From the NCBI RefSeq assembly GCF_006716885.1, contig NZ_VFPU01000001.1:248001-312000 (forward strand): a stretch of DNA of 64,000 nucleotides, in the 5' to 3' direction. A program made the translations under genes and the position numbers. Source of the DNA: Ornithinimicrobium humiphilum. GTDB taxonomy: Bacteria > Actinomycetota > Actinomycetes > Actinomycetales > Dermatophilaceae. The notes beneath the pieces are model-generated. The model was given only the letters and a program-made list of their open reading frames with translations. It was not told where the DNA came from and made no database searches. Below, piece by piece: positions 1-64,000 of the stretch (its first letter is position 1; every line of letters starts with the position of its first letter).

Positions 1-231
1 GTGCTGCCGCCGCTGGACGCCGATCTCATGGTCGCGCTGGCGCCCTACCTGTCGATCCTCTTCTCGGCGGTGAGCTCGGTGCTCGTGGTCTCGCTCGTCG
101 CGGCCGCGGTCGACCGCTTCCTCGTCGTGGGCGGGACCGCGGAGGGCGCGGCGGTGAAGGACGGCCCCGTCGTCGACGCCCCGGCGGGGGCTCAGCCCTC
201 GTCGGCCACCTCCAGCGGCACCGACACGTAG
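1..231 (+). CDS. C-terminal part of a membrane protein (5' end outside window)
   Basis: The frame is open from the first base to a TAG at 229-231. It encodes one strongly hydrophobic stretch (about residues 10-43, rich in Leu, Val, Ser and Ala) followed by a polar Ala/Gly/Thr-rich tail. This looks like the last transmembrane helix and cytoplasmic tail of a larger protein. The other two forward frames are either interrupted early or read as Arg/Gly-rich shadow. Its last 40 bases overlap the convergent gene ending at 192. No family can be named from this fragment, and the first GTG is probably internal, not a start. Confidence 0.45.
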   Translation: MLPPLDADLMVALAPYLSILFSAVSSVLVVSLVAAAVDRFLVVGGTAEGAAVKDGPVVDAPAGAQPSSATSSGTDT

Positions 232-809
232 TCGGGCCGCTGCCAGCTCAGCCGCAGCTCGGCGGGCTCGACGTCCTCGGTGAGCCGCACCAGGACCGGC
301 ACCGTGTAGGTCTCCTCGCGCACCCAGGTGTCGTCGAAGAGCGTGTCGCTCGGCCGCGGCGGGGAGCAGGCGGTGAAGGGCAGCCCGTCGGCCCCGACCG
401 TGGCCGAGCTGTAGCTCGTCGTGCGCCCGAGGGTGTCGACCACCTCGACGGAGCAGCCGGACGGGTCGTGCTCCACCGGGGCGGTGATGGTCAGGTCGGT
501 CCGCCAGACGCGGGTGCCGTCGACCCACGGCACGAGGTGCATCATGCCGTCGGCGTCGGTCACGTCCGTGGCCTCGGTGGTCGCTCCGACCACGACCGTC
601 GCGTCGAACGTCAGGGGCGTGCCCTCGAGGTCGGTGGTGCGCACGGTATGCCGCACCGGCTCGCCAACGGCGCCCACCGTGGCGTCGCGGAGCTGGGTCG
701 GCCACCAGAAGTTGACCAGCCGCGAGGCGCCGGTGACCGCGACCAGGGTGAGCACGAACGGCAGGACCAGGAGGGCCAGACGGTTGCGCCGCCACCACGT
801 GCCGCTCAC
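192..809 (-). CDS. membrane-anchored extracytoplasmic protein, unknown function
   Basis: A 205-residue protein begins with a short basic stretch and a single transmembrane helix (about residues 9-28). A beta-rich, Thr/Val-rich extracytoplasmic region with no recognised catalytic motif follows; two Cys residues (in the SGCSV and TACS segments) could form a disulfide. The GTG start at 809 overlaps the stop of the upstream gene by four bases (GTGA), so translation is coupled. It is the third gene of a minus-strand operon (2058 to 192) whose three products share the same one-helix plus beta-domain architecture. Function not recognised. Confidence 0.75.
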   Translation of the reverse strand: MSGTWWRRNRLALLVLPFVLTLVAVTGASRLVNFWWPTQLRDATVGAVGEPVRHTVRTTDLEGTPLTFDATVVVGATTEATDVTDADGMMHLVPWVDGTRVWRTDLTITAPVEHDPSGCSVEVVDTLGRTTSYSSATVGADGLPFTACSPPRPSDTLFDDTWVREETYTVPVLVRLTEDVEPAELRLSWQRPDYVSVPLEVADEG

Positions 810-1381
810 GGGCGGCCCACCATGTCGAAGGGACGGATCTCCAGGGGCTCGTCGCCGGCCTGCTCGACGTGCGCCTCGGTGAGGCCGAGGTCGACCACCG
901 CCCGGTCGTCGTAGCGGACGTCCTCCTGCGTGGCCAGTCGCAGCCGGGCACCCGGCAGCGCCTCGGGCGCCACCTCCAGGGCGACGCCGCAGGTCTGGGT
1001 GATCCCCGGCGGCGTGATGCGGCAGGTGTCCAGCAACGGGCGGGTGCGCCCCCACTCCCGGCCGTCGGCGCCGACGACCTCCCAGGTCGCCAGCCAGGCG
1101 TCGGCGTCGGTCGGGGTGAGCTGCACGTCGGCCACCAGCCAGAGACCGGGCGTGGTCAGCGTCGAGGAGGTGTCGGCCAGCGCGGTCCCCAGCTGGACGC
1201 GCGTCACGGACACCTCGGCGGTCCGCAGCGCGGCGGTCGCCCCGATGCCGACCTCGACGTCCCGCGGCTCGTTGAGGCGGTCGAAGGGGCGCGGCAGCTC
1301 GTCGCCGATCACCCGGCCCAGCGCGAGCGCGGCGAGGATGAAGGCGGTCGTGCCGAGCCGCCCGGTCCAGCGCCCGGTCAT
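806..1381 (-). CDS. membrane-anchored extracytoplasmic protein, DUF4352-like fold possible
   Basis: This 191-residue product has an N-terminal hydrophobic helix (about residues 9-28), then a soluble domain with alternating hydrophobic strands. The order of strands and the phrase around LWLVADVQL resemble the immunoglobulin-like DUF4352/TRF2-type domains of Gram-positive exported proteins, but no diagnostic motif is visible. Cys residues in the DTCRI and QTCGV segments are spaced for a disulfide. The ATG at 1381 overlaps the preceding stop (ATGA) and its own stop overlaps the next start (GTGA), showing tight translational coupling on both sides. Role unknown; probably a partner of its two neighbours. 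Confidence 0.75.
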   Translation of the reverse strand: MTGRWTGRLGTTAFILAALALGRVIGDELPRPFDRLNEPRDVEVGIGATAALRTAEVSVTRVQLGTALADTSSTLTTPGLWLVADVQLTPTDADAWLATWEVVGADGREWGRTRPLLDTCRITPPGITQTCGVALEVAPEALPGARLRLATQEDVRYDDRAVVDLGLTEAHVEQAGDEPLEIRPFDMVGRP

Positions 1382-2058
1382 CGGCCGTCGCCGGTGCCGT
1401 AGAGGGGGGAGGAGGCGGTCTCGACGGGCACCGTGACCGTGGTCACGGGCGTGGGGTCGGCCCAGAGCATGGTGTCGTCGAGGGTGCTCTGCCGGTAGGT
1501 GCGGGCGTGGATCTCGACCGTGAGCGCCTCCGGCGCCGGTCCGGAGGCGGGCTGGTGGAGCACGACCCGGTGCTCCAGGCCGGGCCCCAGACCGACGAGG
1601 GTCTGGGGCTGCTCGTGGTCGGTGTAGACCTCGCTCCAGAGCGTGATGTCCGCCTGCGGTGAGCCGGTCACCGTGACGGGCTCGTCGAGGCCGGAGATCT
1701 CGAGCAGGCCGGTGGTGAGCTCGCGCGCGGGGAGCGTGCGGTCGGAGTCGTTGCGCACGGTGAGGAAGAGGAGCACGTGCTGGTCGTCGGCCTGCGCCGG
1801 ATCGAGGCCGTCGTCGAGGGCCCAGAAGGGCGGCCCGAGGTCGGGTCCGGCGACGGCCCGCTCGACCGTGACGGTGAACGGCGCGGCCGCCACCTCCGTG
1901 CCCGGCTCGGTCGCCTCCGGGGCCTCCTCCTCGGCCGGGGCCCAGCCGCCGAACGGCCACGAGAGCAGGAGGAGGGAGCCGACCACGGCATACCCGCCCC
2001 GGGCCGGGCTCTTCGTCAGCCACGCCCGTGCCCCCGTGGTCGCCGCGCGCAGCGGCAC
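1378..2058 (-). CDS. membrane-anchored extracytoplasmic protein, first gene of a three-gene operon
   Basis: The chosen GTG at 2058 follows a clear Shine-Dalgarno (GGGGAGGAA, about 8 bases upstream), giving 226 residues. Longer in-frame versions would run into the divergent methyltransferase gene. A basic N-terminus precedes one transmembrane helix (about residues 21-37, GYAVVGSLLLLSWPF). Then come an acidic Glu/Ala/Pro linker and a beta-rich domain of about 160 residues (segments such as HVLLFLTVRND). That arrangement resembles DUF4352-type extracellular domains, though assignment is tentative. It heads an operon with two similarly built proteins. The operon and the RNA methyltransferase are divergent and share a short promoter region of about 60 bp. 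Confidence 0.7.
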   Translation of the reverse strand: MPLRAATTGARAWLTKSPARGGYAVVGSLLLLSWPFGGWAPAEEEAPEATEPGTEVAAAPFTVTVERAVAGPDLGPPFWALDDGLDPAQADDQHVLLFLTVRNDSDRTLPARELTTGLLEISGLDEPVTVTGSPQADITLWSEVYTDHEQPQTLVGLGPGLEHRVVLHQPASGPAPEALTVEIHARTYRQSTLDDTMLWADPTPVTTVTVPVETASSPLYGTGDGR

Positions 2059-2119
2059 CCTGACGTTCCTCCCCTTCGCCACGAGCAGGGAGCCTAACCG
2101 ACCTGAGACACTGGGCCGC

Positions 2120-2932
2120 GTGCCCGAGCCGACCGTGATCACCTCCCCGGCCAACCCGCGCGTCAAGGCGCTGGGGACGCTGCGCCGCCGACGCGTCCGC
2201 GAGGAGCGTCGTCGCACCCTGGTCGAGGGCTACGAGGAGCTCGGGCTCGCGCTGGACGCCGGCGTGGTGCCCGAGGAGCTCTACTACTGCCCCGAGCTCA
2301 TGGGCGAGCAGGCCCGCGCTGCCGGCCTGGTCGAGCGGGTGGGAGCGCTGGGCACCGAGGTCGTGCAGCTGTCGCGGGCGGCCTTCGAGAAGGCGGCCTA
2401 CCGCGAGGGCCCGGACGGCTTCCTCGCCGTGGTCGCGACGGTCGACCGCCGCTGCGCCGACCTCGACGTGCCGGAGGGCGCCCTGCTGCTCGTCTGCCAG
2501 GGAGTGGAGAAGCCGGGCAACCTGGGCGCGATGCTGCGCACCGCGGACGCCGCCGGCGTCGACGCCGTGATCGCCGCCGACCCGGTCACCGACTGGGGCA
2601 ACCCCAACACCGTGCGGGCCTCCAAGGGCACGGTCTTCTCGGTGCCGGTGGCCTCCGACGACACCGCCACCGTGGTGGCGTGGCTGGAGGAGCGGGGCAT
2701 CGAGCTGGTGGCGACCACGCCCGACACCGACACCGAGCACACCGATCTCGACTACACCGGCGGCGTGGCGATCGCCGTCGGCACCGAGAAGACCGGCCTC
2801 ACGGACGAGGTGCTCGACGGGGCCGGCCACCGGGTGCGGATCCCCATGGTGGGACGCGCCAACTCGCTCAACGTCGCGACCTCCGCCGCGATCGTCGTCT
2901 ACGAGGCCGTCAGGCAGCGTCGCGCACGCTGA
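2120..2932 (+). CDS. TrmH/SpoU-family RNA 2'-O-methyltransferase
   Basis: A 270-residue AdoMet-dependent methyltransferase of the SPOUT superfamily, which 2'-O-methylates a ribose in rRNA or tRNA. The N-terminal ~95 residues form the substrate-binding domain (begins around ITSPANPRVKAL, with an Arg-rich strand). The C-terminal SpoU domain carries the three expected motifs: NLGAMLRTADAAG (motif 1, with the catalytic Arg), VGTEKTGL (motif 2) and NSLNVATSAAIVVYE (motif 3, AdoMet knot). Length fits the family. The GTG at 2120 is chosen because homologues begin with this Pro/Ser/Asn segment and the upstream extension overlaps a divergent gene. The exact target nucleotide cannot be told from sequence. 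Confidence 0.9.
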   Translation: MPEPTVITSPANPRVKALGTLRRRRVREERRRTLVEGYEELGLALDAGVVPEELYYCPELMGEQARAAGLVERVGALGTEVVQLSRAAFEKAAYREGPDGFLAVVATVDRRCADLDVPEGALLLVCQGVEKPGNLGAMLRTADAAGVDAVIAADPVTDWGNPNTVRASKGTVFSVPVASDDTATVVAWLEERGIELVATTPDTDTEHTDLDYTGGVAIAVGTEKTGLTDEVLDGAGHRVRIPMVGRANSLNVATSAAIVVYEAVRQRRAR

Positions 2933-2981
2933 CGACGGCGAGCGTGGTCCGTCGCGGTCACGGCACACCCCCGAGCACGAC

Positions 2982-3014
2982 GAGACCCCTGCGGAGCGGC
3001 TCCGCAGGGGTCTC
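2982..3014. terminator. bidirectional terminator hairpin
   Basis: A perfect 15-bp GC-rich stem (GAGACCCCTGCGGAG paired with its complement) closes on a 3-base loop. It sits 50 bases after the methyltransferase stop and 12 bases past the stop of the convergent VOC gene, so it can serve both strands. No long T-run follows, as is common in high-GC actinobacteria. Confidence 0.8.
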
Positions 3015-3025
3015 GGTCGGACGTC

Positions 3026-3676
3026 TCAGATGGTGACGCGGCCGTTCGGGGTCTCGAAGGTCACGTCGAAGAGGCAGGGCTCGTCGTCCTCGACGAAGCC
3101 GAACTCGACGGCCGTCTCGAAGGTCGGGTCGCGGCGCTCCAGGTCGGGCATGCCGAGCCAGGCGCGCACGACGGTCGGCTCGCCGCCGATGGTCAGGCCG
3201 ACCAGCCTGGCCGCGCTGTCCGCCAGGCGCGAGGGGTGCTCGGCCGGGTCCGAGATCCACTTGATGAAGAAGGGCAGGTTGCCGTGGTTGATGACGTTCT
3301 TGACGCCGATCTGCAGCCACTGCAGCTGGTTGCCCTCCGGCGTGTGGCGGTTGCCCTCGACGGCCCCGCGGCCCAGGCGCTCCTCGACCGGCGCGAGGTC
3401 CTCGACCGCGACGACCCAGGCCATCCAGCCGCCGCCGCGGGCCGAGCGGGCCTTGACCGCCTGGCCGAAGGGCGCCTTGTCGGACGCCGGGTGGTCCAGC
3501 GCCTCGACGACCTCCAGGTAACGGTCGTCGGCGAGGGGCAGGATGACGTTGCGTGTGCCGAACCGGGGGTGGACCCCACCGTCGAAGGGGGTGACGCCGA
3601 GCTGCTCCCCGAGACGGGCAGCCGTGGCCTGCAACCCGTCCGGCCCTGCGGCATAGCTCACGTGGTCGATGCGCAT
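3026..3676 (-). CDS. VOC-fold glyoxalase-like domain protein
   Basis: The 216-residue protein starts MRIDHVSYA, the typical first beta strand of a vicinal-oxygen-chelate module. It also has the HPRFGTRN and DRYLEVVEAL segments seen in the glyoxalase-like (Glyoxalase_3) group. The ATG at 3676 puts this strand at the N-terminus and avoids twelve non-homologous residues. Members bind a metal and act on small molecules, but substrates of this subfamily are generally unknown. Gene stands alone between two strong hairpins (2982-3014 and 3701-3741), so it is probably a separate transcript. Confidence 0.75.
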   Translation of the reverse strand: MRIDHVSYAAGPDGLQATAARLGEQLGVTPFDGGVHPRFGTRNVILPLADDRYLEVVEALDHPASDKAPFGQAVKARSARGGGWMAWVVAVEDLAPVEERLGRGAVEGNRHTPEGNQLQWLQIGVKNVINHGNLPFFIKWISDPAEHPSRLADSAARLVGLTIGGEPTVVRAWLGMPDLERRDPTFETAVEFGFVEDDEPCLFDVTFETPNGRVTI

Positions 3677-3700
3677 GCCGTCATCGTGGCACACGGCCCG

Positions 3701-3741
3701 ACGGCTCCCCACACCCCCCTGTGTGTGGGGTGGGGAGCCGT
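3701..3741 (-). terminator. terminator hairpin downstream of copA
   Basis: ACGGCTCCCCAC at 3701 pairs perfectly with its complement ending at 3741 (12 bp), with a further partly paired inner segment around a GT-rich loop. It lies 25 bases after the copA stop on the minus strand and before the VOC gene start at 3676, the position expected for the end of the copper operon. Confidence 0.7.
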
Positions 3742-3765
3742 CCGTGCAAGGAGTGCCGCCGCCGG

Positions 3766-5979
3766 TCAGCGGCGTGCGTAGGCCTTGAGCCGCAGGCTGT
3801 TGAGCACGACCAGGACCGACGAGAGCGCCATGGCTCCACCGGCGATCATCGGCGTGAGCAGGCCGAACGCCGCGAGCGGGATCGCCAGCGTGTTGTAGCC
3901 GAACGCCCAGACGAGGTTCTGCTTGATGATGCGCAGCGTCTGCCGGGACAGCCCGATCGCGTCGGCGACCGCGTCGACGTCGGAGCGCATGAGCACGATG
4001 TCGGCCGACTCGGCCGCGACGTCGGTGCCCGAGCCCATCGCCATCCCGAGGTCGGCCTGCGCCAGCGCCGCGGCGTCGTTGACGCCGTCGCCGACCATCG
4101 CCACCACCCTGCCGCGCTGCTGGAGGGCGCGCACGTGGGCGTACTTGTCCTGCGGCAGGACGCCGGCGTCGACGTTGGCCTCCTCGATCCCGACCTTGCG
4201 GGCGACGGCGCGGGCCGTGTGCGCGTTGTCACCGGTCAGCAGGTATGGCGTGAGGCCGAGCTCGCGCAGCCGCGCCACGGCGGCGGCGCTGGAGGGCCGG
4301 GGGGTGTCCGCGACGGTGATCGCGGCCCGGGCGATGCCCTCCCAGCCGACCAGGACGGTCGTGCCGGTGCCCGCGTCGAGCGCGTCACGCAGCACCTGCG
4401 GCACCTCGTCGAAGAGGTTGGCCTTGCCGACGGTCACCGGCACGCCCTTGATCGCGGCGCGGGCGCCCTGGCCGGGCAGGTTGGTGAAGTCGGTGATCGG
4501 GCTGGGCTCCACGCCCCGCGCGGCGGCTCCCTCCACGATCGCCCGGGCGACGGGGTGCTCGCTGCCGGACTCCACGCTCGCCGCGGCCTTGAGGGCGGCG
4601 TCCTCGGGGAGGGCGCCGGCGGTGACCACCTCGGTCAGCACCGGGCGGCCGGTGGTGAGCGTGCCCGTCTTGTCGAGCACGACGGTGTCGACCCGGCGGG
4701 TGGACTCCAGGATCTGCGGACCCTTGATGAGGATGCCCAGCTGGGCGCCGCGACCGGTGCCGGTGAGCAGGGCCGTCGGGGTGGCCAGGCCCAGCGCGCA
4801 CGGGCAGGCGATGATGAGCACCGCCACGGCGGGGGCCAGGGCCTCGGCGAAGGAGTGGCCGGTCAGCAGCCACAGCAGGAGGGTGACGAGCGCGACCACG
4901 AGGACCGCGGGGACGAAGACCGCCGAGATCCGGTCGGCCAGGCGCTGGACCGGGGCCTTGCCGGTCTGCGCCTGCTCGACGAGCTCGGTCATGCGCGCGA
5001 GGGTCGTCTCGCGGCCGACCCGAGTGGCCTCGACGACCAGCCGGCCGTGGCCGTTGACCGTCGCCCCGGTGACGGTGTCGCCCGGGCCGACCTCGACGGG
5101 CATCGACTCGCCGGTCACCATGCTGGTGTCGACGGTGCTGGTGCCGTCGACGACGCGGCCGTCCGTGGCGATCTTCTCGCCGGGGCGCACGACGAAGCGC
5201 GTGCCGACCTCGAGGTCCTCGACGGGCACCCGGACCTCTCTCCAGGCCCCGCTGGGGGCGTCGTGGCGCAGCACCGCGACGTCCTTGGCCCCGAGCTCGA
5301 GCAAGGACCGGAGCGCCGAGCGGCCCTGGGCCTTGGCCCGGGACTCGATGTAGCGGCCGATGAGCAGGAAGGCGGTGACGACGGCGACGACCTCGAAGTA
5401 GACGTCGTGGCTGAAGCCGGTGAACAGTGCCACGACCGACCAGCCCATCGCCGCCGTCGTGCCGACCGAGACGAGGGTGTCCATCGTCGAGGCCAGGTGG
5501 CGGGCGTTGACGGCCGCGGCCCGGTGGAAGGGCCAGGCCGCCCACAGGTAGACGGGCAGCGTGAGGAGCAGCTGCAGCCACATGCCCGTCATCCCCAGGG
5601 CCTCCTCGATCGGGGGGACCATGTGGATGACGGCGACGAGGGCCGCGAGCGCCGAGGCCACGACCATCCGCCGGCGGAGGGAGTCGCCGGTGACGACGTC
5701 GTGCGTCATGACCGGGCCCGAGCCCCCGCGGTGCTGCTCGATCGGGGTGGCGCCGTAGCCGGTCTTCTCGACGGTCGCGACGATGTCGGTCACGCTCAGC
5801 GCCGACGGGAAGGTCACGCTGGCCTTCTCCGTGGCGAGGTTGACGCTCGCCTCGACACCGTCGAGCTTGTTGAGCTTGCGCTCGATCCGTGCCGAGCAGG
5901 AGGCGCACGTCATACCGGTGATGGCCAGGTCCACGTGCTGCGTCTGCGTGTCGGGGGGAGTGGTGGTGCGGGTGCTCAT
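3766..5979 (-). CDS. copA: Cu(+)-exporting P1B-type ATPase
   Basis: A 737-residue copper-exporting ATPase of the cytoplasmic membrane. In order: one N-terminal heavy-metal-associated domain with GMTCASC (residues 22-28); four membrane helices; the actuator domain TGES motif; the CPC metal-translocation motif (ACPCALG, about residue 391); the phosphorylated DKTGTLT (about 434); the SEHP signature of P1B pumps; and the hinge [10 protein letters not shown] (about 634) before two final helices. The CPC plus single HMA domain and the csoR/copZ neighbours argue for Cu(I) over Zn/Cd. It is the last gene of csoR-copZ-copA, all on the minus strand and probably derepressed by copper through CsoR. Confidence 0.96.
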
Positions 5980-6071
5980 GGGCCCTTCCTGGCGACCTGG
6001 TGGTGCTGGGGTGGGTGAGGTGCCGCGGCGAGCGTCTCGTGCTGACGGTGACGCCCGCCGCGGCGGGTGGG

Positions 6072-6320
6072 TCAGACGGAGGCGGTGTAGCCGGCCTCCT
6101 CCACGGCCGCGCGGGCGGCGGGGAGGTCCAGCGGGCCGTCGGACTCGACGAAGACGTCGGTGTCGCCACCCTTGACGAGCTCGCCGACGCGCACGTCGAG
6201 GACGCCGTCGACGCCCTTGAGCTCCTCGGTCACCGAGGCGACGCAGTGGCCGCAGGTCATGCCGGTGACGACGATCTTGGTGGTCTGGTTCTGCACCGGG
6301 GTGTCGGCGTTGTCGCTCAT
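6072..6320 (-). CDS. copZ: copper chaperone, HMA domain protein
   Basis: An 82-residue single-domain heavy-metal-associated protein with the Cu(I)-binding loop GMTCGHC near residues 19-25 and the C-terminal EEAGYTA strand typical of Atx1/CopZ. It is expected to ferry Cu(I) in the cytosol to CopA and CsoR. It lies between csoR (43 bases upstream) and copA (92 bases downstream) on the same strand, so co-transcription from the CsoR-controlled promoter is likely. Confidence 0.92.
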
Positions 6321-6363
6321 GGGGGTGCCTCCTGTGGTGGGGTGTGCCGCGCGGTGCGGCCGG

Positions 6364-6651
6364 TCAGCTGCGCACGAGACGGGCGATGGCGTCGGCGGCC
6401 TCGCGGACCTTGGCGTCCTTGGCCTCCTCCGACTCCGCCGCAGCCTCGACGACGCAGTGGCTGATGTGGTCCTCGAGCAGACCGAGGCTCACCGCCTGCA
6501 GGGCCTTCGTGACCGCGCTCACCTGGGTGAGCACGTCGATGCAGTAGGTGTCCTCCTCGACCATACGCGCGATCCCGCGCACCTGGCCCTCGATGCGGCG
6601 CAGCCGCTTGAGGTAGGCGTCCTTGGACCCGGTGTAGCCGTTCACAGCCAT
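6364..6651 (-). CDS. csoR: copper-sensing transcriptional repressor CsoR
   Basis: The 95-residue protein is all-alpha, with the family start KDAYLKRLRRIEGQVRGIARM. It carries the Cu(I) ligand triad Cys37, His62 and Cys66, spaced exactly as the Cys-x24-His-x3-Cys of characterised CsoR. The ATG at 6651 is preferred because the longer frame would read through the operator. Cu(I) binding is known to release CsoR from DNA; here the likely operator is the dyad at 6661-6677, so the repressor should control itself and copZ-copA. Confidence 0.94.
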   Translation of the reverse strand: MAVNGYTGSKDAYLKRLRRIEGQVRGIARMVEEDTYCIDVLTQVSAVTKALQAVSLGLLEDHISHCVVEAAAESEEAKDAKVREAADAIARLVRS

Positions 6652-6660
6652 GCCAACACC

Positions 6661-6677
6661 ATACCCCCCGAGGGTAT
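6661..6677. promoter_or_regulatory. CsoR-type operator
   Basis: ATACCC-N5-GGGTAT is an A/T-flanked, G-tract dyad of the type bound by CsoR (GTATAC-like ends around C/G tracts). It ends 10 bases upstream of the csoR start codon on the minus strand, where bound repressor would block the copper operon promoter. Confidence 0.75.
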
Positions 6678-6705
6678 TCCTGGAGGCCGGCTCCGGCACC
6701 TCGGG

Positions 6706-7317
6706 TCAGGGCGCGAACTCGCAGAACGTCTCGTAGTGGTCGTCGGTGTAGTACCAGACCTCGGGGTCGCGGGCGTCGCCGCCGGTGATGATCCGTCGGG
6801 CGCCGCGGTGGTGCAGGCCGGGGGTCTCGACGGTGTACTCGCGGTAGTAGCCGCGGCGCTCGTCGGGCAGGTAGCCCTCGTAGTTGCCGAAGGTCGAGCC
6901 GTCCTTGCCAGGGTAGGCGAACGGGCCGCCGTCCTCGACGTCGTCGGCGACCTCGTCCAGCTCGGGCGGGAGGATGCTGTCGCGGCAGGCGTCGATGCCG
7001 TCCCAGTCGCGGGTGTCGGTGCCGGTGGGCCCGGTGTCGGCGACGGACGGTGTCGGCGTGGGGCTCGGCGACGGTGTTGCGCTCGGCCGCGAGGGTGGCG
7101 GCGAGGGCTTCGGCACCGCCGAGGTGGCGGGGGCCGAGGACGCCGACGGTGTGGCGCTCGGGAAGGTGGCGAACGTGCTCGGCGGGGCGGTCTCCCCGGC
7201 GGGAGCCCCCGCCGTGCCGTCCTCCGACCCGCCCGCCATCGTCCGCACCACCAGCCAGACGACGGCCGCGAGGCAGATCAGCGCGAGGACGAGAGACCCG
7301 CGTCCTGCGCGCTTCAT
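6706..7317 (-). CDS. membrane-anchored guanyl-specific RNase, RNase Sa/barnase (N1/T1) family
   Basis: 203 residues: an N-terminal signal-anchor helix (about 8-25), a long Ser/Pro/Ala-rich linker (about 40-92), and a microbial ribonuclease domain (about 108-203). The domain follows RNase Sa closely: LPPEL, DGGPFAYPGKDG, YYREYTVETPG, RRIITGG and YYTDDHYETF. The catalytic set is present: base Glu160, Arg174/Arg175 and acid His194. Cys111 and Cys199 match the single disulfide of RNase Sa, fitting an extracytoplasmic location. Its ATG at 7317 overlaps the barstar-like gene stop (ATGA), so toxin and inhibitor are co-translated. Likely an exported or surface RNase; whether it is released, as an anti-competitor toxin, is inference. 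Confidence 0.88.
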   Translation of the reverse strand: MKRAGRGSLVLALICLAAVVWLVVRTMAGGSEDGTAGAPAGETAPPSTFATFPSATPSASSAPATSAVPKPSPPPSRPSATPSPSPTPTPSVADTGPTGTDTRDWDGIDACRDSILPPELDEVADDVEDGGPFAYPGKDGSTFGNYEGYLPDERRGYYREYTVETPGLHHRGARRIITGGDARDPEVWYYTDDHYETFCEFAP

Positions 7318-7685
7318 CGGAGCTCGTCCTTCGGCCGGCCGAGCCGCGCCTCGCCGAAGGCCACGACCGTCAGGTCGTCGGCGTCGTCGAGGATCTCGGC
7401 GAGCAGCCACCACGAGCGGCCCTCGGCGACGGCCAGCCGCTCGGCGTCCTGCCAGAGCAGGGCCACCTGCGAGGTGCCCCAGATGTCCGGCAGGTCGCGC
7501 AGCGAGTCGACCATCGCGTCGAGGTTGCCGGCCGCGGTCGCGGGCAGGCGCAGGGCGCGGGCGATCTCCGCCTGCGACGCGCGCAGCCCGCCCTCGAGGG
7601 GGGTGACGGCGGAGGCCACGGCATACCCCCGCTCGAGGAGCCAGGCGGTGACCGGCTCGAGCTGGTCGGCGGGCAGCAGGTGCAT
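7314..7685 (-). CDS. barstar-like RNase inhibitor
   Basis: This 123-residue protein matches the barstar family: a start region with alternating hydrophobics, the hallmark GNLDAMVDSLRDL helix (about residues 53-65), LLWQDAERL, and a final strand DLTVVAFGEA. Barstar binds the active site of barnase-type RNases in the cytosol, protecting the producer. It is coupled on both sides: its start overlaps the purB stop by one base (TGATG) and its stop overlaps the RNase start by four. The inhibitor is thus always translated before the enzyme. The pairing with a genuine RNase Sa-type enzyme makes the assignment strong, although the acidic contact residues cannot be mapped with certainty by eye. Confidence 0.85.
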   Translation of the reverse strand: MHLLPADQLEPVTAWLLERGYAVASAVTPLEGGLRASQAEIARALRLPATAAGNLDAMVDSLRDLPDIWGTSQVALLWQDAERLAVAEGRSWWLLAEILDDADDLTVVAFGEARLGRPKDELR

Positions 7686-9124
7686 CAGCGGGTCAGGTGG
7701 TCCACGAGCTGTGCCGCGATGCCGGTGTAGCCGGCGGGGGTGAGAGCGACGAGACGCTCCTCCTCCTCGGCCGGCAGCCCCAGCCCGCGCACGAACTCCA
7801 CGAGCTCGGCCTGGCCGATGCGGCGGCCGCGGGTGAGCTCCTTGAGCCGCTCGTAGGGGTTGGTCATGCCCTCCACGCCGCGGGCGGCCAGCGCGCGCAT
7901 CACCGACTGGATCGGCTCGGCGAGCACCTCCCAGTTGGCGTCGAGGTCGGCGGCCATCGCCTCGGGCACGGCGTCGAGGCCGGCGAGACCGCGCGAGGCG
8001 TTGTCGAGCGCCAGCAGGCTGTGGCCCAGCGCGGTGCCGATGTTGCGCTGCATCGAGGAGTCGGTGAGGTCGCGCTGCAGACGGCTGTTGACGAGGGTCG
8101 AGGCGAGGACGTCGAGGAGGGCGTTGGAGACCTCCAGGTTGGCCTCGGCGTTCTCGAAGCGGATCGGGTTGACCTTGTGCGGCATCGTGCTGGAGCCGAC
8201 CGTGCCCTGCCCGCGGACCTGGGCGAAGTAGCCCATCGAGATGTAGGTCCACACGTCGGTGCAGAGGTTGTGCAGGATGCGGTTGAAGCGCGCGACGTCG
8301 CTGTAGAGCTCGGCCTGCCAGTCGTGGCTCTCGATCTGCGTCGTCAGCGGGTTCCAGGTCAGGCCCAGGTGCTCGACGAACGTGCGGCTGACCTCCTGCC
8401 AGTCCGCGCCGGGCACCGCCTCGACGTGGGCGCCGTAGGTGCCGGTCGCGCCGTTGAGCTTGCCCAGGTAGGTCGTGCCGCTCACCCGCTCCAGCTGGCG
8501 CCGCAGCCGCCAGGCCAGCACGGCGAGCTCCTTGCCCATGGTCGTCGGCGTCGCCGGCTGGCCGTGGGTGTGCGCCAACAGTGGCACCTCGCGCAGGTCG
8601 TGCGCCATGCCGACGAGCTGGTCGACGAGGTTGACGGCCCTCGGCAGCCAGACCTGGGTGATCGCGCCCTGGACCATGAGGGCGTAGGAGGTGTTGTTGA
8701 TGTCCTCGCTGGTGCAGGCGAAGTGGACGAGCTCGGACAACGATGTCGCCCGCGCGGGGTCGTTGCTGCCGACGATGCCGACGAGGCGGCGGCGCAGGTA
8801 GTACTCGATCGCCTTGACGTCGTGGACGGTCTCGGCCTCGATCTCCTTGAGCTCGGCGATCGCGGCGGCGTCGAAGTCGGTGACGAGCGCGCGCAGCGCC
8901 TCCTGCTCGGACGCCGACAGCGTGTCGGCCCCGGGGACGACCTCCTGGGTCGTCAGGTGGATCAGCCACTCGACCTCGACGTGCAGGCGGGCCCGGTTGA
9001 GGGCGGCCTCCGACAGGTGGTCGACCAGCGGGGCGACGGCGCCGCGGTAGCGGCCGTCGAGCGCGCCGAGGGCGATCGCCGGGTCGAGCTCGGACAGGGG
9101 CGTGCGGGCGGCAGGCAGCGGCAT
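7685..9124 (-). CDS. purB: adenylosuccinate lyase
   Basis: A 479-residue fumarase/aspartase-superfamily enzyme that splits SAICAR and adenylosuccinate in purine synthesis. Visible family features are the N-terminal ALDGRYRG segment, the ACTSEDINN and HTHGQPATPTTMGKE catalytic blocks, and the flexible signature loop GSSTMPHKVNP (active-site Ser). Length and the E. coli-type start fit the PurB subgroup. ATG at 9124. The stop shares one base with the start of the barstar-like gene, so this housekeeping gene heads an operon that also makes an RNase/inhibitor pair. Confidence 0.96.
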   Translation of the reverse strand: MPLPAARTPLSELDPAIALGALDGRYRGAVAPLVDHLSEAALNRARLHVEVEWLIHLTTQEVVPGADTLSASEQEALRALVTDFDAAAIAELKEIEAETVHDVKAIEYYLRRRLVGIVGSNDPARATSLSELVHFACTSEDINNTSYALMVQGAITQVWLPRAVNLVDQLVGMAHDLREVPLLAHTHGQPATPTTMGKELAVLAWRLRRQLERVSGTTYLGKLNGATGTYGAHVEAVPGADWQEVSRTFVEHLGLTWNPLTTQIESHDWQAELYSDVARFNRILHNLCTDVWTYISMGYFAQVRGQGTVGSSTMPHKVNPIRFENAEANLEVSNALLDVLASTLVNSRLQRDLTDSSMQRNIGTALGHSLLALDNASRGLAGLDAVPEAMAADLDANWEVLAEPIQSVMRALAARGVEGMTNPYERLKELTRGRRIGQAELVEFVRGLGLPAEEEERLVALTPAGYTGIAAQLVDHLTR

Positions 9125-9161
9125 GACCCCTATTGTCGCAGCGCCCGCGCCGGCCGGTGCG

Positions 9162-9494
9162 TCAGCGTCCGGCGTCGGGGTCGATCTCGTCGGCCTTGAG
9201 GTAGTCGTCCGTCACCCGGTCGCGGTGCTGGCGGGCGATGTCGGTCGCCTCGTCGGCCTGGGCACGCAGCTGCTCGGCACGCTCCTCGGCCTCCCGGGCC
9301 TTGCCCTGCAGCTCGCGGGCGCGGTCCTCGGTGCCCTCGACGTAGCGCTCACCGCCGCTCGCGCGGTCGCGCAGCTCGGCGGCCTGCGCACGGGCGGCCT
9401 CCATCTTTTTGCGGCGCTGCGCGGCCAGCACGGCCACGACGATCACCAGCAGCACCACGACGGCGCCGATCACCCACCACGTCCAGGGTTCCAT
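9162..9494 (-). CDS. small single-pass membrane protein with coiled coil
   Basis: The 110-residue protein starts at an ATG preceded by GAGGAGGTCGGC, a good ribosome site; the longer frame lacks one. One transmembrane helix (about residues 4-26, WTWWVIGAVVVLLVIVVAV) is followed by a charged, Ala/Arg/Glu-rich segment predicted to be helical or coiled coil (about 30-100). No family motif recognised. It lies between cydDC and purB on the same strand; gaps of about 100 and 37 bases leave the operon structure uncertain. Confidence 0.7.
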   Translation of the reverse strand: MEPWTWWVIGAVVVLLVIVVAVLAAQRRKKMEAARAQAAELRDRASGGERYVEGTEDRARELQGKAREAEERAEQLRAQADEATDIARQHRDRVTDDYLKADEIDPDAGR

Positions 9495-9593
9495 GCCGAC
9501 CTCCTCGGTCTTGGGCGTTGCCGCCAACCTAGGGCCGACCGGGCCGGCGCACCACCGCTGTCGCCCCCTGCGGGTGCACCAGGGGTATGCCGT

Positions 9594-12500
9594 TCAGCCC
9601 GCCGTGGTCTCCACGACTGCCGCCCGCGACAGGTCGACGGCGTCCCAGCCGGCGAGGTCGCCCTCGCGGTGGCTGACGAGCACGTGGGTCCGGCGGCGCC
9701 CGGCGTCGGCGGCGAGGAGGCCGCCGAGCGCCCGCTCCGCGGTGGCGTCGTCGAGGTGGGCGGCCGGTTCGTCGAGGAGCACGACCGGCCGCCCCGAGAG
9801 CAGCGCCCGGGCCAGCGAGAGGCGTGCCCGCTCGCCGCCGGACAGGCCGGTGAGCAGGGTGTCGAGGCCCTCCGGCAGGGTGGAGAACCAGTAGCCGAGG
9901 TCGACCGCCCGCAGCGCCGCGACGATCTCCTCGTCGGTCGCGTCGGGGCGGGCCAGGACCAGGTTGGCGCGGACCGAGCCGGCGAAGGCGTGCGGCTCGT
10001 CGTCGACCACGGCGACCAGCTCGCGGGTCGCGTCGAGGTCGAGGTCGGTGGCGTCGGCGTCGTCCAGCAGGTAGCGGCCGGTCGCCGGGTCGAGGTGCCG
10101 CGCCAGCACGGCCAGCGCGGTCGACTTGCCGATGCCGTTGGGGCCGGTCAGGGCGACGCGGCTGCCGGGGGCCAGCGTGAGGTCCAGCGGAGCCAGGTCC
10201 AGCGCGCCCGCCCCGTCGGGACGCCACGTGGCTCCGACGCCCTCGAGGGTCAGCTCGGGGGTGGCGGCGACGGCGGGCCGGTCGGTGCCGTTGTCGGCCA
10301 CGGCGGGGGACTGGCCGAGGACCGCCTCGAGCCGGGCGGCCGCCGCACGGGCGCGGGCCTTGGCGCCGGCGATCTCCGGGACGCCCGCCCAGGTGTCGGC
10401 GAGGGCGACGGGCACGAGGGCGACGAGCGCGGCGTAGGGGCCGGTCACCACGCCCGCCGCGTGCGCCTGCCAGGCCAGGACGGCGACCGTCGCGGTCGTG
10501 GCGGCCACGACCAGCCAGGTCCCGACGATGCCGAGGGCCCGGGCCCGCACGAGGCGGGCCTCGGCACGGCGCTGGACCTGCTCGGCCTCGAGGACGCCGT
10601 CGAGCAGGAGGCTGCTGCCGCCGTGCAGGCCGGTCACCGCCTGCACCGGCAGCAGCCGGGAGGTGAGCGCGGTGACCCGGTGCTGCAGCTCGCCCCGGGC
10701 GTCGACGGCCGCCTGCTGGGAGGCCCGCTCCACGGCATACCCCACCGCGGCGAGGAGCAGGACGAGCAGGGCGCCGCCGGCGACGACCGCACCGGCGAGG
10801 GGGAGGTGCCAGGCGGCCAGGAGGGCACCGACGACGGAGGCGATCGCGGCCGACCAGCTGGGAACGGTGGCCCGGACCTGCTCGTCCACGACGTCGTCGA
10901 GGTCGCGCACGACGGTGGTGAGCAGCTCGCCGCGGCTGCGCCGGCCGAGGCGGGCGGGGGTGAGGGGGATCAGTCGGGCGAAGACGTCGGCGCGGCGCTC
11001 GGCGAGGTTCTCGAGCGCGACGTGGTGGGAGACCACGCGCTCGGCGTAGCGCAGGACCGGGCGGAAGATGCCGAACGCGCGGACGCCGACGATCGCGACC
11101 ATGAGCGTGAGGATCACCGGGCGGGTCGACGCCTGGACGATCAGCCACCCCGAGGTGGCGGTGAGCGCGACACCGCAGGCCACCGACGCCCCGCCGAGCA
11201 GGCTGGCGAGGTGGAGCCCGACCCGACCGCCCGGGACGGGGACCGGCTCGACGTGGCCGGGGAGCGGCGCGGCCGGGTCGTGGCCCGGAGTCGTGACCTC
11301 GGGCACGAGGGTCGGGGTCGCCGCGGCCTCCGGCTGGGGGACGGGCTCGAGGTGCCAGGAGTCGTCGGCCAGGGCGGCCAGGACGGGGTCGTGCGTGACG
11401 ACGACGACCCGGCGGGTCGCGGCCAGGTGGAGGATCGTCTCGTGCAGCGTCGGCACCGACGCGGCGGCGACGTTGGCGGTCGGCTCGTCGAGGAGCACCA
11501 ACGGGGCGTCGCCGAGCACGGCGCGCGCCAGGGCCAGCCGGGCCCGCTGTCCCGCGGACAGGCCGAATCCGTCGTCGCCGAGCGGGGTGTCCAGGCCCTC
11601 GCGCGAGGCGAGCTGCGGCCACAGGCCGACCTGCTCGAGGGCCTCGACCATCGCGGCGTCGTCGGTCGTCCCGACGAGGGCGAGGTTGTCGCGGACGGTC
11701 CCGGGCAGGATCACCGGGCGCTGGGCCGCGAGGTGGGCGCCGGGGGCGGTCACGGTGCCGGTCGAGGGGGTGCGCAGGCCGGCGAGCAGCTCCAGGACCG
11801 TGGTCTTGCCGGCGCCGGAGGGGCCGGTCAGGGCGGTCAGCCCGGGGGAGGCCGGGGTCGCGAGGGTGACGTCCTCGAGGGTCCGGGCGCGGCCGGGGTG
11901 GGCGTAGCAGACGCCGGTCAGGCCGATCCGTGCCGACGACGCGCCCGCCGGGACCGGCTCGAGCGTGCACGTGCTCGCTGCGGCCGACGAGGCCGGGCGT
12001 GTCTCCGGGACGGACGCCGCGGCCGCCGGCACCAGCACGCCCTCCTCCTTCAACGCCTCGAGCGTCGTCGCGCCGTCGGCGGCGTTGTGGAACTCCGCGC
12101 CCACGCGCCGCACCGGCCAGTACGCCTCCGGCGCCAGCAGGATCGCGGCCAGCCCGACGACCAGGTCCATCGCGCCGTAGGCGAGCCGCAGGCCGACCGC
12201 CACCGCGACCATCGCCACCGAGATCGTCGCCAGCAGCTCGAGCGCGGCGGTCGACAGGAAGGCCGTGCGCAGCGTGCGGACGGTCGCCTCGCGGTGGCGC
12301 TCGCCGACCTCGCGGACGACGCCGACCTGCGCCCTGGCCCGACCGTAGGTCACCAGGGTCGGCAGGCCGCGCACGACGTCGAGGAAGTGACCGGCCAGCA
12401 GGGCCATCGCGCCCCAGCGGCGCTCGGTCTGGTCCTGGGTGTGCATGCCGATGAGCGCGGCGAAGACCGGCAGCAGCGGCAGCGTGAGCACGACGACGAG

Positions 12501-12965
12501 CGCGCTCCACGGGTCGACGAGCAGCAGCGTGAGCACCGCCAGCGCCGGCACCACGCCGCCGCTGACGAGGGCGGGGAGGTAGCGCGCGACGTAGGCCTCG
12601 ACGGCCGAGATGCCCTCGGTGGCCCGGGCGACGGCGACGTCCTGCTCCGGTCGGCCCTCGACGGGGCGACGCAGCCAGTGCCGCAGCGTGGCCGCCCGCA
12701 CCTCCTCGGCGACCTGCAGCCCGGCGCGCCGGGCGACGAGCTCGGTCGTCCCCGCCAGCACGCCGCGCAGGGCGAGCGTGCCGACGAGGAGGGCGAGGAC
12801 CGGTGACAGCTCCTCGCCCGAGACGACCCGGGAGACGAGGACCGCCAGCAGGAGCGCCTGGCAGATCGCGACCCCGCCCGAGACCACGCCCACCACCGAC
12901 AGCAGGGCCACCGGGCCCCGGGTGGCGGGCAGGGCGCGGATGAGAGCGGGGTCGAACGGTCGCAT
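9594..12965 (-). CDS. cydDC: fused CydD-CydC thiol/heme-linked ABC exporter
   Basis: One 1123-residue polypeptide carries two complete ABC half-transporters: six-helix domain, nucleotide-binding domain (Walker A GPSGAGKT, signature LSAGQ, Walker B VLLDEPTA), second six-helix domain, second nucleotide-binding domain (GPNGIGKS, LSGGE, VLLDEPAA). In other bacteria these are separate CydD and CydC proteins exporting reduced thiols and needed for cytochrome bd assembly; fused forms are known in actinobacteria. The start shares one base with the cydB stop (TGATG). The linker before the first nucleotide-binding domain contains the 84-bp repeat described separately (11931-12014). Confidence 0.93.
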   Translation of the reverse strand: MRPFDPALIRALPATRGPVALLSVVGVVSGGVAICQALLLAVLVSRVVSGEELSPVLALLVGTLALRGVLAGTTELVARRAGLQVAEEVRAATLRHWLRRPVEGRPEQDVAVARATEGISAVEAYVARYLPALVSGGVVPALAVLTLLLVDPWSALVVVLTLPLLPVFAALIGMHTQDQTERRWGAMALLAGHFLDVVRGLPTLVTYGRARAQVGVVREVGERHREATVRTLRTAFLSTAALELLATISVAMVAVAVGLRLAYGAMDLVVGLAAILLAPEAYWPVRRVGAEFHNAADGATTLEALKEEGVLVPAAAASVPETRPASSAAASTCTLEPVPAGASSARIGLTGVCYAHPGRARTLEDVTLATPASPGLTALTGPSGAGKTTVLELLAGLRTPSTGTVTAPGAHLAAQRPVILPGTVRDNLALVGTTDDAAMVEALEQVGLWPQLASREGLDTPLGDDGFGLSAGQRARLALARAVLGDAPLVLLDEPTANVAAASVPTLHETILHLAATRRVVVVTHDPVLAALADDSWHLEPVPQPEAAATPTLVPEVTTPGHDPAAPLPGHVEPVPVPGGRVGLHLASLLGGASVACGVALTATSGWLIVQASTRPVILTLMVAIVGVRAFGIFRPVLRYAERVVSHHVALENLAERRADVFARLIPLTPARLGRRSRGELLTTVVRDLDDVVDEQVRATVPSWSAAIASVVGALLAAWHLPLAGAVVAGGALLVLLLAAVGYAVERASQQAAVDARGELQHRVTALTSRLLPVQAVTGLHGGSSLLLDGVLEAEQVQRRAEARLVRARALGIVGTWLVVAATTATVAVLAWQAHAAGVVTGPYAALVALVPVALADTWAGVPEIAGAKARARAAAARLEAVLGQSPAVADNGTDRPAVAATPELTLEGVGATWRPDGAGALDLAPLDLTLAPGSRVALTGPNGIGKSTALAVLARHLDPATGRYLLDDADATDLDLDATRELVAVVDDEPHAFAGSVRANLVLARPDATDEEIVAALRAVDLGYWFSTLPEGLDTLLTGLSGGERARLSLARALLSGRPVVLLDEPAAHLDDATAERALGGLLAADAGRRRTHVLVSHREGDLAGWDAVDLSRAAVVETTAG
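11931..12014. repeat. dispersed palindromic repeat, copy inside cydDC
   Basis: These 84 bases align without gaps to 43220-43303 (about 80% identity by eye), including shared blocks GGACCGGCTC, GCACGTGCTCGCT and CCGGGACGGA. Both copies contain a central CACGTG. Here the element is read in frame as part of the low-complexity CydD linker (around PETRPASSAAAST). It adds sequence between the membrane and ATP-binding domains without breaking either. Confidence 0.7.
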
Positions 12966-14032
12966 CAGGCCGTCGTGCGGTCGCGGGTCTCCGCGGTCGC
13001 CGCGGCGTGGTGCACGTCGGTGGGGATGTGGTGCCCGGAGATCCGCTTGCGGAAGGTCCAGTAGGTCCAGGACTGGTAGAGCAGCACGATCGGGGTGAAG
13101 ACCACCGCGACCCACGTCATGATCCCGAGCGTCTTCTGCGAGGACGAGGCGTTCTCGATCGTCAGCGACCAGGCGGGGTCGAGCGTGGACGGCATGACGT
13201 CGGGGAAGAGCGCGACGAAGAGCGAGGCGGTGGCCAGCGCGATCGCGACGAACGTGCCGGTGAAGCCCCAGCCCTCACGACCGCCGCGGGCGGCCACCAG
13301 GCCGCCGACCAGCGCGGCGGCGGCCAGGCCGGCGAGCACCCAGGAGAGGGCGTTGCCGGTCGAGCCGTGCATCACGGCGAGCCAGACGACGGCCAGCCCG
13401 GCCGCGACGACGCCGAGCCGGAGCGCCAGCGCCCTGGCGTCGTGGCGCAGCCGCCCGTCGGTCTTCAGCGCGATGAAGAGCCCGCCGTGGGTGAGGAAGA
13501 GCGTCAGCGTCACCAGGCCGCCGAGCAGCGCGACCGGGTTGAGCAGGTTCCAGAAGCCGCCGACGTACTCCATCTCGGCGTCGATCGGCACGCCGCGCAC
13601 GATGTTGGTGAAGGCGACGCCCCACAGCAGCGCGGGCAGCGCCGAGCCGGCGATGATCATCCAGTCCATGCGCTGCCGCCAGACGGCGGAGTCGACCTTG
13701 CCGCGGTACTCCAGGCCAACGCCGCGCAGGATCAGCGCGAGCAGGATGAGCAGCAGCGGCAGGTAGAAGCCGGAGAACAGGGTGGCGTACCAGTGCGGGA
13801 AGGCCGCGAAGGTCGCGCCGCCCGCGGTGAGCAGCCAGACCTCGTTGCCGTCCCAGAACGGGCCGATCGAGCCGAGCATCTGGCGGCGGCGGGTCTCGGC
13901 GGGCGCGCCGTCCGCGCCGTCCCTGCCGAGGACGGGCAGCAGCGAGCCGACGCCGTAGTCGAAGCCCTCGAGGACGAAGTAGCCGATCCACAGCACGGCG
14001 ATGAGGGCGAACCAGAGGGTGGGCAGATCCAT
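12965..14032 (-). CDS. cydB: cytochrome bd oxidase subunit II
   Basis: A 355-residue integral membrane subunit of the quinol oxidase that reduces O2 with high affinity. The N-terminus (WFALIAVLWIGYFVLEGFD) and the block GPFWDGNEVWLLTAGGATFAAFP are diagnostic of CydB, and several further helices follow. It starts 32 bases after cydA stops and its own stop overlaps the cydDC start, so cydA-cydB-cydDC form one operon on the minus strand. Confidence 0.95.
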   Translation of the reverse strand: MDLPTLWFALIAVLWIGYFVLEGFDYGVGSLLPVLGRDGADGAPAETRRRQMLGSIGPFWDGNEVWLLTAGGATFAAFPHWYATLFSGFYLPLLLILLALILRGVGLEYRGKVDSAVWRQRMDWMIIAGSALPALLWGVAFTNIVRGVPIDAEMEYVGGFWNLLNPVALLGGLVTLTLFLTHGGLFIALKTDGRLRHDARALALRLGVVAAGLAVVWLAVMHGSTGNALSWVLAGLAAAALVGGLVAARGGREGWGFTGTFVAIALATASLFVALFPDVMPSTLDPAWSLTIENASSSQKTLGIMTWVAVVFTPIVLLYQSWTYWTFRKRISGHHIPTDVHHAAATAETRDRTTA

Positions 14033-14064
14033 GGGTCAATTCCTTAGAGTTCGTGCCGGCGGGC

Positions 14065-15531
14065 TCAGTAGGTGAAGACGAACGCGTCGTCCTCGGAGCG
14101 GGTCGCGGGGTCGTAGGACGCGTCCTCGGGGACCTGCTCGGCCCCGGCGCGCCCGTAGCGCAGCGTCAGCATGACCATGACGACCGCCAGGGCGCCGTAG
14201 ACGAGGGTGAACAGGACCATCGAGGTGAGCACCTCGCCGGCGGTGGTGCCGGGGGAGACGCCGGTCTGGGTGGTCATCAGGCCCATGACGAGCCAGGGCT
14301 GGCGGCCCATCTCGGTGAAGATCCAGCCGAAGCTGTTGGCCAGCAGCGGCAGGAAGAGCACCACCGCACCGGCGCGGGCCCACCAGACGTTCCCCTCGAG
14401 GCGGGTCTCGCCCGACTCGTCACCCTTGCCGCGCAGCGCCCAGAGCACGGCGGCGGCGATCGCCATACCCACGAAGCCCAGGCCCATCATGAGGCGGAAG
14501 CTCCAGTAGGTGACCGGCACGACCGGGCGGTAGTCGTCGACGGCGGTGAGCTCGGAGCCGGCGTAGGTGAGCTGGTAGCGCTCCTGGATGTGGTCGATGC
14601 CCTCGACCGCGCCCTCGAGCGAGCCGGTCGCCAGGTAGGAGAGCAGCTTGGGCACGGTGACCGCCCAGATCTCCTCGCTGCCGTCGAGCGTGCCCACGGT
14701 GATGATCGAGAAGGGCGCGCCGACGCCCTCGGGGACGTCCTCGTAGAGGCCCTCGGCCGCGGCCATCTTCATCGGCTGCACCTCGGTCATGACCTTGCCC
14801 TGGAAGTCGCCGGAGACGATGACGGCGAGCGAGGCCAGAAGGACGGTCCAGGCGCCGACCTTGGCGGCGCGGCGGTACATCGGCTTGTCCGACTGCGCGG
14901 TGCCCTGGCGCCACAGGTGCCAGATGGCGAAGGCGAGCACGAAGGCGCCGCCGGTCATGTAGGCCGCGCTCAGCACGTGCGGGAAGGTGACCAGCTGGAC
15001 CGGGTTGGTCAGCACCGCGACGAAGTCGGTCAGCTCGGCGCGGCCGTTGGCCTCGTTGAGGGTGTAGCCGACGGGGTTCTGCATGAAGGAGTTGGCGGCC
15101 AGGATGAAGTAGGCCGAGAGCACCGTGCCGATGTGGACCAGCCAGATGAAGGAGGCGTGCAGCTTCTCCGGGATCCGGCCCCAGCCGAAGAGCCACAGTC
15201 CCAGGAAGGTCGACTCGAGGAAGAACGCCAGCAGCGCCTCGATCGCCAGCGGGGCGCCGAAGATGTCACCGACGAAGCGGGAGTAGTCCGACCAGTTCAT
15301 CCCGAACTGGAACTCCTGCACGATGCCGGTGACCAGGCCGAGGGCGAAGTTGATGGTGAAGAGCTTGCCGAAGAACTTCGTCAGCCGCAGCCACTGCGGG
15401 TTGCGGGTGCGCATCCACACCGTCTGCATGACGGCGACGAGCAACGACAGGCCGATCGTGATCGGCACGAAGAAGAAGTGGTAGACGGTCGTGATGCCGA
15501 ACTGCCACCGTGCAAGGTCCAACGGGTCCAC
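14065..15531 (-). CDS. cydA: cytochrome bd oxidase subunit I
   Basis: A 488-residue heme-bearing subunit. It starts with a GTG after a TAGGAG ribosome site. Visible ligands and motifs are the RWQFGITTVYHFFFVP segment (axial His of one heme b), the FFLESTFLG and LEALLAFF acidic proton-path region, FPHVLSAAYMTGG (second heme His) and MGRQPWLV near the C-terminus (quinol site and Met-ligand region). Together with CydB it forms a non-proton-pumping terminal oxidase suited to low oxygen or stress. A BlaI-like dyad lies 24 bases upstream of its start. Confidence 0.96.
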   Translation of the reverse strand: MDPLDLARWQFGITTVYHFFFVPITIGLSLLVAVMQTVWMRTRNPQWLRLTKFFGKLFTINFALGLVTGIVQEFQFGMNWSDYSRFVGDIFGAPLAIEALLAFFLESTFLGLWLFGWGRIPEKLHASFIWLVHIGTVLSAYFILAANSFMQNPVGYTLNEANGRAELTDFVAVLTNPVQLVTFPHVLSAAYMTGGAFVLAFAIWHLWRQGTAQSDKPMYRRAAKVGAWTVLLASLAVIVSGDFQGKVMTEVQPMKMAAAEGLYEDVPEGVGAPFSIITVGTLDGSEEIWAVTVPKLLSYLATGSLEGAVEGIDHIQERYQLTYAGSELTAVDDYRPVVPVTYWSFRLMMGLGFVGMAIAAAVLWALRGKGDESGETRLEGNVWWARAGAVVLFLPLLANSFGWIFTEMGRQPWLVMGLMTTQTGVSPGTTAGEVLTSMVLFTLVYGALAVVMVMLTLRYGRAGAEQVPEDASYDPATRSEDDAFVFTY

Positions 15532-15554
15532 GGACGACTCCTACGGAACGGGAC

Positions 15555-15571
15555 GTACTACTTCGAGTCGT
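15555..15571. promoter_or_regulatory. BlaI-type dyad in the cydA promoter region
   Basis: TACTAC-N5-GTCGTA is an imperfect inverted repeat with the same TACTAC/GTAGTA half-sites as the dyad ahead of the blaI-like gene (16921-16940). It lies in the 75-base gap before cydA. On the minus strand a TATCTT hexamer just upstream of it could be a -10 element, so a bound repressor would block transcription. Confidence 0.55.
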
Positions 15572-15606
15572 AAGATACCCCCGTCCCGGAGGCGCTCCCG
15601 CCGGAT

Positions 15607-16521
15607 TTAGCGGATCTGTGACGCACCCCACAGCAGCGGCAGGAGCAGCACCCCCGGCAGCAGCAGCATCGCCACCCCGGTGAGCAGCACCGCCGTGCGC
15701 AGCACGCGGTCGGCCGGTTCGCTGGCGAGGACCTTCAGGCGCACCGCCACCTGGGCGCCGCCGGAGACGGCCCCCACCGCCCCCAGGGGCGTCCTCGGGT
15801 ATGACGTGGCGCCGGTGGGTGCGCCGCCCGCCATCGTGACGAGGGCGCGGGCGAGGGCGACCGGTCCGGCCCGGCGGACGGCGGCCCGGTCGGCGAGCAC
15901 CTCGGCCAGCAGGTTGGCCTCGCGCAGCGCCTCGTCGGCCCGCAGCCGACGGGGCACGGCCTCGTGCAGCACCGTGAAGAGCTCGAGCAGCAGGTCGTGG
16001 CGCTGCTGCAGGTGGGCCTCCTCGTGGGCCATCACGGCCTCGAGCTCCTCGGGGGAGAGGCGGTCGACCGCCTCCTGGCTGAGGATGATCCGGTCGTGCC
16101 GGCCGGGCAGGCAGTAGACGGTCGGGTTGCCGCGGGCGATGACCGCGACCCCCTCGGCGCAGGCGCCGGGCCGCTCGACGCGCTCGCCGAGGAGGTCGAT
16201 GAGATTGCGGTGCTCGGCGCGGCGTCGGCGCAGGTCGGTGCCGACGAGGTGCCCGGAGACCAGCAGCCGCAGCAGCATGAGGATCGAGAGCAGGTAGGCC
16301 GCCGAACGCAGCCACGGGCGGTCGTGCGGCAGGGTCAGCGCCGCGACGGGGGCGGCCAGCAGCGCGGCCGCGACCCCGGACAGCGAGACCGCCTGCCAGA
16401 GGAAGAGGGTCTCACCGGGCGCGGTGCGCAGCCAGGTCTGGCGAGCCAGCAGGTGGGGGGCCAGCAGGACCGTGAAGAGGGCGCCGACGATCAGCGCCGC
16501 GGTGACGACGACGCCCGTCAC
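15607..16521 (-). CDS. M56-family membrane metallopeptidase (BlaR1/MecR1-like, no sensor domain)
   Basis: The 304-residue protein has hydrophobic N-terminal helices (about 4-23 and 40-62), a third around 75-95, the zinc-protease motif HEEAH followed by LADRAAV (third ligand region), and C-terminal helices. This is the peptidase part of BlaR1/MecR1; the extracellular penicillin-binding domain is absent, as is common in actinobacterial homologues. The start is a GTG nine bases after the BlaI-like stop. The family is known to inactivate BlaI by cleavage. The signal sensed here is unknown; the position next to cyd genes suggests a respiratory or envelope stress. Confidence 0.85.
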   Translation of the reverse strand: MTGVVVTAALIVGALFTVLLAPHLLARQTWLRTAPGETLFLWQAVSLSGVAAALLAAPVAALTLPHDRPWLRSAAYLLSILMLLRLLVSGHLVGTDLRRRRAEHRNLIDLLGERVERPGACAEGVAVIARGNPTVYCLPGRHDRIILSQEAVDRLSPEELEAVMAHEEAHLQQRHDLLLELFTVLHEAVPRRLRADEALREANLLAEVLADRAAVRRAGPVALARALVTMAGGAPTGATSYPRTPLGAVGAVSGGAQVAVRLKVLASEPADRVLRTAVLLTGVAMLLLPGVLLLPLLWGASQIR

Positions 16522-16529
16522 GGGTCCGG

Positions 16530-16910
16530 TCAGCCGTGACGGCGTTCGACCTCGGCGAGGGCCGCCCGCAGGTCGTCGATCTCGGCGGGGCTGGCGTCGT
16601 CGAGGAAGTGCATCATCGCCAGCTTGCGGTCGGCCTGGACGTTCTCCAGGGTCGAGCGCAGGGCGGTCGCCGCGAGCTCCTCGCGAGAGGACGCCGCGGT
16701 GTAGCGCCAGGCGCGGCCGTCACGGACGCGCTCGGCCAGACCCTTCTTCGCGAGCCGGTCGAGGACGGTCATGATCGTCGTGTAGGCCAGGTCCTTGGTG
16801 CCCTCCATGTTGTCCATGACGTCACGGACGGACAGGGCGGGGCCGTGGGACCAGAGGGTGTCCATGACGACCCGCTCGAGGTCGCCGAGAGAGGTGCTTC
16901 GCTGGCGCAT
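16530..16910 (-). CDS. BlaI/MecI-family repressor
   Basis: A 126-residue winged-helix protein with the family pattern LGDLERVVMDTLW, AYTTIMTVLDRLAKKGL (recognition helix) and a wing ending in WRYTA, then a helical dimerisation tail. BlaI proteins bind TACA/TACTAC-type dyads as dimers and are released when cleaved by the partner M56 protease, encoded immediately downstream. The dyad at 16921-16940 starts 11 bases before its ATG, implying autoregulation. The related dyad before cydA makes the cytochrome bd operon a probable target. Confidence 0.9.
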   Translation of the reverse strand: MRQRSTSLGDLERVVMDTLWSHGPALSVRDVMDNMEGTKDLAYTTIMTVLDRLAKKGLAERVRDGRAWRYTAASSREELAATALRSTLENVQADRKLAMMHFLDDASPAEIDDLRAALAEVERRHG

Positions 16911-16920
16911 CCTCCGATTT

Positions 16921-16940
16921 TACTACGCCCCGGCGTAGTA
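16921..16940. promoter_or_regulatory. BlaI-type operator
   Basis: TACTACGCCC-CGGCGTAGTA is a nearly perfect 20-bp palindrome with TACTAC/GTAGTA arms, immediately upstream of the blaI-like start codon at 16910. The arms match the known actinobacterial BlaI recognition type. Confidence 0.8.
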
Positions 16941-16979
16941 GCCGTGCCGAGCCGTCCCCACCCCGTCCGGGGTCGCCCC

Positions 16980-18002
16980 TCAGTCGGGATAGCCCTGCGG
17001 GTTGGCCTGCTGCCAGCGCCACGTGTCGGCGCACATGTCCCGGACGGTGCGGGTCGTGCGCCACCCGAGCTCCCGCTCGGCCAGCGAGGGGTCGGCGTAG
17101 GAGACCGCGACGTCGCCCGGGCGGCGGGCCACGATCTCGTAGGGGACCGGCCGGCCGCTGGCCTCCTCGAAGGCCCGGACCAGCTCGAGGACGGAGGTGC
17201 CGGTGCCCGAGCCGAGGTTCCACACCGACAGCGGGCGGTCGTCGGAGGCGATCCGTGCGAGCGCCGCGACGTGGCCGGCGGCCAGGTCCTCGACGTGGAT
17301 GTAGTCGCGCACGCCGGTGCCGTCCGGGGTGTCGTAGTCGTCGCCGAAGACCGAGAGCCTCTCGCGCCGCCCCACCGCGACCTGGGCGACGTAGGGCATG
17401 AGGTTGTTGGGGATGTCGGAGGGGTCCTCGCCGATCCGCCCGCTCGGGTGCGCGCCCACCGGGTTGAAGTAGCGCAGCAGCGCCACCCGCAGCTCGGGGT
17501 GGGCCACGGTCAGGTCGCGCAGGATCTGCTCGCTCATGACCTTGGACCAGCCGTAGGGGTTGGTCGCGGACGTCGGGAGGTCCTCGGTCATCGGCACCGG
17601 GGCATCCGCGCCGTAGACGGTGGCGGAGGAGGAGAAGACGAGGTGGCGCACGCCGTGGCGGACCATCGCCTCGGCGACCGCCAGCGTGCCGCCGACGTTG
17701 TTGCGGTAGTAGTCCAGCGGCTTCTCGACCGACTCGCCGACCGCCTTGTAGGCGGCGAAGTGCACGACGCCCTCGACCGGTGCGTCGGGGTCGCCCAGCA
17801 GGGCGTCGAGGCGCTCGCGGTCGGCGACGTCGAAGGCGTGGACGGGCACGGGCCGTCCCGCGAGCTCGGCGATGCGGTCGACGACGGCGGGCTTGGCGTT
17901 GCTGAAGTCGTCGACCACGACGACGTCGTGACCGGCGGCGACCAGCTGCAGGACGGTGTGTGAACCGATGTAGCCGGCTCCGCCGGTCACGAGGACGCGC
18001 AT
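16980..18002 (-). CDS. galE: UDP-glucose 4-epimerase
   Basis: A 340-residue extended short-chain dehydrogenase. It shows the NAD-binding GGAGYIGS at residues 7-14, the SSSATVYG strand holding the catalytic Ser/Thr, the Tyr-x3-Lys pair (YGWSK), and the LRYFNPVGAHPSG block specific to GalE. It interconverts UDP-glucose and UDP-galactose for cell-wall polysaccharide and galactose use. ATG at 18002. It is not visibly coupled to the blaI-like gene downstream or the DivIVA-like gene upstream. Confidence 0.95.
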   Translation of the reverse strand: MRVLVTGGAGYIGSHTVLQLVAAGHDVVVVDDFSNAKPAVVDRIAELAGRPVPVHAFDVADRERLDALLGDPDAPVEGVVHFAAYKAVGESVEKPLDYYRNNVGGTLAVAEAMVRHGVRHLVFSSSATVYGADAPVPMTEDLPTSATNPYGWSKVMSEQILRDLTVAHPELRVALLRYFNPVGAHPSGRIGEDPSDIPNNLMPYVAQVAVGRRERLSVFGDDYDTPDGTGVRDYIHVEDLAAGHVAALARIASDDRPLSVWNLGSGTGTSVLELVRAFEEASGRPVPYEIVARRPGDVAVSYADPSLAERELGWRTTRTVRDMCADTWRWQQANPQGYPD

Positions 18003-18056
18003 GGGGGCAAGCCTAGGTGGCGTCGGTGCGGACGCGGACGCCCGTGGTCGGGAGGG

Positions 18057-18383
18057 TCACTCGGTCCCCGTGGTCGTGCCGTCGTCCGGCTCGGGGGTCG
18101 GGTCCTGGCCGAGAGCCTCGGAGAGCTCGTCGAGGTAGTCGTCGACCGCCTCCTCCTCGTAGCCCTTGCGGACCCCGCGGGTGGCGTCGAACTTGGCGTC
18201 GGCGATGGACGGGGCCGGGCTGCCGGTGCGCACGGCGTCGAAGACGTCCTCGATCAGCGCGTCGACCTGCTCGGGCTTGTAGCCCTGGCTGACGCGGGTG
18301 GTGGGGAACTCTCCCGGCTGCGGGAGATCGCCCTCCGAGACCCCGTCGGGGACGGGGACGGTGGGGGTGTCGTCAGTGCTCAT
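18057..18383 (-). CDS. DivIVA-like domain protein
   Basis: The 108-residue acidic protein contains two copies of the DivIVA-type start motif: [20 protein letters not shown] (about residues 28-47) and [18 protein letters not shown] (about 71-88). Such repeats are found in short actinobacterial DivIVA-domain proteins thought to associate with polar or septal growth machinery. Its start lies inside the end of the upstream ABC ATPase gene (11-base overlap), so it is the last gene of that operon. Its role in the ABC system is unknown. Confidence 0.75.
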
Positions 18384-19122
18384 CCTCCGATGGTGCCACC
18401 GTCACGCGTTTCCCGTCGTGGAGCTCGACCAGCTGGTCCGCGCGGGAGATGAGCACGGCGTCGTGCGTGGAGACCACCGAGGCGATGCCCTGGCTGTGCG
18501 TGAGCTCGACGAGCAGGTCCATGATCGTCGCCGCCGTCTCGGAGTCGAGCTGCCCCGTCGGCTCGTCGGCGATGAGGATGTCGGGGCGGGAGACCAGCGC
18601 CCGCGCGATGCCCACGCGCTGCTGCTGGCCGCCGGAGAGCTCGTAGGGGCGCTGCGTGGCGTGGCGTGCCAGGCCGACCAGCTCCAGCGCCTCGGCCACG
18701 CGGCGGGAACGCTCCGCGGGGGAGGTGCGCTGCAGCCGGAGCGGCACCTCGACGTTCTCGGCCGCCGAGAGCACCGGGACGAGACCGAAGCTCTGGAAGA
18801 CGTAGCCGATCCGCTCCCGTCGCACCGCCAGCACGTCGCGCTCCGGCAGGGACGAGAGCACCCGCCCGTCGTCGAGCACGACCTGGCCGGACGTGGGGCG
18901 GTCCAGGCCGCCGAGCAGGTTGAGCAGGGTGGTCTTGCCCGAGCCGGACGGACCGCGGACCACGGTGAGGCGGGCCGCGGGGACCTCGAGGTCGACCCCG
19001 GCCAGCGCGTGCACCGCGGTCGCCCCGCTGCCGAAGGTGCGGTGCAGGCCGCGGGCGGTCAGCACCGGGACACCGCTCCGGACGGGGGTATGGAGTGCCG
19101 GGTCGGCGGCGTGCTCGCTCAT
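18373..19122 (-). CDS. ABC transporter ATP-binding protein (MacB/LolD type)
   Basis: A 249-residue ATPase with Walker [13 protein letters not shown]-loop [10 protein letters not shown], signature [15 protein letters not shown], Walker [13 protein letters not shown] and switch His in VVSTHD. The pattern fits the MacB/LolD/FtsE group that works with FtsX-like permeases. The ATG overlaps the stop of the other ATPase gene (ATGA). With two ATPases and two large permeases in a row, each ATPase may serve one permease or the pair may form a heterodimer. Confidence 0.9.
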
Positions 19123-20138
19123 CGGGCGTCCTCCGGGCTCGCGGGGGCGGTGGTCGGTGAGGTCGTCGGGGCGCTCGTCGGCGAGGCGGCGTCGTCCCCG
19201 CCGGCGGGTGGCAGCCCGTGGTCCTGGTCGTCGGGCCAGACCTGCACGTGGGTGGTCTCCTTCTCGATCCGCACGCGGTCGCGCAGGCCCAGGTCCTGCA
19301 CGTGCTGGCGGGGCAGCTGGATGCGCCCGGCGCGGTCGATGACGGTGTACTCGCGGGCGACGACCCGCTCCACCCCGTCGGCCCCGACGACCCGCTGGCG
19401 CAGCACCTCGGTCGAGGTCCGTCCGTCGCGGATCTGCACCGTGCGGCGGACGTGGTCGGAGACCGTCGGGTCGTGCGTGACCACGAGCACCGTGGTGCCC
19501 AGCTCCTGGGCGGCGGTCCGCATGGCCTCGAGCACCTGCTCGGAGGCGGCGTCGTCGAGCTCGCCGGTCGGCTCGTCGGCGAGGAGCACCGCGGGGGAGT
19601 TGGCGAGGGCGGTGGCGATGGCCACGCGCTGCTGCTGACCGCCCGAGAGCTGCGAGGGCCGGCGGTCGGCGCAGCCACCCACGTCGAGCAGGTCGAGCAG
19701 CTCGGCGACCCGGGTGCGGCGGTCGGTCCGGTTGCTGATGACCATCGGGAGCGCGACGTTCTCGGCGGCGGTGAGGAAGGGCAGCAGGTTGCGGGAGGTC
19801 TGCTGCCAGACGAAGCCGACGACGTGCCGCTGGTAGTCGACCCGCTGGGCGCGGTTCATCGTCAGCAGGTCGACGCCCGCGACGCGGGCCCGGCCGCCGG
19901 TCGGCCGGTCCAGGCCGGAGAGGATGCCCAGCAGCGTCGACTTGCCCGAGCCCGAGGCGCCGACGAGCGCGACGACGTCGCCCGGGTCGACGACGAGGTT
20001 GAGGCCCTGCAGCGCCTGCACCTCCACCCCCTCGGTGGAGTAGATGCGGACCAGGTCCTCGCACCAGATGTCGGGGCCGCCGTGCTCGCGCACGACGCCG
20101 GCGGGGGTGCCGGGAGCGTGGTCAGTCGTGGTGTTCAT
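19119..20138 (-). CDS. ABC transporter ATP-binding protein with C-terminal AbrB-like module
   Basis: 339 residues. Residues ~25-245 form a MacB-type ATPase (Walker A GASGSGKSTLL, signature [15 protein letters not shown], Walker B VLLADEPTGELD, switch His in VVTHDP). Then comes an unusual extension with the segment TVIDRAGRIQLPRQHVQDLG (about 265-284) and RDRVRIE, the swapped-hairpin pattern of AbrB/SpoVT/MraZ-like domains. A Thr/Ser/Pro-rich tail ends the protein. The added module may mediate dimerisation or regulation; DNA binding is not established. Confidence 0.88.
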   Translation of the reverse strand: MNTTTDHAPGTPAGVVREHGGPDIWCEDLVRIYSTEGVEVQALQGLNLVVDPGDVVALVGASGSGKSTLLGILSGLDRPTGGRARVAGVDLLTMNRAQRVDYQRHVVGFVWQQTSRNLLPFLTAAENVALPMVISNRTDRRTRVAELLDLLDVGGCADRRPSQLSGGQQQRVAIATALANSPAVLLADEPTGELDDAASEQVLEAMRTAAQELGTTVLVVTHDPTVSDHVRRTVQIRDGRTSTEVLRQRVVGADGVERVVAREYTVIDRAGRIQLPRQHVQDLGLRDRVRIEKETTHVQVWPDDQDHGLPPAGGDDAASPTSAPTTSPTTAPASPEDAR

Positions 20139-20156
20139 CGGACCTCATCGTGGTGT

Positions 20157-22943
20157 TCATCGTTCCTCCCCGACGCGCAGCGACTGCGCGAGGTTGGTGC
20201 GCCCGGCGAGCCAGGCGCTGACGGTGATGGCGAGCAGGACGGTGAGGAGGACGGCCAGCAGCACGCCTCCGACCGTCGGCAGGTCGATCGCGAGGGCGGG
20301 CTGGGTACGCCCGCCGGTGAGGCCGCGCAGGTCCACGGCCCGGACCAGCACCCACGGGACGGCGAGGCCCAGCACGGCGCCGACGAGCAGCGACGTGACG
20401 AGCAGCGGGCCGAGCTCCCACGCGGTCAGCGCCCGGGTCTGGCGCGGGGCCAGGCCGAGCGTGCGCAGCACGGCGAGCAGCCGGGTGCGGGCCGCGGCTC
20501 CCATGAGCTGGACGACGACGATGGCGAGCACGGTGAGGACGCCGCTGACGGCCGCCGCGCCGACGAAGGCGCGCGTGAGGCCGGTGGTCACCGGTGCGGA
20601 GGTGAACTCGTCGAGCTCGCGCTGCACGGTCGTGACGACGCCGGCGCCGATGAGGCCGCGGATGTCCTCGGCCACCTGCTCCGGGTCGGCGTCGGCGGCC
20701 ACGCCGACGAGGGCGGTGCGGGCCGCCGGCGTGCTCTTGCCCGCGGCCTCCCACCGCGAGCGCTCGACGATGGCCCAGCTGCCCGGGGTCGGCTGGCCCG
20801 GGAGCTCGTCGAGGTGGCCCACGACGACCACCGGCTCGCGCAGGGTGCCGAGCGTCCCCCGCCCGGGGGTCACGGTGACGTCGCCCCCGGTGACGAGCGG
20901 CACCGGACCGCCCTCGGCGTAGAACGCGGCGGGCGGGGCCTCGGCCAGGGACGGCGGCGCCGTCACCAGGTCCAGCCCGTCGTCGACGATGAGCAGGCGC
21001 AGCGTCTCGTGGGTCGGGCCGACGGTCAGGTCGAGCCGCGACCCCAGGTCCCGCACGCCGGCGACGGCGGTGACCCCGTCGACCGCCGAGACCTGCTCGA
21101 CGAAGGCCTCGTCGACGATCGGGCCGGTCACGCGGACCGCCGCGCCGTTGCCCTGCCAGGCGGCGGTCTCGGCACCCTGCGTGACGGTGGTGAGGAGGAC
21201 GGCGCTGACGAGCGCGATCGAGGTGCCGAGCACGACCGACAGCGCCGGCACCAGCCCGCCCGCCGGGTCCCGCAGCGCCCGCGCGGCGCCGAGGAAGGGG
21301 GTCAGGCCGGGCCGACGGCGCAGCACCCGGGTCAGGGCGGCCAGCGGCAGCGGGTAGAGGCGCAGCGCCACCACGCAGGCGGCGAGCGCCAGCAGCACCG
21401 GGGCGGCGGCCGCGAGCAGGTCGATGCCCGACTCGGTCGCGTCGTCGCCCCGCGTCTCGCGGTCGAGGAGGCGCCAGGTCGCCAGGCCGGCCAGCGCGAG
21501 GACCGCGACCTCGACCACCCAGCGCCAGCGGCTGCGGCCCCGGGCCGACAGGTCGCTGCGGGTCTGGAGCAGCGAGGCGTCGTCGAGCGAGGCGGCCAGG
21601 GCGGCGGCGGGCACGACTGCGACGGCCAGCGTGAGCGCCCACTCCCACCAGCGGCCGGGGCCGGGCAGCAGCAGGCGCGCGGCGAGGTGCCCGAGGAGCG
21701 CGGCCGGCACGCCGAGGGCCAGACCCTCGGCCGCGACCAGCCGGCGCAGCTGGGTGGGGCTGGCGCCGCGGGCGAGGGTCATCGCCAGCGCCGGGCGGCG
21801 CCGCTGCACGACCAGCCGGGCGCCGAGGGCGGTGACCGCGGCGGCCACGCCGAGCGGTCCGGCCGCGACGACCGCGAGCAGCGAGGCGGTCGCCCGCTGC
21901 TGCCTGGCCACCTGGTCGAGGGCGCCGGTCAGGCTGGTGCTGAAGGACGGCACCTGCGGCCCCTCGAGGGTGCCGAGGGACGGGTCGCCGGCCGGGACCA
22001 CGACGTGCTGCTGGGCGAGCATCCGGGTGAGCTGCTGGCGCACCTGGACGGTGTCGACGCGACCGGTGGTGACCCTGGCCGGGTCGACCGGGAACCACAG
22101 CTCGGTCCGCACCGAGGTGGGCTGGCCCAGGCTGCCGCGGTTGAGGGGGCTGACGTAGGCGGTCACCTGCCCGGCCTCGCCGCGGTTGGGGTCGGCCAGG
22201 ATCCCCATCCGCGTGCCGTTGACGACGTGCTGCCAGCGAGGGTCCTCGGGGTCGACGGGTCGGTAGGTGCCGACCAGCACCAGCCCGCCGCCGATCTCGT
22301 CGCCGACCTCCCAGTGCAGCTCCTCGGCGGCCGAGTCGAGCACGACGACCTCGACCGGTCGGTCGGTGGTCGACGGGTCGGACGGCTCCCCGGCGACCGG
22401 TCGGGGCGCGCCGGTCGCCGCGGGCTGACCCGGCTCCGGCCAGGCACCCTCGACCAGCTCGACGTGCTCCTGCAGGTCCGGGTCGGCGTGCACGGTGATG
22501 GTCGCCTGGTAGTAGGTCGACTCGATCGGCGGGACCGTGTCGATGTCCCGGGTGAGGTAGGTGTGCATCTGCGCCTGCCCCAGCAGCGAGCGCAGCGGCT
22601 CCGGCTGGGAGAGGCGCACCTGCTCGGCCCCCTCGCGGAAGGCCTGCCACGGGTCCAGCTGCTGGCCCGAGGCGTCGAGGACGACCGGCGACTCCACGGT
22701 CGTGCCCCAGGTGCCGGTGACGTCCCGCTGCAGGGCCGACATGCTGCTGACGTCCTGGGCCAGCTGCCGGGCCTGGACGTCCTCCAGCGCACGCGGCACG
22801 GCGGTGACCAGCAGCGACACCAGTCCGACCAGCAGTGCCAGGGCCGCGGACACCCAGGGGTCGGAGGCGAACTGGCGCCAGGCCAGGCCCGCCGCGCCGT
22901 AGCCCCGCCCGCGCGTCGCCCGCTCGCTGTGCCGCCCGCTCAC
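20157..22943 (-). CDS. FtsX-family ABC transporter permease
   Basis: A 928-residue permease: N-terminal helix (about 25-45), a large extracytoplasmic domain, a first set of three helices in the middle, another large outer domain, and a second FtsX helix set at the C-terminus (VLTVLAIVVVQLMGAAARTR... VLAVLRTLGLAPRQ). The duplicated four-plus-four arrangement is the long FtsX/MacB-like layout. The GTG start overlaps the preceding permease stop (GTGA). It probably moves lipids, lipoproteins or peptides across or out of the membrane; substrate unknown. Confidence 0.88.
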   Translation of the reverse strand: MSGRHSERATRGRGYGAAGLAWRQFASDPWVSAALALLVGLVSLLVTAVPRALEDVQARQLAQDVSSMSALQRDVTGTWGTTVESPVVLDASGQQLDPWQAFREGAEQVRLSQPEPLRSLLGQAQMHTYLTRDIDTVPPIESTYYQATITVHADPDLQEHVELVEGAWPEPGQPAATGAPRPVAGEPSDPSTTDRPVEVVVLDSAAEELHWEVGDEIGGGLVLVGTYRPVDPEDPRWQHVVNGTRMGILADPNRGEAGQVTAYVSPLNRGSLGQPTSVRTELWFPVDPARVTTGRVDTVQVRQQLTRMLAQQHVVVPAGDPSLGTLEGPQVPSFSTSLTGALDQVARQQRATASLLAVVAAGPLGVAAAVTALGARLVVQRRRPALAMTLARGASPTQLRRLVAAEGLALGVPAALLGHLAARLLLPGPGRWWEWALTLAVAVVPAAALAASLDDASLLQTRSDLSARGRSRWRWVVEVAVLALAGLATWRLLDRETRGDDATESGIDLLAAAAPVLLALAACVVALRLYPLPLAALTRVLRRRPGLTPFLGAARALRDPAGGLVPALSVVLGTSIALVSAVLLTTVTQGAETAAWQGNGAAVRVTGPIVDEAFVEQVSAVDGVTAVAGVRDLGSRLDLTVGPTHETLRLLIVDDGLDLVTAPPSLAEAPPAAFYAEGGPVPLVTGGDVTVTPGRGTLGTLREPVVVVGHLDELPGQPTPGSWAIVERSRWEAAGKSTPAARTALVGVAADADPEQVAEDIRGLIGAGVVTTVQRELDEFTSAPVTTGLTRAFVGAAAVSGVLTVLAIVVVQLMGAAARTRLLAVLRTLGLAPRQTRALTAWELGPLLVTSLLVGAVLGLAVPWVLVRAVDLRGLTGGRTQPALAIDLPTVGGVLLAVLLTVLLAITVSAWLAGRTNLAQSLRVGEER

Positions 22944-25900
22944 CGGATCTCCTCTCGGTAGTCGAGGTCGAGGGCCTGCGCCCGGACCCGCCCGGCCTGG
23001 ACGACCACGACGGCGAGCACGGCCGCCAGGCCGAGGCCGAGCAGCGCCGCCCACGGGCCGGGCTCGAGCAGGAGCGCGGCGGGCAGCCGGACCTGCCCGG
23101 GCAGCGTGGTCGAGCGGGCCAGCTCGACGACCACGGCCCGGCCGACGAGCCACGAGGCGCCGAGGCCGAGGACGATCGAGGCCAGCACCACCCCGCCCAG
23201 CTCCAGGGCGCGCGAGCGCGCCTGGGTGGCGGGCGGCATACCGAGCGCGCGGAGCACGGCGACCTCGGGACGGCGGTGGCCGAGCAGGGTGGCGGCGACC
23301 GCGGCGATGCCGGTGACCGCGAGCAGCACGGCGCCGGCCGAGGCGACCCAGAAGACGAGCCGGGCGGCGCTGGTGGCGTCGGTGACCGCGACCCGGCCCG
23401 GACCGGCGACGAGGGCGACCCCGTCGACGGCGGCGAGCTGCTCGACCACCGGCCGCGCGGCCTCGACGTCGGTGCCGGCGGCGGGCCGCACCCACAGCTC
23501 GGTCGGATAGGGGAGCGTTCGGCCCACCTCGGCGAAGTGCGCCGCGACGGCGTCGCGGTCGACGAGGACGGCCTGCGGGGCGAGCGAGCCCGGCACCGCG
23601 GGCACCAGCGCGGCGATCCGCACCGGCAGGCGCGTGCCGAAGGCCGTGAGCTCGGCCCGGTCGCCGACCTGCAGGGTCGCGGCGCGCGCGGTCGCGGCCG
23701 TGAGCGCCACCGGGATGCCCTCGCTCGACGGGTCCGTGTCGTCCTCCTCCGGTCGGCCTGCTGCACCGTCGTCCAGACCGAGCCCGGGACCGACGGTGAG
23801 CCGCTCGGGCAGGAGGTGGTCGGTGCGGGCAGTGAGCGTCCAGCGCTCGGCCCCGGTGTCCAGCGTGGCCGGGACGGGCCGGGAGCCGACGTGGCCCAGC
23901 CCGCTGCCGCTCGGGAGGATGACCAGGGGTCCGGCATCGGGGCCGGTGGCGTTCTCGGCCTCGACCTCGGCCACCTGCGCGGGGGTGCCGGCGTCGGCCG
24001 AGCCCCAGCCCTCGGTCGGCCCGTCGAGCAGGCTCGTGCCGTCCGCCGTGGTCACCGTGAGGCTCGCCTCCACGTCGGGCCACAGCGAGCCGAAGAAGTC
24101 CCCGGACGAACGCGGGGTCGTCAGCTCCACCCCCGTCAGCGTGTATGCCGTGCCCTCCGCCCCGGGGAAGGTGAAGGTCAGCTCCGCCGAGCCGCCGCCC
24201 TGCCGGACGTCGGCCTCGGTGTAGTCGATCACCGTGCCCTCGGGGACCTCGGTCGCCTCGACCGCGTCGGGGCCGACCCACGGCGGGCGGACCTGCGGCA
24301 GGTCGAGGACGACGGGTGCCGACTCCACCCGGTGGTAGAGCCCGCTGCCCTCCTCGACGAGGAGCAGGGTGACCTGCCACTCGACCTGGCCGAGCGAGCG
24401 CAGCAGCAGGGTGTCCATCACCTGGCGCGCGGTGTCGCGGGCGACCTCCTCGTCCTCCTCGGGCGTGCCGTAGACCCCGTCGCGGACGTCCTGGACGGTC
24501 TGCTCGTAGCCGCGCTGCAGCCCCTCGAGGGTGCGCTCGTCCACGGTGAGGGCCACGTCGAGCGCCACCTCGAGCTCGTCGGTGTCCTCCGGGACCGGCA
24601 CGCCGTCGCGGTCGACCGCCTCCGGGGCCAGCGAGGCGACCGGCACCAGGGCGGCGCCGCCCGGGAGGTCGGGTGCCGTGACCACCTCGGCGAGCTCGCC
24701 GCTGGAGGCCATGGTCAGCGGCACCGACAGGTCGCCCAGGCGGCCGTTGGCGTCCAGCCACACCGGGGCGGACGCCGCGCCCTCCAGGTCGGTCGGCAGC
24801 GCGGGCGGCGGGGGCACGACGCCGTCGCCGGTCGTGCGCGGCGGCTCGTCGAGGGTCGCCCGCACCGGGGCACCCTGCGCGACCGCCGCGAGGTTGTCGC
24901 GCAGCACCGCGGAAGTGCCGGAGTAGAGGCCGGCCAGCGTCGTCGCGCCGACGGCGAGGACGGTGAGCACGGCGGGCACGGCGTAGACCTGCAGGCGCCG
25001 GGCGACCTGCGCGGCCGCCAGGTGGCCGGCGGCGCTGCGGGCCGGGCGGGTCAGGCCCTCGACGGCGCGGCCGATCGGGCCGAGCAGCGCCATCGCGACC
25101 ACGGCGGCGGCCGCGAGCAGGAGCGCGGGCGCGGCACCGGCGACGAGATCGGTCGCGAGCGTGCCGTCCTCGCGGGTGACGAGCGGCGAGCCGGTCCGGC
25201 GCAGCTGCCACCAGGCGATGCCGGCCGCGCCGAGCACGAGGACCAGCGTGGCCAGCGCGGTCGCCGCCCGCGTCCGCCCGGAGAGGTCGGCGCGCCCGCC
25301 GGTGGTGAGACGCCAGACCTGGAGCAGGGCCACGGCGCTGAGGACGAGGAGCACGGCCAGGCCGGAGGCGGCCGCGACCGTGAGGACCCGGCCGCCCTGG
25401 GCGTCGCCGGCGGGGACCGCCTGCAGCACGCCCCAGGCGACGAAGGCGCCGAGCGCCGACCCCACGACCGTGACGACGGCCGACTCGGCGAGCGTGGTCA
25501 CGAGCACCTGGGTGCGGGTGGCGCCGCGGGCGACGAGCAGCTGGGCCTGCGCCTCGCGGGTGCCGGAGAGCAGCCGGGCCAGCTGGGTGACGGAGAGCAG
25601 GGTGACGAGCGCGAGGACCGACAGCGGGACCACGCCGAGGGCGTTGGCGGTGGCCAGGTTGTGCGAGGCGGTCGCGGCGGTGGGGGCGAGGTCGCCGTCG
25701 ACCGTGACGCCGCGCACCTCGACCTCGGGCGTCTTGAGCGAGGAGCGCAGGCTCTCCGCGGCGGAGGCCAGGTGCGCCAGGTCGGCCGGCTGGATCGAGG
25801 TGGCGTCCGGCTGCACGGTCCAGCGCACGAAGGGCGCGTCGACGAGCTCGCCCACCGCTCCCGGGGCGACCACGAGCGGGCCGCGGTCGTCGCCGTCCCG

Positions 25901-26506
25901 GCCGGCGGTGACGAGCTGGTCGCCGAACCAGAACGGGTCTTCCGGGTCGACCGGCCGCCACAGCCCGACGACCGCGACCTCGGTGCCGCCGACCTCGAGC
26001 GTGTCGCCGACGGCGACCTCCCAGTCGGCGGCGGTGCCCGCGTGGAGCAGGCCCTGCACCGGGTCGGCCCCGGCCTGGGGCCATCCACCACCGACGATCT
26101 CGACCCGATCACCGGCGTCGGGGTCGGACGCGGTCAGCGAGTCGCTCGCGAGGGCGACGAGTGAGCCGTCGAGGCGCTCGCCACCGGCGGTGACCGGGCG
26201 GGGCGGGGTGACGACCGTGCGCTGCACGCTCACCGGGGCAGGCCGGAAGGCTTCGTCGATGCGCGCCCGGGCCGCGGCGTCCTGGGCCTGCGGGTCGGCA
26301 CCCTCGCGGGTCTGCACGCGGATGCCGGCCTCGTCGGGGACGGCGCCGGTCAGCGCCTCGCGGGCGGCGGTGGTCGCGGCGGCGCCGGAGTAGCCGACGG
26401 CCCCGGCCAGGATCGCGGTCGTCGCGGTCACCAGGAGCAGGAGCGTGAGGAGCAGTCCTGTCGAGGCCCGGGCCCGGCGCAGGGCCCAGCCCCACCACGA
26501 CGTCAT
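22940..26506 (-). CDS. large FtsX-family ABC transporter permease
   Basis: A 1188-residue permease, first gene of the five-gene ABC operon. It starts MTSWWGWALRRARAS followed by a transmembrane helix (about 18-40), a long outer domain, helix groups in the middle, a second and longer outer domain of about 400 residues, and a C-terminal FtsX set (VAVLRALGMPPATQ). Both outer domains contain a GLWRPVDPEDP/GTYRPVDPEDP-like segment, also present in the partner permease, pointing to internal and inter-gene duplication. The ATG at 26506 is the first start after the divergent sigma-factor promoter region. Substrate unknown. Confidence 0.87.
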   Translation of the reverse strand: MTSWWGWALRRARASTGLLLTLLLLVTATTAILAGAVGYSGAAATTAAREALTGAVPDEAGIRVQTREGADPQAQDAAARARIDEAFRPAPVSVQRTVVTPPRPVTAGGERLDGSLVALASDSLTASDPDAGDRVEIVGGGWPQAGADPVQGLLHAGTAADWEVAVGDTLEVGGTEVAVVGLWRPVDPEDPFWFGDQLVTAGRDGDDRGPLVVAPGAVGELVDAPFVRWTVQPDATSIQPADLAHLASAAESLRSSLKTPEVEVRGVTVDGDLAPTAATASHNLATANALGVVPLSVLALVTLLSVTQLARLLSGTREAQAQLLVARGATRTQVLVTTLAESAVVTVVGSALGAFVAWGVLQAVPAGDAQGGRVLTVAAASGLAVLLVLSAVALLQVWRLTTGGRADLSGRTRAATALATLVLVLGAAGIAWWQLRRTGSPLVTREDGTLATDLVAGAAPALLLAAAAVVAMALLGPIGRAVEGLTRPARSAAGHLAAAQVARRLQVYAVPAVLTVLAVGATTLAGLYSGTSAVLRDNLAAVAQGAPVRATLDEPPRTTGDGVVPPPPALPTDLEGAASAPVWLDANGRLGDLSVPLTMASSGELAEVVTAPDLPGGAALVPVASLAPEAVDRDGVPVPEDTDELEVALDVALTVDERTLEGLQRGYEQTVQDVRDGVYGTPEEDEEVARDTARQVMDTLLLRSLGQVEWQVTLLLVEEGSGLYHRVESAPVVLDLPQVRPPWVGPDAVEATEVPEGTVIDYTEADVRQGGGSAELTFTFPGAEGTAYTLTGVELTTPRSSGDFFGSLWPDVEASLTVTTADGTSLLDGPTEGWGSADAGTPAQVAEVEAENATGPDAGPLVILPSGSGLGHVGSRPVPATLDTGAERWTLTARTDHLLPERLTVGPGLGLDDGAAGRPEEDDTDPSSEGIPVALTAATARAATLQVGDRAELTAFGTRLPVRIAALVPAVPGSLAPQAVLVDRDAVAAHFAEVGRTLPYPTELWVRPAAGTDVEAARPVVEQLAAVDGVALVAGPGRVAVTDATSAARLVFWVASAGAVLLAVTGIAAVAATLLGHRRPEVAVLRALGMPPATQARSRALELGGVVLASIVLGLGASWLVGRAVVVELARSTTLPGQVRLPAALLLEPGPWAALLGLGLAAVLAVVVVQAGRVRAQALDLDYREEIR

Positions 26507-26642
26507 GGGGCGGACCCTAGGCACGCCCCCCGGGGCACGGCAACGAGCCGGGCACGGGTGTGACCGGATCGTGACCGCCTGTCCCTGCGCGACGTCATAC
26601 CTCCCCAACGCAGCGGGCCCCCGGTGTGGTTGGGTCGGTCGG

Positions 26643-26665
26643 GGAACGGATCCGAGAAGAAGGTC
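26643..26665 (+). promoter_or_regulatory. possible ECF-type promoter for the sigma factor gene
   Basis: GGAAC at 26643-26647 and GTC at 26663-26665 are 15 bases apart, resembling ECF -35/-10 elements and suggesting autoregulation. They sit in the loop of a 10-bp inverted repeat (GGTTGGGTCG at 26628-26637 with CGACCCAACC at 26673-26682). The match is short and could be chance. Confidence 0.25.
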
Positions 26666-26733
26666 GGCAGGGCGACCCAACCGCGGGGCCGGTCCGGTGC
26701 GTTGAGGAGGTAGGCCACCGACATGGAGAGTCG

Positions 26734-27267
26734 ATGACGCGCACCACGGGCACGGGCACAGGTCCCGACTACGTCGCCTTCGTCCGGGCGCGGCAGGACG
26801 CTCTGCTGCGGGCGGCCTACCTGATCTGCGGCGACCACCACCTGGCCGAGGACCTCGTCCAGGAGGCGCTGGTCAAGCTGGCCAGCCGGTGGGAGCGGCT
26901 CCGCGACGAGGCCCCGGAGGCGTACGTGCGACGCATCCTCTACCGAGACGCCGTCTCCCGATGGCGGCGCGTCCGCCGCGAGCGGCTCGTGGACCACCAC
27001 GACCCCGAGGGCGTGCTGTCGACGCTGACCGCCCCCGACGCCACGGCCGGCTGGCTCGACGGCGCCGCCGTGCGGTCCGCGCTGGCGCTGCTGCCGCCGC
27101 GGCAGCGGGCCGTGGTGGTGCTGCGCTACTTCGAGGACCTGTCCGAGCAGGAGATCGCCGAGACCCTCGGCATCGCGCGGGGCACGGTCAAGAGCCAGGC
27201 CAGCGACGCGATCCGCACGCTGCGCCGGCTGGTGCCGGCCCTGGACCAGGAAGGGGACGAGCCGTGA
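26734..27267 (+). CDS. SigE-family ECF RNA polymerase sigma factor
   Basis: A 177-residue group-4 sigma factor. The region 2 block FVRARQDALLRAAYLICGD and the segment AEDLVQEALVKLASRW are typical of the actinobacterial SigE family. The region 4 helix-turn-helix (EIAETLGIARGTVKSQASDAI) recognises the -35 element. The ATG at 26734 is chosen because homologues begin a few residues before the FVRAR block. The downstream membrane protein overlaps by four bases (GTGA), the usual arrangement for a sigma factor and its membrane partner. It is divergent from the large ABC operon, a plausible target (inference). Confidence 0.92.
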   Translation: MTRTTGTGTGPDYVAFVRARQDALLRAAYLICGDHHLAEDLVQEALVKLASRWERLRDEAPEAYVRRILYRDAVSRWRRVRRERLVDHHDPEGVLSTLTAPDATAGWLDGAAVRSALALLPPRQRAVVVLRYFEDLSEQEIAETLGIARGTVKSQASDAIRTLRRLVPALDQEGDEP

Positions 27268-28058
27268 GCGAGCTGGACGGACCCGTGCCCGACAGGTTGC
27301 GCCGGGCCCTCGACGTGGCCTCCACCGGGGTCGCCCCGTCCGACGGGCTGGCCGAGACGACGTGGATGCGCGGGCGGCGGGTGCGCCGGCGGCGGGCCAC
27401 GATCGGTGGCCTCGGCGGGACGGTCGCCGCGGGCTCGACCGCGCTCGCGTGGGCGCTGCTCGGGCCGGTCGGGATGCTGGCGGCCCCGTCGACGGGCGAC
27501 GACGTGGTGCCGGCGGCGACCTCGTCCGCCCCGGCGCCCGCTCCCGCGGTCGACGACGGGTCCGGTCCGGCACTGGTCGAGACGGTTCCCGACGCCTCGT
27601 CCGACGACGACGTCCCCGTGGCCGCGTCGGCCGAGACGCAGCGGGTCTGGGCGCAGCTGCGCTCGGCCTGCCTGGAGGCCCGGGGCTACACGGTGGTCGT
27701 CACCGGCTCCACGCTCAGCGCGACCCAGCGCGGGGCGCAGGCGGGCGAGTACTCCCGCGACACCGGCACCTGCGACGTCGAGCTCATGATGCGGCTGCCC
27801 CCGGTGGAGATCGCCATCGTCGACGGCGAGGTGGCGCCGCCGGCCGCCGAGGCGCTGCGCGACGTCTACGACGGATATGTCGCGACCGCCGACTGCGTGC
27901 GCGCCCAGGGCCTGCCGGTCGACGAGGCGCCGCCGGCCGAGGAGTTCGTCGACCGGTTCGCCCGCGAGTGGATGCCGTCCTGGCACCCGTGGACCGCCGC
28001 GGCCGCCCAGGGCCACTACGAGCTGGTGCGCGCGGCCTGCCCCGTCGGCGGTCGCTGA
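27264..28058 (+). CDS. membrane-anchored protein coupled to the sigma factor, possible anti-sigma
   Basis: 264 residues: a cytoplasmic N-terminal segment (about 1-45), one transmembrane helix (about 48-70, GGTVAAGSTALAWALLGPVGML), an Ala/Pro/Asp-rich linker, and an extracytoplasmic domain with four Cys (SACLEARGY, TGTCDVE, TADCVRAQG and AACPVGG). No zinc anti-sigma HxxxCxxC motif is visible. Translational coupling to the sigma factor suggests it senses an outside signal and restrains the sigma factor; that role is inference. The outer domain pattern resembles other actinobacterial proteins encoded beside SigE-type factors. Confidence 0.75.
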   Translation: MSELDGPVPDRLRRALDVASTGVAPSDGLAETTWMRGRRVRRRRATIGGLGGTVAAGSTALAWALLGPVGMLAAPSTGDDVVPAATSSAPAPAPAVDDGSGPALVETVPDASSDDDVPVAASAETQRVWAQLRSACLEARGYTVVVTGSTLSATQRGAQAGEYSRDTGTCDVELMMRLPPVEIAIVDGEVAPPAAEALRDVYDGYVATADCVRAQGLPVDEAPPAEEFVDRFAREWMPSWHPWTAAAAQGHYELVRAACPVGGR

Positions 28059-28066
28059 GGGGCCGG

Positions 28067-28175
28067 CCTCCGCCGCGGGCAAGGTTGTGCCGGTCGGACG
28101 TGGCTGCCTCCGCCTCGGGCAAGGTTGTGCCGCCCAGACGTGCTCGCCGCCTGCGCATCAGCGGCACAACCTTGT
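28067..28175. repeat. tandem and inverted GCAAGGTTGTGCCG repeats
   Basis: Two direct copies of CCTCCGCCNCGGGCAAGGTT...GTGCCG start at 28067 and 28107, a 40-base period. An inverted copy (CGGCACAACCTTGT, 28162-28175) can pair with either direct copy. The region follows a stop codon and holds no ORF. It may contribute to transcription termination or be a remnant of a small palindromic element. Confidence 0.6.
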
Positions 28176-28221
28176 CCGGTCGACCGGGCAGCCGCACGCG
28201 ACCCCCGGTGGCGACCGACGA

Positions 28222-28260
28222 TCGCGGATCGTCGATCAGCGGGTGATCGACGATCCGCGA
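28222..28260. terminator. bidirectional terminator-like hairpin
   Basis: TCGCGGATCGTCGATCA pairs perfectly (17 bp) with its complement across a GCGGG loop. It lies between convergent genes (the sigma partner ending at 28058 and paaK ending at 28315). A 16-base piece of it, GATCGCGGATCGTCGA, recurs at 59811-59826. Confidence 0.65.
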
Positions 28261-28314
28261 CAGTCGTCTCCGGACCCCTCAGGGGTGCCGGCGTGCCTCA
28301 GGCCTCGGGCGTGG

Positions 28315-29628
28315 TCAGTGGTCGCGCTTGTCGACGATCCGGCGGGCCTTGCCGACGGAGCGCTCGACGCCGCCCTCGGCGAGGATGACGACCTGGGCGC
28401 TGGTGCCGATGCGGGACTTGATCTCGTGCGAGACGTGGCGGGCCAGGCCGTCGAAGGTCGACGGGTCGGTGCCGGGGGCGGCCTCGACGTTGACCGTGAG
28501 CTGGTCGAGGCGGCCGGGGCGGGTGAGCACGCACTGGAAGTGCGGCGTGAGGCCGGGGACCGCGAGGACGATCTCCTCGATCTGGGTCGGGAAGACGTTG
28601 ACGCCGCGCACGATCATCAGGTCGTCGGAGCGGCCGGTGATCTTGGCCAGGCGCCGCATCGACGGCCGGGCGGTGCCGGGCAGCAGCCGGGTGAGGTCGC
28701 GGGTGCGGTAGCGCAGCACCGGCATCGCCTCGCGGGTCATCGCGGTGAGCACCAGCTCGCCCTCCTCCCCGTCGGCGACCGGCTCGTCGGTCAGCGGGTC
28801 GAGGATCTCGGGGTAGAAGTGGTCCTCCCAGAGCGTGAGCCCGTCCTTGGTCTCGACGCACTCCTGCGCGACGCCGGGGCCCATCATCTCGGAGAGGCCG
28901 AAGATGTCGGTGGCGTGCATCTGGCAGGTCTGCTCGATCTCGGCGCGCATCGCCTCGGTCCACGGCTCGGCGCCGAAGACGCCGATGCGCAGCGAGGTCT
29001 CGGCCGGGTCCAGGCCCTTCTCCTTGACGTGGTCGACCATCGACAGGAAGTAGGACGGCGTGACCATGATCGCGTCCGGCTGGAAGTCCTGGATGAGCTG
29101 GATCTGCTTCTCGGTCTGGCCGCCGCTCATCGGCACGACGGTGCAGCCGAGGCGCTCGGCCCCGTAGTGCGCACCCAGGCCACCGGTGAAGAGGCCGTAG
29201 CCGTAGGAGACCTGCACCATGTTGCCCGGGCGCACGCCGGCGGCCCGCAGCGAGCGCGCGACCAGCCCGGCCCAGGTGTCGATGTCCTTCTGGGTGTAGC
29301 CGACGACCGTCGGCCGGCCGGTCGTGCCCGAGCTGGCGTGCACGCGGACGCACTGCTCGCGCGGCACGGCGAACATCCCGAAGGGGTAGTTGTCGCGCAG
29401 GTCGGCCTTGGTCGTGAAGGGCAGGAGACGGATGTCGTCCAGGCTCCGGATGTCGTCGGGGTGCACCCCGCGCTCCTCGAGCTGACGGCGGTAGTGCGGC
29501 ACGCCCTCGTAGGCGCGACGCACCGTGTCCTGCAGCCGCTCGAGCTGCACGGCGCGGAGCTGGTCGACCGACCAGTTCTCCGCCTCGTCGTGCAGGTCCG
29601 GCCGCGGATCGATCTCCGGCAGTGCCAT
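28315..29628 (-). CDS. paaK: phenylacetate-CoA ligase
   Basis: A 437-residue acyl-adenylate-forming enzyme activating phenylacetate to phenylacetyl-CoA, the first step of the aerobic phenylacetate pathway. It has the nucleotide-binding loop SSGTTGRPTV (about residues 98-107), PaaK-specific blocks YGYGLFTGGLGAHYGAERLG and FGAEPWTEAMR, the GLSEMMGPGVAQEC core and the C-terminal SDDLMIVRGVNVFPTQIE hinge. ATG at 29628 follows an AGGAGGAG ribosome site. paaI and paaH lie immediately upstream on the same strand. Confidence 0.95.
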   Translation of the reverse strand: MALPEIDPRPDLHDEAENWSVDQLRAVQLERLQDTVRRAYEGVPHYRRQLEERGVHPDDIRSLDDIRLLPFTTKADLRDNYPFGMFAVPREQCVRVHASSGTTGRPTVVGYTQKDIDTWAGLVARSLRAAGVRPGNMVQVSYGYGLFTGGLGAHYGAERLGCTVVPMSGGQTEKQIQLIQDFQPDAIMVTPSYFLSMVDHVKEKGLDPAETSLRIGVFGAEPWTEAMRAEIEQTCQMHATDIFGLSEMMGPGVAQECVETKDGLTLWEDHFYPEILDPLTDEPVADGEEGELVLTAMTREAMPVLRYRTRDLTRLLPGTARPSMRRLAKITGRSDDLMIVRGVNVFPTQIEEIVLAVPGLTPHFQCVLTRPGRLDQLTVNVEAAPGTDPSTFDGLARHVSHEIKSRIGTSAQVVILAEGGVERSVGKARRIVDKRDH

Positions 29629-29670
29629 GGGTGCTCCTCCTGGTCCTTCAGTGCTGGGGTATGAGGTCGC

Positions 29671-30108
29671 TCACCGCTGGGGGAGCGTGCGGCTGCGGCC
29701 GCGGAACTCGGCGATCACCGCGCCGTCGGCCTCGCGGGTCACCGTGACGTCGGTGATGCCGCTGCGGCCGTAGACGACGCGCTCGCGGGCCTCGGCGACG
29801 AGCACGTCGCCGAGCCGGGCCGCGGTGACGTAGCTGATGTCGCAGCCGGCCGCGACCGTGGTGCTGCCGGTGGCGTTGCAGGCGAGGGCGAAGGTCGAGT
29901 CCGCCAGCGTGAAGATCAGCCCGCCGTGCGCGATCTCGTGGCCGTTGACCATCGTCCCGGTGACCGTCATCCGGGCGCGGGCGGAGCCCAGCGGCCGGTC
30001 CCCGGAGGTGTCGACGCCGACGTCGAGCAGCTCGATGCCCAGGCCGGCCGAGGCGCGGTCCTCGTCCCACATCCGGCGGACGTGGGTGAGGTCCGGGGCG
30101 CCGCTCAC
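29671..30108 (-). CDS. paaI: hydroxyphenylacetyl-CoA thioesterase, hotdog fold
   Basis: A 145-residue 4HBT-family thioesterase with the PaaI signature NGHEIAHGGLIFTLADSTFALACN (the conserved Asn-Gly-His-Gly block and catalytic Asp) and the strands VAAGCDISYV and RSGITDVTVT. It salvages CoA from dead-end intermediates of phenylacetate breakdown. The GTG start overlaps the stop of paaH (GTGA) and paaK follows after 42 bases, so paaH-paaI-paaK are one operon. Confidence 0.92.
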   Translation of the reverse strand: MSGAPDLTHVRRMWDEDRASAGLGIELLDVGVDTSGDRPLGSARARMTVTGTMVNGHEIAHGGLIFTLADSTFALACNATGSTTVAAGCDISYVTAARLGDVLVAEARERVVYGRSGITDVTVTREADGAVIAEFRGRSRTLPQR

Positions 30109-31394
30109 AGCGCCTCGCTGGCGCGGTAGCGCCCGCCGGGGAAGGCTGCGTCGAGCTCGGCCAGCTGGGCCCGGACGGTGTCCGCGCCGATCTCGGCCAG
30201 CCACTCGAAGGGACCCTTGGGGTAGTTGGTGCCGAGCTTCATCGCGGTGTCGACGTCCTCGGCCGTGGCCTCGCCGCGGGCCACCAGGTCGACGCCCTCG
30301 TTGACGAGCATCGCGATGGTGCGGGCCACCGGGTCGGTGGCGACCGGGCCACCGACGAGACGGTCGGCGAGCTCCTCGTCCGGGACGGCGTCGACCGGGG
30401 TGCCGGACTCGTCGTAGCGGAAGAAGCCGTGACCGGTCTTGCGGCCGAGGCGGCCCTCGCGGACGAGGTTGCGCTGGATCTCGGTGGGGGCGTAGCGGGG
30501 GTCCTCGCCCGTCTGGCGCCAGACCGACTCGCCCACGGCGAAGTTGACGTCCTGGCCGATGAGGTCGGTGAGCTCCATCGGGCCCATCCGGAAGCCGGCG
30601 CGGCGCAGCACCAGGTCGACGGTCGCCGGGTCGACGACGCCCTCCTCGACCATCCGCTGGGCCTCGCCGTAGAACGGCCGCGCGACCCGGTTGACGATGA
30701 AGCCGGGCGTCGAGGTGCAGCGCACCGGGACCTTGCCCCAGCGGCGCATCAGCTCGGCCGCGTCCTCGAGGACCGAGGGGTCGGAGGAGACGCCGCCGAC
30801 GACCTCGACGAGGCGCATGACCGGCGGCGGGTTGAAGAAGTGGAGCCCGATCACCCGGCCGGGGGCCGTCATCCGCGGCGAGGTCCCGCCGTGGAGCGCG
30901 GCGTCGTGGCCGGAGGATGCCTCGTCGGTGATGCCGTCGATGGGCAGGCTGGAGGTGTTGGTGGCGAGCACCGTGGTCGGGCTTTGCGTCTGCTCGAGCT
31001 GGCGGAAGATCTGGCGCTTGACGTCGAGGTGCTCGACGACGGCCTCGACGACGAGCCCCACCGGCGGGACCGCGGTCATGTCGGCGGTCGTCAGCGGGCG
31101 GATGCGCCCGAGCGTCGCGTCGGCGTCCTCGCGGCTCACGCGCCCCTTGGCGACGAGCTTGTCGAAGGCCCCGGCCATCTTCTCCAGCCCCTTCTCGGCC
31201 GCGCCCGGCTGGGCGTCCACGAGGACGACGGGGTGCCCGGCCTGGGCGGCCACCTGGGCGATGCCGCTGCCCATGGCACCGGCGCCGATGACGGCGACGG
31301 CGAGCTGGTCCGCGGGGGTGCCGACGAGGGGGCTGTGCGCCGAGCCGGGGTCGCCGGCGGTGTCCGGGGTGGGGTTCTCCGGGCTGTCGTTCAT
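30105..31394 (-). CDS. paaH: 3-hydroxyacyl-CoA dehydrogenase (phenylacetate pathway)
   Basis: A 429-residue NAD-dependent dehydrogenase. After a 30-residue polar leader come the Rossmann motif VIGAGAMGSGIAQVAAQAG, the NTSSLPI strand, the GLHFFNPPPVMRLVEVV block with the catalytic His, and the C-terminal domain with GPMELTDLIGQD. In the phenylacetate pathway the enzyme oxidises 3-hydroxyadipyl-CoA; its operon partners paaI and paaK support that over a general fatty-acid role. The ATG at 31394 is preferred to an upstream GTG-led extension because it matches the usual length. The segment GHDAALHGGTSPRMTAPGR is a small insertion before the GLHFFNP block. Confidence 0.9.
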   Translation of the reverse strand: MNDSPENPTPDTAGDPGSAHSPLVGTPADQLAVAVIGAGAMGSGIAQVAAQAGHPVVLVDAQPGAAEKGLEKMAGAFDKLVAKGRVSREDADATLGRIRPLTTADMTAVPPVGLVVEAVVEHLDVKRQIFRQLEQTQSPTTVLATNTSSLPIDGITDEASSGHDAALHGGTSPRMTAPGRVIGLHFFNPPPVMRLVEVVGGVSSDPSVLEDAAELMRRWGKVPVRCTSTPGFIVNRVARPFYGEAQRMVEEGVVDPATVDLVLRRAGFRMGPMELTDLIGQDVNFAVGESVWRQTGEDPRYAPTEIQRNLVREGRLGRKTGHGFFRYDESGTPVDAVPDEELADRLVGGPVATDPVARTIAMLVNEGVDLVARGEATAEDVDTAMKLGTNYPKGPFEWLAEIGADTVRAQLAELDAAFPGGRYRASEAL

Positions 31395-31627
31395 GGGCGT
31401 CACTCTCGCACGCTGTCGATGAGACACGACCGCCGGGCAGGGGGAGCACGGACGGCGCCACGCCGTCGATTGACGTTACGTCCACCGGAGCCGCAGGTGG
31501 GAGCGGCTAGGCGGTACCGCGCGTCCCGGGTGGCGTCCGCCCGGTCGCCGCCGGGCCGTCCCTCCTCCGTCCGCCGCGCCGCAATCCCGTGGACACGGAC
31601 CCGCCGACCTTGCGAGCATCGACGTCC

Positions 31628-33328
31628 GTGGGCCATCTCGACGTCACCTCGATCTCCTACGTCCTCCCGGACGGCAGGCCGCTGCTCGACGAGGTGAGCT
31701 TCCGGGTGGGGGAGGGCGCCACCGTCGCCCTCGTCGGCCCCAACGGCACCGGCAAGACCACGCTGCTGCGCATCGTCGGCGGCGAGCTGGAGCCGCACGG
31801 CGGGCAGGTGACCCGCACCGGCGGGCTGGGCGTCATGCGCCAGTTCGTCGGCTCGGTGCGGGACGACTCGACCGTCCGGGACCTGCTCGTCTCCGTCGCG
31901 CCGCCGGCGATCGCCGACGCGGCGCGCGCCCTCGACGCCGCCGAGCTGGCGATCATGGAGGTCGACGACGAACCGGCGCAGATGGCCTACGCCCAGGCGC
32001 TCGTCGACTGGGGCGACGTCGGCGGCTACGAGCAGGAGACCCGCTGGGACGAGGTCACCACGACCGCCCTCGGTATGCCGTTCGAGCGCGCCCAGTGGCG
32101 CGCCGTCGCCACGCTCTCCGGCGGCGAGCAGAAGCGGCTCGTGCTGGAGGCGCTGCTGCGGGGGCCCGAGGAGGTGCTGCTCCTCGACGAGCCCGACAAC
32201 TACCTCGACGTCCCCGGCAAGACCTGGCTGGAGGAGCAGCTGCGGGCCACGCCCAAGACGGTGCTGCTCGTCAGCCACGACCGCGAGCTGCTCAGCCGCG
32301 CCGCCGACCGCGTCGTCACGCTCGAGCCCGGTGCCGCGGGAGCGACCGCCTGGACGCACCCGGGCTCGTTCGCGACCTGGCACCAGGCCCGCCAGGAGCG
32401 CAACGCCCGGCTCGAGGAGGCGCTCAAGCGCTGGGACGAGGAGCACGCCAAGCTGCGCAAGCTCATGCTGATGTACAAGCAGAAGGCGGCCTACAACGCC
32501 GACATGGCGGCCCGCTACCAGGCGGCGCAGACCCGGCTGCGCCGCTTCGAGGAGGCCGGCCCGCCCGAGAAGGTCGCCACCGAGCAGCGGGTGACGATGC
32601 GCCTCACGGGCGGCCGCACCGCCAAGCGGGCGATCGTCTGCGAGCGTCTCGAGCTGCTCGGGCCCGACGGCGGCGACCCGCTGATGCAGCCCTTCGACCT
32701 GGAGGTCTGGTACGGCGAACGGGTCGCGGTCCTCGGCTCCAACGGCTCCGGCAAGTCGCACCTGCTGCGGCTGCTCGCGGCCGGCGGCAGCGACCCCGAC
32801 GTCGAGCACCGGCCGGTCGGCGAGGTGCACCCGCCGGAGGTACGGCATACCGGGGTGGCGCGGTTGGGGTCCCGGGTCCGGCCGGGCTGGTTCGCCCAGA
32901 CCCACGAGGGCCACGGGCTGGCCGGCCGCACGCTGCTGGAGATCCTGCACCGCGGCGACGACCACCGGCGCGGACGGACCCGCGAGGAGGCCGCGCGGGT
33001 GCTCGACCGCTACGAGCTGGCGCGGCAGGCCGAGCAGACCTTCGACAGCCTCTCCGGCGGTCAGCAGGCGCGCTTCCAGATCCTGCTCCTGGAGCTGTCC
33101 GGGGCGACGCTCCTGCTGCTCGACGAGCCGACCGACAACCTCGACCTGCACTCGGCCGAGGCGCTGGAGGAGGGGCTGCGGTCGTTCGAGGGCACCGTGC
33201 TCGCCGTGACCCACGACCGGTGGTTCGCCCGCGGCTTCGACCGCTTCCTCGTGCTCGGGGCCGACGGCCGCGTCTACGAGGCCGACGAGCCGGTCTGGGA
33301 CGAGAGCCGGGTGCGCCGGGCGCGGTAG
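31628..33328 (+). CDS. ABC-F family ATPase
   Basis: A 566-residue soluble protein with two ATPase domains (GPNGTGKTTLL ... LSGGEQKRLVLEALL ... VLLLDEPDNYLD and GSNGSGKSHLL ... LSGGQQARFQILLLEL ... LLLLDEPTDNLD). They are joined by a charged helical linker (about 230-325) of the ABC-F P-site tRNA-interaction type, with no membrane domain. Such proteins act on the ribosome; some confer antibiotic resistance, others tune translation. GTG at 31628 is selected as it begins just before the first beta strand (HLDVTSISY). It is divergent from the paa operon, with about 230 bases between. Confidence 0.9.
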   Translation: MGHLDVTSISYVLPDGRPLLDEVSFRVGEGATVALVGPNGTGKTTLLRIVGGELEPHGGQVTRTGGLGVMRQFVGSVRDDSTVRDLLVSVAPPAIADAARALDAAELAIMEVDDEPAQMAYAQALVDWGDVGGYEQETRWDEVTTTALGMPFERAQWRAVATLSGGEQKRLVLEALLRGPEEVLLLDEPDNYLDVPGKTWLEEQLRATPKTVLLVSHDRELLSRAADRVVTLEPGAAGATAWTHPGSFATWHQARQERNARLEEALKRWDEEHAKLRKLMLMYKQKAAYNADMAARYQAAQTRLRRFEEAGPPEKVATEQRVTMRLTGGRTAKRAIVCERLELLGPDGGDPLMQPFDLEVWYGERVAVLGSNGSGKSHLLRLLAAGGSDPDVEHRPVGEVHPPEVRHTGVARLGSRVRPGWFAQTHEGHGLAGRTLLEILHRGDDHRRGRTREEAARVLDRYELARQAEQTFDSLSGGQQARFQILLLELSGATLLLLDEPTDNLDLHSAEALEEGLRSFEGTVLAVTHDRWFARGFDRFLVLGADGRVYEADEPVWDESRVRRAR

Positions 33329-33378
33329 GGAGGCGCGACCACCGCGCGCGCGGCGACCCCAGCGGGAAGGATGGCCGG

Positions 33379-34287
33379 GTGCAGACCTTCCTGCCCGTCC
33401 CCGACTTCGAGGAGAGCGCCCGCCTGCTCGACGGCCCCCGCCTGGGCAAGCAGCGGGTGGAGACCCTCCAGGTGCTCCGTGCCCTCGAGCTGCCCGACTA
33501 CGGCTGGACCTCACACCCGGTCACGCTCATGTGGCGAGGGCACACCCCCGCGCTCGTGGCCTACGGCCTCGCCACCGTGCGGGTATGGCGTGAGCGCGGC
33601 CACGCGGACAGCACGGCGCCGCTCATCGCGGAGTTCGCGCCGGAGGTCGTGGACGTCCCCCAGGAGGAGCTGGCCCGCGCGGGACTGCTGCCGGCCTGGC
33701 TGGGCGACGAGGAGCTGCACCGCTCGCACCGCTCCAACCTGATAGCCAAGGACCCCGAGTTCTACGGCCCGCTCTTCCCCGACGTGCCCGACGACCTGCC
33801 CTACGTCTGGCCCGGCCCGGACGGGGCGCCCGTCCCCGAGCCGCCGCAGGGTCGGAGGGTGTGGGTCGTCCGGCCGCGCTACGAGGACGAGGTGGGTGTC
33901 TGCGTCTCGGAGGGGGTCGTCGGCCTCGGCAGCCAGTCGGGGGTGGACTTCGACGCCAGCGGCCTGGGCCCGGACGAGCTCGCCGCGCTGGCCAGGGAGC
34001 GCACCGGCCGGCGCCGGGCCAAGGACCTGCGCCAGCTCGTGACCTTCCTCGACGAGGTCGCCCCCGGAGACCGGGTGGCGCTGCCCGTCCAGGACGGCAC
34101 GGCCCTGCTGCTCGGCACCGTGACCGGCGACTACGCCTGGACCGGCCGCGGGCCGCTGCCGCACCGGCGGACCGTGGGCTGGGAGCGCGTCGTGCCCCGG
34201 ACCTCGGCGCTGCGGCCGGCGACCCTGCAGGACCCGCGCGCCCTCTTCGCGGTCGACCTCGACCCCGCCGTCGCGGACCGACCCTGA
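33379..34287 (+). CDS. MSMEG_6728-family protein with an added C-terminal PUA/EVE-like module
   Basis: 302 residues. The first ~150 match the MSMEG_6728 family (QTFLPVPDFEESARLLDGPRLGKQRVETLQVL at the start, then HPVTLMWRGHTPALVAYG and HRSHRSNLIAKDPEFY), whose fold relates to pyrimidine-dimer glycosylases. The rest (about 160-302) begins RRVWVVRPRYEDEVGVCVSEGVVGLG and contains FLDEVAPGDRVALP and LLGTVTGDY. That arrangement resembles PUA/EVE-like modules found at the N-terminus of restriction enzymes. The GTG at 33379 gives the conserved first residues. A nucleic-acid role is likely but the substrate is unknown. Confidence 0.8.
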   Translation: MQTFLPVPDFEESARLLDGPRLGKQRVETLQVLRALELPDYGWTSHPVTLMWRGHTPALVAYGLATVRVWRERGHADSTAPLIAEFAPEVVDVPQEELARAGLLPAWLGDEELHRSHRSNLIAKDPEFYGPLFPDVPDDLPYVWPGPDGAPVPEPPQGRRVWVVRPRYEDEVGVCVSEGVVGLGSQSGVDFDASGLGPDELAALARERTGRRRAKDLRQLVTFLDEVAPGDRVALPVQDGTALLLGTVTGDYAWTGRGPLPHRRTVGWERVVPRTSALRPATLQDPRALFAVDLDPAVADRP

Positions 34288-34365
34288 AGCGGTCCGGCGG
34301 CGGCGCCGGGAGGCCGGGACGGAGCCGGGGGGACCGGCCGGGAGCCACCTCGTAGGCTGGCACCC

Positions 34366-36072
34366 ATGGCCGTTCCCACCACCACCACGCATCCGCTGCT
34401 GGAAGCCCACCGCGAGACGCTCGACGCCGCCACGCAGGCGCTGCGCGAGCGCAGCTACTACAGCCGCTACCCCGAGTCCCCGAGCCCGCGCGTCTACGGC
34501 GAGACCGCCCCGCAGGACGGGCAGGCGGCCCACGAGGCCGTCCTCAACAGCGACTTCACCGCCCTCGCCGACCAGCCCACCACGGGCCGGACGGTCGGCT
34601 CCGAGCGCAGCCCCTACGGTCCCGCCCTGGGGGTGCGCTACCCCGAGCTCGACGTCCCCGCCGCCATCGCCGCGGCCCAGGCCGCGATCCCGGCCTGGCG
34701 CGACGCCGGCCCCGAGGTCCGCGCCGCCGTCTGCGTCGAGATCATCGAGCGCATCAACAAGCGTTCCCACGAGATGGCCCACGCGGTCATGCACACGAGC
34801 GGCCAGCCGTTCGTCATGTCCTTCCAGGCCGGCGGCCCGCACGCGCAGGACCGCGCGCTGGAGGCCGTGGTCGTCGCGCTCGAGGAGCAGCGCCGCATCC
34901 CCGCGTCCGTGACCTGGGAGAAGCCCGCCAAGGGCGAGCCGATCCGGATGCAGAAGGACTACCGCCTGGTGCCCCGCGGTGTCGCGCTGGTCATCGGCTG
35001 CAACACCTTCCCGACCTGGAACGCCTATCCGGGCATCTTCGCCAGCCTGGCGACCGGCAACCCGGTCGTCATCAAGCCGCACCCGCGCGGGGTGCTGCCG
35101 CTGGCGCTGACGACCGCCATCGCCCGCGACGTCCTGGCGGAGGCCGGCTTCGACCGCGCCCTGGTCCAGCTCGCGCCCGAGGAGGACGGCGGCACCCTCG
35201 CCAAGGACCTCGCCCTCGACCCCGCGGTCCGCATCATCGACTACACCGGCGGCCCCGGCTTCGGCCACTGGCTGGAGACCGAGGCGGCGGCCCGGGGCAA
35301 GCTCGTCTACACCGAGAAGGCCGGCCTCAACACCGTCGTCGTCGACTCCACCGACGACCTCAAGGGCATGCTGGGCAACCTCGCCTTCTCCTTCTCCCTC
35401 TACTCCGGGCAGATGTGCACCGCGCCGCAGAACGTCTACGTCCCGGCGACCGGCGTGCAGACCGACGAGGGCCACCTGTCCGCGGAGGAGTTCGCCGAGA
35501 AGCTGGCCGGCGCGATCACCCGCTTCACCTCCGACGACGCGCGCGCCGTCGAGATCCTCGGTGCCACGGTCAACGACGACGTCCGCTCCCGCGCGACCGA
35601 CGTCCCGGCCCTGGCCGCCCGCCTCGGCGGCGAGGTTGTGCTCGACGCCCGTCCGGTCACCCACCCGACCTACCCCGACGCCGTCGTGCGCACCCCCGCG
35701 CTCATCGCGGTGGAGGCGGACAACACCGAGGCCTACACCCAGGAGTGCTTCGGCCCGGTCGCCTTCGTCGTCAGGACGCAGGACACGACCGAGTCGCTGC
35801 GCCGCTTCGCCGAGACCGTCCGCGAGCACGGCGGCATGACGGCCGCGGTCTACTCCACCGACGAGCAGGTCCTCGACGCCGCCCGCGACGCGGCCGCCGA
35901 GGCCGGCGTGGCGCTCTCGGAGAACCTCACCGGCCAGGTCTTCGTCAACCAGACCGCGGCGTTCTCCGACTTCCACGGCACCGGCGCCAACCCGGCCGCC
36001 AACTCGGCCTACGCCGACGCGGCGTTCGTGGCCGCCCGCTTCCGGGTCATCACCAGCCGCCGGCACGTCTGA
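34366..36072 (+). CDS. paaN: phenylacetic acid degradation protein PaaN, aldehyde dehydrogenase type
   Basis: A 568-residue aldehyde-dehydrogenase-superfamily enzyme of the PaaN type. The N-terminus (AHRETLDAATQALRERSYYSRYPESPSP) is characteristic, followed by VALVIGCNTFPTWNAYPGIFASLATGN (cofactor fold) and the nucleophile region YSGQMCTAPQN with the catalytic Cys. PaaN-type proteins are thought to oxidise the ring-opened aldehyde intermediate where PaaZ is absent. It is on the opposite strand and 3 kb from paaHIK, and no paaABCDE ring-hydroxylase is in the window. Confidence 0.92.
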   Translation: MAVPTTTTHPLLEAHRETLDAATQALRERSYYSRYPESPSPRVYGETAPQDGQAAHEAVLNSDFTALADQPTTGRTVGSERSPYGPALGVRYPELDVPAAIAAAQAAIPAWRDAGPEVRAAVCVEIIERINKRSHEMAHAVMHTSGQPFVMSFQAGGPHAQDRALEAVVVALEEQRRIPASVTWEKPAKGEPIRMQKDYRLVPRGVALVIGCNTFPTWNAYPGIFASLATGNPVVIKPHPRGVLPLALTTAIARDVLAEAGFDRALVQLAPEEDGGTLAKDLALDPAVRIIDYTGGPGFGHWLETEAAARGKLVYTEKAGLNTVVVDSTDDLKGMLGNLAFSFSLYSGQMCTAPQNVYVPATGVQTDEGHLSAEEFAEKLAGAITRFTSDDARAVEILGATVNDDVRSRATDVPALAARLGGEVVLDARPVTHPTYPDAVVRTPALIAVEADNTEAYTQECFGPVAFVVRTQDTTESLRRFAETVREHGGMTAAVYSTDEQVLDAARDAAAEAGVALSENLTGQVFVNQTAAFSDFHGTGANPAANSAYADAAFVAARFRVITSRRHV

Positions 36073-36079
36073 CGCGTCG

Positions 36080-36901
36080 GTGGTGCCCGGAGGTAGGCCG
36101 TCGGGCCCGGGCGGACCGCACCTGCGCGTCCGCCCGGAGCAGCCCGGCGTCGTCAGCCTCGCCGGCCTCGAGCACCTCGGGGCCGGCGACGACGACGCGG
36201 CGCTCGCCGCGGTGACCGCCGCGGTCGAGGAGGCGTTCGCCGCCGGGCACCACCGCGTCGAGGCCGAGGTGCACCCCGACGACCCGGTGCGGCGCGTGCT
36301 GCAGCGCGCCGGGATGCGCCCCGAGGGCCGCGCCCGCGGCCGCGGGGTCGGGGACGACGGGACGCCCCACGACCTGCTGCGCCTGGCCCGGCTCCACGAC
36401 GACCCACCGCCGGGGACCCCGGCGGCCTTCCTGGGCATGCTCGACGCCACGCTGCCGACCAAGCGGCTCATCGTGCAGGGGCTCGTCGGCGACGGTGCGG
36501 GCCGGGTGCTGCTGTGCGAGCTGACCTACAAGCGCGACTGGGACCTCGTCGGCGGGGTGGCCGAGCCCGCCGAGACGCCGGTCGCCTCCCTGGAGCGCGA
36601 GGTGCAGGAGGAGCTGGGCGTCGACCTGCCCGTCGGCGACCTGCTGGCGGTCGACTGGCTGCCGCCCTACAAGCAGTGGACCGACGCCCTGCTCCTCGTC
36701 TTCGACCTCGGCCGGCACCCCGACCTGCTCGACCGGGTCGTGCTCCAGCCCAGCGAGCTGCGGGCCGTCCACTGGTGCACGCCGGAGGAGGCGGAGGACC
36801 ACGTCGCCCCCTACGTCCACCGGATGCTCGTCTCGGTGCTGGGCGCTGCCCGGGAGGGCGCGGGCACGGTCTTCCTCGAGGACGGCCTGCCTCGCGCCTG
36901 A
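36080..36901 (+). CDS. NUDIX hydrolase with N-terminal GNAT-like segment
   Basis: 273 residues. The C-terminal half holds a perfect NUDIX box, G-x5-E-x7-REV-x-EE-x-GV (about residues 154-176), binding Mg2+ for hydrolysis of a nucleoside-diphosphate-linked substrate. The first ~90 residues resemble the last part of a GNAT acetyltransferase (VEAEVHPDDPVRRVLQRAGM), but the acetyl-CoA loop is not evident, so this part may be non-catalytic. The GTG at 36080, eight bases after the paaN stop, gives the longest sensible product; a second GTG follows directly. Confidence 0.75.
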   Translation: MVPGGRPSGPGGPHLRVRPEQPGVVSLAGLEHLGAGDDDAALAAVTAAVEEAFAAGHHRVEAEVHPDDPVRRVLQRAGMRPEGRARGRGVGDDGTPHDLLRLARLHDDPPPGTPAAFLGMLDATLPTKRLIVQGLVGDGAGRVLLCELTYKRDWDLVGGVAEPAETPVASLEREVQEELGVDLPVGDLLAVDWLPPYKQWTDALLLVFDLGRHPDLLDRVVLQPSELRAVHWCTPEEAEDHVAPYVHRMLVSVLGAAREGAGTVFLEDGLPRA

Positions 36902-36934
36902 CGCCGTTCCGGCGGTCTGCGCTACCTTGCGCTG

Positions 36935-38668
36935 GTGGGTAGGCACACCGCACCGGCTTCCGTGGGCCGGTCAGTCTCGATCGTCGTGCTCGTCGGCGCG
37001 ATCCTCCTCGCCGTCGGGCTCGGCGCCTGGTGGCTGCTCGGCCGCGACGGCGGCACCGGTCGCGGCACGGGCGACGGGACGGACCCGGCCGGCACCTCCG
37101 ACGGCACGACGGCGACCGACGACGCCCGCGCGACCGACGACGCCGCCCCGCCCACGTGCGGGGAGGTGACGGTCTGGAGCGCCCCCGAGCTGCTGCCCGC
37201 CGTCGAGGCCGCGGCCCACCGCGCCGCGCAGGCCTCCGACGACTGCTTCGGCTATGCCGTGGTCGGCCGGGAGACCGCCACCGTCGCCTCCGAGCTGCGC
37301 GACGGCGACCGGCCCGACGCCTGGGTGCCCAGCTCGACGGCGTGGGCGGAGGTGGCCCGTGCCGACGGTGTCGATCTCGAGGTCGGCGAGACGCTCGCCA
37401 CCACCCCCGTGCTGCTCGCCGGGCGGCCGGAGGCCCTGGCCGGGCTGGGCGAGCTCGGCGTGAGCCCGTCCTCCACCTTCGCCGAGGTCGTGCAGGCCTA
37501 CCAGCAGGCGGTCGCCGACGGCGGTTCGGACCTCACGCTGCGGGTCGGCGACCCGCGCACCGACCCGGCCAGCATGGCGCTGCTCGGCGCGACCGCCGAC
37601 GAGCTCGGCAGCCTCTCCCAGGCGGGCGGCCCGGGCCGCAGCCTGCTGGTGCTGCTGGCCCAGAACTCCCTGCGCTCCGACCCCGTCTCCGCGGTGCGCG
37701 CCGATCCCGCCACGATCGTCCCGATGACCGAGCAGCAGCTCCTCGCCGCGGCGGCCGACGGCGAGGAGGTGCAGGGTCTGGCGCTGGGGTCCGGCATCGG
37801 CACCGTGACCGTGCCGCTCGTGCGCGTCGGGGAGGCGGCCTCGGCCGACGCCGTCGACGCGCTCGAGGAGCAGCTGCTCTCCGAGCAGGGCGCGGCCGAC
37901 CTGCTCGACCTGTCGGTGCGCCCCGCGTCCGGTGGCACGCCGGGTGCCGAGGGCGTGCCCGACGACCTCCCGACCGACCCCACCGACGCCGACCCAGAGA
38001 TCGTGATCGCGCTGGCGCAGACCTGGGCCGTCATCGCGCCGCAGTCGCGCATCCTCACCCTCGTCGACATCTCCGGCTCGATGGCCGCGCCGGTCGAGGG
38101 CTCGACCACCCGCATCGACCTGACCCGCGAGGCCGCGCAGACCGCGCTCGCGGTCGTCCCCGGTCAGACCGCCATCGGGCTCTGGTACTTCGCCACGGCC
38201 CTCGACGGGGAGCGCGACCACCGAGAGGTCGTCCCGCTGCGACCGCTCGACGAGGAGGTGCGCAGCGGCGTCACCCAGCAGCAGGTGCTGCTCGCCGAGA
38301 CCGACGGGCTCGACGCGACCACCCTGACGGGCGACACCGGGCTGCACGACGCGCTCTGGGCCGCCTACCAGCACATGCAGGACGACTACCGCCCCGACGC
38401 GATCAGCTCGGTGCTGCTGCTCACCGACGGCGTCAACGATGACAGCACCGGCGGCCTCTCCGAGGACGAGGTCGTCGACCTGCTGACCTCGGCCCGGGAG
38501 CGCGCGGAGCGGCCCGTCACCGTCGTGCTCATCGGCGTGGGCCCCGACGTCGACGCCGACGCGCTGCAGCGCCTCGCCGACGCCGCCGGCGGGGAGTCCT
38601 TCGTGCTGCGCGACCCGCGCGAGCTGCCGCAGGTCTTCGTCGACGTCGTCGCCCGCAGGGCGCCCTGA
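36935..38668 (+). CDS. membrane-anchored solute-binding-like plus VWA domain protein
   Basis: 577 residues: N-terminal transmembrane anchor (about 13-35, VSIVVLVGAILLAVGLGAWW), a Thr/Gly/Asp-rich linker, a periplasmic-binding-protein-like domain (about 75-330, starting CGEVTVWSAPELLPAVEAAA with RPDAWVPSS), and a von Willebrand A domain (about 370-575). The VWA metal site is intact: DISGS (DxSxS), the conserved Thr in TGDTGLHDAL and the Asp in LLTDGVND. Such proteins act outside the cell as metal-dependent adhesive or scaffold proteins; ligand unknown. The GTG start lies 34 bases after the NUDIX gene. Confidence 0.85.
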   Translation: MGRHTAPASVGRSVSIVVLVGAILLAVGLGAWWLLGRDGGTGRGTGDGTDPAGTSDGTTATDDARATDDAAPPTCGEVTVWSAPELLPAVEAAAHRAAQASDDCFGYAVVGRETATVASELRDGDRPDAWVPSSTAWAEVARADGVDLEVGETLATTPVLLAGRPEALAGLGELGVSPSSTFAEVVQAYQQAVADGGSDLTLRVGDPRTDPASMALLGATADELGSLSQAGGPGRSLLVLLAQNSLRSDPVSAVRADPATIVPMTEQQLLAAAADGEEVQGLALGSGIGTVTVPLVRVGEAASADAVDALEEQLLSEQGAADLLDLSVRPASGGTPGAEGVPDDLPTDPTDADPEIVIALAQTWAVIAPQSRILTLVDISGSMAAPVEGSTTRIDLTREAAQTALAVVPGQTAIGLWYFATALDGERDHREVVPLRPLDEEVRSGVTQQQVLLAETDGLDATTLTGDTGLHDALWAAYQHMQDDYRPDAISSVLLLTDGVNDDSTGGLSEDEVVDLLTSARERAERPVTVVLIGVGPDVDADALQRLADAAGGESFVLRDPRELPQVFVDVVARRAP

Positions 38669-38679
38669 GGAGCCGAACC

Positions 38680-39201
38680 ATGAGCGAACCCACCCGCCGT
38701 CCCCCGGGCGAGCCCGACCTCGCCGCGGCCGCCGCGCTCTGGGAGGCGTATGCCGCAGCGCACCCCGAGCGGGTCGCTGCCTGCCCCGACCACACCGTCG
38801 AGCGCTTCGGCGACTCCGAGGAGCTCGCCGACGAGCTCCTCGCCCTGGTGCTGGAGGGCGGCAAGCGGGCCACGGCCGCGCTCGTCCCCGACTTCCTCGC
38901 CGAGGGCGAGCAGCTGCCCCGCGTCGGCTCGCACTGGATCGCCTGCGACGGGCGGGGCGTGCCGCGCGTGGTCCTGCGCAGCACGGAGCTGCGGGTCGCG
39001 ACCTTCGACGAGGTCGACGCCGACGTCGCCGCCGCCGAGGGCGAGGACGACGGGACGCTGGAGAGCTGGCGCAGGGAGCACGCCCGCTACTGGACGCGCA
39101 CCTGCGCCGCCCGCGGCGAGACCTGGTCGGAGCAGGACGAGATCGTCCTGGAGCGCTTCACCGTGGTCTGGCCGCCGGAGCACGCCGACCCGGTCGGCTG
39201 A
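38680..39201 (+). CDS. ASCH domain protein
   Basis: A 173-residue protein with the ASCH pattern: LALVLEGGKRATAALVPDFL, SHWIACDGRGVPRVVLRSTELRVATFDEVD, and the terminal EIVLERFTVVW strand. ASCH is a PUA-like RNA-binding fold; a related bacterial protein hydrolyses modified cytidines, but that activity cannot be assigned here. It starts 11 bases after the VWA protein stop and probably shares its transcript. Its stop directly abuts the stop of the convergent deoD. Confidence 0.85.
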   Translation: MSEPTRRPPGEPDLAAAAALWEAYAAAHPERVAACPDHTVERFGDSEELADELLALVLEGGKRATAALVPDFLAEGEQLPRVGSHWIACDGRGVPRVVLRSTELRVATFDEVDADVAAAEGEDDGTLESWRREHARYWTRTCAARGETWSEQDEIVLERFTVVWPPEHADPVG

Positions 39202-39918
39202 TCAGGGCAGCGGCGTCGCCAGCATCGCCTCGAGGGCGATGGTGACCATGTCGCCGAAGGTCTGCTCGCGCTCCTGGGCGGTGGTCTCCTCGCCCGTGAC
39301 GATGTGGTCGCTGACCGTCATGACGCCCAGCGCCTGGCGGCCGTGCTGCGCGGCGAGGGTGTAGATCTCCGCCGCCTCCATCTCGACCGCGACGACGCCG
39401 TACTCGACGACCTTCTGGGTCAGCTCGGGGCGCGAGTGGTAGAAGCTGTCGGAGCTGAAGACGGTGCCGACCAGGTGGGCGGCCCGGGCCTGCTCGGCGG
39501 CCTCGACGGCGTTGCGCAGCAGGCCGAAGTGGGCGGTCGCGGGGTAGTGGTAGCCGGAGAAGCGCAGCGTGTTCATCGAGCTGTCGGTCGCGGCCGCCTG
39601 GGCCAGCACGACGTCGCGCACCTTGAGGCGCTCGGTCAGGGCGCCGCAGGAGCCGACCCGCACGAGCTGCTGGGCGTCGTACTCGCGGATCAGCTCGTTG
39701 ACGTAGATCGAGGCCGACGGCTGCCCCATGCCGGTGCCCTGCACCGAGACCCGCTCGCCGCGGTAGGTGCCGGTGTAGCCGAGCATCCCGCGCACCTCTG
39801 TGTAGCACTCGGCGCCGTCGAGGAAGGTCTCGGCGATCCAGCGGGCCCGCAGCGGGTCACCGGGGAGGAGGACACGGGGGGCGATCTGACCGGGCTGGGC
39901 GGCGATGTGGGTGCTCAC
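39202..39918 (-). CDS. deoD: purine nucleoside phosphorylase, DeoD type
   Basis: A 238-residue hexameric-type phosphorylase cleaving purine (deoxy)nucleosides to base and (deoxy)ribose-1-phosphate. Visible are [18 protein letters not shown] (phosphate site), the [15 protein letters not shown] block, VRVGSCGAL, and [14 protein letters not shown] with the conserved Met-Glu of the ribose site; the base-site Asp lies in TVSDHI. GTG at 39918 is chosen; a TTG two codons earlier is also possible. No other nucleoside gene is adjacent. Confidence 0.93.
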
Positions 39919-39976
39919 GGGCAAACCCTACGGGCGGGCGGCGCCGCGGCGGAACTTGACCGCCCTGCCGGGCACA

Positions 39977-41938
39977 ATGAGCGGCATGCTCCCCCCGCCC
40001 GCACCCGGTGCCGACGCCCGGGACGAGGACCCGCTGCTCGGTGCCGCGCTGCGCAGCGGCGCCGACGAGGTCCTCGACGAGCTGGCGCGCCGGGCGGGTG
40101 CCGGCGGCACGGCGCGGTCGCTGGCGGTGCGTCTCGCCGGCGGCGCCGAGCTGCCGGGGCGCGTGACGCGGCCGGGGGCGGCCCTGTCCGCCGCGGGCGC
40201 GCTGGCGACGGCGTGGTTCGCGCTCGGGCGCGACGAGGTCGAGCAGCGCGCCGCCGTCGAGCTCTTCCGGCAGGCGGTGGAGGCGGGCGGGCCGAAGGCG
40301 CTGCGCCAGGCCGAGCGGCGTCACTACCTGCAGGCGGCCTTCCTCACCGGTCGGCACGACCTGGTGCGGACCGGGCTGGACACGCTCCAGGGCGTGCACC
40401 CCGACGTGGTCGAGGGGCTGCGCGCCGACCTGGTCAACCCCTACGCCGAGGGCACGCAGCAGCCGGCGTCGCACGCCCGGTGGGAGAAGCTGCTGGGCTC
40501 CCGGTTCGCCGCGCGCGACCTGGATGGTCCCCGTGTGGACGGCGCGCGCGACCCGGTCTTCGACGGGCTGCGGCTGCCCGCCACCCGCTCCGTCGACGGC
40601 CCGATGGTCACCGTCGTCGTCCCCGCCTTCCGCCCCGACCGCGGGCTGGTGACGTCGGTGCGCTCGGTCCTCGACCAGTCGTGGGGCAACCTCGAGTTGC
40701 TGCTCGTCGACGACTGCTCCGAGCCGGGGCATGCCGAGCTGCTCGAGGAGTGCGCGGCGCTCGACGACCGGGTGAGGCTGCTGCGGCAGGCGGTCAACGG
40801 CGGGTCCTACCTCGCCCGCAACGCCGCGCTCGCCGTCGCCCGGGGTGCCTACGTGACGACGCAGGACGCCGACGACTGGTCGCACCCCGAGCGGCTCGCG
40901 CTGCAGGTGGCCGCCCTGGAGGAGGCGCCGGAGGCCGCCGCGAGCCGCAGCGTCGCGATCCGGGCCAGGCCCGACCTGACCCGGCAGTGGTTCGGCTACC
41001 GGCCCGAGCGGATGAACGCCAGCTCGCTGCTCGTGCGGCGCGAGGTGCTGGAGGCGGTCGGTGGCTTCGACGCGATCCGCAAGGGGGCCGACTCGGAGAT
41101 GCAGGAGCGGCTGGGGCTGGTCGGCGGCGTCGTCAACGTGACGGAGCCGCTGGCGATCACCCGGCTGGCCGCCGGCTCGCTCTCGCGGGCGGACTTCGCC
41201 TTCGGGCGGCACAGTCCCGACCGGGTGCTCTTCCGCAGCTCTTTCCGGGTCTGGCACGCCGGGCTGCGCGCTGCCGGTGCGTCCGCCCCGGCGGACGTGC
41301 GCCTGGAGCGGGACGGGATGCGGCCCTTCCCGGTGCCGCGCAGCTTCGTGCGCGACCTGGCCGGGAGGCCGGTGCCCCGCAGCGACTACCGGATGGTGCT
41401 CGTCGTCGACCAGGCGCGGCCGCCGGTCGAGGTGCTGGAGGGGCTCGTGGAGGCGGGTCCGCGGTCCGACGGCACGGGTGCCGCCGACCGGGCGCCCGTG
41501 ACGGGCGCCGAGGGTCCGACGGTCGCCGTGCTCGGCCGGGAGGACCTCACCCGCTCCGGGATGATGTCGCCGGACTGGAGCCCGGTGCTGCTCGAGGCCG
41601 CCCGGGACGGGGTGGTCGACCTGGTCACCGACACCGATCAGGTGCGCGCGGACGTGGTCGTCGTCCTCGAGCCGGCGGCGCTGGCCCCGGCCGCCCGGCC
41701 GATGCCCTCGGTGACGACGGACCGGGTGCTGCTGGCGGCGGTCCCGCCCTCCGAGGTCGAGCCGGTCCGCGACCTCGAGGGCGCTGCCGCGACGGTCCGC
41801 TCCCACTGGGGCGTGCGGGCCGAGTGGGTCGCCCGGACCCCCGCCGAGCAGCAGGCGTGGGCCGCCGACGGCTGGGAGCTGCCCTTGGTGACGGACCTGC
41901 TCGGCGCCGGTGCGGCGGGGGTCAGCCTGCGGGGGTGA
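39977..41938 (+). CDS. family 2 glycosyltransferase with long N- and C-terminal extensions
   Basis: 653 residues. A central GT-A domain (about 205-420) has the nucleotide-sugar strand MVTVVVPAFRPDRGLVTSVRSVLDQSW, LLLVDDCS, and the metal motif within TTQDADDWSHPERL (Asp-Ala-Asp). Residues 1-200 are helical and Ala/Arg-rich, without motif; residues 450-653 form another unassigned region. It probably adds sugar to a surface polymer; the absence of membrane helices suggests a cytosolic or peripheral enzyme. The ATG at 39977 is used because upstream sequence overlaps the divergent deoD promoter. Its last 17 bases overlap the convergent sugar dehydrogenase gene. Confidence 0.82.
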   Translation: MSGMLPPPAPGADARDEDPLLGAALRSGADEVLDELARRAGAGGTARSLAVRLAGGAELPGRVTRPGAALSAAGALATAWFALGRDEVEQRAAVELFRQAVEAGGPKALRQAERRHYLQAAFLTGRHDLVRTGLDTLQGVHPDVVEGLRADLVNPYAEGTQQPASHARWEKLLGSRFAARDLDGPRVDGARDPVFDGLRLPATRSVDGPMVTVVVPAFRPDRGLVTSVRSVLDQSWGNLELLLVDDCSEPGHAELLEECAALDDRVRLLRQAVNGGSYLARNAALAVARGAYVTTQDADDWSHPERLALQVAALEEAPEAAASRSVAIRARPDLTRQWFGYRPERMNASSLLVRREVLEAVGGFDAIRKGADSEMQERLGLVGGVVNVTEPLAITRLAAGSLSRADFAFGRHSPDRVLFRSSFRVWHAGLRAAGASAPADVRLERDGMRPFPVPRSFVRDLAGRPVPRSDYRMVLVVDQARPPVEVLEGLVEAGPRSDGTGAADRAPVTGAEGPTVAVLGREDLTRSGMMSPDWSPVLLEAARDGVVDLVTDTDQVRADVVVVLEPAALAPAARPMPSVTTDRVLLAAVPPSEVEPVRDLEGAAATVRSHWGVRAEWVARTPAEQQAWAADGWELPLVTDLLGAGAAGVSLRG

Positions 41939-43196
41939 CGCGCAGCACCACGTCGCCCTCGCCGTTGGACGAGGTCACCCACAGGGCCCCGTCCTCGTCG
42001 ACGGTGAGCGAGCGCAGCCGGCCGTAGGTGCCGTCGAGCTCCCGCGGCCGCAGCTCGTCGACCACCTCGGTGCCGTCGACCAGCAGCAGCGTCAGCCCGC
42101 TGCCCTTGAGCTCGGCGACGGCCAGCGCGCCCTCCCAGGCGCCCCACGCCCCGCCCCGGAGGAAGGCCGCACCGCTCGTCGCCCGCGTGGGCGAGCCGCT
42201 GCTCCACACCGCCTCGACCGCGTCGGGGAAGGCGTCGAGGTCGGTCATCGGCACAGACTCGTCGTAGCCGGGGACCGGGTCCCAGCCGTAGTTGCCGCCG
42301 GGCTCCAGCACGTTGACCTCGTCGTCGACCGAGGGGCCGTGCTCGACCGACCACACGACCGGCGGGTCGGTGCCCGGCTGGACGGCCAGGCCCTGCACGT
42401 TGCGGTGGCCGTAGGTGAGGATGCGCGGGTCGGCGCCCTCGACGGAGCCGTCCGGCTCCGCCGGCCCGCCGTCGGTGGTCAGGGCCAGCACCTTGCCGCC
42501 GAGGGAGTCGAGCGCCTGCGGGTTCCGGCCGTCCGCGGCGTCGCCGGTGCCGACGAGCAGCGTGTCGTCGGGCAGCAGGAGGAGCCGGCAGCCGGCGTGA
42601 CGTCCGGAGGTCAGCGGGAGGCCGTCGACGACCACGCCGTCGCGGGTCGCGCGGGCCAGGTCCTCGTCGAGCGTCCAGCGGGTCACGCGGACGTCCGGCG
42701 CGGCGCCCGTGGGCTGCGCGGCGTGGCAGAGGAAGATCGTGCGGTCCTGCTCGAAGTCGGGCGAGACCGCCAGGCCCATGAGGCCCGCCTCGCTGCCGAC
42801 GAAGAGCTCGGGCAGGTCGAGCGCCACCTCGCGGGCCTCGGCGGGCGTCCCGGTCGGGTCGGCGGCGAGGAGCCGCCCGCCGCGCTCGGTGACCAGGGCG
42901 GTGCCGTCCGGCAGCAGCTGGACGTCCCAGGGGAGGCGAAGGCCCTCGAGGACGACCTCGACGTCGAGGGCCTCGGGTGCGGCCGGCTCCTCGGTGGGCT
43001 CCGACGAGGTCTCGCTCACCGCGTCGTCGGAGGGAGCGGTCGTCGCGGTGCCGTCGTCCGTGCCGGCCGGCGTGGTCGAGGCAGCGGGCGCGCTGGACGT
43101 GGCGGGAGGCGACGCGCTGTCGCCCTCGCCGGAGCAGGCCGTCAGGGCGAGGCCCGCGACGGCGACGACGCTGAGGAGAGGGCTGCGGCGTCCCAT
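41922..43196 (-). CDS. PQQ-dependent sugar dehydrogenase-like lipoprotein
   Basis: 424 residues: a lipoprotein signal peptide ending in the lipobox LTAC (Cys21), a long Ser/Thr/Ala/Pro linker, then a six-bladed beta-propeller (about 80-424). The soluble glucose/sorbosone dehydrogenase pattern is visible: LRLPWDVQLLPDGTALVTERGGRL, GLMGLAVSPDF, YGHRNVQGLAVQPG, EHGPSVDDEVNVLEPGGNYGW and SGAAFLRG. Family members oxidise sugars with PQQ or simply bind; no PQQ genes are in the window, so the cofactor is uncertain. Surface-exposed through lipid anchoring. Confidence 0.87.
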   Translation of the reverse strand: MGRRSPLLSVVAVAGLALTACSGEGDSASPPATSSAPAASTTPAGTDDGTATTAPSDDAVSETSSEPTEEPAAPEALDVEVVLEGLRLPWDVQLLPDGTALVTERGGRLLAADPTGTPAEAREVALDLPELFVGSEAGLMGLAVSPDFEQDRTIFLCHAAQPTGAAPDVRVTRWTLDEDLARATRDGVVVDGLPLTSGRHAGCRLLLLPDDTLLVGTGDAADGRNPQALDSLGGKVLALTTDGGPAEPDGSVEGADPRILTYGHRNVQGLAVQPGTDPPVVWSVEHGPSVDDEVNVLEPGGNYGWDPVPGYDESVPMTDLDAFPDAVEAVWSSGSPTRATSGAAFLRGGAWGAWEGALAVAELKGSGLTLLLVDGTEVVDELRPRELDGTYGRLRSLTVDEDGALWVTSSNGEGDVVLRVTPAG

Positions 43197-43219
43197 GCAG
43201 CCAGCGTAGGTCGCCTCGG

Positions 43220-43303
43220 TCCCGGCGACACGCCCGTCCGGACCGGCTCCAGCGAGCACGTGCTCGCTCGAGCCGCTCGTGCCGGGCATGTCGCCGGGAC
43301 GGA
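43220..43303. repeat. dispersed palindromic repeat, intergenic copy
   Basis: 84 bases between the sugar dehydrogenase start and the glycosyltransferase stop. Outer arms GTCCCGGCGACACGCCCG and CGGGCATGTCGCCGGGAC pair with one mismatch, and the middle AGCGAGCACGTGCTCGCT is a perfect 18-base palindrome, so the element can fold as a cruciform or long hairpin. It is homologous over its full length to 11931-12014. It may also end transcription of the glycosyltransferase gene. Confidence 0.75.
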
Positions 43304-43324
43304 TCGAACCTCTGGGTCGACCGC

Positions 43325-44581
43325 TCAGCGCAGCAGCGCCCGCTCGATCTCGGCGACCGCCCCCGCGACGCCGTCCTCCTGCCGCACGGCCTCGGCGACC
43401 TCGGCCGCCCGGGCCACGACCTCGGGCGCGAGCGCCTCCTCCAGCGACGCCCGCAGCCGGCGCTCGCCGTCGGCGCCGGCGGCGACGCCCGCGGGCACCG
43501 GCGTCCCGGCCACCCCGATCTCGTGCAGCCGACGGGCCAGGAACGGCTGGTCCATCGTGAAGGGCACCGGCACCTGCGGCCGCCCGGCCCGCAGCGCGGT
43601 CACCGACGTGCCGGCACCGGCGTGCGAGACGACCGCCGCCGTCCGCGGCATCAGCAGCTCGTGAGGGGCGTCGCCGACGAAGGCGACGTGATCGCCGTGC
43701 CCGCCCTCGTCCTCGAGTCCGGACCCCTCCTGGACCAGCACCCGGTGGCCGAGCGAGAGCGCCGCCCCGACCGCGCTCCGGAGGGCGTCGCGCACGGCCG
43801 GGAGCGTGTGCGACCCGAGGCCGACGAAGACCGGCGGTGACCCGGCCGCCAGGAAGGCCTCGACCCCGGCGGGCAGCGAGGATCCGGCCGGCAGCGGCGC
43901 CACCGGATAGCCGACGACCCGCACGTCGCGGCCACCCACCCGGCGCGGCGTGACCAGCTGCGGCGTCATCGCGACGAACGCCGGCGCGGTCATCATCTGC
44001 CACGAGGCGCGGGCGCGGGCTCGGACGCCCACGTCGACCCCGGCGGCGTCCGCCCCGCGCGGGGCCACCGCGCCCCTCGCCGAGCGCAGCACCCGCAGCC
44101 CGGCGGCGAGATTGCGCCACGAGCGGCCCTCCTCGACCGAGAAGAGGCTCGAGTCGCCCCAGACCGACGGCAGGGCCGGGACGAACATCATGAGCACCTG
44201 GCGCCGGCGCGGCCCGTCGAGGAAGAGCCCGGGCCAGGTCGCCGTGAGGGCGGTCGTGACGAAGCCGTCGTAGCGCGGCGAGAGGTCGTGCAGGGTCCGC
44301 GTCACCTCGGGCGCGAGCACGCGCGCCATCTCGCCGACCATGCCCAGCTGCCCCTCCCAGGCGTCGGGCATCCCCTCGCCCGAGAGCACGTCCTCGCGGT
44401 AGCGCTCCATGAGGTCGAACCGGACCTCCTCCGGCCGCAGCCCGCCGGCGCGGACCAGGTCGACGTAGTCGGACGTCACGGTCACGCCCACGTCGTGGCC
44501 CCGGGCGGCCAGGGCGCGGCCGACGGCGACGACCGGTTGGTAGTCGCCGCGGCTGCCGGCGGCGAGCATCGCGATCCGCAT
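43325..44581 (-). CDS. family 1 (UGT/MGT-type) glycosyltransferase
   Basis: A 418-residue GT-B enzyme. The N-terminus (MRIAMLAAGSRGDYQPVVAVGRALAARGHDV) is the acceptor domain start of UGT-like bacterial enzymes. The C-terminal half has VFVGLGSH and the nucleotide-diphosphate-sugar motif HAGAGTSVTALRAGRPQVPVPFTMDQPFLA. Such enzymes glycosylate lipids, sterols or natural products using UDP- or TDP-sugars. No biosynthetic cluster surrounds it, so the acceptor is unknown. ATG at 44581. Confidence 0.9.
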   Translation of the reverse strand: MRIAMLAAGSRGDYQPVVAVGRALAARGHDVGVTVTSDYVDLVRAGGLRPEEVRFDLMERYREDVLSGEGMPDAWEGQLGMVGEMARVLAPEVTRTLHDLSPRYDGFVTTALTATWPGLFLDGPRRRQVLMMFVPALPSVWGDSSLFSVEEGRSWRNLAAGLRVLRSARGAVAPRGADAAGVDVGVRARARASWQMMTAPAFVAMTPQLVTPRRVGGRDVRVVGYPVAPLPAGSSLPAGVEAFLAAGSPPVFVGLGSHTLPAVRDALRSAVGAALSLGHRVLVQEGSGLEDEGGHGDHVAFVGDAPHELLMPRTAAVVSHAGAGTSVTALRAGRPQVPVPFTMDQPFLARRLHEIGVAGTPVPAGVAAGADGERRLRASLEEALAPEVVARAAEVAEAVRQEDGVAGAVAEIERALLR

Positions 44582-44793
44582 ACCTCCAGTGTGGCCGCCG
44601 CGACGTCGCTGGGTCCTGCGGGCCGGACGGTCTACCCTGGTGCGCGGGGCGCGACCCGGCGCCCAGCCCGCGAGCGCGACCGGCCCCCAGCTCGGACGTC
44701 GTCGGGCGAAGGGGAGCAGTTCCTCGGGCGTCGATCGTCCCTGCGTGCACGGCCGCGGGAGGGCTGGGGCTCCGTGGCCGGGAACGAGGAACG

Positions 44794-45048
44794 ATGACCC
44801 AGGACGCCGACTTCAAGCGCCGCGTGCGCGAGCGCATGGAGCGCACCGGCGAGACCTACACCGCGGCCCGCGCCGCGCTGCGGCCCGACGCGGAGGCCGC
44901 CGAGGCCGCCCGCATGGAGCAGGAGAGGGCGGTGGCGCAGCTCTTCGACGGGCAGCGCCTGCTGCGGATCCCGACGAAGCGGCGCCGCCGGACGGTGGTG
45001 CTGCTCGAGCTGCTCTCCCGCTTCGAGCCGCGACACGTCTATCCCGAG
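44794..45048 (+). pseudogene. truncated DUF2087 domain protein
   Basis: The ATG-led frame encodes 85 residues that look genuine: an N-terminal segment [26 protein letters not shown], then the first half of a DUF2087 domain ([29 protein letters not shown]). The second half of the domain (the conserved Asn and the Asp-x-x-x-Leu-Arg-Arg block) is absent in all three frames. After residue 85 the sequence becomes the antisense of the uvrA-like gene end, and the frame stays open only as that shadow. It appears to have lost its 3' end by a deletion at the boundary near 45050. Confidence 0.6.
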
Positions 45049-45081
45049 TGCCGGCCTGGGAGGCCGTCTGGCTGCCGGGCT

Positions 45082-47523
45082 TCATCGCCGGACGCTGACG
45101 ACCCGACCGCCCTCGTCGCCGGCGCCGGGCCCCAGCTCGACGACCACGTCGGCGCTCGCCACCGCGGCCTCGTCGTGCTCGGCGACGAGCACCGTGTGCC
45201 CGGCGTCGACGAGGGTGTGGAGCTGGGCGAGCAGGCGGTGCACGTCGGCCGGGTGCAGCCCGGTCGTCGGCTCGTCGAAGAGGTAGAGCGTGGCCGCCCG
45301 CCTGCCCCGCTGCAGCTCGGTGGCCAGCTTGATCCGCTGCGCCTCGCCGCCGGACAGCTCGGTCGCGGGCTGGCCCAGCGTCAGGTAGCCCAGCCCCAGC
45401 GCCTCGAGGGCGTCCAGGGCGCGGCGGGCCGCGGGCACCTCGGCCAGCGCCTCCTGCGCCTGCACCACGGTCATCGCCAGCAGGTCGGCGACGGTACGGC
45501 CGTCCCAGGTCACCTCGAGCGTCCGGGCGTCGAAGCGTGCGCCGCGGCAGGTGGGGCAGGTCGAGTAGGTGCCGGGCAGGAAGAGCAGCTCGACCGCCAC
45601 CGCGCCCTCGCCGCCGCACGTCGGGCACTGCCCGGCGGCGGTGTTGAAGCTGAAACGGCTGGCCGTCCAGCCCCGCTCCCTGGCCTCGGGCGTGGCCGCG
45701 AAGAGCTTGCGCACGGCGTCCCACATCCCGGTGTAGGTCGCCAGGGTCGAGCGTGGCGAGCGCCCGATCGGCTTCTGCGAGATGCGCACCACGCGCCGGG
45801 GTATGCCGTCGCCCTCGCCGCGCACCTCGCCCGCGGCGGGTGCGTCCTCGGCCACCGGGGCCGGGGTGCCCTCGGTGTCGTCGCCCTCGCCGGCGTCGTC
45901 GGCGTCCGGCTGGTCCTCGACCCTGGCCAGCCGTGCGCCCGTGACGTCGTGGACCGCGTCGAGCAGGCTGGTCTTGCCCGAGCCGGAGACGCCGGTGACG
46001 ACGGTGAGCGTCCCGAGCGGCAGGTCGAGGTCGACGCCGCGCACCGTGTGGCGGGTGAGCCCGGTGAAGCGGAGCGTGCCGGTGCCCTCCCGGCGCGATG
46101 GCATACCGGGGCGGATCTCGTCGAGGTGCACCCGCTCGTGCAGGTAGCGGGCGGTGACCGAGTCCTCGACCTCGGCGAGCCGGGCGGGGGGACCGCACCA
46201 GAGGACGTGCCCGCCCTCGGCGCCGGCGCCCGGGCCGACGTCGACGACCCAGTCGCAGCGGGCGACCACGCCCATGTCGTGCTCGACCACGACGACGGTG
46301 TTGCCGGCCTCGACGAGCCGGCGCAGCAGCGCGACGAGCTGGTCGGTGTCCGCGGGGTGCAGCCCGGCCGACGGCTCGTCGAGGACGTAGACGACGCCGA
46401 AGAGACCGGAGCGCAGCGCGGTCGCGAGCCGCAGCCGCTGCAGCTCGCCGGAGGAGACGCCGCCGGTGGGGCGGCCGAGCGTGAGATGGCCCAGGCCGAG
46501 CTCCTCCATGAGGGCGAGCCGGCCGCACAGGTCCTCGAGGAGGAGCACCTCGGCCTGCTGCCGCGCGTCGCGCTCGGGGAGGACGGCGAGCTCGTCGAGG
46601 CGCCGGCGGACCGGCTCCAGCAGCCGCGTGACGGGCAGCGCGGCGGCCTCGTCGATGGCCAGGCCCTGCCAGGTGACCGCGAGGGCCTCGGTGCGCAGCC
46701 GCCGCCCGCCGCAGGTCGCGCACGGACGGGTCTCGACGAAGCGCAGCGTCCGGGCGCGCTGGGTGGCGCTGCGCGTCTCGGCCAGGGTGCGCCGCACGTA
46801 GCGGGCCGCCGAGGAGAAGGTGCCCTGGTAGGGGCGGTTGATGCGCTCGGCGTCGCGGGTGGGCACGACGGTGACGACCGGCTGCTCGTCGGTGAAGAGG
46901 ATCCACTCGCGGGTCTCCCGCGGCAGCTCGCGCCAGGGGACGTCGACGTCGTGCCCGAGCGTGGCGACGATGTCGCGGTAGTTCTTGCCGAGCCAGGCGC
47001 CGGGCCACGCGGCGACCGCGCCCTCGGCGATCGACAGCGTGTCGTCGGGCACCATCGAGGCCTCGGTCGGCTCGTGGACCACCCCGAGGCCGCCGCAGGT
47101 CGGGCAGGCGCCGTCGGGGGTGTTGGGGGAGAAGGAGTCCGAGTCGAGCCGCGCTGCGCCCTCGGGGTAGGTGCCGCACCGCGACCACAGCATCCGCAGC
47201 GTCGACCCGGTCGTCGTCACGGTGCCGACGGTCGAACGTCCGCCGAAGCCGCCGCGGCCCTGCTCCAGGGCCACCGTCGGCGGCAGTCCGCGCACGTCGC
47301 GGACCTGCGGGTCGACCGCGGTGGAGATGAGGCGGCGGGCGTAGGGCGCGACCGAGTCGAGGTAGCGGCGCTGCGCCTCTCCGTGCACCGTCCCGAAGGC
47401 CAGGCTCGACTTTCCCGACCCCGAGACCCCCGTCACCGCGACCAGCGCGTCGCGGGGCAGGTCGACGTCGACGTCCCGCAGGTTGTGCAGGCGGGCGCCC
47501 CGCACCTCGATCCGTCCGCTCAC
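45082..47523 (-). CDS. UvrA-like excinuclease ATPase (UvrA2, class II)
   Basis: 813 residues, shorter than UvrA (about 950) because the UvrB-interaction and insertion regions are reduced. Two ATPase modules are complete: Walker [10 protein letters not shown] and GVSGSGKTS, signature motifs [14 protein letters not shown] and [15 protein letters not shown], Walker [13 protein letters not shown] and [12 protein letters not shown]. Zinc-finger CPTCGG pairs are present. An acidic Asp/Ala/Glu insert follows the second Walker A. UvrA2 proteins are linked to DNA damage or drug (DNA intercalator) tolerance, not core excision repair. GTG at 47523. Confidence 0.9.
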
Positions 47524-47598
47524 GCGGTCAGGGTATGGCGTTGACCACAGTTCGGGCGGATCGGGAACATGGTTGAAGTGTCACCCATTGGACCAGAC

Positions 47599-48150
47599 AT
47601 GACTTTCCCCAGGATCGGCGTCGTCGTCAGCACCACCCGCCCTGCCCGGATCGGCCCGAAGGTGGCCGGCTGGATCACCGGGCTCGCCCCCTACGGCACG
47701 GAGGTCGAGCTCGTCGACCTCGCCGCCATCGGCCTGCCCTTCCTGGCCGACGGTCAGATGCCGTCCGCGGGTGAGTACGACCAGCCCAGCACCATCGCCT
47801 GGTCCGAGCGCGTGCGCTCCTACGACGCCCTCATCCTCACGGTCGCCGAGTACAACGGCGGCTACCCGGCCGTCCTCAAGAACGCCCTCGACACCCTCCA
47901 CGCCGAGTGGAAGGGTCTGCCGGTCGGCGTCGTCGGCTACGGCTGGGGCGGCGCGGCCGCCGCCACCGGTGCCCTCGCGACCGTCCTCGACCGCCTGCAG
48001 ACCCTCCGCCTCGACGGCCCGGGCCTGCGCTTCGGCGAGGACCTCACCCCCGAGGGCGAGATCCTCGAGAACGCCCCCGAGGAGGCCGTGCGCGGCCTCT
48101 ACGACCAGCTGGTCGCCGCCGCCCGCGAGTCGGCCTCCGCCTCCGTCTGA
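47599..48150 (+). CDS. NAD(P)H-dependent FMN reductase family protein
   Basis: A 183-residue flavodoxin-fold oxidoreductase. The phosphate-binding loop STTRPARIGPKVAGW and the FMN/isoalloxazine segment EYNGGYPAVLKNALDTL are the family signatures. Such enzymes reduce free flavin, quinones or azo compounds using NAD(P)H. ATG at 47599 is preferred over one ten codons earlier because it starts immediately before the first strand (FPRIGVVVS). It is divergent from the UvrA2 gene. Confidence 0.88.
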   Translation: MTFPRIGVVVSTTRPARIGPKVAGWITGLAPYGTEVELVDLAAIGLPFLADGQMPSAGEYDQPSTIAWSERVRSYDALILTVAEYNGGYPAVLKNALDTLHAEWKGLPVGVVGYGWGGAAAATGALATVLDRLQTLRLDGPGLRFGEDLTPEGEILENAPEEAVRGLYDQLVAAARESASASV

Positions 48151-48204
48151 GCCCCTGACCCTCGGGTCCTCGCGCGGACGGCGCCGGTCGGACAGACTGT
48201 CGCC

Positions 48205-48564
48205 ATGAGCGAGGACACTCCCCGACCCCTGCACGTCGACATGGTGACCGTCGACTGCGAGGACCCGAGGGCCCTGGCCGGCTTCTGGGCGCAGGCGCTG
48301 CACACGGAGATCGGCATGGACACCCCCGACTTCGTCATCCTGCGCGGCCGCCCGCGGCTGGCCTTCCAGCGCGTCGACGACCCCACGCCCGGCAAGAACC
48401 GGATGCACCTCGACCTCTCCGGCGGCGACCGCGAGGCGGAGGTCGAGCGGCTCGTCGGCCTCGGCGCCGAGATCGTCGAGCAGCAGGGCGACGACGACTT
48501 CCGCTGGAGGGTGCTGCGCGACCCCGCCGGCAACGTCTTCTGCGTCTCCGACCCGCACGGCTGA
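48205..48564 (+). CDS. VOC-fold glyoxalase-like protein
   Basis: A 119-residue single VOC module pair: HVDMVTVDCEDPRALAGFWAQAL, RPRLAFQRVDDPTPGKNRMHLDL and the last strand RVLRDPAGNVFCVSD. This is the common actinobacterial glyoxalase-like subfamily of unknown substrate. It follows the FMN reductase by 54 bases on the same strand. Confidence 0.85.
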   Translation: MSEDTPRPLHVDMVTVDCEDPRALAGFWAQALHTEIGMDTPDFVILRGRPRLAFQRVDDPTPGKNRMHLDLSGGDREAEVERLVGLGAEIVEQQGDDDFRWRVLRDPAGNVFCVSDPHG

Positions 48565-48634
48565 GGCGCGACCTCCCCGGCCCCCGCCCCGGGGACGTGG
48601 TGCGGCCACCCGGCGCACCCCATACCCTGCCGGT

Positions 48635-49303
48635 GTGACTCCTCCGAATGCGACCGCCACCCCGCTCGTCCTGCTGCACGCGGGCGGGCAGGCGCCCATG
48701 GCGTGGGAGGACGTCGTGGTGCGGCTCTACGGCTCGCGCCGGCTGCTCACGCCGTGGGTGCCGGGGCTGAAGCCGACCGAGCGCGCGCCCGTGCCGATGG
48801 CCGACGCCGCGGCCGCGCTCGACCAGACGCTCATGCTCGAGGGGCTGCAGCAGGTCGACCTGTGCGGGGTGTCCTACGGGGCGATGGTCGCCGCGCAGCT
48901 TGCCGCCGACTTCCCCGAGCGGGTGCGGCGGCTGGTGCTCGTCGGCGGGCAGGTGCGGCCGCCGAGGTCGGTGCTGCGGATGCAGAAGGTGCTGCTGCGG
49001 ATGATCCCGCGCTCGCGCTTCGTCGACATGGGCGTGTCCAAGGAGCAGGTGCTGCGCAGCCAGGAGGTGGTGCGCGCCCTGGACCTGACCGACGCGCTGC
49101 CGCGGATCACGGCCCGCACCCTGGTGGTGGTCGGGGCCAAGGACCTCGCCAACCAGGCCGGGGCCCGGGCGCTCGCCGACGGGATCGCCGGTGCGAGCCT
49201 GCGCGTCGTCGAGGGCGCGGGGCACCTGGTCAACACCGAGAAGCCCGAGGAGCTGACGACCATCCTCACCGACTTCCTCGACGCGCTGGAGCCGACGGGC
49301 TGA
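48635..49303 (+). CDS. alpha/beta-hydrolase
   Basis: A 222-residue hydrolase: oxyanion strand PLVLLHAGGQ, nucleophile elbow GVSYGAM (Ser at about 90), acid Asp in VVGAKD, and catalytic His in GAGHLVN. It is short for the fold, with a small cap. The GTG at 48635 is used. Substrate unknown; likely a small ester. Its stop lies directly next to the convergent enoyl-CoA hydratase stop. Confidence 0.83.
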   Translation: MTPPNATATPLVLLHAGGQAPMAWEDVVVRLYGSRRLLTPWVPGLKPTERAPVPMADAAAALDQTLMLEGLQQVDLCGVSYGAMVAAQLAADFPERVRRLVLVGGQVRPPRSVLRMQKVLLRMIPRSRFVDMGVSKEQVLRSQEVVRALDLTDALPRITARTLVVVGAKDLANQAGARALADGIAGASLRVVEGAGHLVNTEKPEELTTILTDFLDALEPTG

Positions 49304-50092
49304 TCAGCCCTTCCTCGGCGCGGCTCCGCCGGGCAGCCCGCTGCGGTCCATCCGCGCCAGCAGGCCCAGCTGGGCGAGGCGCTCGCGGCGGAAGGTCGCC
49401 CGCGCCGACGCGCCGTAGGCCCGGTCGAGCAACCGCTTGCCCCGGGCCACCGCCTCGCGGTCGTGGACCACGATCTGGGAGACGAGGTCGGAGGCCGCGG
49501 CCACCGGGTCCTCGGCGAGCCGCGTGACGAGCCCGATCCGGTGGGCCTCGTCGCCGCTGACCGTGCGCGCCGTGAGCGTCAGGTCCTTGGCGACGTCGAG
49601 CCCGACGACCTCGACGAGCGAGCGGGTGCCGGACATGTCGGGCACCAGGCCCCAGCGGGTCTCGCGGACCGACCACGCGGCGTCCGGCGTGCTGATGCGG
49701 AAGTCGGCGCCGAGCGCCAGCTGCAGCCCTCCGCCGAGGCAGTGGCCGTGGACGGCCGCGGCCACCGGCACGGGCAGCCGGCGCCAGGCCCAGCAGGCCT
49801 CCTGGAAGACGTTGGTGCCCCGCAGCCCGGGGACGAAGCGGCGTGCGATGCCCTGGGGATCGCGCAGCGCGGTCCCGAGGTCCATCCCGGCGCAGAAGGC
49901 GTCCCCCTCGCCGGAGAGGACGACCGCCCGCACGTCGGGCCGCCGGCGCAGCTGCCGGGCGGTCGAGACGAGCGCGTCGAGCATGGGCAGGGTCAGGGCG
50001 TTGAGCTTGTCGGGACGGGACAGGCGGACGGCGGCGACCCCGTCCACCACCTCGCAGGTGACGTCCCCCTGCTGCATGGTGTGCGGCGGCAT
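49304..50092 (-). CDS. enoyl-CoA hydratase/isomerase family protein
   Basis: A 262-residue crotonase. The oxyanion-hole strands VVLSGEGDAFCAGMDL and VHGHCLGGGLQLALGADFRI are clear; ETRWGLVPDMSGTRSL carries the region where hydratases keep a catalytic Glu. The set of residues differs from classical EchA hydratases at the second Glu, so the reaction may be isomerisation or hydrolysis. ATG at 50092; a second Met five residues later is an alternative. No beta-oxidation partner is adjacent. Confidence 0.85.
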   Translation of the reverse strand: MPPHTMQQGDVTCEVVDGVAAVRLSRPDKLNALTLPMLDALVSTARQLRRRPDVRAVVLSGEGDAFCAGMDLGTALRDPQGIARRFVPGLRGTNVFQEACWAWRRLPVPVAAAVHGHCLGGGLQLALGADFRISTPDAAWSVRETRWGLVPDMSGTRSLVEVVGLDVAKDLTLTARTVSGDEAHRIGLVTRLAEDPVAAASDLVSQIVVHDREAVARGKRLLDRAYGASARATFRRERLAQLGLLARMDRSGLPGGAAPRKG

Positions 50093-50174
50093 GCCCGGGA
50101 CTCTCCCACAGGGCGTCGGGAAAGGGCGCGCACACCTCGTCGCCCCGCGTGTCAGGTCCGCGCTCCGGTCAGCG

Positions 50175-51059
50175 TCACAGACCGAGGAACTCCCGGATCG
50201 CCGGCAGCTCGCGCCGTGCCTGCGCGAGACCCGCCTGGTGGCTGGCGCGGAGCCTCGCGACGTCGCGGGTGCTGTTGCTCACCGGCATGTGGTCGGGGGC
50301 GAAGACGTAGGCCCGGCCCGCCCGCTCCAGCTCCAGCACCTGCTCGCGCATCGCGTTGTAGTGGGCCGGCCGCTGCCGCAGCGCCTCGGCGACCGAGGGG
50401 AGGGTGCGGAAGTGGCGCCGGACGTACCAGTCGCCGCGCGAGGGCGTCTTGACGTAGCCGCGCTCGCGGGTGAGCACGACGAGGAACTTCTCGTAGCCGT
50501 CGGCCTGCGCGGCGTCGAGGGGGATGCCGCCGCTCGGCCCCAGCGCTCCGTCGACGTAGACCTCGCCGTCGATCGTCACCGGTGGCATGACGACCGGCAT
50601 GGTCGAGGACGCCCGGATGCGGATCATGAGCTCGGTCAGCGAGGGCAGGTCCTCCCGGCCCCAGTAGACGGGCTCGCCGCGGGTGGCGTTGAACCCGCCG
50701 ATCCGCACCGTCGCCGGGTTGGCCGACCAGGTCTCCCAGTCGAAGGGCAGAGCAGCACCGGGCAGACCGGTCTCCTCGTAGATGTACTGCGCGTTGAAGA
50801 GACCCTGGCCGCGGAGAAACGTGCGCCAGTCGCCGAAGCGCGGGTCCGCCGCGAAGTCGGTGAAGCTGTGCCGCGCCCGCCACGGGTCGCGCGAGACGTA
50901 GTTGCAGGTGTTGCTCGAGCCCGCGGAGATGCCACCGACCCAGGGGAGGTGGATGTCCGCCTCGAGCAGCGCGACGAGCAGTCCGGAGGTGTAGGACGCG
51001 CGCATGCCACCGCCCTCGAAGACGAGGGCGGTGTCGGTCACCTTGCTGGTCAGCGCCAC
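50175..51059 (-). CDS. patatin-like phospholipase
   Basis: 294 residues with the patatin hallmarks: oxyanion loop FEGGGMRASYTSG, nucleophile GISAGSSN (Ser at about residue 47), and catalytic Asp in VYVDGALGPSGGIPL. It is a Ser-Asp dyad lipid hydrolase, similar in length to bacterial YjjU-type proteins (DUF6363 C-terminal part), without a signal peptide. GTG at 51059. Confidence 0.92.
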   Translation of the reverse strand: MALTSKVTDTALVFEGGGMRASYTSGLLVALLEADIHLPWVGGISAGSSNTCNYVSRDPWRARHSFTDFAADPRFGDWRTFLRGQGLFNAQYIYEETGLPGAALPFDWETWSANPATVRIGGFNATRGEPVYWGREDLPSLTELMIRIRASSTMPVVMPPVTIDGEVYVDGALGPSGGIPLDAAQADGYEKFLVVLTRERGYVKTPSRGDWYVRRHFRTLPSVAEALRQRPAHYNAMREQVLELERAGRAYVFAPDHMPVSNSTRDVARLRASHQAGLAQARRELPAIREFLGL

Positions 51060-51080
51060 CCTGCGAGGGTATGCCGCGTG

Positions 51081-52064
51081 TCAGGCCCCGCGGACGGCGG
51101 CCAGCACCTCGCGCTCGACCTCGTCGGTCAGGCCGCTGGGCCGGTCGCCCTCGCGGGTCTCCTCGTAGGTGAGAGCTGCTGCCAGGGTCTCGGCCAGGGG
51201 CCGGGTCGTGAGGCCGGCGGCCCGGGCGCGGGTGGTGCCCATGGTCGCGAAGCCGCGGATCTCGGGGACGTCGATCCACATCGGCAGCGAGCGCGGGCCC
51301 ATCCACGGGTTGACGCCGAGCTCGCGCAGGCGCTCGGGGGCGACCGGGAGCGGACGGGCGTTGCTGCCGGCGACCTCGTTGGCCGTGGCGAGGACCTCCG
51401 AGAGCGGGACGGTCGGGCCGGTGACGTTGAACGGACCCTCGAGGCGCTCGACCGCGGCCCGCAGGCAGAAGTCGGCGAGGTCGCGCACGTCGACGACGGC
51501 GCACGGGAAGTCGGGGTCGTCGGGGACGACCACGTCTGGGCCGCCGTCGACCGGGTGCGCGAAGCGCCACGGCCAGTAGCCGGTGCGGCCAGAGGCGTCG
51601 CCGTCGCCGCCGATGAGGCCGGAGCGCACGAGGGTCGCGGTGCGCCCGGAGCCGGAGAAGATCTGCTCGCAGGCGACCTTGGCCGCGCCGTAGTCCTCCA
51701 TGCCCTCCAGCACGTCGGACCCCAGCGGCGTCTGCAACGGGGCGTCCTCGTCGCGCTCGAGGTCGGGCGACTCGGTGTAGACGTTGGCGGTCGACACGAA
51801 CACCCAGTGGTCGGTGTCGAGGTCGCGCACCGCCCGCTTCGCCCGGCCGGGCTGGCTGGTGATCTCGACGATCGCGTCGAAGTGGCGACCGGACAGCGGC
51901 GTCAGCGCGTCGTCGTCCTCACGGTCGCCCGTGACGAGATCGGCGCCGACCGGTGCGGGCCGCGAGCCGCGGGCGAAGCAGGTGACGGTGTGGCCGTCGG
52001 CCAGGGCGGCGCGGGCGATCTCGCCGCTCAGGAAGCCGGTGCCACCAAGGATGAGGAGGTCCAT
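51081..52064 (-). CDS. NAD-dependent epimerase/dehydratase-like protein
   Basis: A 327-residue atypical short-chain dehydrogenase. It has LILGGTGFLSGEIARAAL (NAD-binding glycine motif), VFVSTANVY, and an active-site Tyr-x3-Lys in YGAAK. The overall pattern (reductase with FPCAVVDVRDLADF) resembles the actinobacterial group often named reductase or NAD-dependent epimerase. ATG at 52064 follows an AGGA ribosome site; the longer version adds six unconserved residues. Substrate unknown. It begins 21 bases upstream of the patatin gene on the same strand. Confidence 0.85.
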   Translation of the reverse strand: MDLLILGGTGFLSGEIARAALADGHTVTCFARGSRPAPVGADLVTGDREDDDALTPLSGRHFDAIVEITSQPGRAKRAVRDLDTDHWVFVSTANVYTESPDLERDEDAPLQTPLGSDVLEGMEDYGAAKVACEQIFSGSGRTATLVRSGLIGGDGDASGRTGYWPWRFAHPVDGGPDVVVPDDPDFPCAVVDVRDLADFCLRAAVERLEGPFNVTGPTVPLSEVLATANEVAGSNARPLPVAPERLRELGVNPWMGPRSLPMWIDVPEIRGFATMGTTRARAAGLTTRPLAETLAAALTYEETREGDRPSGLTDEVEREVLAAVRGA

Positions 52065-52088
52065 GGGGTCATCCTGCGGCACGGAGGG

Positions 52089-52122
52089 CCGCCGGCGCAG
52101 GGGGCGTGCCCTGCGCCGGCGG
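52089..52122 (-). terminator. terminator hairpin after the AMIN-like protein gene
   Basis: CCGCCGGCGCAGGG pairs perfectly (14 bp) with its complement around a GGCGTG loop, starting six bases beyond the stop codon at 52128 on the minus strand. Confidence 0.75.
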
Positions 52123-52127
52123 GTCGC

Positions 52128-52718
52128 TCACCAGCGGTGGGCGACGTCGATGACCAGCCGTGCCCCGTCACCGGGGCCGTCGAGGACCATGACCCTCATG
52201 GGCAGCCGGGCGCGCACGCCCAGCCCGATCGTGGTCTGCCCCTCGAAGCTGCCCGCCCATGCGACCTGCCGGAACGTCGAGTAGCCGGTGACGTCGACGA
52301 GGTTGGTGCGGCTCCTCGGGGTGTAGGTGGCCCGCCCCTTGCCGTCGTAGGCCGGTGCCCGCAGGACGATCTGCAGGTCGGCGTCGCCCTTGAGCGGGAC
52401 GGCCTTGCCGCTGCCGTCCTCCCGCACGGTCGTGACGTAGCGGACGTCGTAGCCGAGCGAGCCCGGGACCTTGGCGACGTCCAGGACGAGCCGGTCGAAG
52501 CAGGCGTGGCGGCCCGAGCGCACGTTGGTCAGCGTGCCGGTCGTGGTCGTGGAGCTGCTCTTGGCCAGCGAGCCCCACGTGATGCCGCAGTAGGGCGTGG
52601 CCGCCGCGACGGGCGCGGCGGGCGCGGTCACCGCGGAGGCGGGTGCCGTCAGCCCGGCGGCCAGCGCGACGGCGGTGGCCACGGTGCCGAGACGGCGGAG
52701 GTGCTGTCGAGTCCCCAT
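52128..52718 (-). CDS. secreted AMIN-like domain protein
   Basis: 196 residues: a signal peptide (basic start, hydrophobic ~11-25, cleavage after PASA), then an AMIN-like domain: NVRSGRHACFDRLVLDV, GYDVRYVTTV, the DGSGKAVPL turn and a final VLDGPGDGARLVIDVAHRW. Two Cys (YCGITW, ACFDR) may pair. AMIN-like proteins of actinobacteria are exported and probably contact the cell wall. It is flanked by its own terminator and a separate promoter region (52719-52823). Confidence 0.83.
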   Translation of the reverse strand: MGTRQHLRRLGTVATAVALAAGLTAPASAVTAPAAPVAAATPYCGITWGSLAKSSSTTTTGTLTNVRSGRHACFDRLVLDVAKVPGSLGYDVRYVTTVREDGSGKAVPLKGDADLQIVLRAPAYDGKGRATYTPRSRTNLVDVTGYSTFRQVAWAGSFEGQTTIGLGVRARLPMRVMVLDGPGDGARLVIDVAHRW

Positions 52719-52823
52719 GAGTTCTTCCCCTCGGACGTGGGGCGGGTGCCCCGGTGGGTATGGCGCGCGCTCGCGTCATACCTCTATGTCGCCGGAGGGG
52801 GAGGAAAAGGTGCAGATACGACC

Positions 52824-53441
52824 TCAGGCCGGCGGGTAGGGGGTCTCCCGGAGCAGCCGGGCCAGGTGGGCGGCGTTGCGCGCCGCGGTGGCGGTGGCCG
52901 AGGCGGTCTCCTCGGGCGTCTCGTCGAGGTCCTTGAAGTCGACCGAGTGCATGGCCTCGCCGTTCCAGTAGGTGCCGCCCTGGGCGGGCACCGTGAAGCC
53001 GACGTCGTTGAGCGCCTGGAAGAGGATGGCGGTGATGTGGTGCGCGCCGTCCTCGTTGCCGACGACGACGGCGATCGCCACCTTGCCGAAGGTCAGCTGG
53101 CGGCCCTCGTCGTCGGTCTCGGACAGCTCGGCGTCGAGCCGCTCGAGGACCCGCTGGGCGACGCTGGAGTGCTGGCCCATCCAGGTCGGGGTGGCGAGCA
53201 CGAGGATGTCGGCGGCCATGACCCGCTCACGGATCGCCGGCCACTCGTCGCCCTCGCCCATGTCGAGCTCCACGCCGGGACGGATGTCATGGTCGACGAC
53301 GCGGACCTGGCTGCCGGTCACGCCGTGCTTCGCGAGCTCGTCGAGCACCTGCTGGCCGAGCAGCTCGGTGCTCGACGCGGCGGGCGAGGGGTTGAGCGTG
53401 CAGTTGAGGACGAGCGCGGTGAGGGGCTGGGTGTCGGTCAT
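52824..53441 (-). CDS. flavodoxin-like NAD(P)H-dependent oxidoreductase
   Basis: A 205-residue flavodoxin-fold protein: first strand LTALVLNCTL followed by the phosphate loop NPSPAASSTELLGQQ, the LATPTWMGQHSSVAQRVLERL segment over the isoalloxazine, and the KVAIAVVVGNEDGAHH block. It belongs to the WrbA/NADPH-dependent FMN reductase superfamily. ATG at 53441. It is divergent from the damaged VOC gene. Confidence 0.87.
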   Translation of the reverse strand: MTDTQPLTALVLNCTLNPSPAASSTELLGQQVLDELAKHGVTGSQVRVVDHDIRPGVELDMGEGDEWPAIRERVMAADILVLATPTWMGQHSSVAQRVLERLDAELSETDDEGRQLTFGKVAIAVVVGNEDGAHHITAILFQALNDVGFTVPAQGGTYWNGEAMHSVDFKDLDETPEETASATATAARNAAHLARLLRETPYPPA

Positions 53442-53534
53442 GGATCGACGCTAGGCCCGTCCCGGGCGGGGCGCAGGGCGGGACGCCGGGCCGGTCCGGC
53501 GATGAGTGCGGGCGGCCCGCGGAGTCGAACCACC

Positions 53535-53916
53535 ATGGCGAAGACGACCCGTGTCCTGAGCGTCTCGGTCCCGGTGGCGGACCAGGACGTCGCGCTGCGC
53601 TTCTACACCGAGGTGCTGGGCTGCGAGGTGCGTGCCGACGTGGAGGTCTGGCCCGGCGCGCGCCTGATCGAGGTGGTGCCGCCCGGCTCGTCGGTGGCGA
53701 TCCTCCTGCTGCCGCCGGACGGCGAGATCCCCGGTGGCCGTGCGGCTCGGGACCACCGACGCCCGGGAGGCGCACGAACGCATCCGTGGGTCCGGGGTGA
53801 CGTTGCACAACGAGGAGCTGGTGCTGCTGGACGGCGTGCCGCCGATGTTCTCCTTCACCGACCCCGAGGGCAACGGCCTCGTCTACCTCGAGGACGACGG
53901 GGGTGAGGGCGCGTGA
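53535..53916 (+). pseudogene. VOC-family gene with a +1 frameshift
   Basis: Residues from the ATG at 53535 form a normal VOC N-terminus (RVLSVSVPVADQDVALRFYTEVLGCEVRADVEV to LLPPDGEIP). The rest of the module (VRLGTTDAREAHERIRGSG and [17 protein letters not shown]) continues in another frame ending at 53916. Removing one G from the CCCCGG run at about 53729-53734 joins the two exactly (EIP-VAVRLGT). So either the gene is broken or the assembly has an extra base. Confidence 0.8.
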
Positions 53917-54193
53917 CCGCCGGGCCGCTGGACCTCACCTTCACCGCACGGCTGGGCAAGGTGCGTCCCGGCGACACCTGGACCTGCGTCCAGCTGCCGG
54001 ACTCGGCGACGATCTTCGGCACGCGTGGGCTGGTCAAGGTGCCGGGACGGTCGACGGGCATCCCTTCCGCGGGGCCTTCATGGCGCTGGGCGACGGCACC
54101 CACAAGCTGCCCATGGCCGCCGAGGTCCGGAAGGCGATCGGGAAGACCGACGGGGACGAGGTCGAGGTGCACCTGACCGAGCGGCTCAGCTGA
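53913..54193 (+). pseudogene. DUF1905 domain gene with a -1 frameshift
   Basis: A GTG at 53913 overlaps the VOC stop (GTGA) and starts the DUF1905 beta-barrel ([34 protein letters not shown]). The remaining conserved part ([41 protein letters not shown]) lies in a different frame up to 54193. Adding one G to the GGG run near 54044-54048 restores one protein of about 93 residues. It is the second single-base lesion in a G-run within about 320 bases. Confidence 0.8.
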
Positions 54194-54209
54194 GCGCTCG
54201 ACACGCGAT

Positions 54210-54251
54210 CCGCGACATCCGCCCGTGCTCGAGCATGGGCAGATGTCGCGG
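54210..54251. terminator. long intergenic hairpin
   Basis: The 21-base arms starting CCGCGACATCCGCCCGTGCT and ending at 54251 pair with only two G-T type mismatches and no spacer beyond the turn. It sits between the DUF1905 stop (54193) and the SRPBCC start (54293), so it may end the upstream transcript. Part of it (GATCCGCGACA) resembles the right arm of the hairpin at 28222-28260. Confidence 0.6.
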
Positions 54252-54292
54252 AACGGGTGTCCTGCGCTGGCGCCGAGGGCCAGGATGGGGCC

Positions 54293-54718
54293 ATGGAGCA
54301 GAGCATCAGCGTGGAGATCGCCGCACCGTCCGAGCGGGTGTGGGACGTGCTCAGCGACGTGGAGTCGTGGTTGGCGTGGACCCCGACCGTGACCTCGGTC
54401 GAGCGGCTCGAGGAGGGCCCGCTGCAGGTGGGCAGCCGCGCGCGGGTCAGCCAGCCCCGGATCCCGACCACGGAGTATGCCGTCACCGAGCTGGAGCCGG
54501 GCCGCTCGTTCACCTGGGTCGCGACGGGTCCCGGCGTGCACACGACCGCCCGGCACGACCTCGAGCCGCTGGCCGACGGCGGCACGCGGGTCCGCCTGTC
54601 CGTGGCCCAGGAGGGGTGGCTCGGGTCGCTGATGGGACGGTTCTACCGAGGGTTGACCGACCGCTACCTGGCGAACGAGGCGCAGGGGCTCAAGGCCCGG
54701 TGCGAGGGTGCCGGCTGA
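54293..54718 (+). CDS. SRPBCC (START-like) family protein
   Basis: A 141-residue helix-grip protein: SISVEIAAPSERVWDVLSDVESWLAWTPTV start, middle strands, and a long C-terminal helix. SRPBCC folds bind hydrophobic ligands or act as cyclases; the ligand here is unknown. The ATG at 54293 follows AGGATGGGG. Its stop is 6 bases from the convergent SMR gene stop. Confidence 0.85.
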   Translation: MEQSISVEIAAPSERVWDVLSDVESWLAWTPTVTSVERLEEGPLQVGSRARVSQPRIPTTEYAVTELEPGRSFTWVATGPGVHTTARHDLEPLADGGTRVRLSVAQEGWLGSLMGRFYRGLTDRYLANEAQGLKARCEGAG

Positions 54719-54724
54719 GGGTCG

Positions 54725-55129
54725 TCATCCATCGCTCTCCCTGGGCGGGGCGTCGGCGAGCTTGAGCCAGACCACCCCGCCGATGATGACCGCCAGCCAG
54801 GCGGCCTTCGTCAGGGTCAGGGTCTCGTCGAAGAGGACGGGGCCGAGCACGGGGGCGCCGACGGCGCCGATGCCGGCCCACACGGCATACCCGATCCCGA
54901 CGTCGATCCGCCGCAGCGCGACGCTGAGGAAGAAGAGGGTGCCGAGGAAGTAGACCGCGGCAGCGGCCGACCACATCGGATCGGTGAAGCCGTCGCTGCC
55001 GTTGACGCTGAGGGCGTAGCCGACCTCGAAGGCGCCGGCGGTGAGCAGCGCAGCCCACGCGCCGCTGCGGCGCTGACGCTGGGGCGGCACGGTGCCGGGG
55101 GCGGAAGCAGGGTTGATGGTCGTCGTCAT
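54725..55129 (-). CDS. SMR-family efflux subunit (second of a pair)
   Basis: 134 residues with a 20-residue polar leader and four transmembrane helices. The conserved membrane Glu lies in helix 1 (AGAFEVGYAL), with IGYAVWAGIGAVG in helix 3 as in EmrE/SugE proteins. Two adjacent, non-identical SMR genes usually encode an obligate heterodimer with opposite topology (YkkCD type). Cargo is a cation: quaternary ammonium drug or guanidinium. Confidence 0.88.
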   Translation of the reverse strand: MTTTINPASAPGTVPPQRQRRSGAWAALLTAGAFEVGYALSVNGSDGFTDPMWSAAAAVYFLGTLFFLSVALRRIDVGIGYAVWAGIGAVGAPVLGPVLFDETLTLTKAAWLAVIIGGVVWLKLADAPPRESDG

Positions 55130-55153
55130 GGGGGTCCTTGTCGTCCGCGGCCG

Positions 55154-55474
55154 TCAGGCGGCGCCGGTGAGGTTGAGCCCGACGACGCCCGTGAGGACGA
55201 CGGCCATGCCGAGCAGCTCGGAGGCGGTGAGCGGCTGGTCGAGGAAGAGGGTGCCGACGACGACGAGGATCACGCCGGACAGCGAGGTCCACAGCGCGTA
55301 ACCGACGCCGACGTCGAAGGTGAGCAGCGCCAGGCTGAGGAAGAAGGTCGCGACGGCGCCGCAGACGAGGGTGGCAGCGGTCCACCACAGGCGGGTGAAG
55401 CCCCGAGCCAGCCCGGCCGAGACGGCCACGGCGACCTCGAAGACCACCGCGACGGCGAGGAAGATCCAGCTCAT
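55154..55474 (-). CDS. SMR-family efflux subunit (first of a pair)
   Basis: A 106-residue, four-helix protein of standard SMR length. Glu in helix 1 (VVFEVAVAVSAGLARGFTR) is the proton/substrate site; VGYALWTSLSGVILV matches the family helix 3. ATG at 55474 follows GGGAGGTCGCCC. It is the first gene of the pair, 24 bases before its partner, and divergent from a MerR regulator with a dyad between them. Confidence 0.9.
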   Translation of the reverse strand: MSWIFLAVAVVFEVAVAVSAGLARGFTRLWWTAATLVCGAVATFFLSLALLTFDVGVGYALWTSLSGVILVVVGTLFLDQPLTASELLGMAVVLTGVVGLNLTGAA

Positions 55475-55544
55475 GGGCGACCTCCCCGGGGTGGGCCTGG
55501 CGCGCGTTCTAAGGGTGTGTGACGTGTCATGCGGTCACTGTCGG

Positions 55545-55564
55545 ACCTGACACCGATGTCAGGT
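55545..55564. promoter_or_regulatory. MerR-type operator dyad
   Basis: ACCTGACA-CCGA-TGTCAGGT is a perfect 20-bp dyad in the 157-base gap between the SMR pair and the merR-like gene. Its length and position fit a MerR-family site within a long-spacer promoter, able to control either or both directions. Confidence 0.65.
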
Positions 55565-55631
55565 TCAAGTCTCTTTCGTGTGCCTACGATGGGCCTGGCC
55601 GCGCCGCCGACGACACGGGAGGGGATCGGAC

Positions 55632-55976
55632 GTGCGCATCGGAGAGCTTGCCGACGCCACCGGGGTGAGTGCCCGGTCGCTGCGCTACTACGAGCAGGAG
55701 GGCCTCATCGAGGCCCACCGCGACGGGCGCGGGTGGAGGTGCTTCGACGCCGAGGCCGTGGACCGGGTCATCCTCATCCAGCACCTCTTCGCCGCCGGGT
55801 TGAGCAGCTCGGTCATCGTCGAGCTCCTGCCTTGTCTCGCCGCCCCACCGGAGGAGCGGACGTCGGAGCTGGCGGACCGCCTCGACGCCGAGATCAGGCG
55901 GCTGGAGCACGAGCGCCGGCACCTGGACCACGAGCTGGGGGTGCTGACCGAACTTCGGCGGGAGGCCGTGGTGTAG
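55632..55976 (+). CDS. MerR-family transcriptional regulator
   Basis: 114 residues. The start MRIGELADATGVSARSLRYYEQEGLI is the MerR helix-turn-helix and wing; CFDAEAVDRVILIQHLFAAGLSSSVI continues it, then a dimerisation coiled coil (about 85-110). No Cys metal-site cluster is seen, so it probably senses an organic ligand or another signal. GTG at 55632. Divergent placement suggests it controls the SMR exporter pair through the dyad at 55545-55564. Confidence 0.9.
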   Translation: MRIGELADATGVSARSLRYYEQEGLIEAHRDGRGWRCFDAEAVDRVILIQHLFAAGLSSSVIVELLPCLAAPPEERTSELADRLDAEIRRLEHERRHLDHELGVLTELRREAVV

Positions 55977-56083
55977 CGCGCTAGCTCGTGCCGCGCTGCC
56001 TGTCCGGGCGCGCCAAGTGCGAGGGACCGTGCGGTACGTTGCGGGGTCTGGGGGCCGCCGCTCAGCAATGTGAAGGATTCGCC

Positions 56084-57235
56084 GTGCCGCTCTTCGAAGT
56101 GAAAGATGATGGACTTCTGAAGCTCGACCAAACCACCTTGGCTGCCGAGCATCTGTGGGAGCGTCGCCATCTCCAGGCCTACCTGCGCCAGCACCTGCAC
56201 GAGATCGACGGGGCCAGAGATCTACTGGTCATTGCCGAGGAGTTTGCCGACTGGACGGACTCCAAGCGGCGAATCGACCTCCTGGGAGTTGACCGCCGCG
56301 GCAATCTCGTGGTGATCGAGCTCAAACGGGGCAACACGGGCGAGCACATGGAACTCCAGGCGGTTCGCTACGCCGCCATGGTGTCGACAATGACACTTGA
56401 TCAAGCAGCACGAGCTTTCGCCCAGTTCCTCGCTGCCGCCGGCGAGCCGGTCGACGTAGAGGCGGCGCGGACGCGCATCGTGGAGCACATCGATGCCGAG
56501 GACGCGGAGGAGGAGTTCGGTCGGGATGTGCGCATAGTGCTCGTGTCGGAGGACTTCTCGCTCGAGGTCACGTCAGCCATCATGTGGCTCAGCGCCAAGG
56601 GCATCGACATCACAGCCATTCGCCTGGCGGTCCACAAGCTCGAGGGGCGGCTCCTTCTCGACTTTCTCCAGGTGATCCCGTTCAAGGGAGCCGAGGACTA
56701 CCAGGTTCGGGTGCGTACCAAGGAGCAGGCCGAGCAGGAGCTCCGACGTAATAAGGTCCCCTGGAACGGCGAGTGGTACATGGCGTACGGGGGGCGCCCC
56801 TGGGGTGAAGCTCGCACGTATGGGTTCGTAAGTGCGGGCGGTCGTAGTGATTCTGGCCGGCTCTTCAGCCAGCCGCTCTTCCGGCTTCCGGTAGGCGGCC
56901 GAATCTGGGTTCATGCGCCGAAGACCGGTTATCTCGGCGTGGCGGAGGTCCTCGCACGTCCTGTTCCGCTCACGGATTTCCAGGTGTCCGTAGACGGGGT
57001 CCAGAAGTGCTTCTCCCAGGTGACGCAGCATGAGTGGCACGGGCCTGAGGAGGGCGACGCGATCGAGCATTTCGTCGCGGTGAAGTGGCTCGACTGCGTG
57101 GCGGCAGGGGAAGATCCTTTCAACGAACCCGGGCTTTTCGGGAACCAGAACATCGTGGCTCAGCCCCAGGACCCCAAGTGGGCACACACCATCGAGCGCC
57201 TGAAGGCAAGGTTTCCGCACTGGAGCACCGCATGA
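56084..57235 (+). CDS. PD-(D/E)XK nuclease-like protein with C-terminal PUA-like domain
   Basis: 383 residues. The N-terminal half has the nuclease core of the NucS/DUF91 type: acidic Glu52/53, then RIDLLGVDRRGNLVVIELKRG with Asp65, Glu79 and Lys81 forming the D...E-x-K site, and a conserved QAVRYAAMV helix. The C-terminal part (about 255-350) contains WYMAYGGRPWGEARTYGFVSAGG and KTGYLGVAEVL, a PUA-like module that may read a modified base. The GTG at 56084 follows AAGGA. Codon use is less G/C-biased than in earlier genes, suggesting transfer. Confidence 0.8.
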   Translation: MPLFEVKDDGLLKLDQTTLAAEHLWERRHLQAYLRQHLHEIDGARDLLVIAEEFADWTDSKRRIDLLGVDRRGNLVVIELKRGNTGEHMELQAVRYAAMVSTMTLDQAARAFAQFLAAAGEPVDVEAARTRIVEHIDAEDAEEEFGRDVRIVLVSEDFSLEVTSAIMWLSAKGIDITAIRLAVHKLEGRLLLDFLQVIPFKGAEDYQVRVRTKEQAEQELRRNKVPWNGEWYMAYGGRPWGEARTYGFVSAGGRSDSGRLFSQPLFRLPVGGRIWVHAPKTGYLGVAEVLARPVPLTDFQVSVDGVQKCFSQVTQHEWHGPEEGDAIEHFVAVKWLDCVAAGEDPFNEPGLFGNQNIVAQPQDPKWAHTIERLKARFPHWSTA

Positions 57236-57295
57236 GCACGGAGGTGGTCCCTCGGGAGGGCCTGACCACCGGGTTGCCCGTCCCGGAGTTCCGAC

Positions 57296-58723
57296 CTAGA
57301 AGGCTGTGTCCGGGTTGCCCTGGCTGAGCCGGAATTCCTCGGCGGCGGGCACCTCGATGAACTCCGTGACGGCGCCCACGTGCTCGCGTAGAGCCTCGAG
57401 CACCTCGTGGGGGGTGACGTAGAAGAACTCGCGGCGTGTGTTGACCTTGTTGACCCGTTGGGCAGCGAACCGTTGGTGGAGTGCCGTCTCCACGCCCACC
57501 GCATCGGGTGAGAAGAAGAGGGCGTGGACATCGAACCGGAAGGGGACGGAGGCGTCTCCGAGCTCGTTGATGCGGTCCATGGGTTCGAGCCGCCTGGTCA
57601 TGCCGATCTTGACCATCCGCTCGCCGAAGGCGCCGATGTTCGAGATGACGTAGACGTACCCGGCTCGTTGGTTCGCCGCGCGGTAGTCCACGGTCTCGAT
57701 GGCCTGCTCGGTCTCGGCCAGCTGTGCGCGGATCTTCTCGGCCCCCTCGGTGTCGCCTCGCGCCTCAAGTGCAACTAGGGCCGATACGTAGTGCTGGCGC
57801 TCCTTCTCCAGCTTCTCCCGTTCACGGGCGAGCTCTAGCTCGGCCTTCTTCTGCTCGCGCAGCTCTTCCCGGCGCGCCCGCTCCGCTTCCTTCTCCTGCT
57901 CCTTCATCATCCAGAAGTCGGCAGCGAGCTCGAGCTCTTTCAGGCGGAGCCAGTGGTAGGAGGGGGTGATGGCGACGTCCACCATCTTTCCCCGCTTCCG
58001 GATGCGTTCGGCAGCCTTCTCGAGCCGTGCTTTGGCCGCCCCGAGATTGCCGGCCTTGACAGACTTGACCGCGTTCTCGGCCTCCGCGTTGTAGGCGGCC
58101 AGCATCATGTCGTGCAGGTCGTTGACGAACTTCCGCCCCTGGCTCGCCGAGTTGTTGTAGGTGAAGTTGGTGGAACGGGTCGCGGCCTTCTTCTCCCGCT
58201 GAAGCTGCTTCAGCTGGTCGCGCACGGAGGCGAGTTCCGCCGCCAGCTGCACGGAGTTCTCCGCTGGGTGATGGAACCTGTAGTAACCGAACTCCTGGAG
58301 CTCGACCTGTTCCTTAGCATCGACGAGTTGTTGCTCGACGTCGCGCAGCTGAGCTGTGAGTGTGGTGATCTGCGTCTCGAGCTGGGCGATCTCGCGCTGA
58401 AGCCCGGCTCGGCGGGCGTTCATGTCTGCAACGTCCAGCGCGCCCATCTCGGACACGACCTGCTCCAGGTGGGCATTCCGCTCGAGAAGTTCTTCGGCCT
58501 GCTTGCGGGCGCCGAAGAACTTCACCTTGGGTTTGTCAGGAGTCTGCTGCGGGATGGTCGAACCACCCCATGGCTGCTCGGATTGGGCGGGGTGGGGCTG
58601 CACGGGGGCCTGCTGGGTTGGTGCTTGCGGGTGAACGTGCTCGGTCCAGCGGATGCCGTCCCAGTACCGCAGCATGCCCGGCTGCTGCGGGTCTGGATAC
58701 CAGTTTGCAGGTGGTGTACTCAT
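57296..58723 (-). CDS. DUF2510-DUF4041-GIY-YIG nuclease protein
   Basis: 475 residues in three parts: an N-terminal DUF2510 motif (WYPDPQQPGMLRYWDG, about 8-30); a DUF4041 region (about 60-345) with heptad-rich coiled coils on both sides (EITTLTAQLRDVEQQL and a long Arg/Glu helix); and a C-terminal T5orf172/MUG113-type GIY-YIG domain (GYVYVISNIGAFGERMVKIG, then the conserved Arg and Glu of ETALHQRF). The ATG at 58723 has a GGGGAAGG ribosome site. Similar proteins occur in phages and mobile regions. It is convergent with the PD-(D/E)XK gene. Confidence 0.85.
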   Translation of the reverse strand: MSTPPANWYPDPQQPGMLRYWDGIRWTEHVHPQAPTQQAPVQPHPAQSEQPWGGSTIPQQTPDKPKVKFFGARKQAEELLERNAHLEQVVSEMGALDVADMNARRAGLQREIAQLETQITTLTAQLRDVEQQLVDAKEQVELQEFGYYRFHHPAENSVQLAAELASVRDQLKQLQREKKAATRSTNFTYNNSASQGRKFVNDLHDMMLAAYNAEAENAVKSVKAGNLGAAKARLEKAAERIRKRGKMVDVAITPSYHWLRLKELELAADFWMMKEQEKEAERARREELREQKKAELELAREREKLEKERQHYVSALVALEARGDTEGAEKIRAQLAETEQAIETVDYRAANQRAGYVYVISNIGAFGERMVKIGMTRRLEPMDRINELGDASVPFRFDVHALFFSPDAVGVETALHQRFAAQRVNKVNTRREFFYVTPHEVLEALREHVGAVTEFIEVPAAEEFRLSQGNPDTAF

Positions 58724-58916
58724 GACCTTCCCCTTGATCGTGTCACTCGAAGGGACGTTAACCGACCTCGCAGTCGGCGGACGCGGTGTATTCGGTTGAC
58801 CTGCAGGTTGGCGACCGCGAGGCGCCCTGGCTGCTGGGGCGGTGGCCGTCGAAGCGGCCTCCTGGTTCGATGGGGTCGCTATGGTTCCACCACGTCTCGC
58901 AAATCTGAGGAGAGCC

Positions 58917-59618
58917 ATGACCGAGGTAGTGCCGCCTCCCGCACCACTGGTCGAATGGCTGCGTTCGCGGTCACGCGATCAGGCGATCCACGCCCATGCG
59001 GTGAAGGTGCGGACGGATTGGTGGAACTCGAAGGTGCTTCCAGGTGGGCCCGTGCGCGGGACTGCCGCCGACGGACACCAGTGGATCGCGCGTTCCGATC
59101 TGTTCTCGCTCGCCGCACGTGCGTCTGCGGACGAGAGTGGTGAAGGAGCACTGACCCTGTTGTGGCACACGTTGGCGTGGGGAACGGGTACCAGACATCG
59201 TAACAACGCGCGCCGGATCCAGAGCGTTCTTGCCGACCCCAACAGCGGCAGCCGTCTGCGAGAAGCGGCACAGGCATCCAAGAGCGACCCGGCGCCGGCC
59301 TTCACCATGCTCCGTCCAGATCGGCGCAACGCCTATCCGTGGCTGGGGCCCAACTTCTTCACTAAGTTCCTCTACTTCGCCGGCGGCGGTGAGCCGCAAC
59401 ACCCGTGCCTCATCGTGGACCAGTTCGTCCGAGCTGCCCTGTTTCGTGACACGGGGCAGGATCCGCGGTTCCGCCCTCTTTCCCAGTACGGCGTGAGTGA
59501 CTACCTCGTGACCCTCGACCAGCTCCGAGCCTGGGCCGAGGCGGCGCAGACCGAGGTGGGAAGGTCGGTCGGGCCGGACGAGGTCGAGCGATGGGCCTTC
59601 GCCAGCGCCGAAAGATGA
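58917..59618 (+). CDS. OGG-fold (8-oxoguanine glycosylase-like) protein
   Basis: 233 residues. The core segment YPWLGPNFFTKFLYFAGG followed by CLIVDQFVRAAL resembles the HhH-GPD region of OGG-fold proteins. A Lys (FTKF) and an Asp (LIVDQ) are 18 residues apart, close to the 19 between catalytic Lys and Asp in OGG1. The N-terminal domain is divergent. The ATG at 58917 follows TGAGGAGAG; the longer frame lacks a site. Base excision is plausible but no activity is shown by sequence alone. Neighbours are two nuclease-like genes. Confidence 0.7.
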   Translation: MTEVVPPPAPLVEWLRSRSRDQAIHAHAVKVRTDWWNSKVLPGGPVRGTAADGHQWIARSDLFSLAARASADESGEGALTLLWHTLAWGTGTRHRNNARRIQSVLADPNSGSRLREAAQASKSDPAPAFTMLRPDRRNAYPWLGPNFFTKFLYFAGGGEPQHPCLIVDQFVRAALFRDTGQDPRFRPLSQYGVSDYLVTLDQLRAWAEAAQTEVGRSVGPDEVERWAFASAER

Positions 59619-59935
59619 CCTGCTAGCAGCGACGCCATCTCGCCCGGCCCATCGGCGGACCGTAAGGAACGACGCGTGCGAAGTGGCTGGTGCAGATTGG
59701 TCGCTCTGACGACCGACACGCCGCAGGACACCTTGTCGATGTGCACGACACGCCGGGGGGCCCGCTGAGCGCGCGGCGGGCTGCCCGGTGGGGCGTCGCG
59801 GTGCTCACGTGATCGCGGATCGTCGAGATTCGCTCGTGTAGGTTCTCGCGTGATCTGTCCGGGGGAGTGGTTCGCTGACCTGCGGGGCGACAAGTTGGTG
59901 AGACGAGGCGCTGTCTCACTAACTTGTCGGAATCC
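59619..59935. other. 317-base gene-free interval
   Basis: No convincing ORF in any frame. It holds the 16-base GATCGCGGATCGTCGA (59811-59826), identical to part of the hairpin at 28222-28260, and ends with the terminator hairpin at 59889-59928. Confidence 0.5.
59889..59928 (-). terminator. terminator after the cadmium module
   Basis: GACAAGTTGGTGAGAC pairs with GTCTCACTAACTTGTC (one G-T position) around an 8-base loop, 8 bases beyond the cadD-like stop on the minus strand. Confidence 0.65.
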
Positions 59936-60535
59936 TCAGAGACCGAAGGCCCCGCCACCAACCAGGATGGCGATGCCCAGGCCGATCAGGACGATGGGGA
60001 ACAGGATGTGCTCCCACCGCTCGAGGACTTCGGCGATCGGGGGGCGGGTGGCCACGAACTTGGCCAGCATCACAAGGGCCGCGACAAGCACGAGGAACAC
60101 GATGCAGTAGGCCACCACGGCCGCCGGTCCCACGCTGAGGAAGACCGGCACGTAGACGCCGATGTTGTCCCCGCCGTTGGCGAAGGTGACCCCGGCGACG
60201 GTCCAGACCGCGACGTTCTTGCCGGCGACCTCGGCGTCGTCATCATCATCGTCGTCCCCGCGCCAGGCCTGCCAGGCGGCCCAAACACCCAGGGCCAAGG
60301 GGATGAGTCCGAAGTACGGGATAACTGCCGGGGGCAGGAACGCATCCGCGCCCACGGTGACGAGTACGGCCGCGCCAAGAATGCCCGCGAACCCCAGATA
60401 CTGGCCCACGGCGATCCGGGCGGTCGTCCCGGGCTGTCCCGCACCACGGGCGAAGAACAGCGAGAGCACGATGATGTCGTCGATGTTGGTCGCGATGAAC
60501 AGGCCGATCGCCTGCAGGACCGCGGACAGGATCAT
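59936..60535 (-). CDS. CadD-family cadmium resistance transporter
   Basis: A 199-residue membrane protein. Helix 1 with NIDDIIVLSLFFARG and the mirrored FANGGDNIGVYVP in the second half are the paired Asp/Asn motifs of the CadD family. A cytoplasmic acidic loop of seven Asp (WRGDDDDDDD) lies between the halves. The start overlaps the regulator stop (ATGA). It is expected to export Cd(II) under control of the CmtR-like repressor. Confidence 0.9.
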   Translation of the reverse strand: MILSAVLQAIGLFIATNIDDIIVLSLFFARGAGQPGTTARIAVGQYLGFAGILGAAVLVTVGADAFLPPAVIPYFGLIPLALGVWAAWQAWRGDDDDDDDAEVAGKNVAVWTVAGVTFANGGDNIGVYVPVFLSVGPAAVVAYCIVFLVLVAALVMLAKFVATRPPIAEVLERWEHILFPIVLIGLGIAILVGGGAFGL

Positions 60536-60891
60536 GCGCGCGCCTCGGCGGTGCAGCCTCCGTCAATCGAGCAAGCAGGATCGAGGCACGGCGCGTTCTC
60601 GTCTACTGCGAGAGTGACCTCAACCAGTGCGTTCAGCGCGCGCGTCAGGTGTGGGTCCGCGATCTCATAACGTGTCCGACGGCCCTCGAGCTCGGCGATC
60701 ACGATGCCGCAGTCCCGCAGGCACGCGAGATGGTTGGACACGTTAGAGCGCGTCAGCCCTAGGTCGCTCGCCAGCTCCGCGGGGTAGGCCGGCCGCTCGA
60801 GCAGCACCAGAAGAAGTCGTGACCGGGTGGGGTCGGCCAGAGCCCGGCCCAACCGGTTCATCACATCGAGACGAGAAGCAACGGTCAGCAC
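60532..60891 (-). CDS. cmtR: CmtR-type Cd(II)/Pb(II)-responsive ArsR repressor
   Basis: 119 residues of winged helix-turn-helix. The three metal ligands of mycobacterial CmtR are present at the same positions: Cys57 and Cys61 (ACLRDC) in the recognition helix region and Cys102 (APCLD) near the C-terminus. DNA is released on binding Cd(II) or Pb(II). GTG at 60891. The dyad at 60901-60920 lies directly upstream, so it should repress itself and the coupled cadD-like gene. Confidence 0.92.
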   Translation of the reverse strand: MLTVASRLDVMNRLGRALADPTRSRLLLVLLERPAYPAELASDLGLTRSNVSNHLACLRDCGIVIAELEGRRTRYEIADPHLTRALNALVEVTLAVDENAPCLDPACSIDGGCTAEARA

Positions 60892-60900
60892 ACGCTGAAC

Positions 60901-60920
60901 AATACAGCAACGACTGAATT
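60901..60920. promoter_or_regulatory. CmtR/ArsR-type operator
   Basis: AATACAGCAACGACTGAATT is an imperfect palindrome (AAT-N-CAG ... CTG-N-ATT) ten bases upstream of the repressor start, A/T-rich against its surroundings, as expected for a CmtR site overlapping the promoter. Confidence 0.6.
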
Positions 60921-61153
60921 GATCACGGTGACGGCAAGCGCATTAGGGCGGGCAGGCCTGCCTCATGCGTGGGCGGCGTGCTCGCGTTCGGGCGTGGTCG
61001 GGTGGTTCGAGCTGGAAAGTGGAAGTGCTTCATGCTGACGGAGAAGTGGGCGGCCACGCAGTCCTGCAGCCCGGGTACCGCATCACTGGGCGCGGTGCCG
61101 CCCGCCTTCCCCGAAGGTGACAGCGTCCGCTCAGGTCAGTCAACGTCTCCGAC

Positions 61154-61426
61154 CTACTTCTTCGACCCATGCCATCCAACCAACGTGAATAGCATTCCGA
61201 GGAGCGCCAAAGAAGCAGACCAGGGCCAAGCATTAACTTTCACTAGGAGCACCCCTAGTGCGACCGCATAAACCAGGGTAGCCGCAGCGAAATGCTTTCG
61301 ACTCTCGGGGGAGCGACGCTCCACCAGGGGATGATCGGGACGAGATTCACCTGCCGCCTTTAGCGCACTGAAGTTTATCGCTACGCACGCAAACAGGATG
61401 AGGGCGGGGAACCAGAGCTGAGCCAT
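61154..61426 (-). CDS. small membrane protein, three helices
   Basis: A 90-residue protein. Hydrophobic stretches lie at about 4-20 (LWFPALILFACVAINFS), 46-62 (AAATLVYAVALGVLLVK) and 67-85 (WSASLALLGMLFTLVGW), with a charged loop between the first two. No family recognised. It starts one base after the stop of a preceding small ORF (TAG-ATG), so the two are coupled. Low G+C for this genome marks it as part of the acquired region. Confidence 0.6.
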   Translation of the reverse strand: MAQLWFPALILFACVAINFSALKAAGESRPDHPLVERRSPESRKHFAAATLVYAVALGVLLVKVNAWPWSASLALLGMLFTLVGWHGSKK

Positions 61427-61588
61427 CTACGAGTTAAGTCGAATGACCATTGCGAGGACAGCAGCCACGAACTTATTCCTCAGCCACTGCGAAGTGAGAA
61501 CGCGAAGCACGGGCCCACCTGCACAGCCGAAGATTGCGTTCGAAACCCACGTGGGAGGGGAAATGTTCCGGTTCGCTCGGTTCGCCAT
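61427..61588 (-). CDS. small membrane ORF coupled to the next gene; start unclear
   Basis: The frame is open from just after a TAA at 61688-61690 to the TAG at 61427-61429. It reads as a protein: a hydrophobic Ala/Val helix (VAAIAVAAVAWCV), a polar part with NRNISPPTW, then GGPVLRVLTSQWLRNKFVAAVLAMVI. The only canonical ATG (61588, 53 residues) falls after the first helix. An AAGGAAGG ribosome-like site lies before the helix but is followed by ATC/GTC codons. Either a non-standard start is used or the start has mutated. Confidence 0.4.
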   Translation of the reverse strand: MANRANRNISPPTWVSNAIFGCAGGPVLRVLTSQWLRNKFVAAVLAMVIRLNS

Positions 61589-61689
61589 AGCCTGCAGAGC
61601 GGAGGGGACTAGGGAAGCGAGTGCCCCTCTAACGCACCAGGCAACAGCGGCAACGGCAATAGCGGCGACGACGGTGACGATCCTTCCTT

Positions 61690-62147
61690 ATTGTCCAGTC
61701 GCCGCCACGCTAGCACACATCTTGGCGAGCGAAACCTCTGACTTGATTCGGTTTGGCGTTGTCGCCGGCGGTGATCAGCATCGGTGCCGCAGTGTCGTAT
61801 ACGAGGGTCCGCTGGTCTTGCGGCCCGAGTGGTGGATCGGCGCTCAGCGAGGCTGACCCAGCAAACGTGCTTCTCTCCGGGTCGTTGGCACCGGGGCTCC
61901 TGGGTGCGCCCTGCTCCTGGTCACGGCCAGGGCTAGGCCCGGCGTGGCGCCACATGAGTGGCCTAACGGCGAGTCTGCTGTCTTGGCGGCAACCCTCGCG
62001 CACCCGGCGAAGGGGTGCTCCGCGGAACACCCTTGGTGCTGACCGCCCGAGCGAGCCGCGGTAAACCGGTAGGCCGCTTCTCCGCACATCCGAATCGGTG
62101 GCGTCGCGTTCGTCGAAGGAAGCGTTGGGACGGACGTCGACCTGCGA
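61690..62147. other. gene-poor interval of about 450 bases
   Basis: Open frames here on either strand are rich in Arg/Pro/Ser and lack ribosome sites or family motifs; none is supported. A short leader-like ATG frame on the minus strand ends at the TAA at 61688. GGGTGCTCCGCGGAACACCC (62010-62030 area) can form a short hairpin. No tRNA, intron or IS end was recognised. Confidence 0.4.
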
Positions 62148-62363
62148 CTACTCCTGCGATACCTCGAGTGAGGCCTTTTCATGGGCGGTGTGGGTGCTGC
62201 GGTGTCCCCACGGGAAGACCCACCGGAACAGATTCAGGCCAGGACGTCTGCACCAGCAGTCCTCCGCGCAGCCGCACCTGATCGCTCCGGCCGCCTCGGC
62301 TGCCTTGTTGCCGAGAGCGAGAAGTAGGTAGCCACCAGCGAGCAGCCTCAGTACACGCCTCAC
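62148..62363 (-). CDS. small Cys-rich membrane-anchored protein
   Basis: 71 residues: a basic start and one transmembrane segment (about 4-24, VLRLLAGGYLLLALGNKAAEA), then IRCGCAEDCWCRRPG with four Cys (C-x-C-x3-C-x-C), followed by FRWVFPWGH. The compact Cys cluster could bind a thiophilic metal or metal-sulfur centre. I recall similar small proteins beside thioredoxin-like genes in actinobacterial metal regions; not verified here. The GTG at 62363 overlaps the stop of the thioredoxin-like gene (GTGA). Confidence 0.65.
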   Translation of the reverse strand: MRRVLRLLAGGYLLLALGNKAAEAAGAIRCGCAEDCWCRRPGLNLFRWVFPWGHRSTHTAHEKASLEVSQE

Positions 62364-62662
62364 GAGAGCACCTCGGTGAGTTGATCTACGGTCGGTGAGC
62401 CCGCGAGACCTGCTGGTATCTGGTAGACCCGGCACGCCAGACCGACCTGCTCGGCGCCGCTGGAGAATGGATCGTGGCCGTCGATGCGGATCGTGGGTGA
62501 TCCGGTGAAACCAACCCGTTCGGCGTCCTCAGGTGTTTCAACCTTGCGCCGCTCGACCACAACGTCGACACGACCCAGTCGGGTCAACGCCTCGGACAGT
62601 CGCTCATTCGCGACGGTCCAGTGCGGACAGCCGTCGAAGTAGAAGAGTTCGAGTCGCAACAC
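62360..62662 (-). CDS. short thioredoxin-like protein (DF-type)
   Basis: About 100 residues. The start LRLELFYFDGCPHW places a Cys at the end of the first strand as in thioredoxin folds (single Cys-Pro-His-Trp, not CxxC). VERRKVETPEDAERVGFTGSPTIRIDG includes the cis-Pro of the fold, and ACRVYQIPAGLAGSPTVDQL ends it. The GGAGG site fits a GTG at 62662 or the TTG one codon later. Relatives often have Cys or selenocysteine at the active position. It is translationally coupled to the Cys-rich protein, suggesting a joint redox or metal function. Confidence 0.7.
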   Translation of the reverse strand: MLRLELFYFDGCPHWTVANERLSEALTRLGRVDVVVERRKVETPEDAERVGFTGSPTIRIDGHDPFSSGAEQVGLACRVYQIPAGLAGSPTVDQLTEVLS

Positions 62663-62821
62663 TTGCCTCCATCTCCTGACCCCTGCACCAAGTTGGTCAA
62701 CGGGCTCTCCATTCTCGACCACCGGGTGGCTATGACAACTTGCGCGAGCAACCTACGGGCTGGTCTGTTCGCCACGACCCCCCCGCCCCCGCCCGGCGGG
62801 AACAATTCGACCACCCCCAGA

Positions 62822-62842
62822 GTTGAGCCTAATGAACTCAAC
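62822..62842. promoter_or_regulatory. HAIR-type HspR site 1
   Basis: GTTGAGC-N7-ACTCAAC matches the HspR-associated inverted repeat (CTTGAGT-N7-ACTCAAG) in arm sequence and spacing. It lies about 115 bases upstream of dnaK. HspR is known to repress dnaK operons through such sites in actinobacteria. Confidence 0.8.
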
Positions 62843-62885
62843 TTCAGTGAGCCTCGGTTTGACAACACCAAGCCGTCCGCACAGA

Positions 62886-62906
62886 GTTGAGTGCAGACGT
62901 GTCAAC
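62886..62906. promoter_or_regulatory. HAIR-type HspR site 2
   Basis: GTTGAGT-N7-TGTCAAC is a second HAIR-like repeat with one arm slightly degenerate, 44 bases downstream of the first core and about 50 bases before the dnaK start. A TTGACA hexamer (62859-62864) between the two sites could be the -35 element. Confidence 0.7.
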
Positions 62907-62956
62907 CCCACGCCCACCCACGCGGGTGGCCGTACCTTCCGATCAAGGAGAACCAC

Positions 62957-64000
62957 ATGGGACGTGCAGTCGGCATCGACCTGGGCACCACCAACTCCGC
63001 TGTCGCCGTGCTGACCGGCGGCGAGCCCGAGATCATCGCCAACGCCGAGGGCGGCCGGACCACGCCGTCCGTGGTGAGCTTCGCCAAGAACGGCGAGGTC
63101 CTCGTCGGTGAGGTCGCCAAGCGGCAGGCCGTCACCAACGTCGACCGGACCATCCGCTCCGTCAAGCGCCACATGGGCACGGACTGGAAGAGCCCGGAGA
63201 TCGACGGCAAGACCTACACCGCGCAGGAGATCAGCGCGCGGACCCTCATGAAGCTCAAGCGCGACGCCGAGGCCTACCTGGGCGAGCCGGTGACCGACGC
63301 GGTCATCACCGTCCCGGCCTACTTCGACGACGCCGAGCGCCAGGCCACCAAGGACGCCGGCGAGATCGCCGGCCTCAACGTCCTGCGCATCGTCAACGAG
63401 CCGACCGCGGCCGCCCTGGCCTACGGCCTCGACAAGGGCAAGGAGGACGAGCTCATCCTTGTCTTCGACCTCGGTGGCGGCACCTTCGACGTCTCCCTCC
63501 TCGAGGTGGGCAAGGACGCCGACGACGGCTTCGCGACCATCCAGGTCAAGGCCACCCACGGTGACAACAAGCTCGGTGGTGACGACTGGGACCAGCGCAT
63601 CATCGACCACCTGGTCACCGTCGTGAAGAACCAGTCCGGCGTGGACCTGTCCAAGGACAAGATCGCCCTGCAGCGTCTCAAGGACGCCGCCGAGCAGGCC
63701 AAGAAGGAGCTCAGCTCCTCGACCAGCACGTCGATCAACCTGCAGTACCTGTCGATGGGTGAGAACGGCCCCGTCCACCTGGACGAGACCCTGACCCGCG
63801 CGCAGTTCGAGCAGATGACGGCCGACCTGCTGGAGCGCACCAAGGCGCCGTTCGACCAGGTCATCAAGGACGCCGGCATCTCCGTCGACAAGATCGACCA
63901 CGTCGTCCTCGTCGGTGGCTCGACCCGGATGCCCGCCGTGACCGAGCTCGTCAAGAAGCTCACCGGCGGCAAGGAGCCCAACAAGGGCGTCAACCCGGAC
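62957..64000 (+). CDS. dnaK: chaperone DnaK (Hsp70), 3' end outside window
   Basis: The first 348 residues of Hsp70. ATPase landmarks are [14 protein letters not shown] (phosphate 1), [25 protein letters not shown] (phosphate 2) and [13 protein letters not shown] (adenosine). The region after the first phosphate loop lacks the ~24-residue insert of proteobacterial DnaK, as usual in Gram-positives. The ATG at 62957 follows AAGGAG. Transcription is probably repressed by HspR through the two HAIR repeats upstream; grpE, dnaJ and hspR would be expected beyond the window edge. Confidence 0.97.

What the first reader, a model, noticed from the sequence alone, without database searches (positions are those of the whole stretch)
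6706..9124. RNase Sa-type enzyme and barstar inhibitor built into the purB operon
purB, a barstar-like gene and an anchored RNase Sa/barnase-family gene overlap by 1 and 4 bases, so a toxin-type RNase and its antidote depend on translation of a housekeeping purine gene. The RNase keeps all catalytic residues (Glu160, Arg174/175, His194) and the RNase Sa disulfide pair, but is tethered by a signal anchor and an unusual ~50-residue Ser/Pro linker. Order inhibitor-then-enzyme would protect the cell during synthesis. It could be a contact or shed antibacterial RNase, or a nucleic-acid scavenger feeding purine salvage.
Basis: partly seen in the sequence, partly recalled or inferred. Interest (0 to 1): 0.75.

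Follow-up and report, generated by a model that had tools for sequence, protein, structure and literature searches.

The report
Inhibitor-first surface RNase gene pair
A bacterium carries a gene for an RNA-cutting enzyme, probably held on its cell surface, that overlaps the gene of its own inhibitor by four letters, in the reverse of the order seen in most such pairs.

Summary
purB, a divergent barstar and an RNase Sa-type gene lie in a row on the minus strand, overlapping by 1 and 4 nt. Models show a barstar fold, and an RNase Sa domain behind a helix and a low-confidence linker. The genus is Ornithinimicrobium by contig-length match. The tether is not unusual: paired relatives in the family share it. 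The purB link is partial: 17 of 26 pairs in the genus overlap purB. What stands out is gene order: of 135 RNase hits in 186 family genomes, 84 have barstar downstream (29 genera) and 36 upstream (4 genera). The upstream barstars group together; their RNases form one clade with 8 unpaired secreted relatives within the family, but not in a wider tree. NTGA stands at the junction in 38 of 38 inhibitor-first and 56 of 56 enzyme-first loci examined, seldom at neighbouring stops. Best reading: an envelope-held guanyl-type RNase with a translationally coupled cytosolic inhibitor. Export, binding and use are untested. New variant of the known barnase-barstar kind.

The parts
7685..9124 (-). purB, adenylosuccinate lyase (479 aa); its stop TGA 7685-7687 overlaps the barstar ATG by 1 nt
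   Evidence: NCBIfam NF006764 653 bits; sequence
7314..7685 (-). divergent barstar of the inhibitor-first group (123 aa)
   Evidence: PF01337 42.4 bits; AlphaFold2 mean pLDDT 89.8; best PDB match barstar 1bgs_E, TM 0.76 of target, 19% identity
7314..7317 (-). ATGA junction: start codon of the RNase overlaps stop codon of the barstar
   Evidence: sequence; NTGA in 38 of 38 inhibitor-first and 56 of 56 enzyme-first loci examined; neighbouring-gene control
6706..7317 (-). RNase Sa-type ribonuclease, probably membrane-tethered (203 aa)
   Evidence: PF00545 76.9 bits; RNase Sa chains, E down to 4e-19
7234..7302 (-). N-terminal hydrophobic helix, residues 6-28: probable signal anchor; a cleavable signal peptide is not excluded
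   Evidence: AlphaFold2 helix 6-28; hydropathy and a weak TMA motif ending at residue 28
6991..7233 (-). Ser/Pro/Thr-rich linker, residues 29-109
   Evidence: ten-residue blocks from 31 to 110 have pLDDT 53-72; 50-112 residues precede the domain in inhibitor-first relatives other than the frame-affected G113 and G129
6709..6990 (-). RNase Sa domain, residues 110-203, with E160, R171, R175, H194 and Cys pair C111/C199
   Evidence: best PDB match RNase Sa3 1mgr, TM 0.87 of target, 45% identity; alignment; conservation

Best explanation
The cassette makes a guanyl-type (RNase Sa family) ribonuclease that is exported and held in the cell envelope by an N-terminal anchor and flexible linker, where it cuts RNA outside the cell. 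The upstream barstar shows no export signal, should stay in the cytosol, and blocks enzyme molecules not yet exported. The ATGA junction lets a ribosome that ends the inhibitor start the enzyme, so that enzyme is made behind inhibitor and in fixed proportion. In the window's branch the set is also coupled to purB, which would give steady expression. The inhibitor-first order probably arose once, with its own barstar subfamily, at or near a locus that in other genera holds a secreted relative without an adjacent inhibitor. Shown: genes, folds, catalytic residues, junction, order, co-inheritance. Inferred: anchoring and topology, binding, coupling by re-initiation, action on external RNA, the single origin. 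What the activity is for (nucleotide scavenging seems slightly more likely than killing neighbours) is a guess.
For: Catalytic set retained and RNase Sa fold. Barstar fold; the positions of barstar N33, D35 and D39 are kept in 36, 37 and 37 of 37 distinct inhibitor-first rows (barstar numbering recalled). By my reading, a true lipobox in 10 inhibitor-first proteins (5 Ornithinimicrobium, 5 Arsenicicoccus) where the others have a hydrophobic anchor: a change of tether type that keeps the protein outside. C111 in 36 and C199 in 37 of 37 inhibitor-first rows, both in 8 of 8 secreted unpaired relatives (7 purB-linked, plus G075), neither in any of 56 enzyme-first rows, which fits a disulfide in an oxidising place. 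NTGA junction 38 of 38 and 56 of 56; stop context [AG]TGA in 35 of 36 barstars against 0 of 36 csoR, 1 of 25 copA, 6 of 48 RNase and 16 of 41 purB. RNase and barstar distances correlate, r = 0.81 over 36 inhibitor-first pairs. Inhibitor-first barstars lie on one side of a branch. In the genus all 27 genomes with an RNase match keep a barstar match.
Against: No complex model could be run. The canonical aromatic/Gly motif is lost in the inhibitor-first barstars (domain position 33 is Ala in 37 of 37), so binding may differ. Enzyme-first pairs have similar anchors and the same junction, so anchoring does not explain the inversion. A loose cleavage-motif scan flags 20 of 39 inhibitor-first rows, 45 of 56 enzyme-first rows and the window itself (TMA) as possibly cleaved. 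The single origin is not borne out by the RNase trees: inhibitor-first rows need 2 changes in the family tree (one clade in 3% of bootstrap trees) and 3 in the wide tree, where the 46-row clade breaks up too (5 changes, 2 forced by starred branches); there only 35 rows with the window stay together. The first wide tree, with very long rows, was worse (7 changes). G084 and G086 have such RNases and no barstar match. In 3 of the 38 inhibitor-first loci the RNase frame does not follow from the NTGA. The distance correlation partly reflects shared ancestry. dN/dS values are biased by GC-rich codons.
Confidence: 0.55

Rival explanations
1. Antibacterial surface toxin with immunity: the anchored RNase, or fragments shed from it, enters competing cells and the barstar is an immunity protein.
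For: Barnase-like domains with barstar immunity are a listed polymorphic-toxin pair (PMC3482391, passages seen). The RNase domain sits on a long linker.
Against: No delivery domain: no other Pfam family reaches its cut-off in P0001. One RNase match in most matching genomes. None of 16 placed barstars that lie away from a PF00545 match falls in the inhibitor-first group (12 of 17 such family loci and 4 from the order sample; two of the 16 lie next to an RNase-like fragment or distant RNase). Inhibitor-first order is opposite to the toxin-then-immunity order of such systems. None of this tests killing.
Confidence: 0.2
2. Toxin-antitoxin-like device acting on the cell's own RNA: the inhibitor must be premade because the enzyme can act inside, for example when the envelope is breached.
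For: Inhibitor-first order with overlap resembles type II toxin-antitoxin modules (recalled). The RNase match never stands without a barstar match in this genus.
Against: Predicted export by anchor or lipobox, and a conserved Cys pair. No PADLOC match for P0002; the one for P0001 (PD-T4-6, E 0.0012) covers residues 9-100, the anchor and linker. No DNA-binding family reaches its cut-off in the inhibitor (a MarR_2 match has 13.1 bits against 27).
Confidence: 0.12
3. Order without meaning: a barstar gene happened to insert between purB and an existing RNase gene, and the overlap is ordinary operon compaction.
For: In g14 and g35 an RNase of the same family clade without adjacent barstar follows purB, directly (74-176 nt) in 4 of 7 genomes and within 3.3 kb in the other 3. 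Four-nt overlaps are common in bacterial operons (recalled).
Against: NTGA at 94 of 94 junctions across both orders, against mostly CTGA at csoR, copA and RNase stops (the control covers the inhibitor-first and unpaired loci only). The inhibitor-first barstars form a group and co-vary with their enzymes. Tree polarity at the base of the clade is unresolved.
Confidence: 0.25

Closest known systems
RNase Sa / Sa2 / Sa3 of Streptomyces (PF00545)
   Same: fold, active-site residues, 36-47% identity in structural matches
   Different: the known ones are soluble secreted enzymes (recalled); this one has a probable anchor and a linker, and its second Cys is at the Ser90 position instead of Cys96
Barnase-barstar pair (PF00545 + PF01337)
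   Same: enzyme and inhibitor families; barstar fold; acidic positions D35 and D39
   Different: inhibitor gene first; inhibitor lacks the P-x-[YWH]-[FY]-G motif and is 19% identical to barstar in the structural match
Simple barnase-barstar gene pairs with toxin-immunity order, Zhang et al. 2012 (PMC3482391; passages seen, section 41 read whole)
   Same: non-polymorphic RNase-barstar pair
   Different: order inverted; that paper explains toxin-first order by export making a premade inhibitor unnecessary
Type II toxin-antitoxin modules
   Same: inhibitor first, overlapping genes (recalled)
   Different: enzyme predicted to be exported; no DNA-binding family above cut-off in the inhibitor

Membership tests
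Ribonuclease family PF00545 (RNase Sa / barnase) | profile match above cut-off and RNase Sa fold | tested here: met
   76.9 bits against 24; TM 0.87 to RNase Sa3
Ribonuclease family PF00545 (RNase Sa / barnase) | catalytic Glu, Arg, His retained | tested here: met
   E160, R171, R175, H194
Ribonuclease family PF00545 (RNase Sa / barnase) | RNA cleavage after guanosine | not testable with these tools
   needs an enzyme assay
Barstar PF01337 | profile match above cut-off and barstar fold | tested here: met
   42.4 bits against 23.4; best PDB match barstar chain 1bgs_E, E 7.9e-4
Barstar PF01337 | acidic residues D35 and D39 that meet the active site (role recalled) | tested here: met
   Asp in 37 of 37 distinct inhibitor-first rows at both positions
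Barstar PF01337 | inhibits its cognate RNase | not testable with these tools
   no complex prediction or assay possible
Polymorphic toxin system | toxin-then-immunity gene order | tested here: not met
   inhibitor first in the window and 37 other loci; rule from section 41 of PMC3482391
Polymorphic toxin system | delivery or trafficking domain | tested here: not met
   only PF00545 above cut-off in P0001
Polymorphic toxin system | orphan immunity genes of the same type | tested here: inconclusive
   0 of 16 placed barstars in the inhibitor-first group, but 5 of 17 family loci were not placed
Type II toxin-antitoxin system | toxin acts in the cytosol | tested here: inconclusive
   anchor, lipobox and Cys pair argue for export, but location was not measured

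The most novel reading that the evidence does not exclude
RNase-barstar pairs exist in two stably inherited opposite gene orders, each locked by the same NTGA overlap. The rare inhibitor-first order marks a lineage whose surface-held enzyme is dangerous to its maker before or after export, so that a premade inhibitor is required. That would run against the accepted reason for toxin-first order and make gene order a readable sign of where a toxic enzyme is active.
Probability: 0.15. Interest if true: 0.7.

Novelty: new variant of a known kind. Interest (0 to 1): 0.45.

Why it matters
Gene order in toxin-inhibitor pairs has been explained by export: exported toxins need no premade inhibitor, so the toxin gene comes first (section 41 of PMC3482391). 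Here a natural inversion exists inside one enzyme family, among members of one bacterial family, with the same junction and similar N-terminal parts in both orders. That gives matched systems in which the roles of order, overlap and anchoring can be tested. It also suggests that, in this bacterial family, an envelope-held RNase Sa-type enzyme rather than a freely secreted one is the form that comes with an inhibitor, which a localisation experiment could check.

Tried and rejected
Unusual linker: rejected. In the family a hydrophobic stretch plus linker precedes the domain in both gene orders. Among 79 named relatives scored, 67 enzyme-first rows have a median of 56 residues before the domain, but the shortest (28-41) include ones that look like ordinary cleavable signal peptides.

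purB as a partner by function: not supported as general. The pair overlaps purB in 17 of 26 loci of the genus. deoD (purine nucleoside phosphorylase) is the nearest gene found upstream of barstar in G107, G111, G112 and G130. These belong to one branch, so this counts as one event and is weak support for a purine-salvage role.

Mobile or viral origin: no relative in viral contigs or phages. In plasmids 16 records match the RNase, none over 80% of its length, and none match this barstar.

PADLOC match of the RNase (E 0.0012): rejected, it covers residues 9-100.

Direction of the order change: unresolved. Cleavage calls: the motif scan (inhibitor-first SPI? 20, LIPO 11, TM 6, none 2; enzyme-first SPI? 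45, LIPO 6, TM 5; unpaired SPI? 9, none 1) is too loose to separate anchors from signal peptides. Of its 11 inhibitor-first lipobox hits I kept 10 and discarded G129's, where the hydrophobic stretch runs on.

Rows dropped: L074, L077, L084 as duplicates; L178 and L146 (distances); L178; also L275, L262 and L278, and four named loci already present. One of two identical inhibitor-first barstars is counted once (37 distinct of 38). The enzyme-first sample is 56 of 84 loci, the first 27 of them chosen by high score. G120's purB is split in the assembly and G013's barstar start could not be set, so neither informs purB spacing. Second domains of tandem RNases are left out of the conservation counts.

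Full report
What is there. On the minus strand, purB (7685-9124), a barstar gene (7314-7685) and a ribonuclease gene (6706-7317) follow one another with overlaps of 1 nt (TGATG) and 4 nt (ATGA). purB matches its NCBIfam equivalog at 653 bits. The RNase scores 76.9 bits with PF00545 and the inhibitor 42.4 bits with PF01337. By sequence the RNase finds RNase Sa and Sa3 (E down to 4e-19). The inhibitor finds no barstar of known structure by sequence, but its model (mean pLDDT 89.8) matches barstar chains best (1bgs_E, TM 0.76 of the target, 19% identity). The RNase model has a helix at residues 6-28, a low-confidence linker, and a domain whose ten-residue blocks from 111 on have pLDDT 90-97; it matches RNase Sa3 (TM 0.87 of the target). 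The genome holds one match to each family.

Organism. I therefore call genus g1, to which the window belongs, Ornithinimicrobium, and g4 Arsenicicoccus.

Distribution. Of 186 genomes of the family (53 genera), 123 have a PF00545 match and 127 a PF01337 match. Cross-tabulated within 3 kb, 135 RNase hits split into 36 with barstar upstream (g1 25, g4 5, g5 4, g32 2), 84 with barstar downstream (29 genera), 0 divergent, and 15 hits in 12 genomes without a Pfam barstar nearby. Two of those 12, G119 and G129, have an upstream barstar found by the window's protein or my own profile; G129's RNase is broken. In the genus 27 of 31 genomes have an RNase match, G129 included, and all 27 match the window's barstar. 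In an order-level sample of 297 genomes 27 have the RNase, 9 of them outside the family; by the coordinates those are 7 enzyme-first, 1 inhibitor-first (G195, family f11) and 1 without barstar match. The pair of G195 has an inhibitor-first barstar. Eight of the 68 are Corynebacterium rows whose barstar scores are weak (14.8-22 bits).

Junction. The four bases at the inhibitor/enzyme boundary are NTGA in 38 of 38 inhibitor-first loci (GTGA 23, ATGA 14, CTGA 1) and in 56 of 56 enzyme-first loci examined (GTGA 32, ATGA 24), out of 84 found. The second gene is in the frame of the tetranucleotide in 35 of the 38 (not in G012, G113 and broken G129) and in all 56 (which takes the start codon nearest to -4). 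In the 68 named enzyme-first loci the spacing is -4 in 40, so the rule is looser outside the family. Control at the inhibitor-first and unpaired loci: [AG]TGA occurs in 35 of 36 barstar stops, 16 of 41 purB, 6 of 48 RNase, 0 of 36 csoR and 1 of 25 copA. The purB/barstar junction varies: -4 in 12 and -1 in 5, all in the genus; the other nine pairs of the genus have +1, thousands of bases, a split purB or no purB in reach.

Lineages. In a careful tree of 102 RNase domains of the family, 37 inhibitor-first rows and 8 unpaired secreted ones form one side of a branch, support 100/99. The inhibitor-first rows alone do not (2 changes; one clade in 3% of bootstrap trees), and early branching is unresolved. 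When named relatives are added, the 46-row set breaks up (5 changes, of which starred branches force 2) and the inhibitor-first label needs 3 changes; with very long rows also included it needed 7. What stays together there is a starred set of 35 rows holding the window and G195. Few columns (94-95) limit all these trees. The barstars are clearer: the two orders lie on two sides of one branch (94), and with named loci and other barstars added, the 38 inhibitor-first rows, G195 included, stay together (85). Inhibitor-first barstars have lost the P-x-[YWH]-[FY]-G motif of the others and keep Asn33, Asp35 and Asp39 (36, 37 and 37 of 37 distinct rows, barstar numbering recalled). RNase and barstar distances correlate within both groups (r = 0.81 for 36 pairs, 0.58 for 55), partly from common descent. 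Median dN/dS in the genus is 0.22 for purB, 0.41 for the RNase domain and 0.53 for barstar, which suggests purifying selection, though codon bias inflates the values and the highest single barstar pair is above 1.

N-termini. By my reading, a true lipobox occurs in 10 inhibitor-first proteins (5 Ornithinimicrobium, 5 Arsenicicoccus), and the scan reports 6 in the enzyme-first sample; the other paired proteins mostly start with a long hydrophobic stretch. The scan's loose cleavage motif also flags 20 of 39 inhibitor-first and 45 of 56 enzyme-first rows, so anchoring is inferred, not shown. Before the domain stand 50-112 residues in inhibitor-first rows (frame-affected G113 and G129 aside) and 55-130 in enzyme-first rows, against 32-46 in the seven purB-linked unpaired relatives of g14 and g35, which look like ordinary secreted enzymes. 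Their seven genomes each hold a separate enzyme-first pair. C111 is present in 36 and C199 in 37 of 37 inhibitor-first rows, both in 8 of 8 secreted unpaired relatives (G075 included), and neither in 56 enzyme-first rows. G084 and G086 carry such RNases with a linker and no barstar match, so an inhibitor is not always needed.

Locus. csoR begins within 150 nt of the RNase domain's end in 11 of 26 pairs of the genus, and csoR also follows the unpaired RNase in all four g14 genomes. G114, which lacks the pair, has purB followed by csoR after about 140 nt. This supports one ancestral site. In g14 and g35 purB directly precedes the RNase in 4 of 7 genomes. deoD is the nearest upstream gene found in G107, G111, G112 and G130; in G110 it lies further off. 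purB is then 2.4 kb away in G111, about 9-12 kb in G110, G130 and G112, and not within the 14.6 kb fetched for G107.

How it probably works. The barstar shows no export signal to my reading and should stay in the cytosol; the RNase should be exported and held in the envelope. Re-initiation at the NTGA would make each enzyme follow an inhibitor and protect the maker until export is complete. The RNA cut would be outside the cell: nutrient RNA, RNA of lysed neighbours, or RNA of competitors. I think scavenging a little more likely than attack, because no delivery domain and no unpaired inhibitor of this group was found, but nothing here tests it.

Literature. Zhang et al. 2012 (PMC3482391; passages, section 41 whole) describe simple barnase-barstar pairs as an incipient toxin-then-immunity order and explain it by export. 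No paper in the library holds both 'barstar' and 'purB'. Listings for barstar with RNase Sa, with polymorphic toxins, with lipoprotein and signal peptide, with operon and actinobacteria, for gene order and coupling, for RNase Sa with disulfide, and for Ornithinimicrobium with ribonuclease showed no title or abstract opening about an inverted order. Of PMC4913263 I saw passages only. The library lacks most subscription journals, so absence from print is not claimed.

Verdict. The pair is real, conserved and has a complete active site. It is a new variant of a known kind: an inhibitor-first, probably envelope-tethered RNase Sa-barstar cassette.

Noticed in passing
window 6661-6677: Palindrome ATACCCCCCGAGGGTAT between the RNase stop and the start (6651, minus strand) of a csoR-type gene (NCBIfam RicR model, 139 bits, below its cut-off of 175): a likely copper-repressor operator (motif recalled), so the copper genes probably form their own transcript.
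   Followed up: partly
L138 and L142 (RNase ORFs, G033 and G031): Two RNase Sa domains in tandem in one secreted protein; the second has Leu for the catalytic Glu and Asp for the catalytic His, so it looks like a non-catalytic copy.
   Followed up: partly
L233, L236, L237, L238, L244 (Psychrobacter): RNase preceded by what looks like a cold-shock domain (PF00313 scanned in one of them, 49.6 bits) and a hydrophobic stretch: an RNA-binding domain and an RNase perhaps on opposite sides of the membrane.
   Followed up: partly
L144, L145 (G086, G084): RNase genes with hydrophobic start and linker in genomes without a barstar match.
   Followed up: partly
L264, L265 (Ornithinimicrobium G110, G130): Second barstar genes of another subgroup, not next to an RNase match.
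   Followed up: partly
L146 (G129) and G123: In G129 the RNase is broken while a barstar is still detectable; in G123 only a barstar remnant with an internal stop was found.
   Followed up: partly
L113, L128, L130, L132: deoD, a purine nucleoside phosphorylase gene, is the nearest gene found upstream of the barstar in one branch of the genus.
   Followed up: yes
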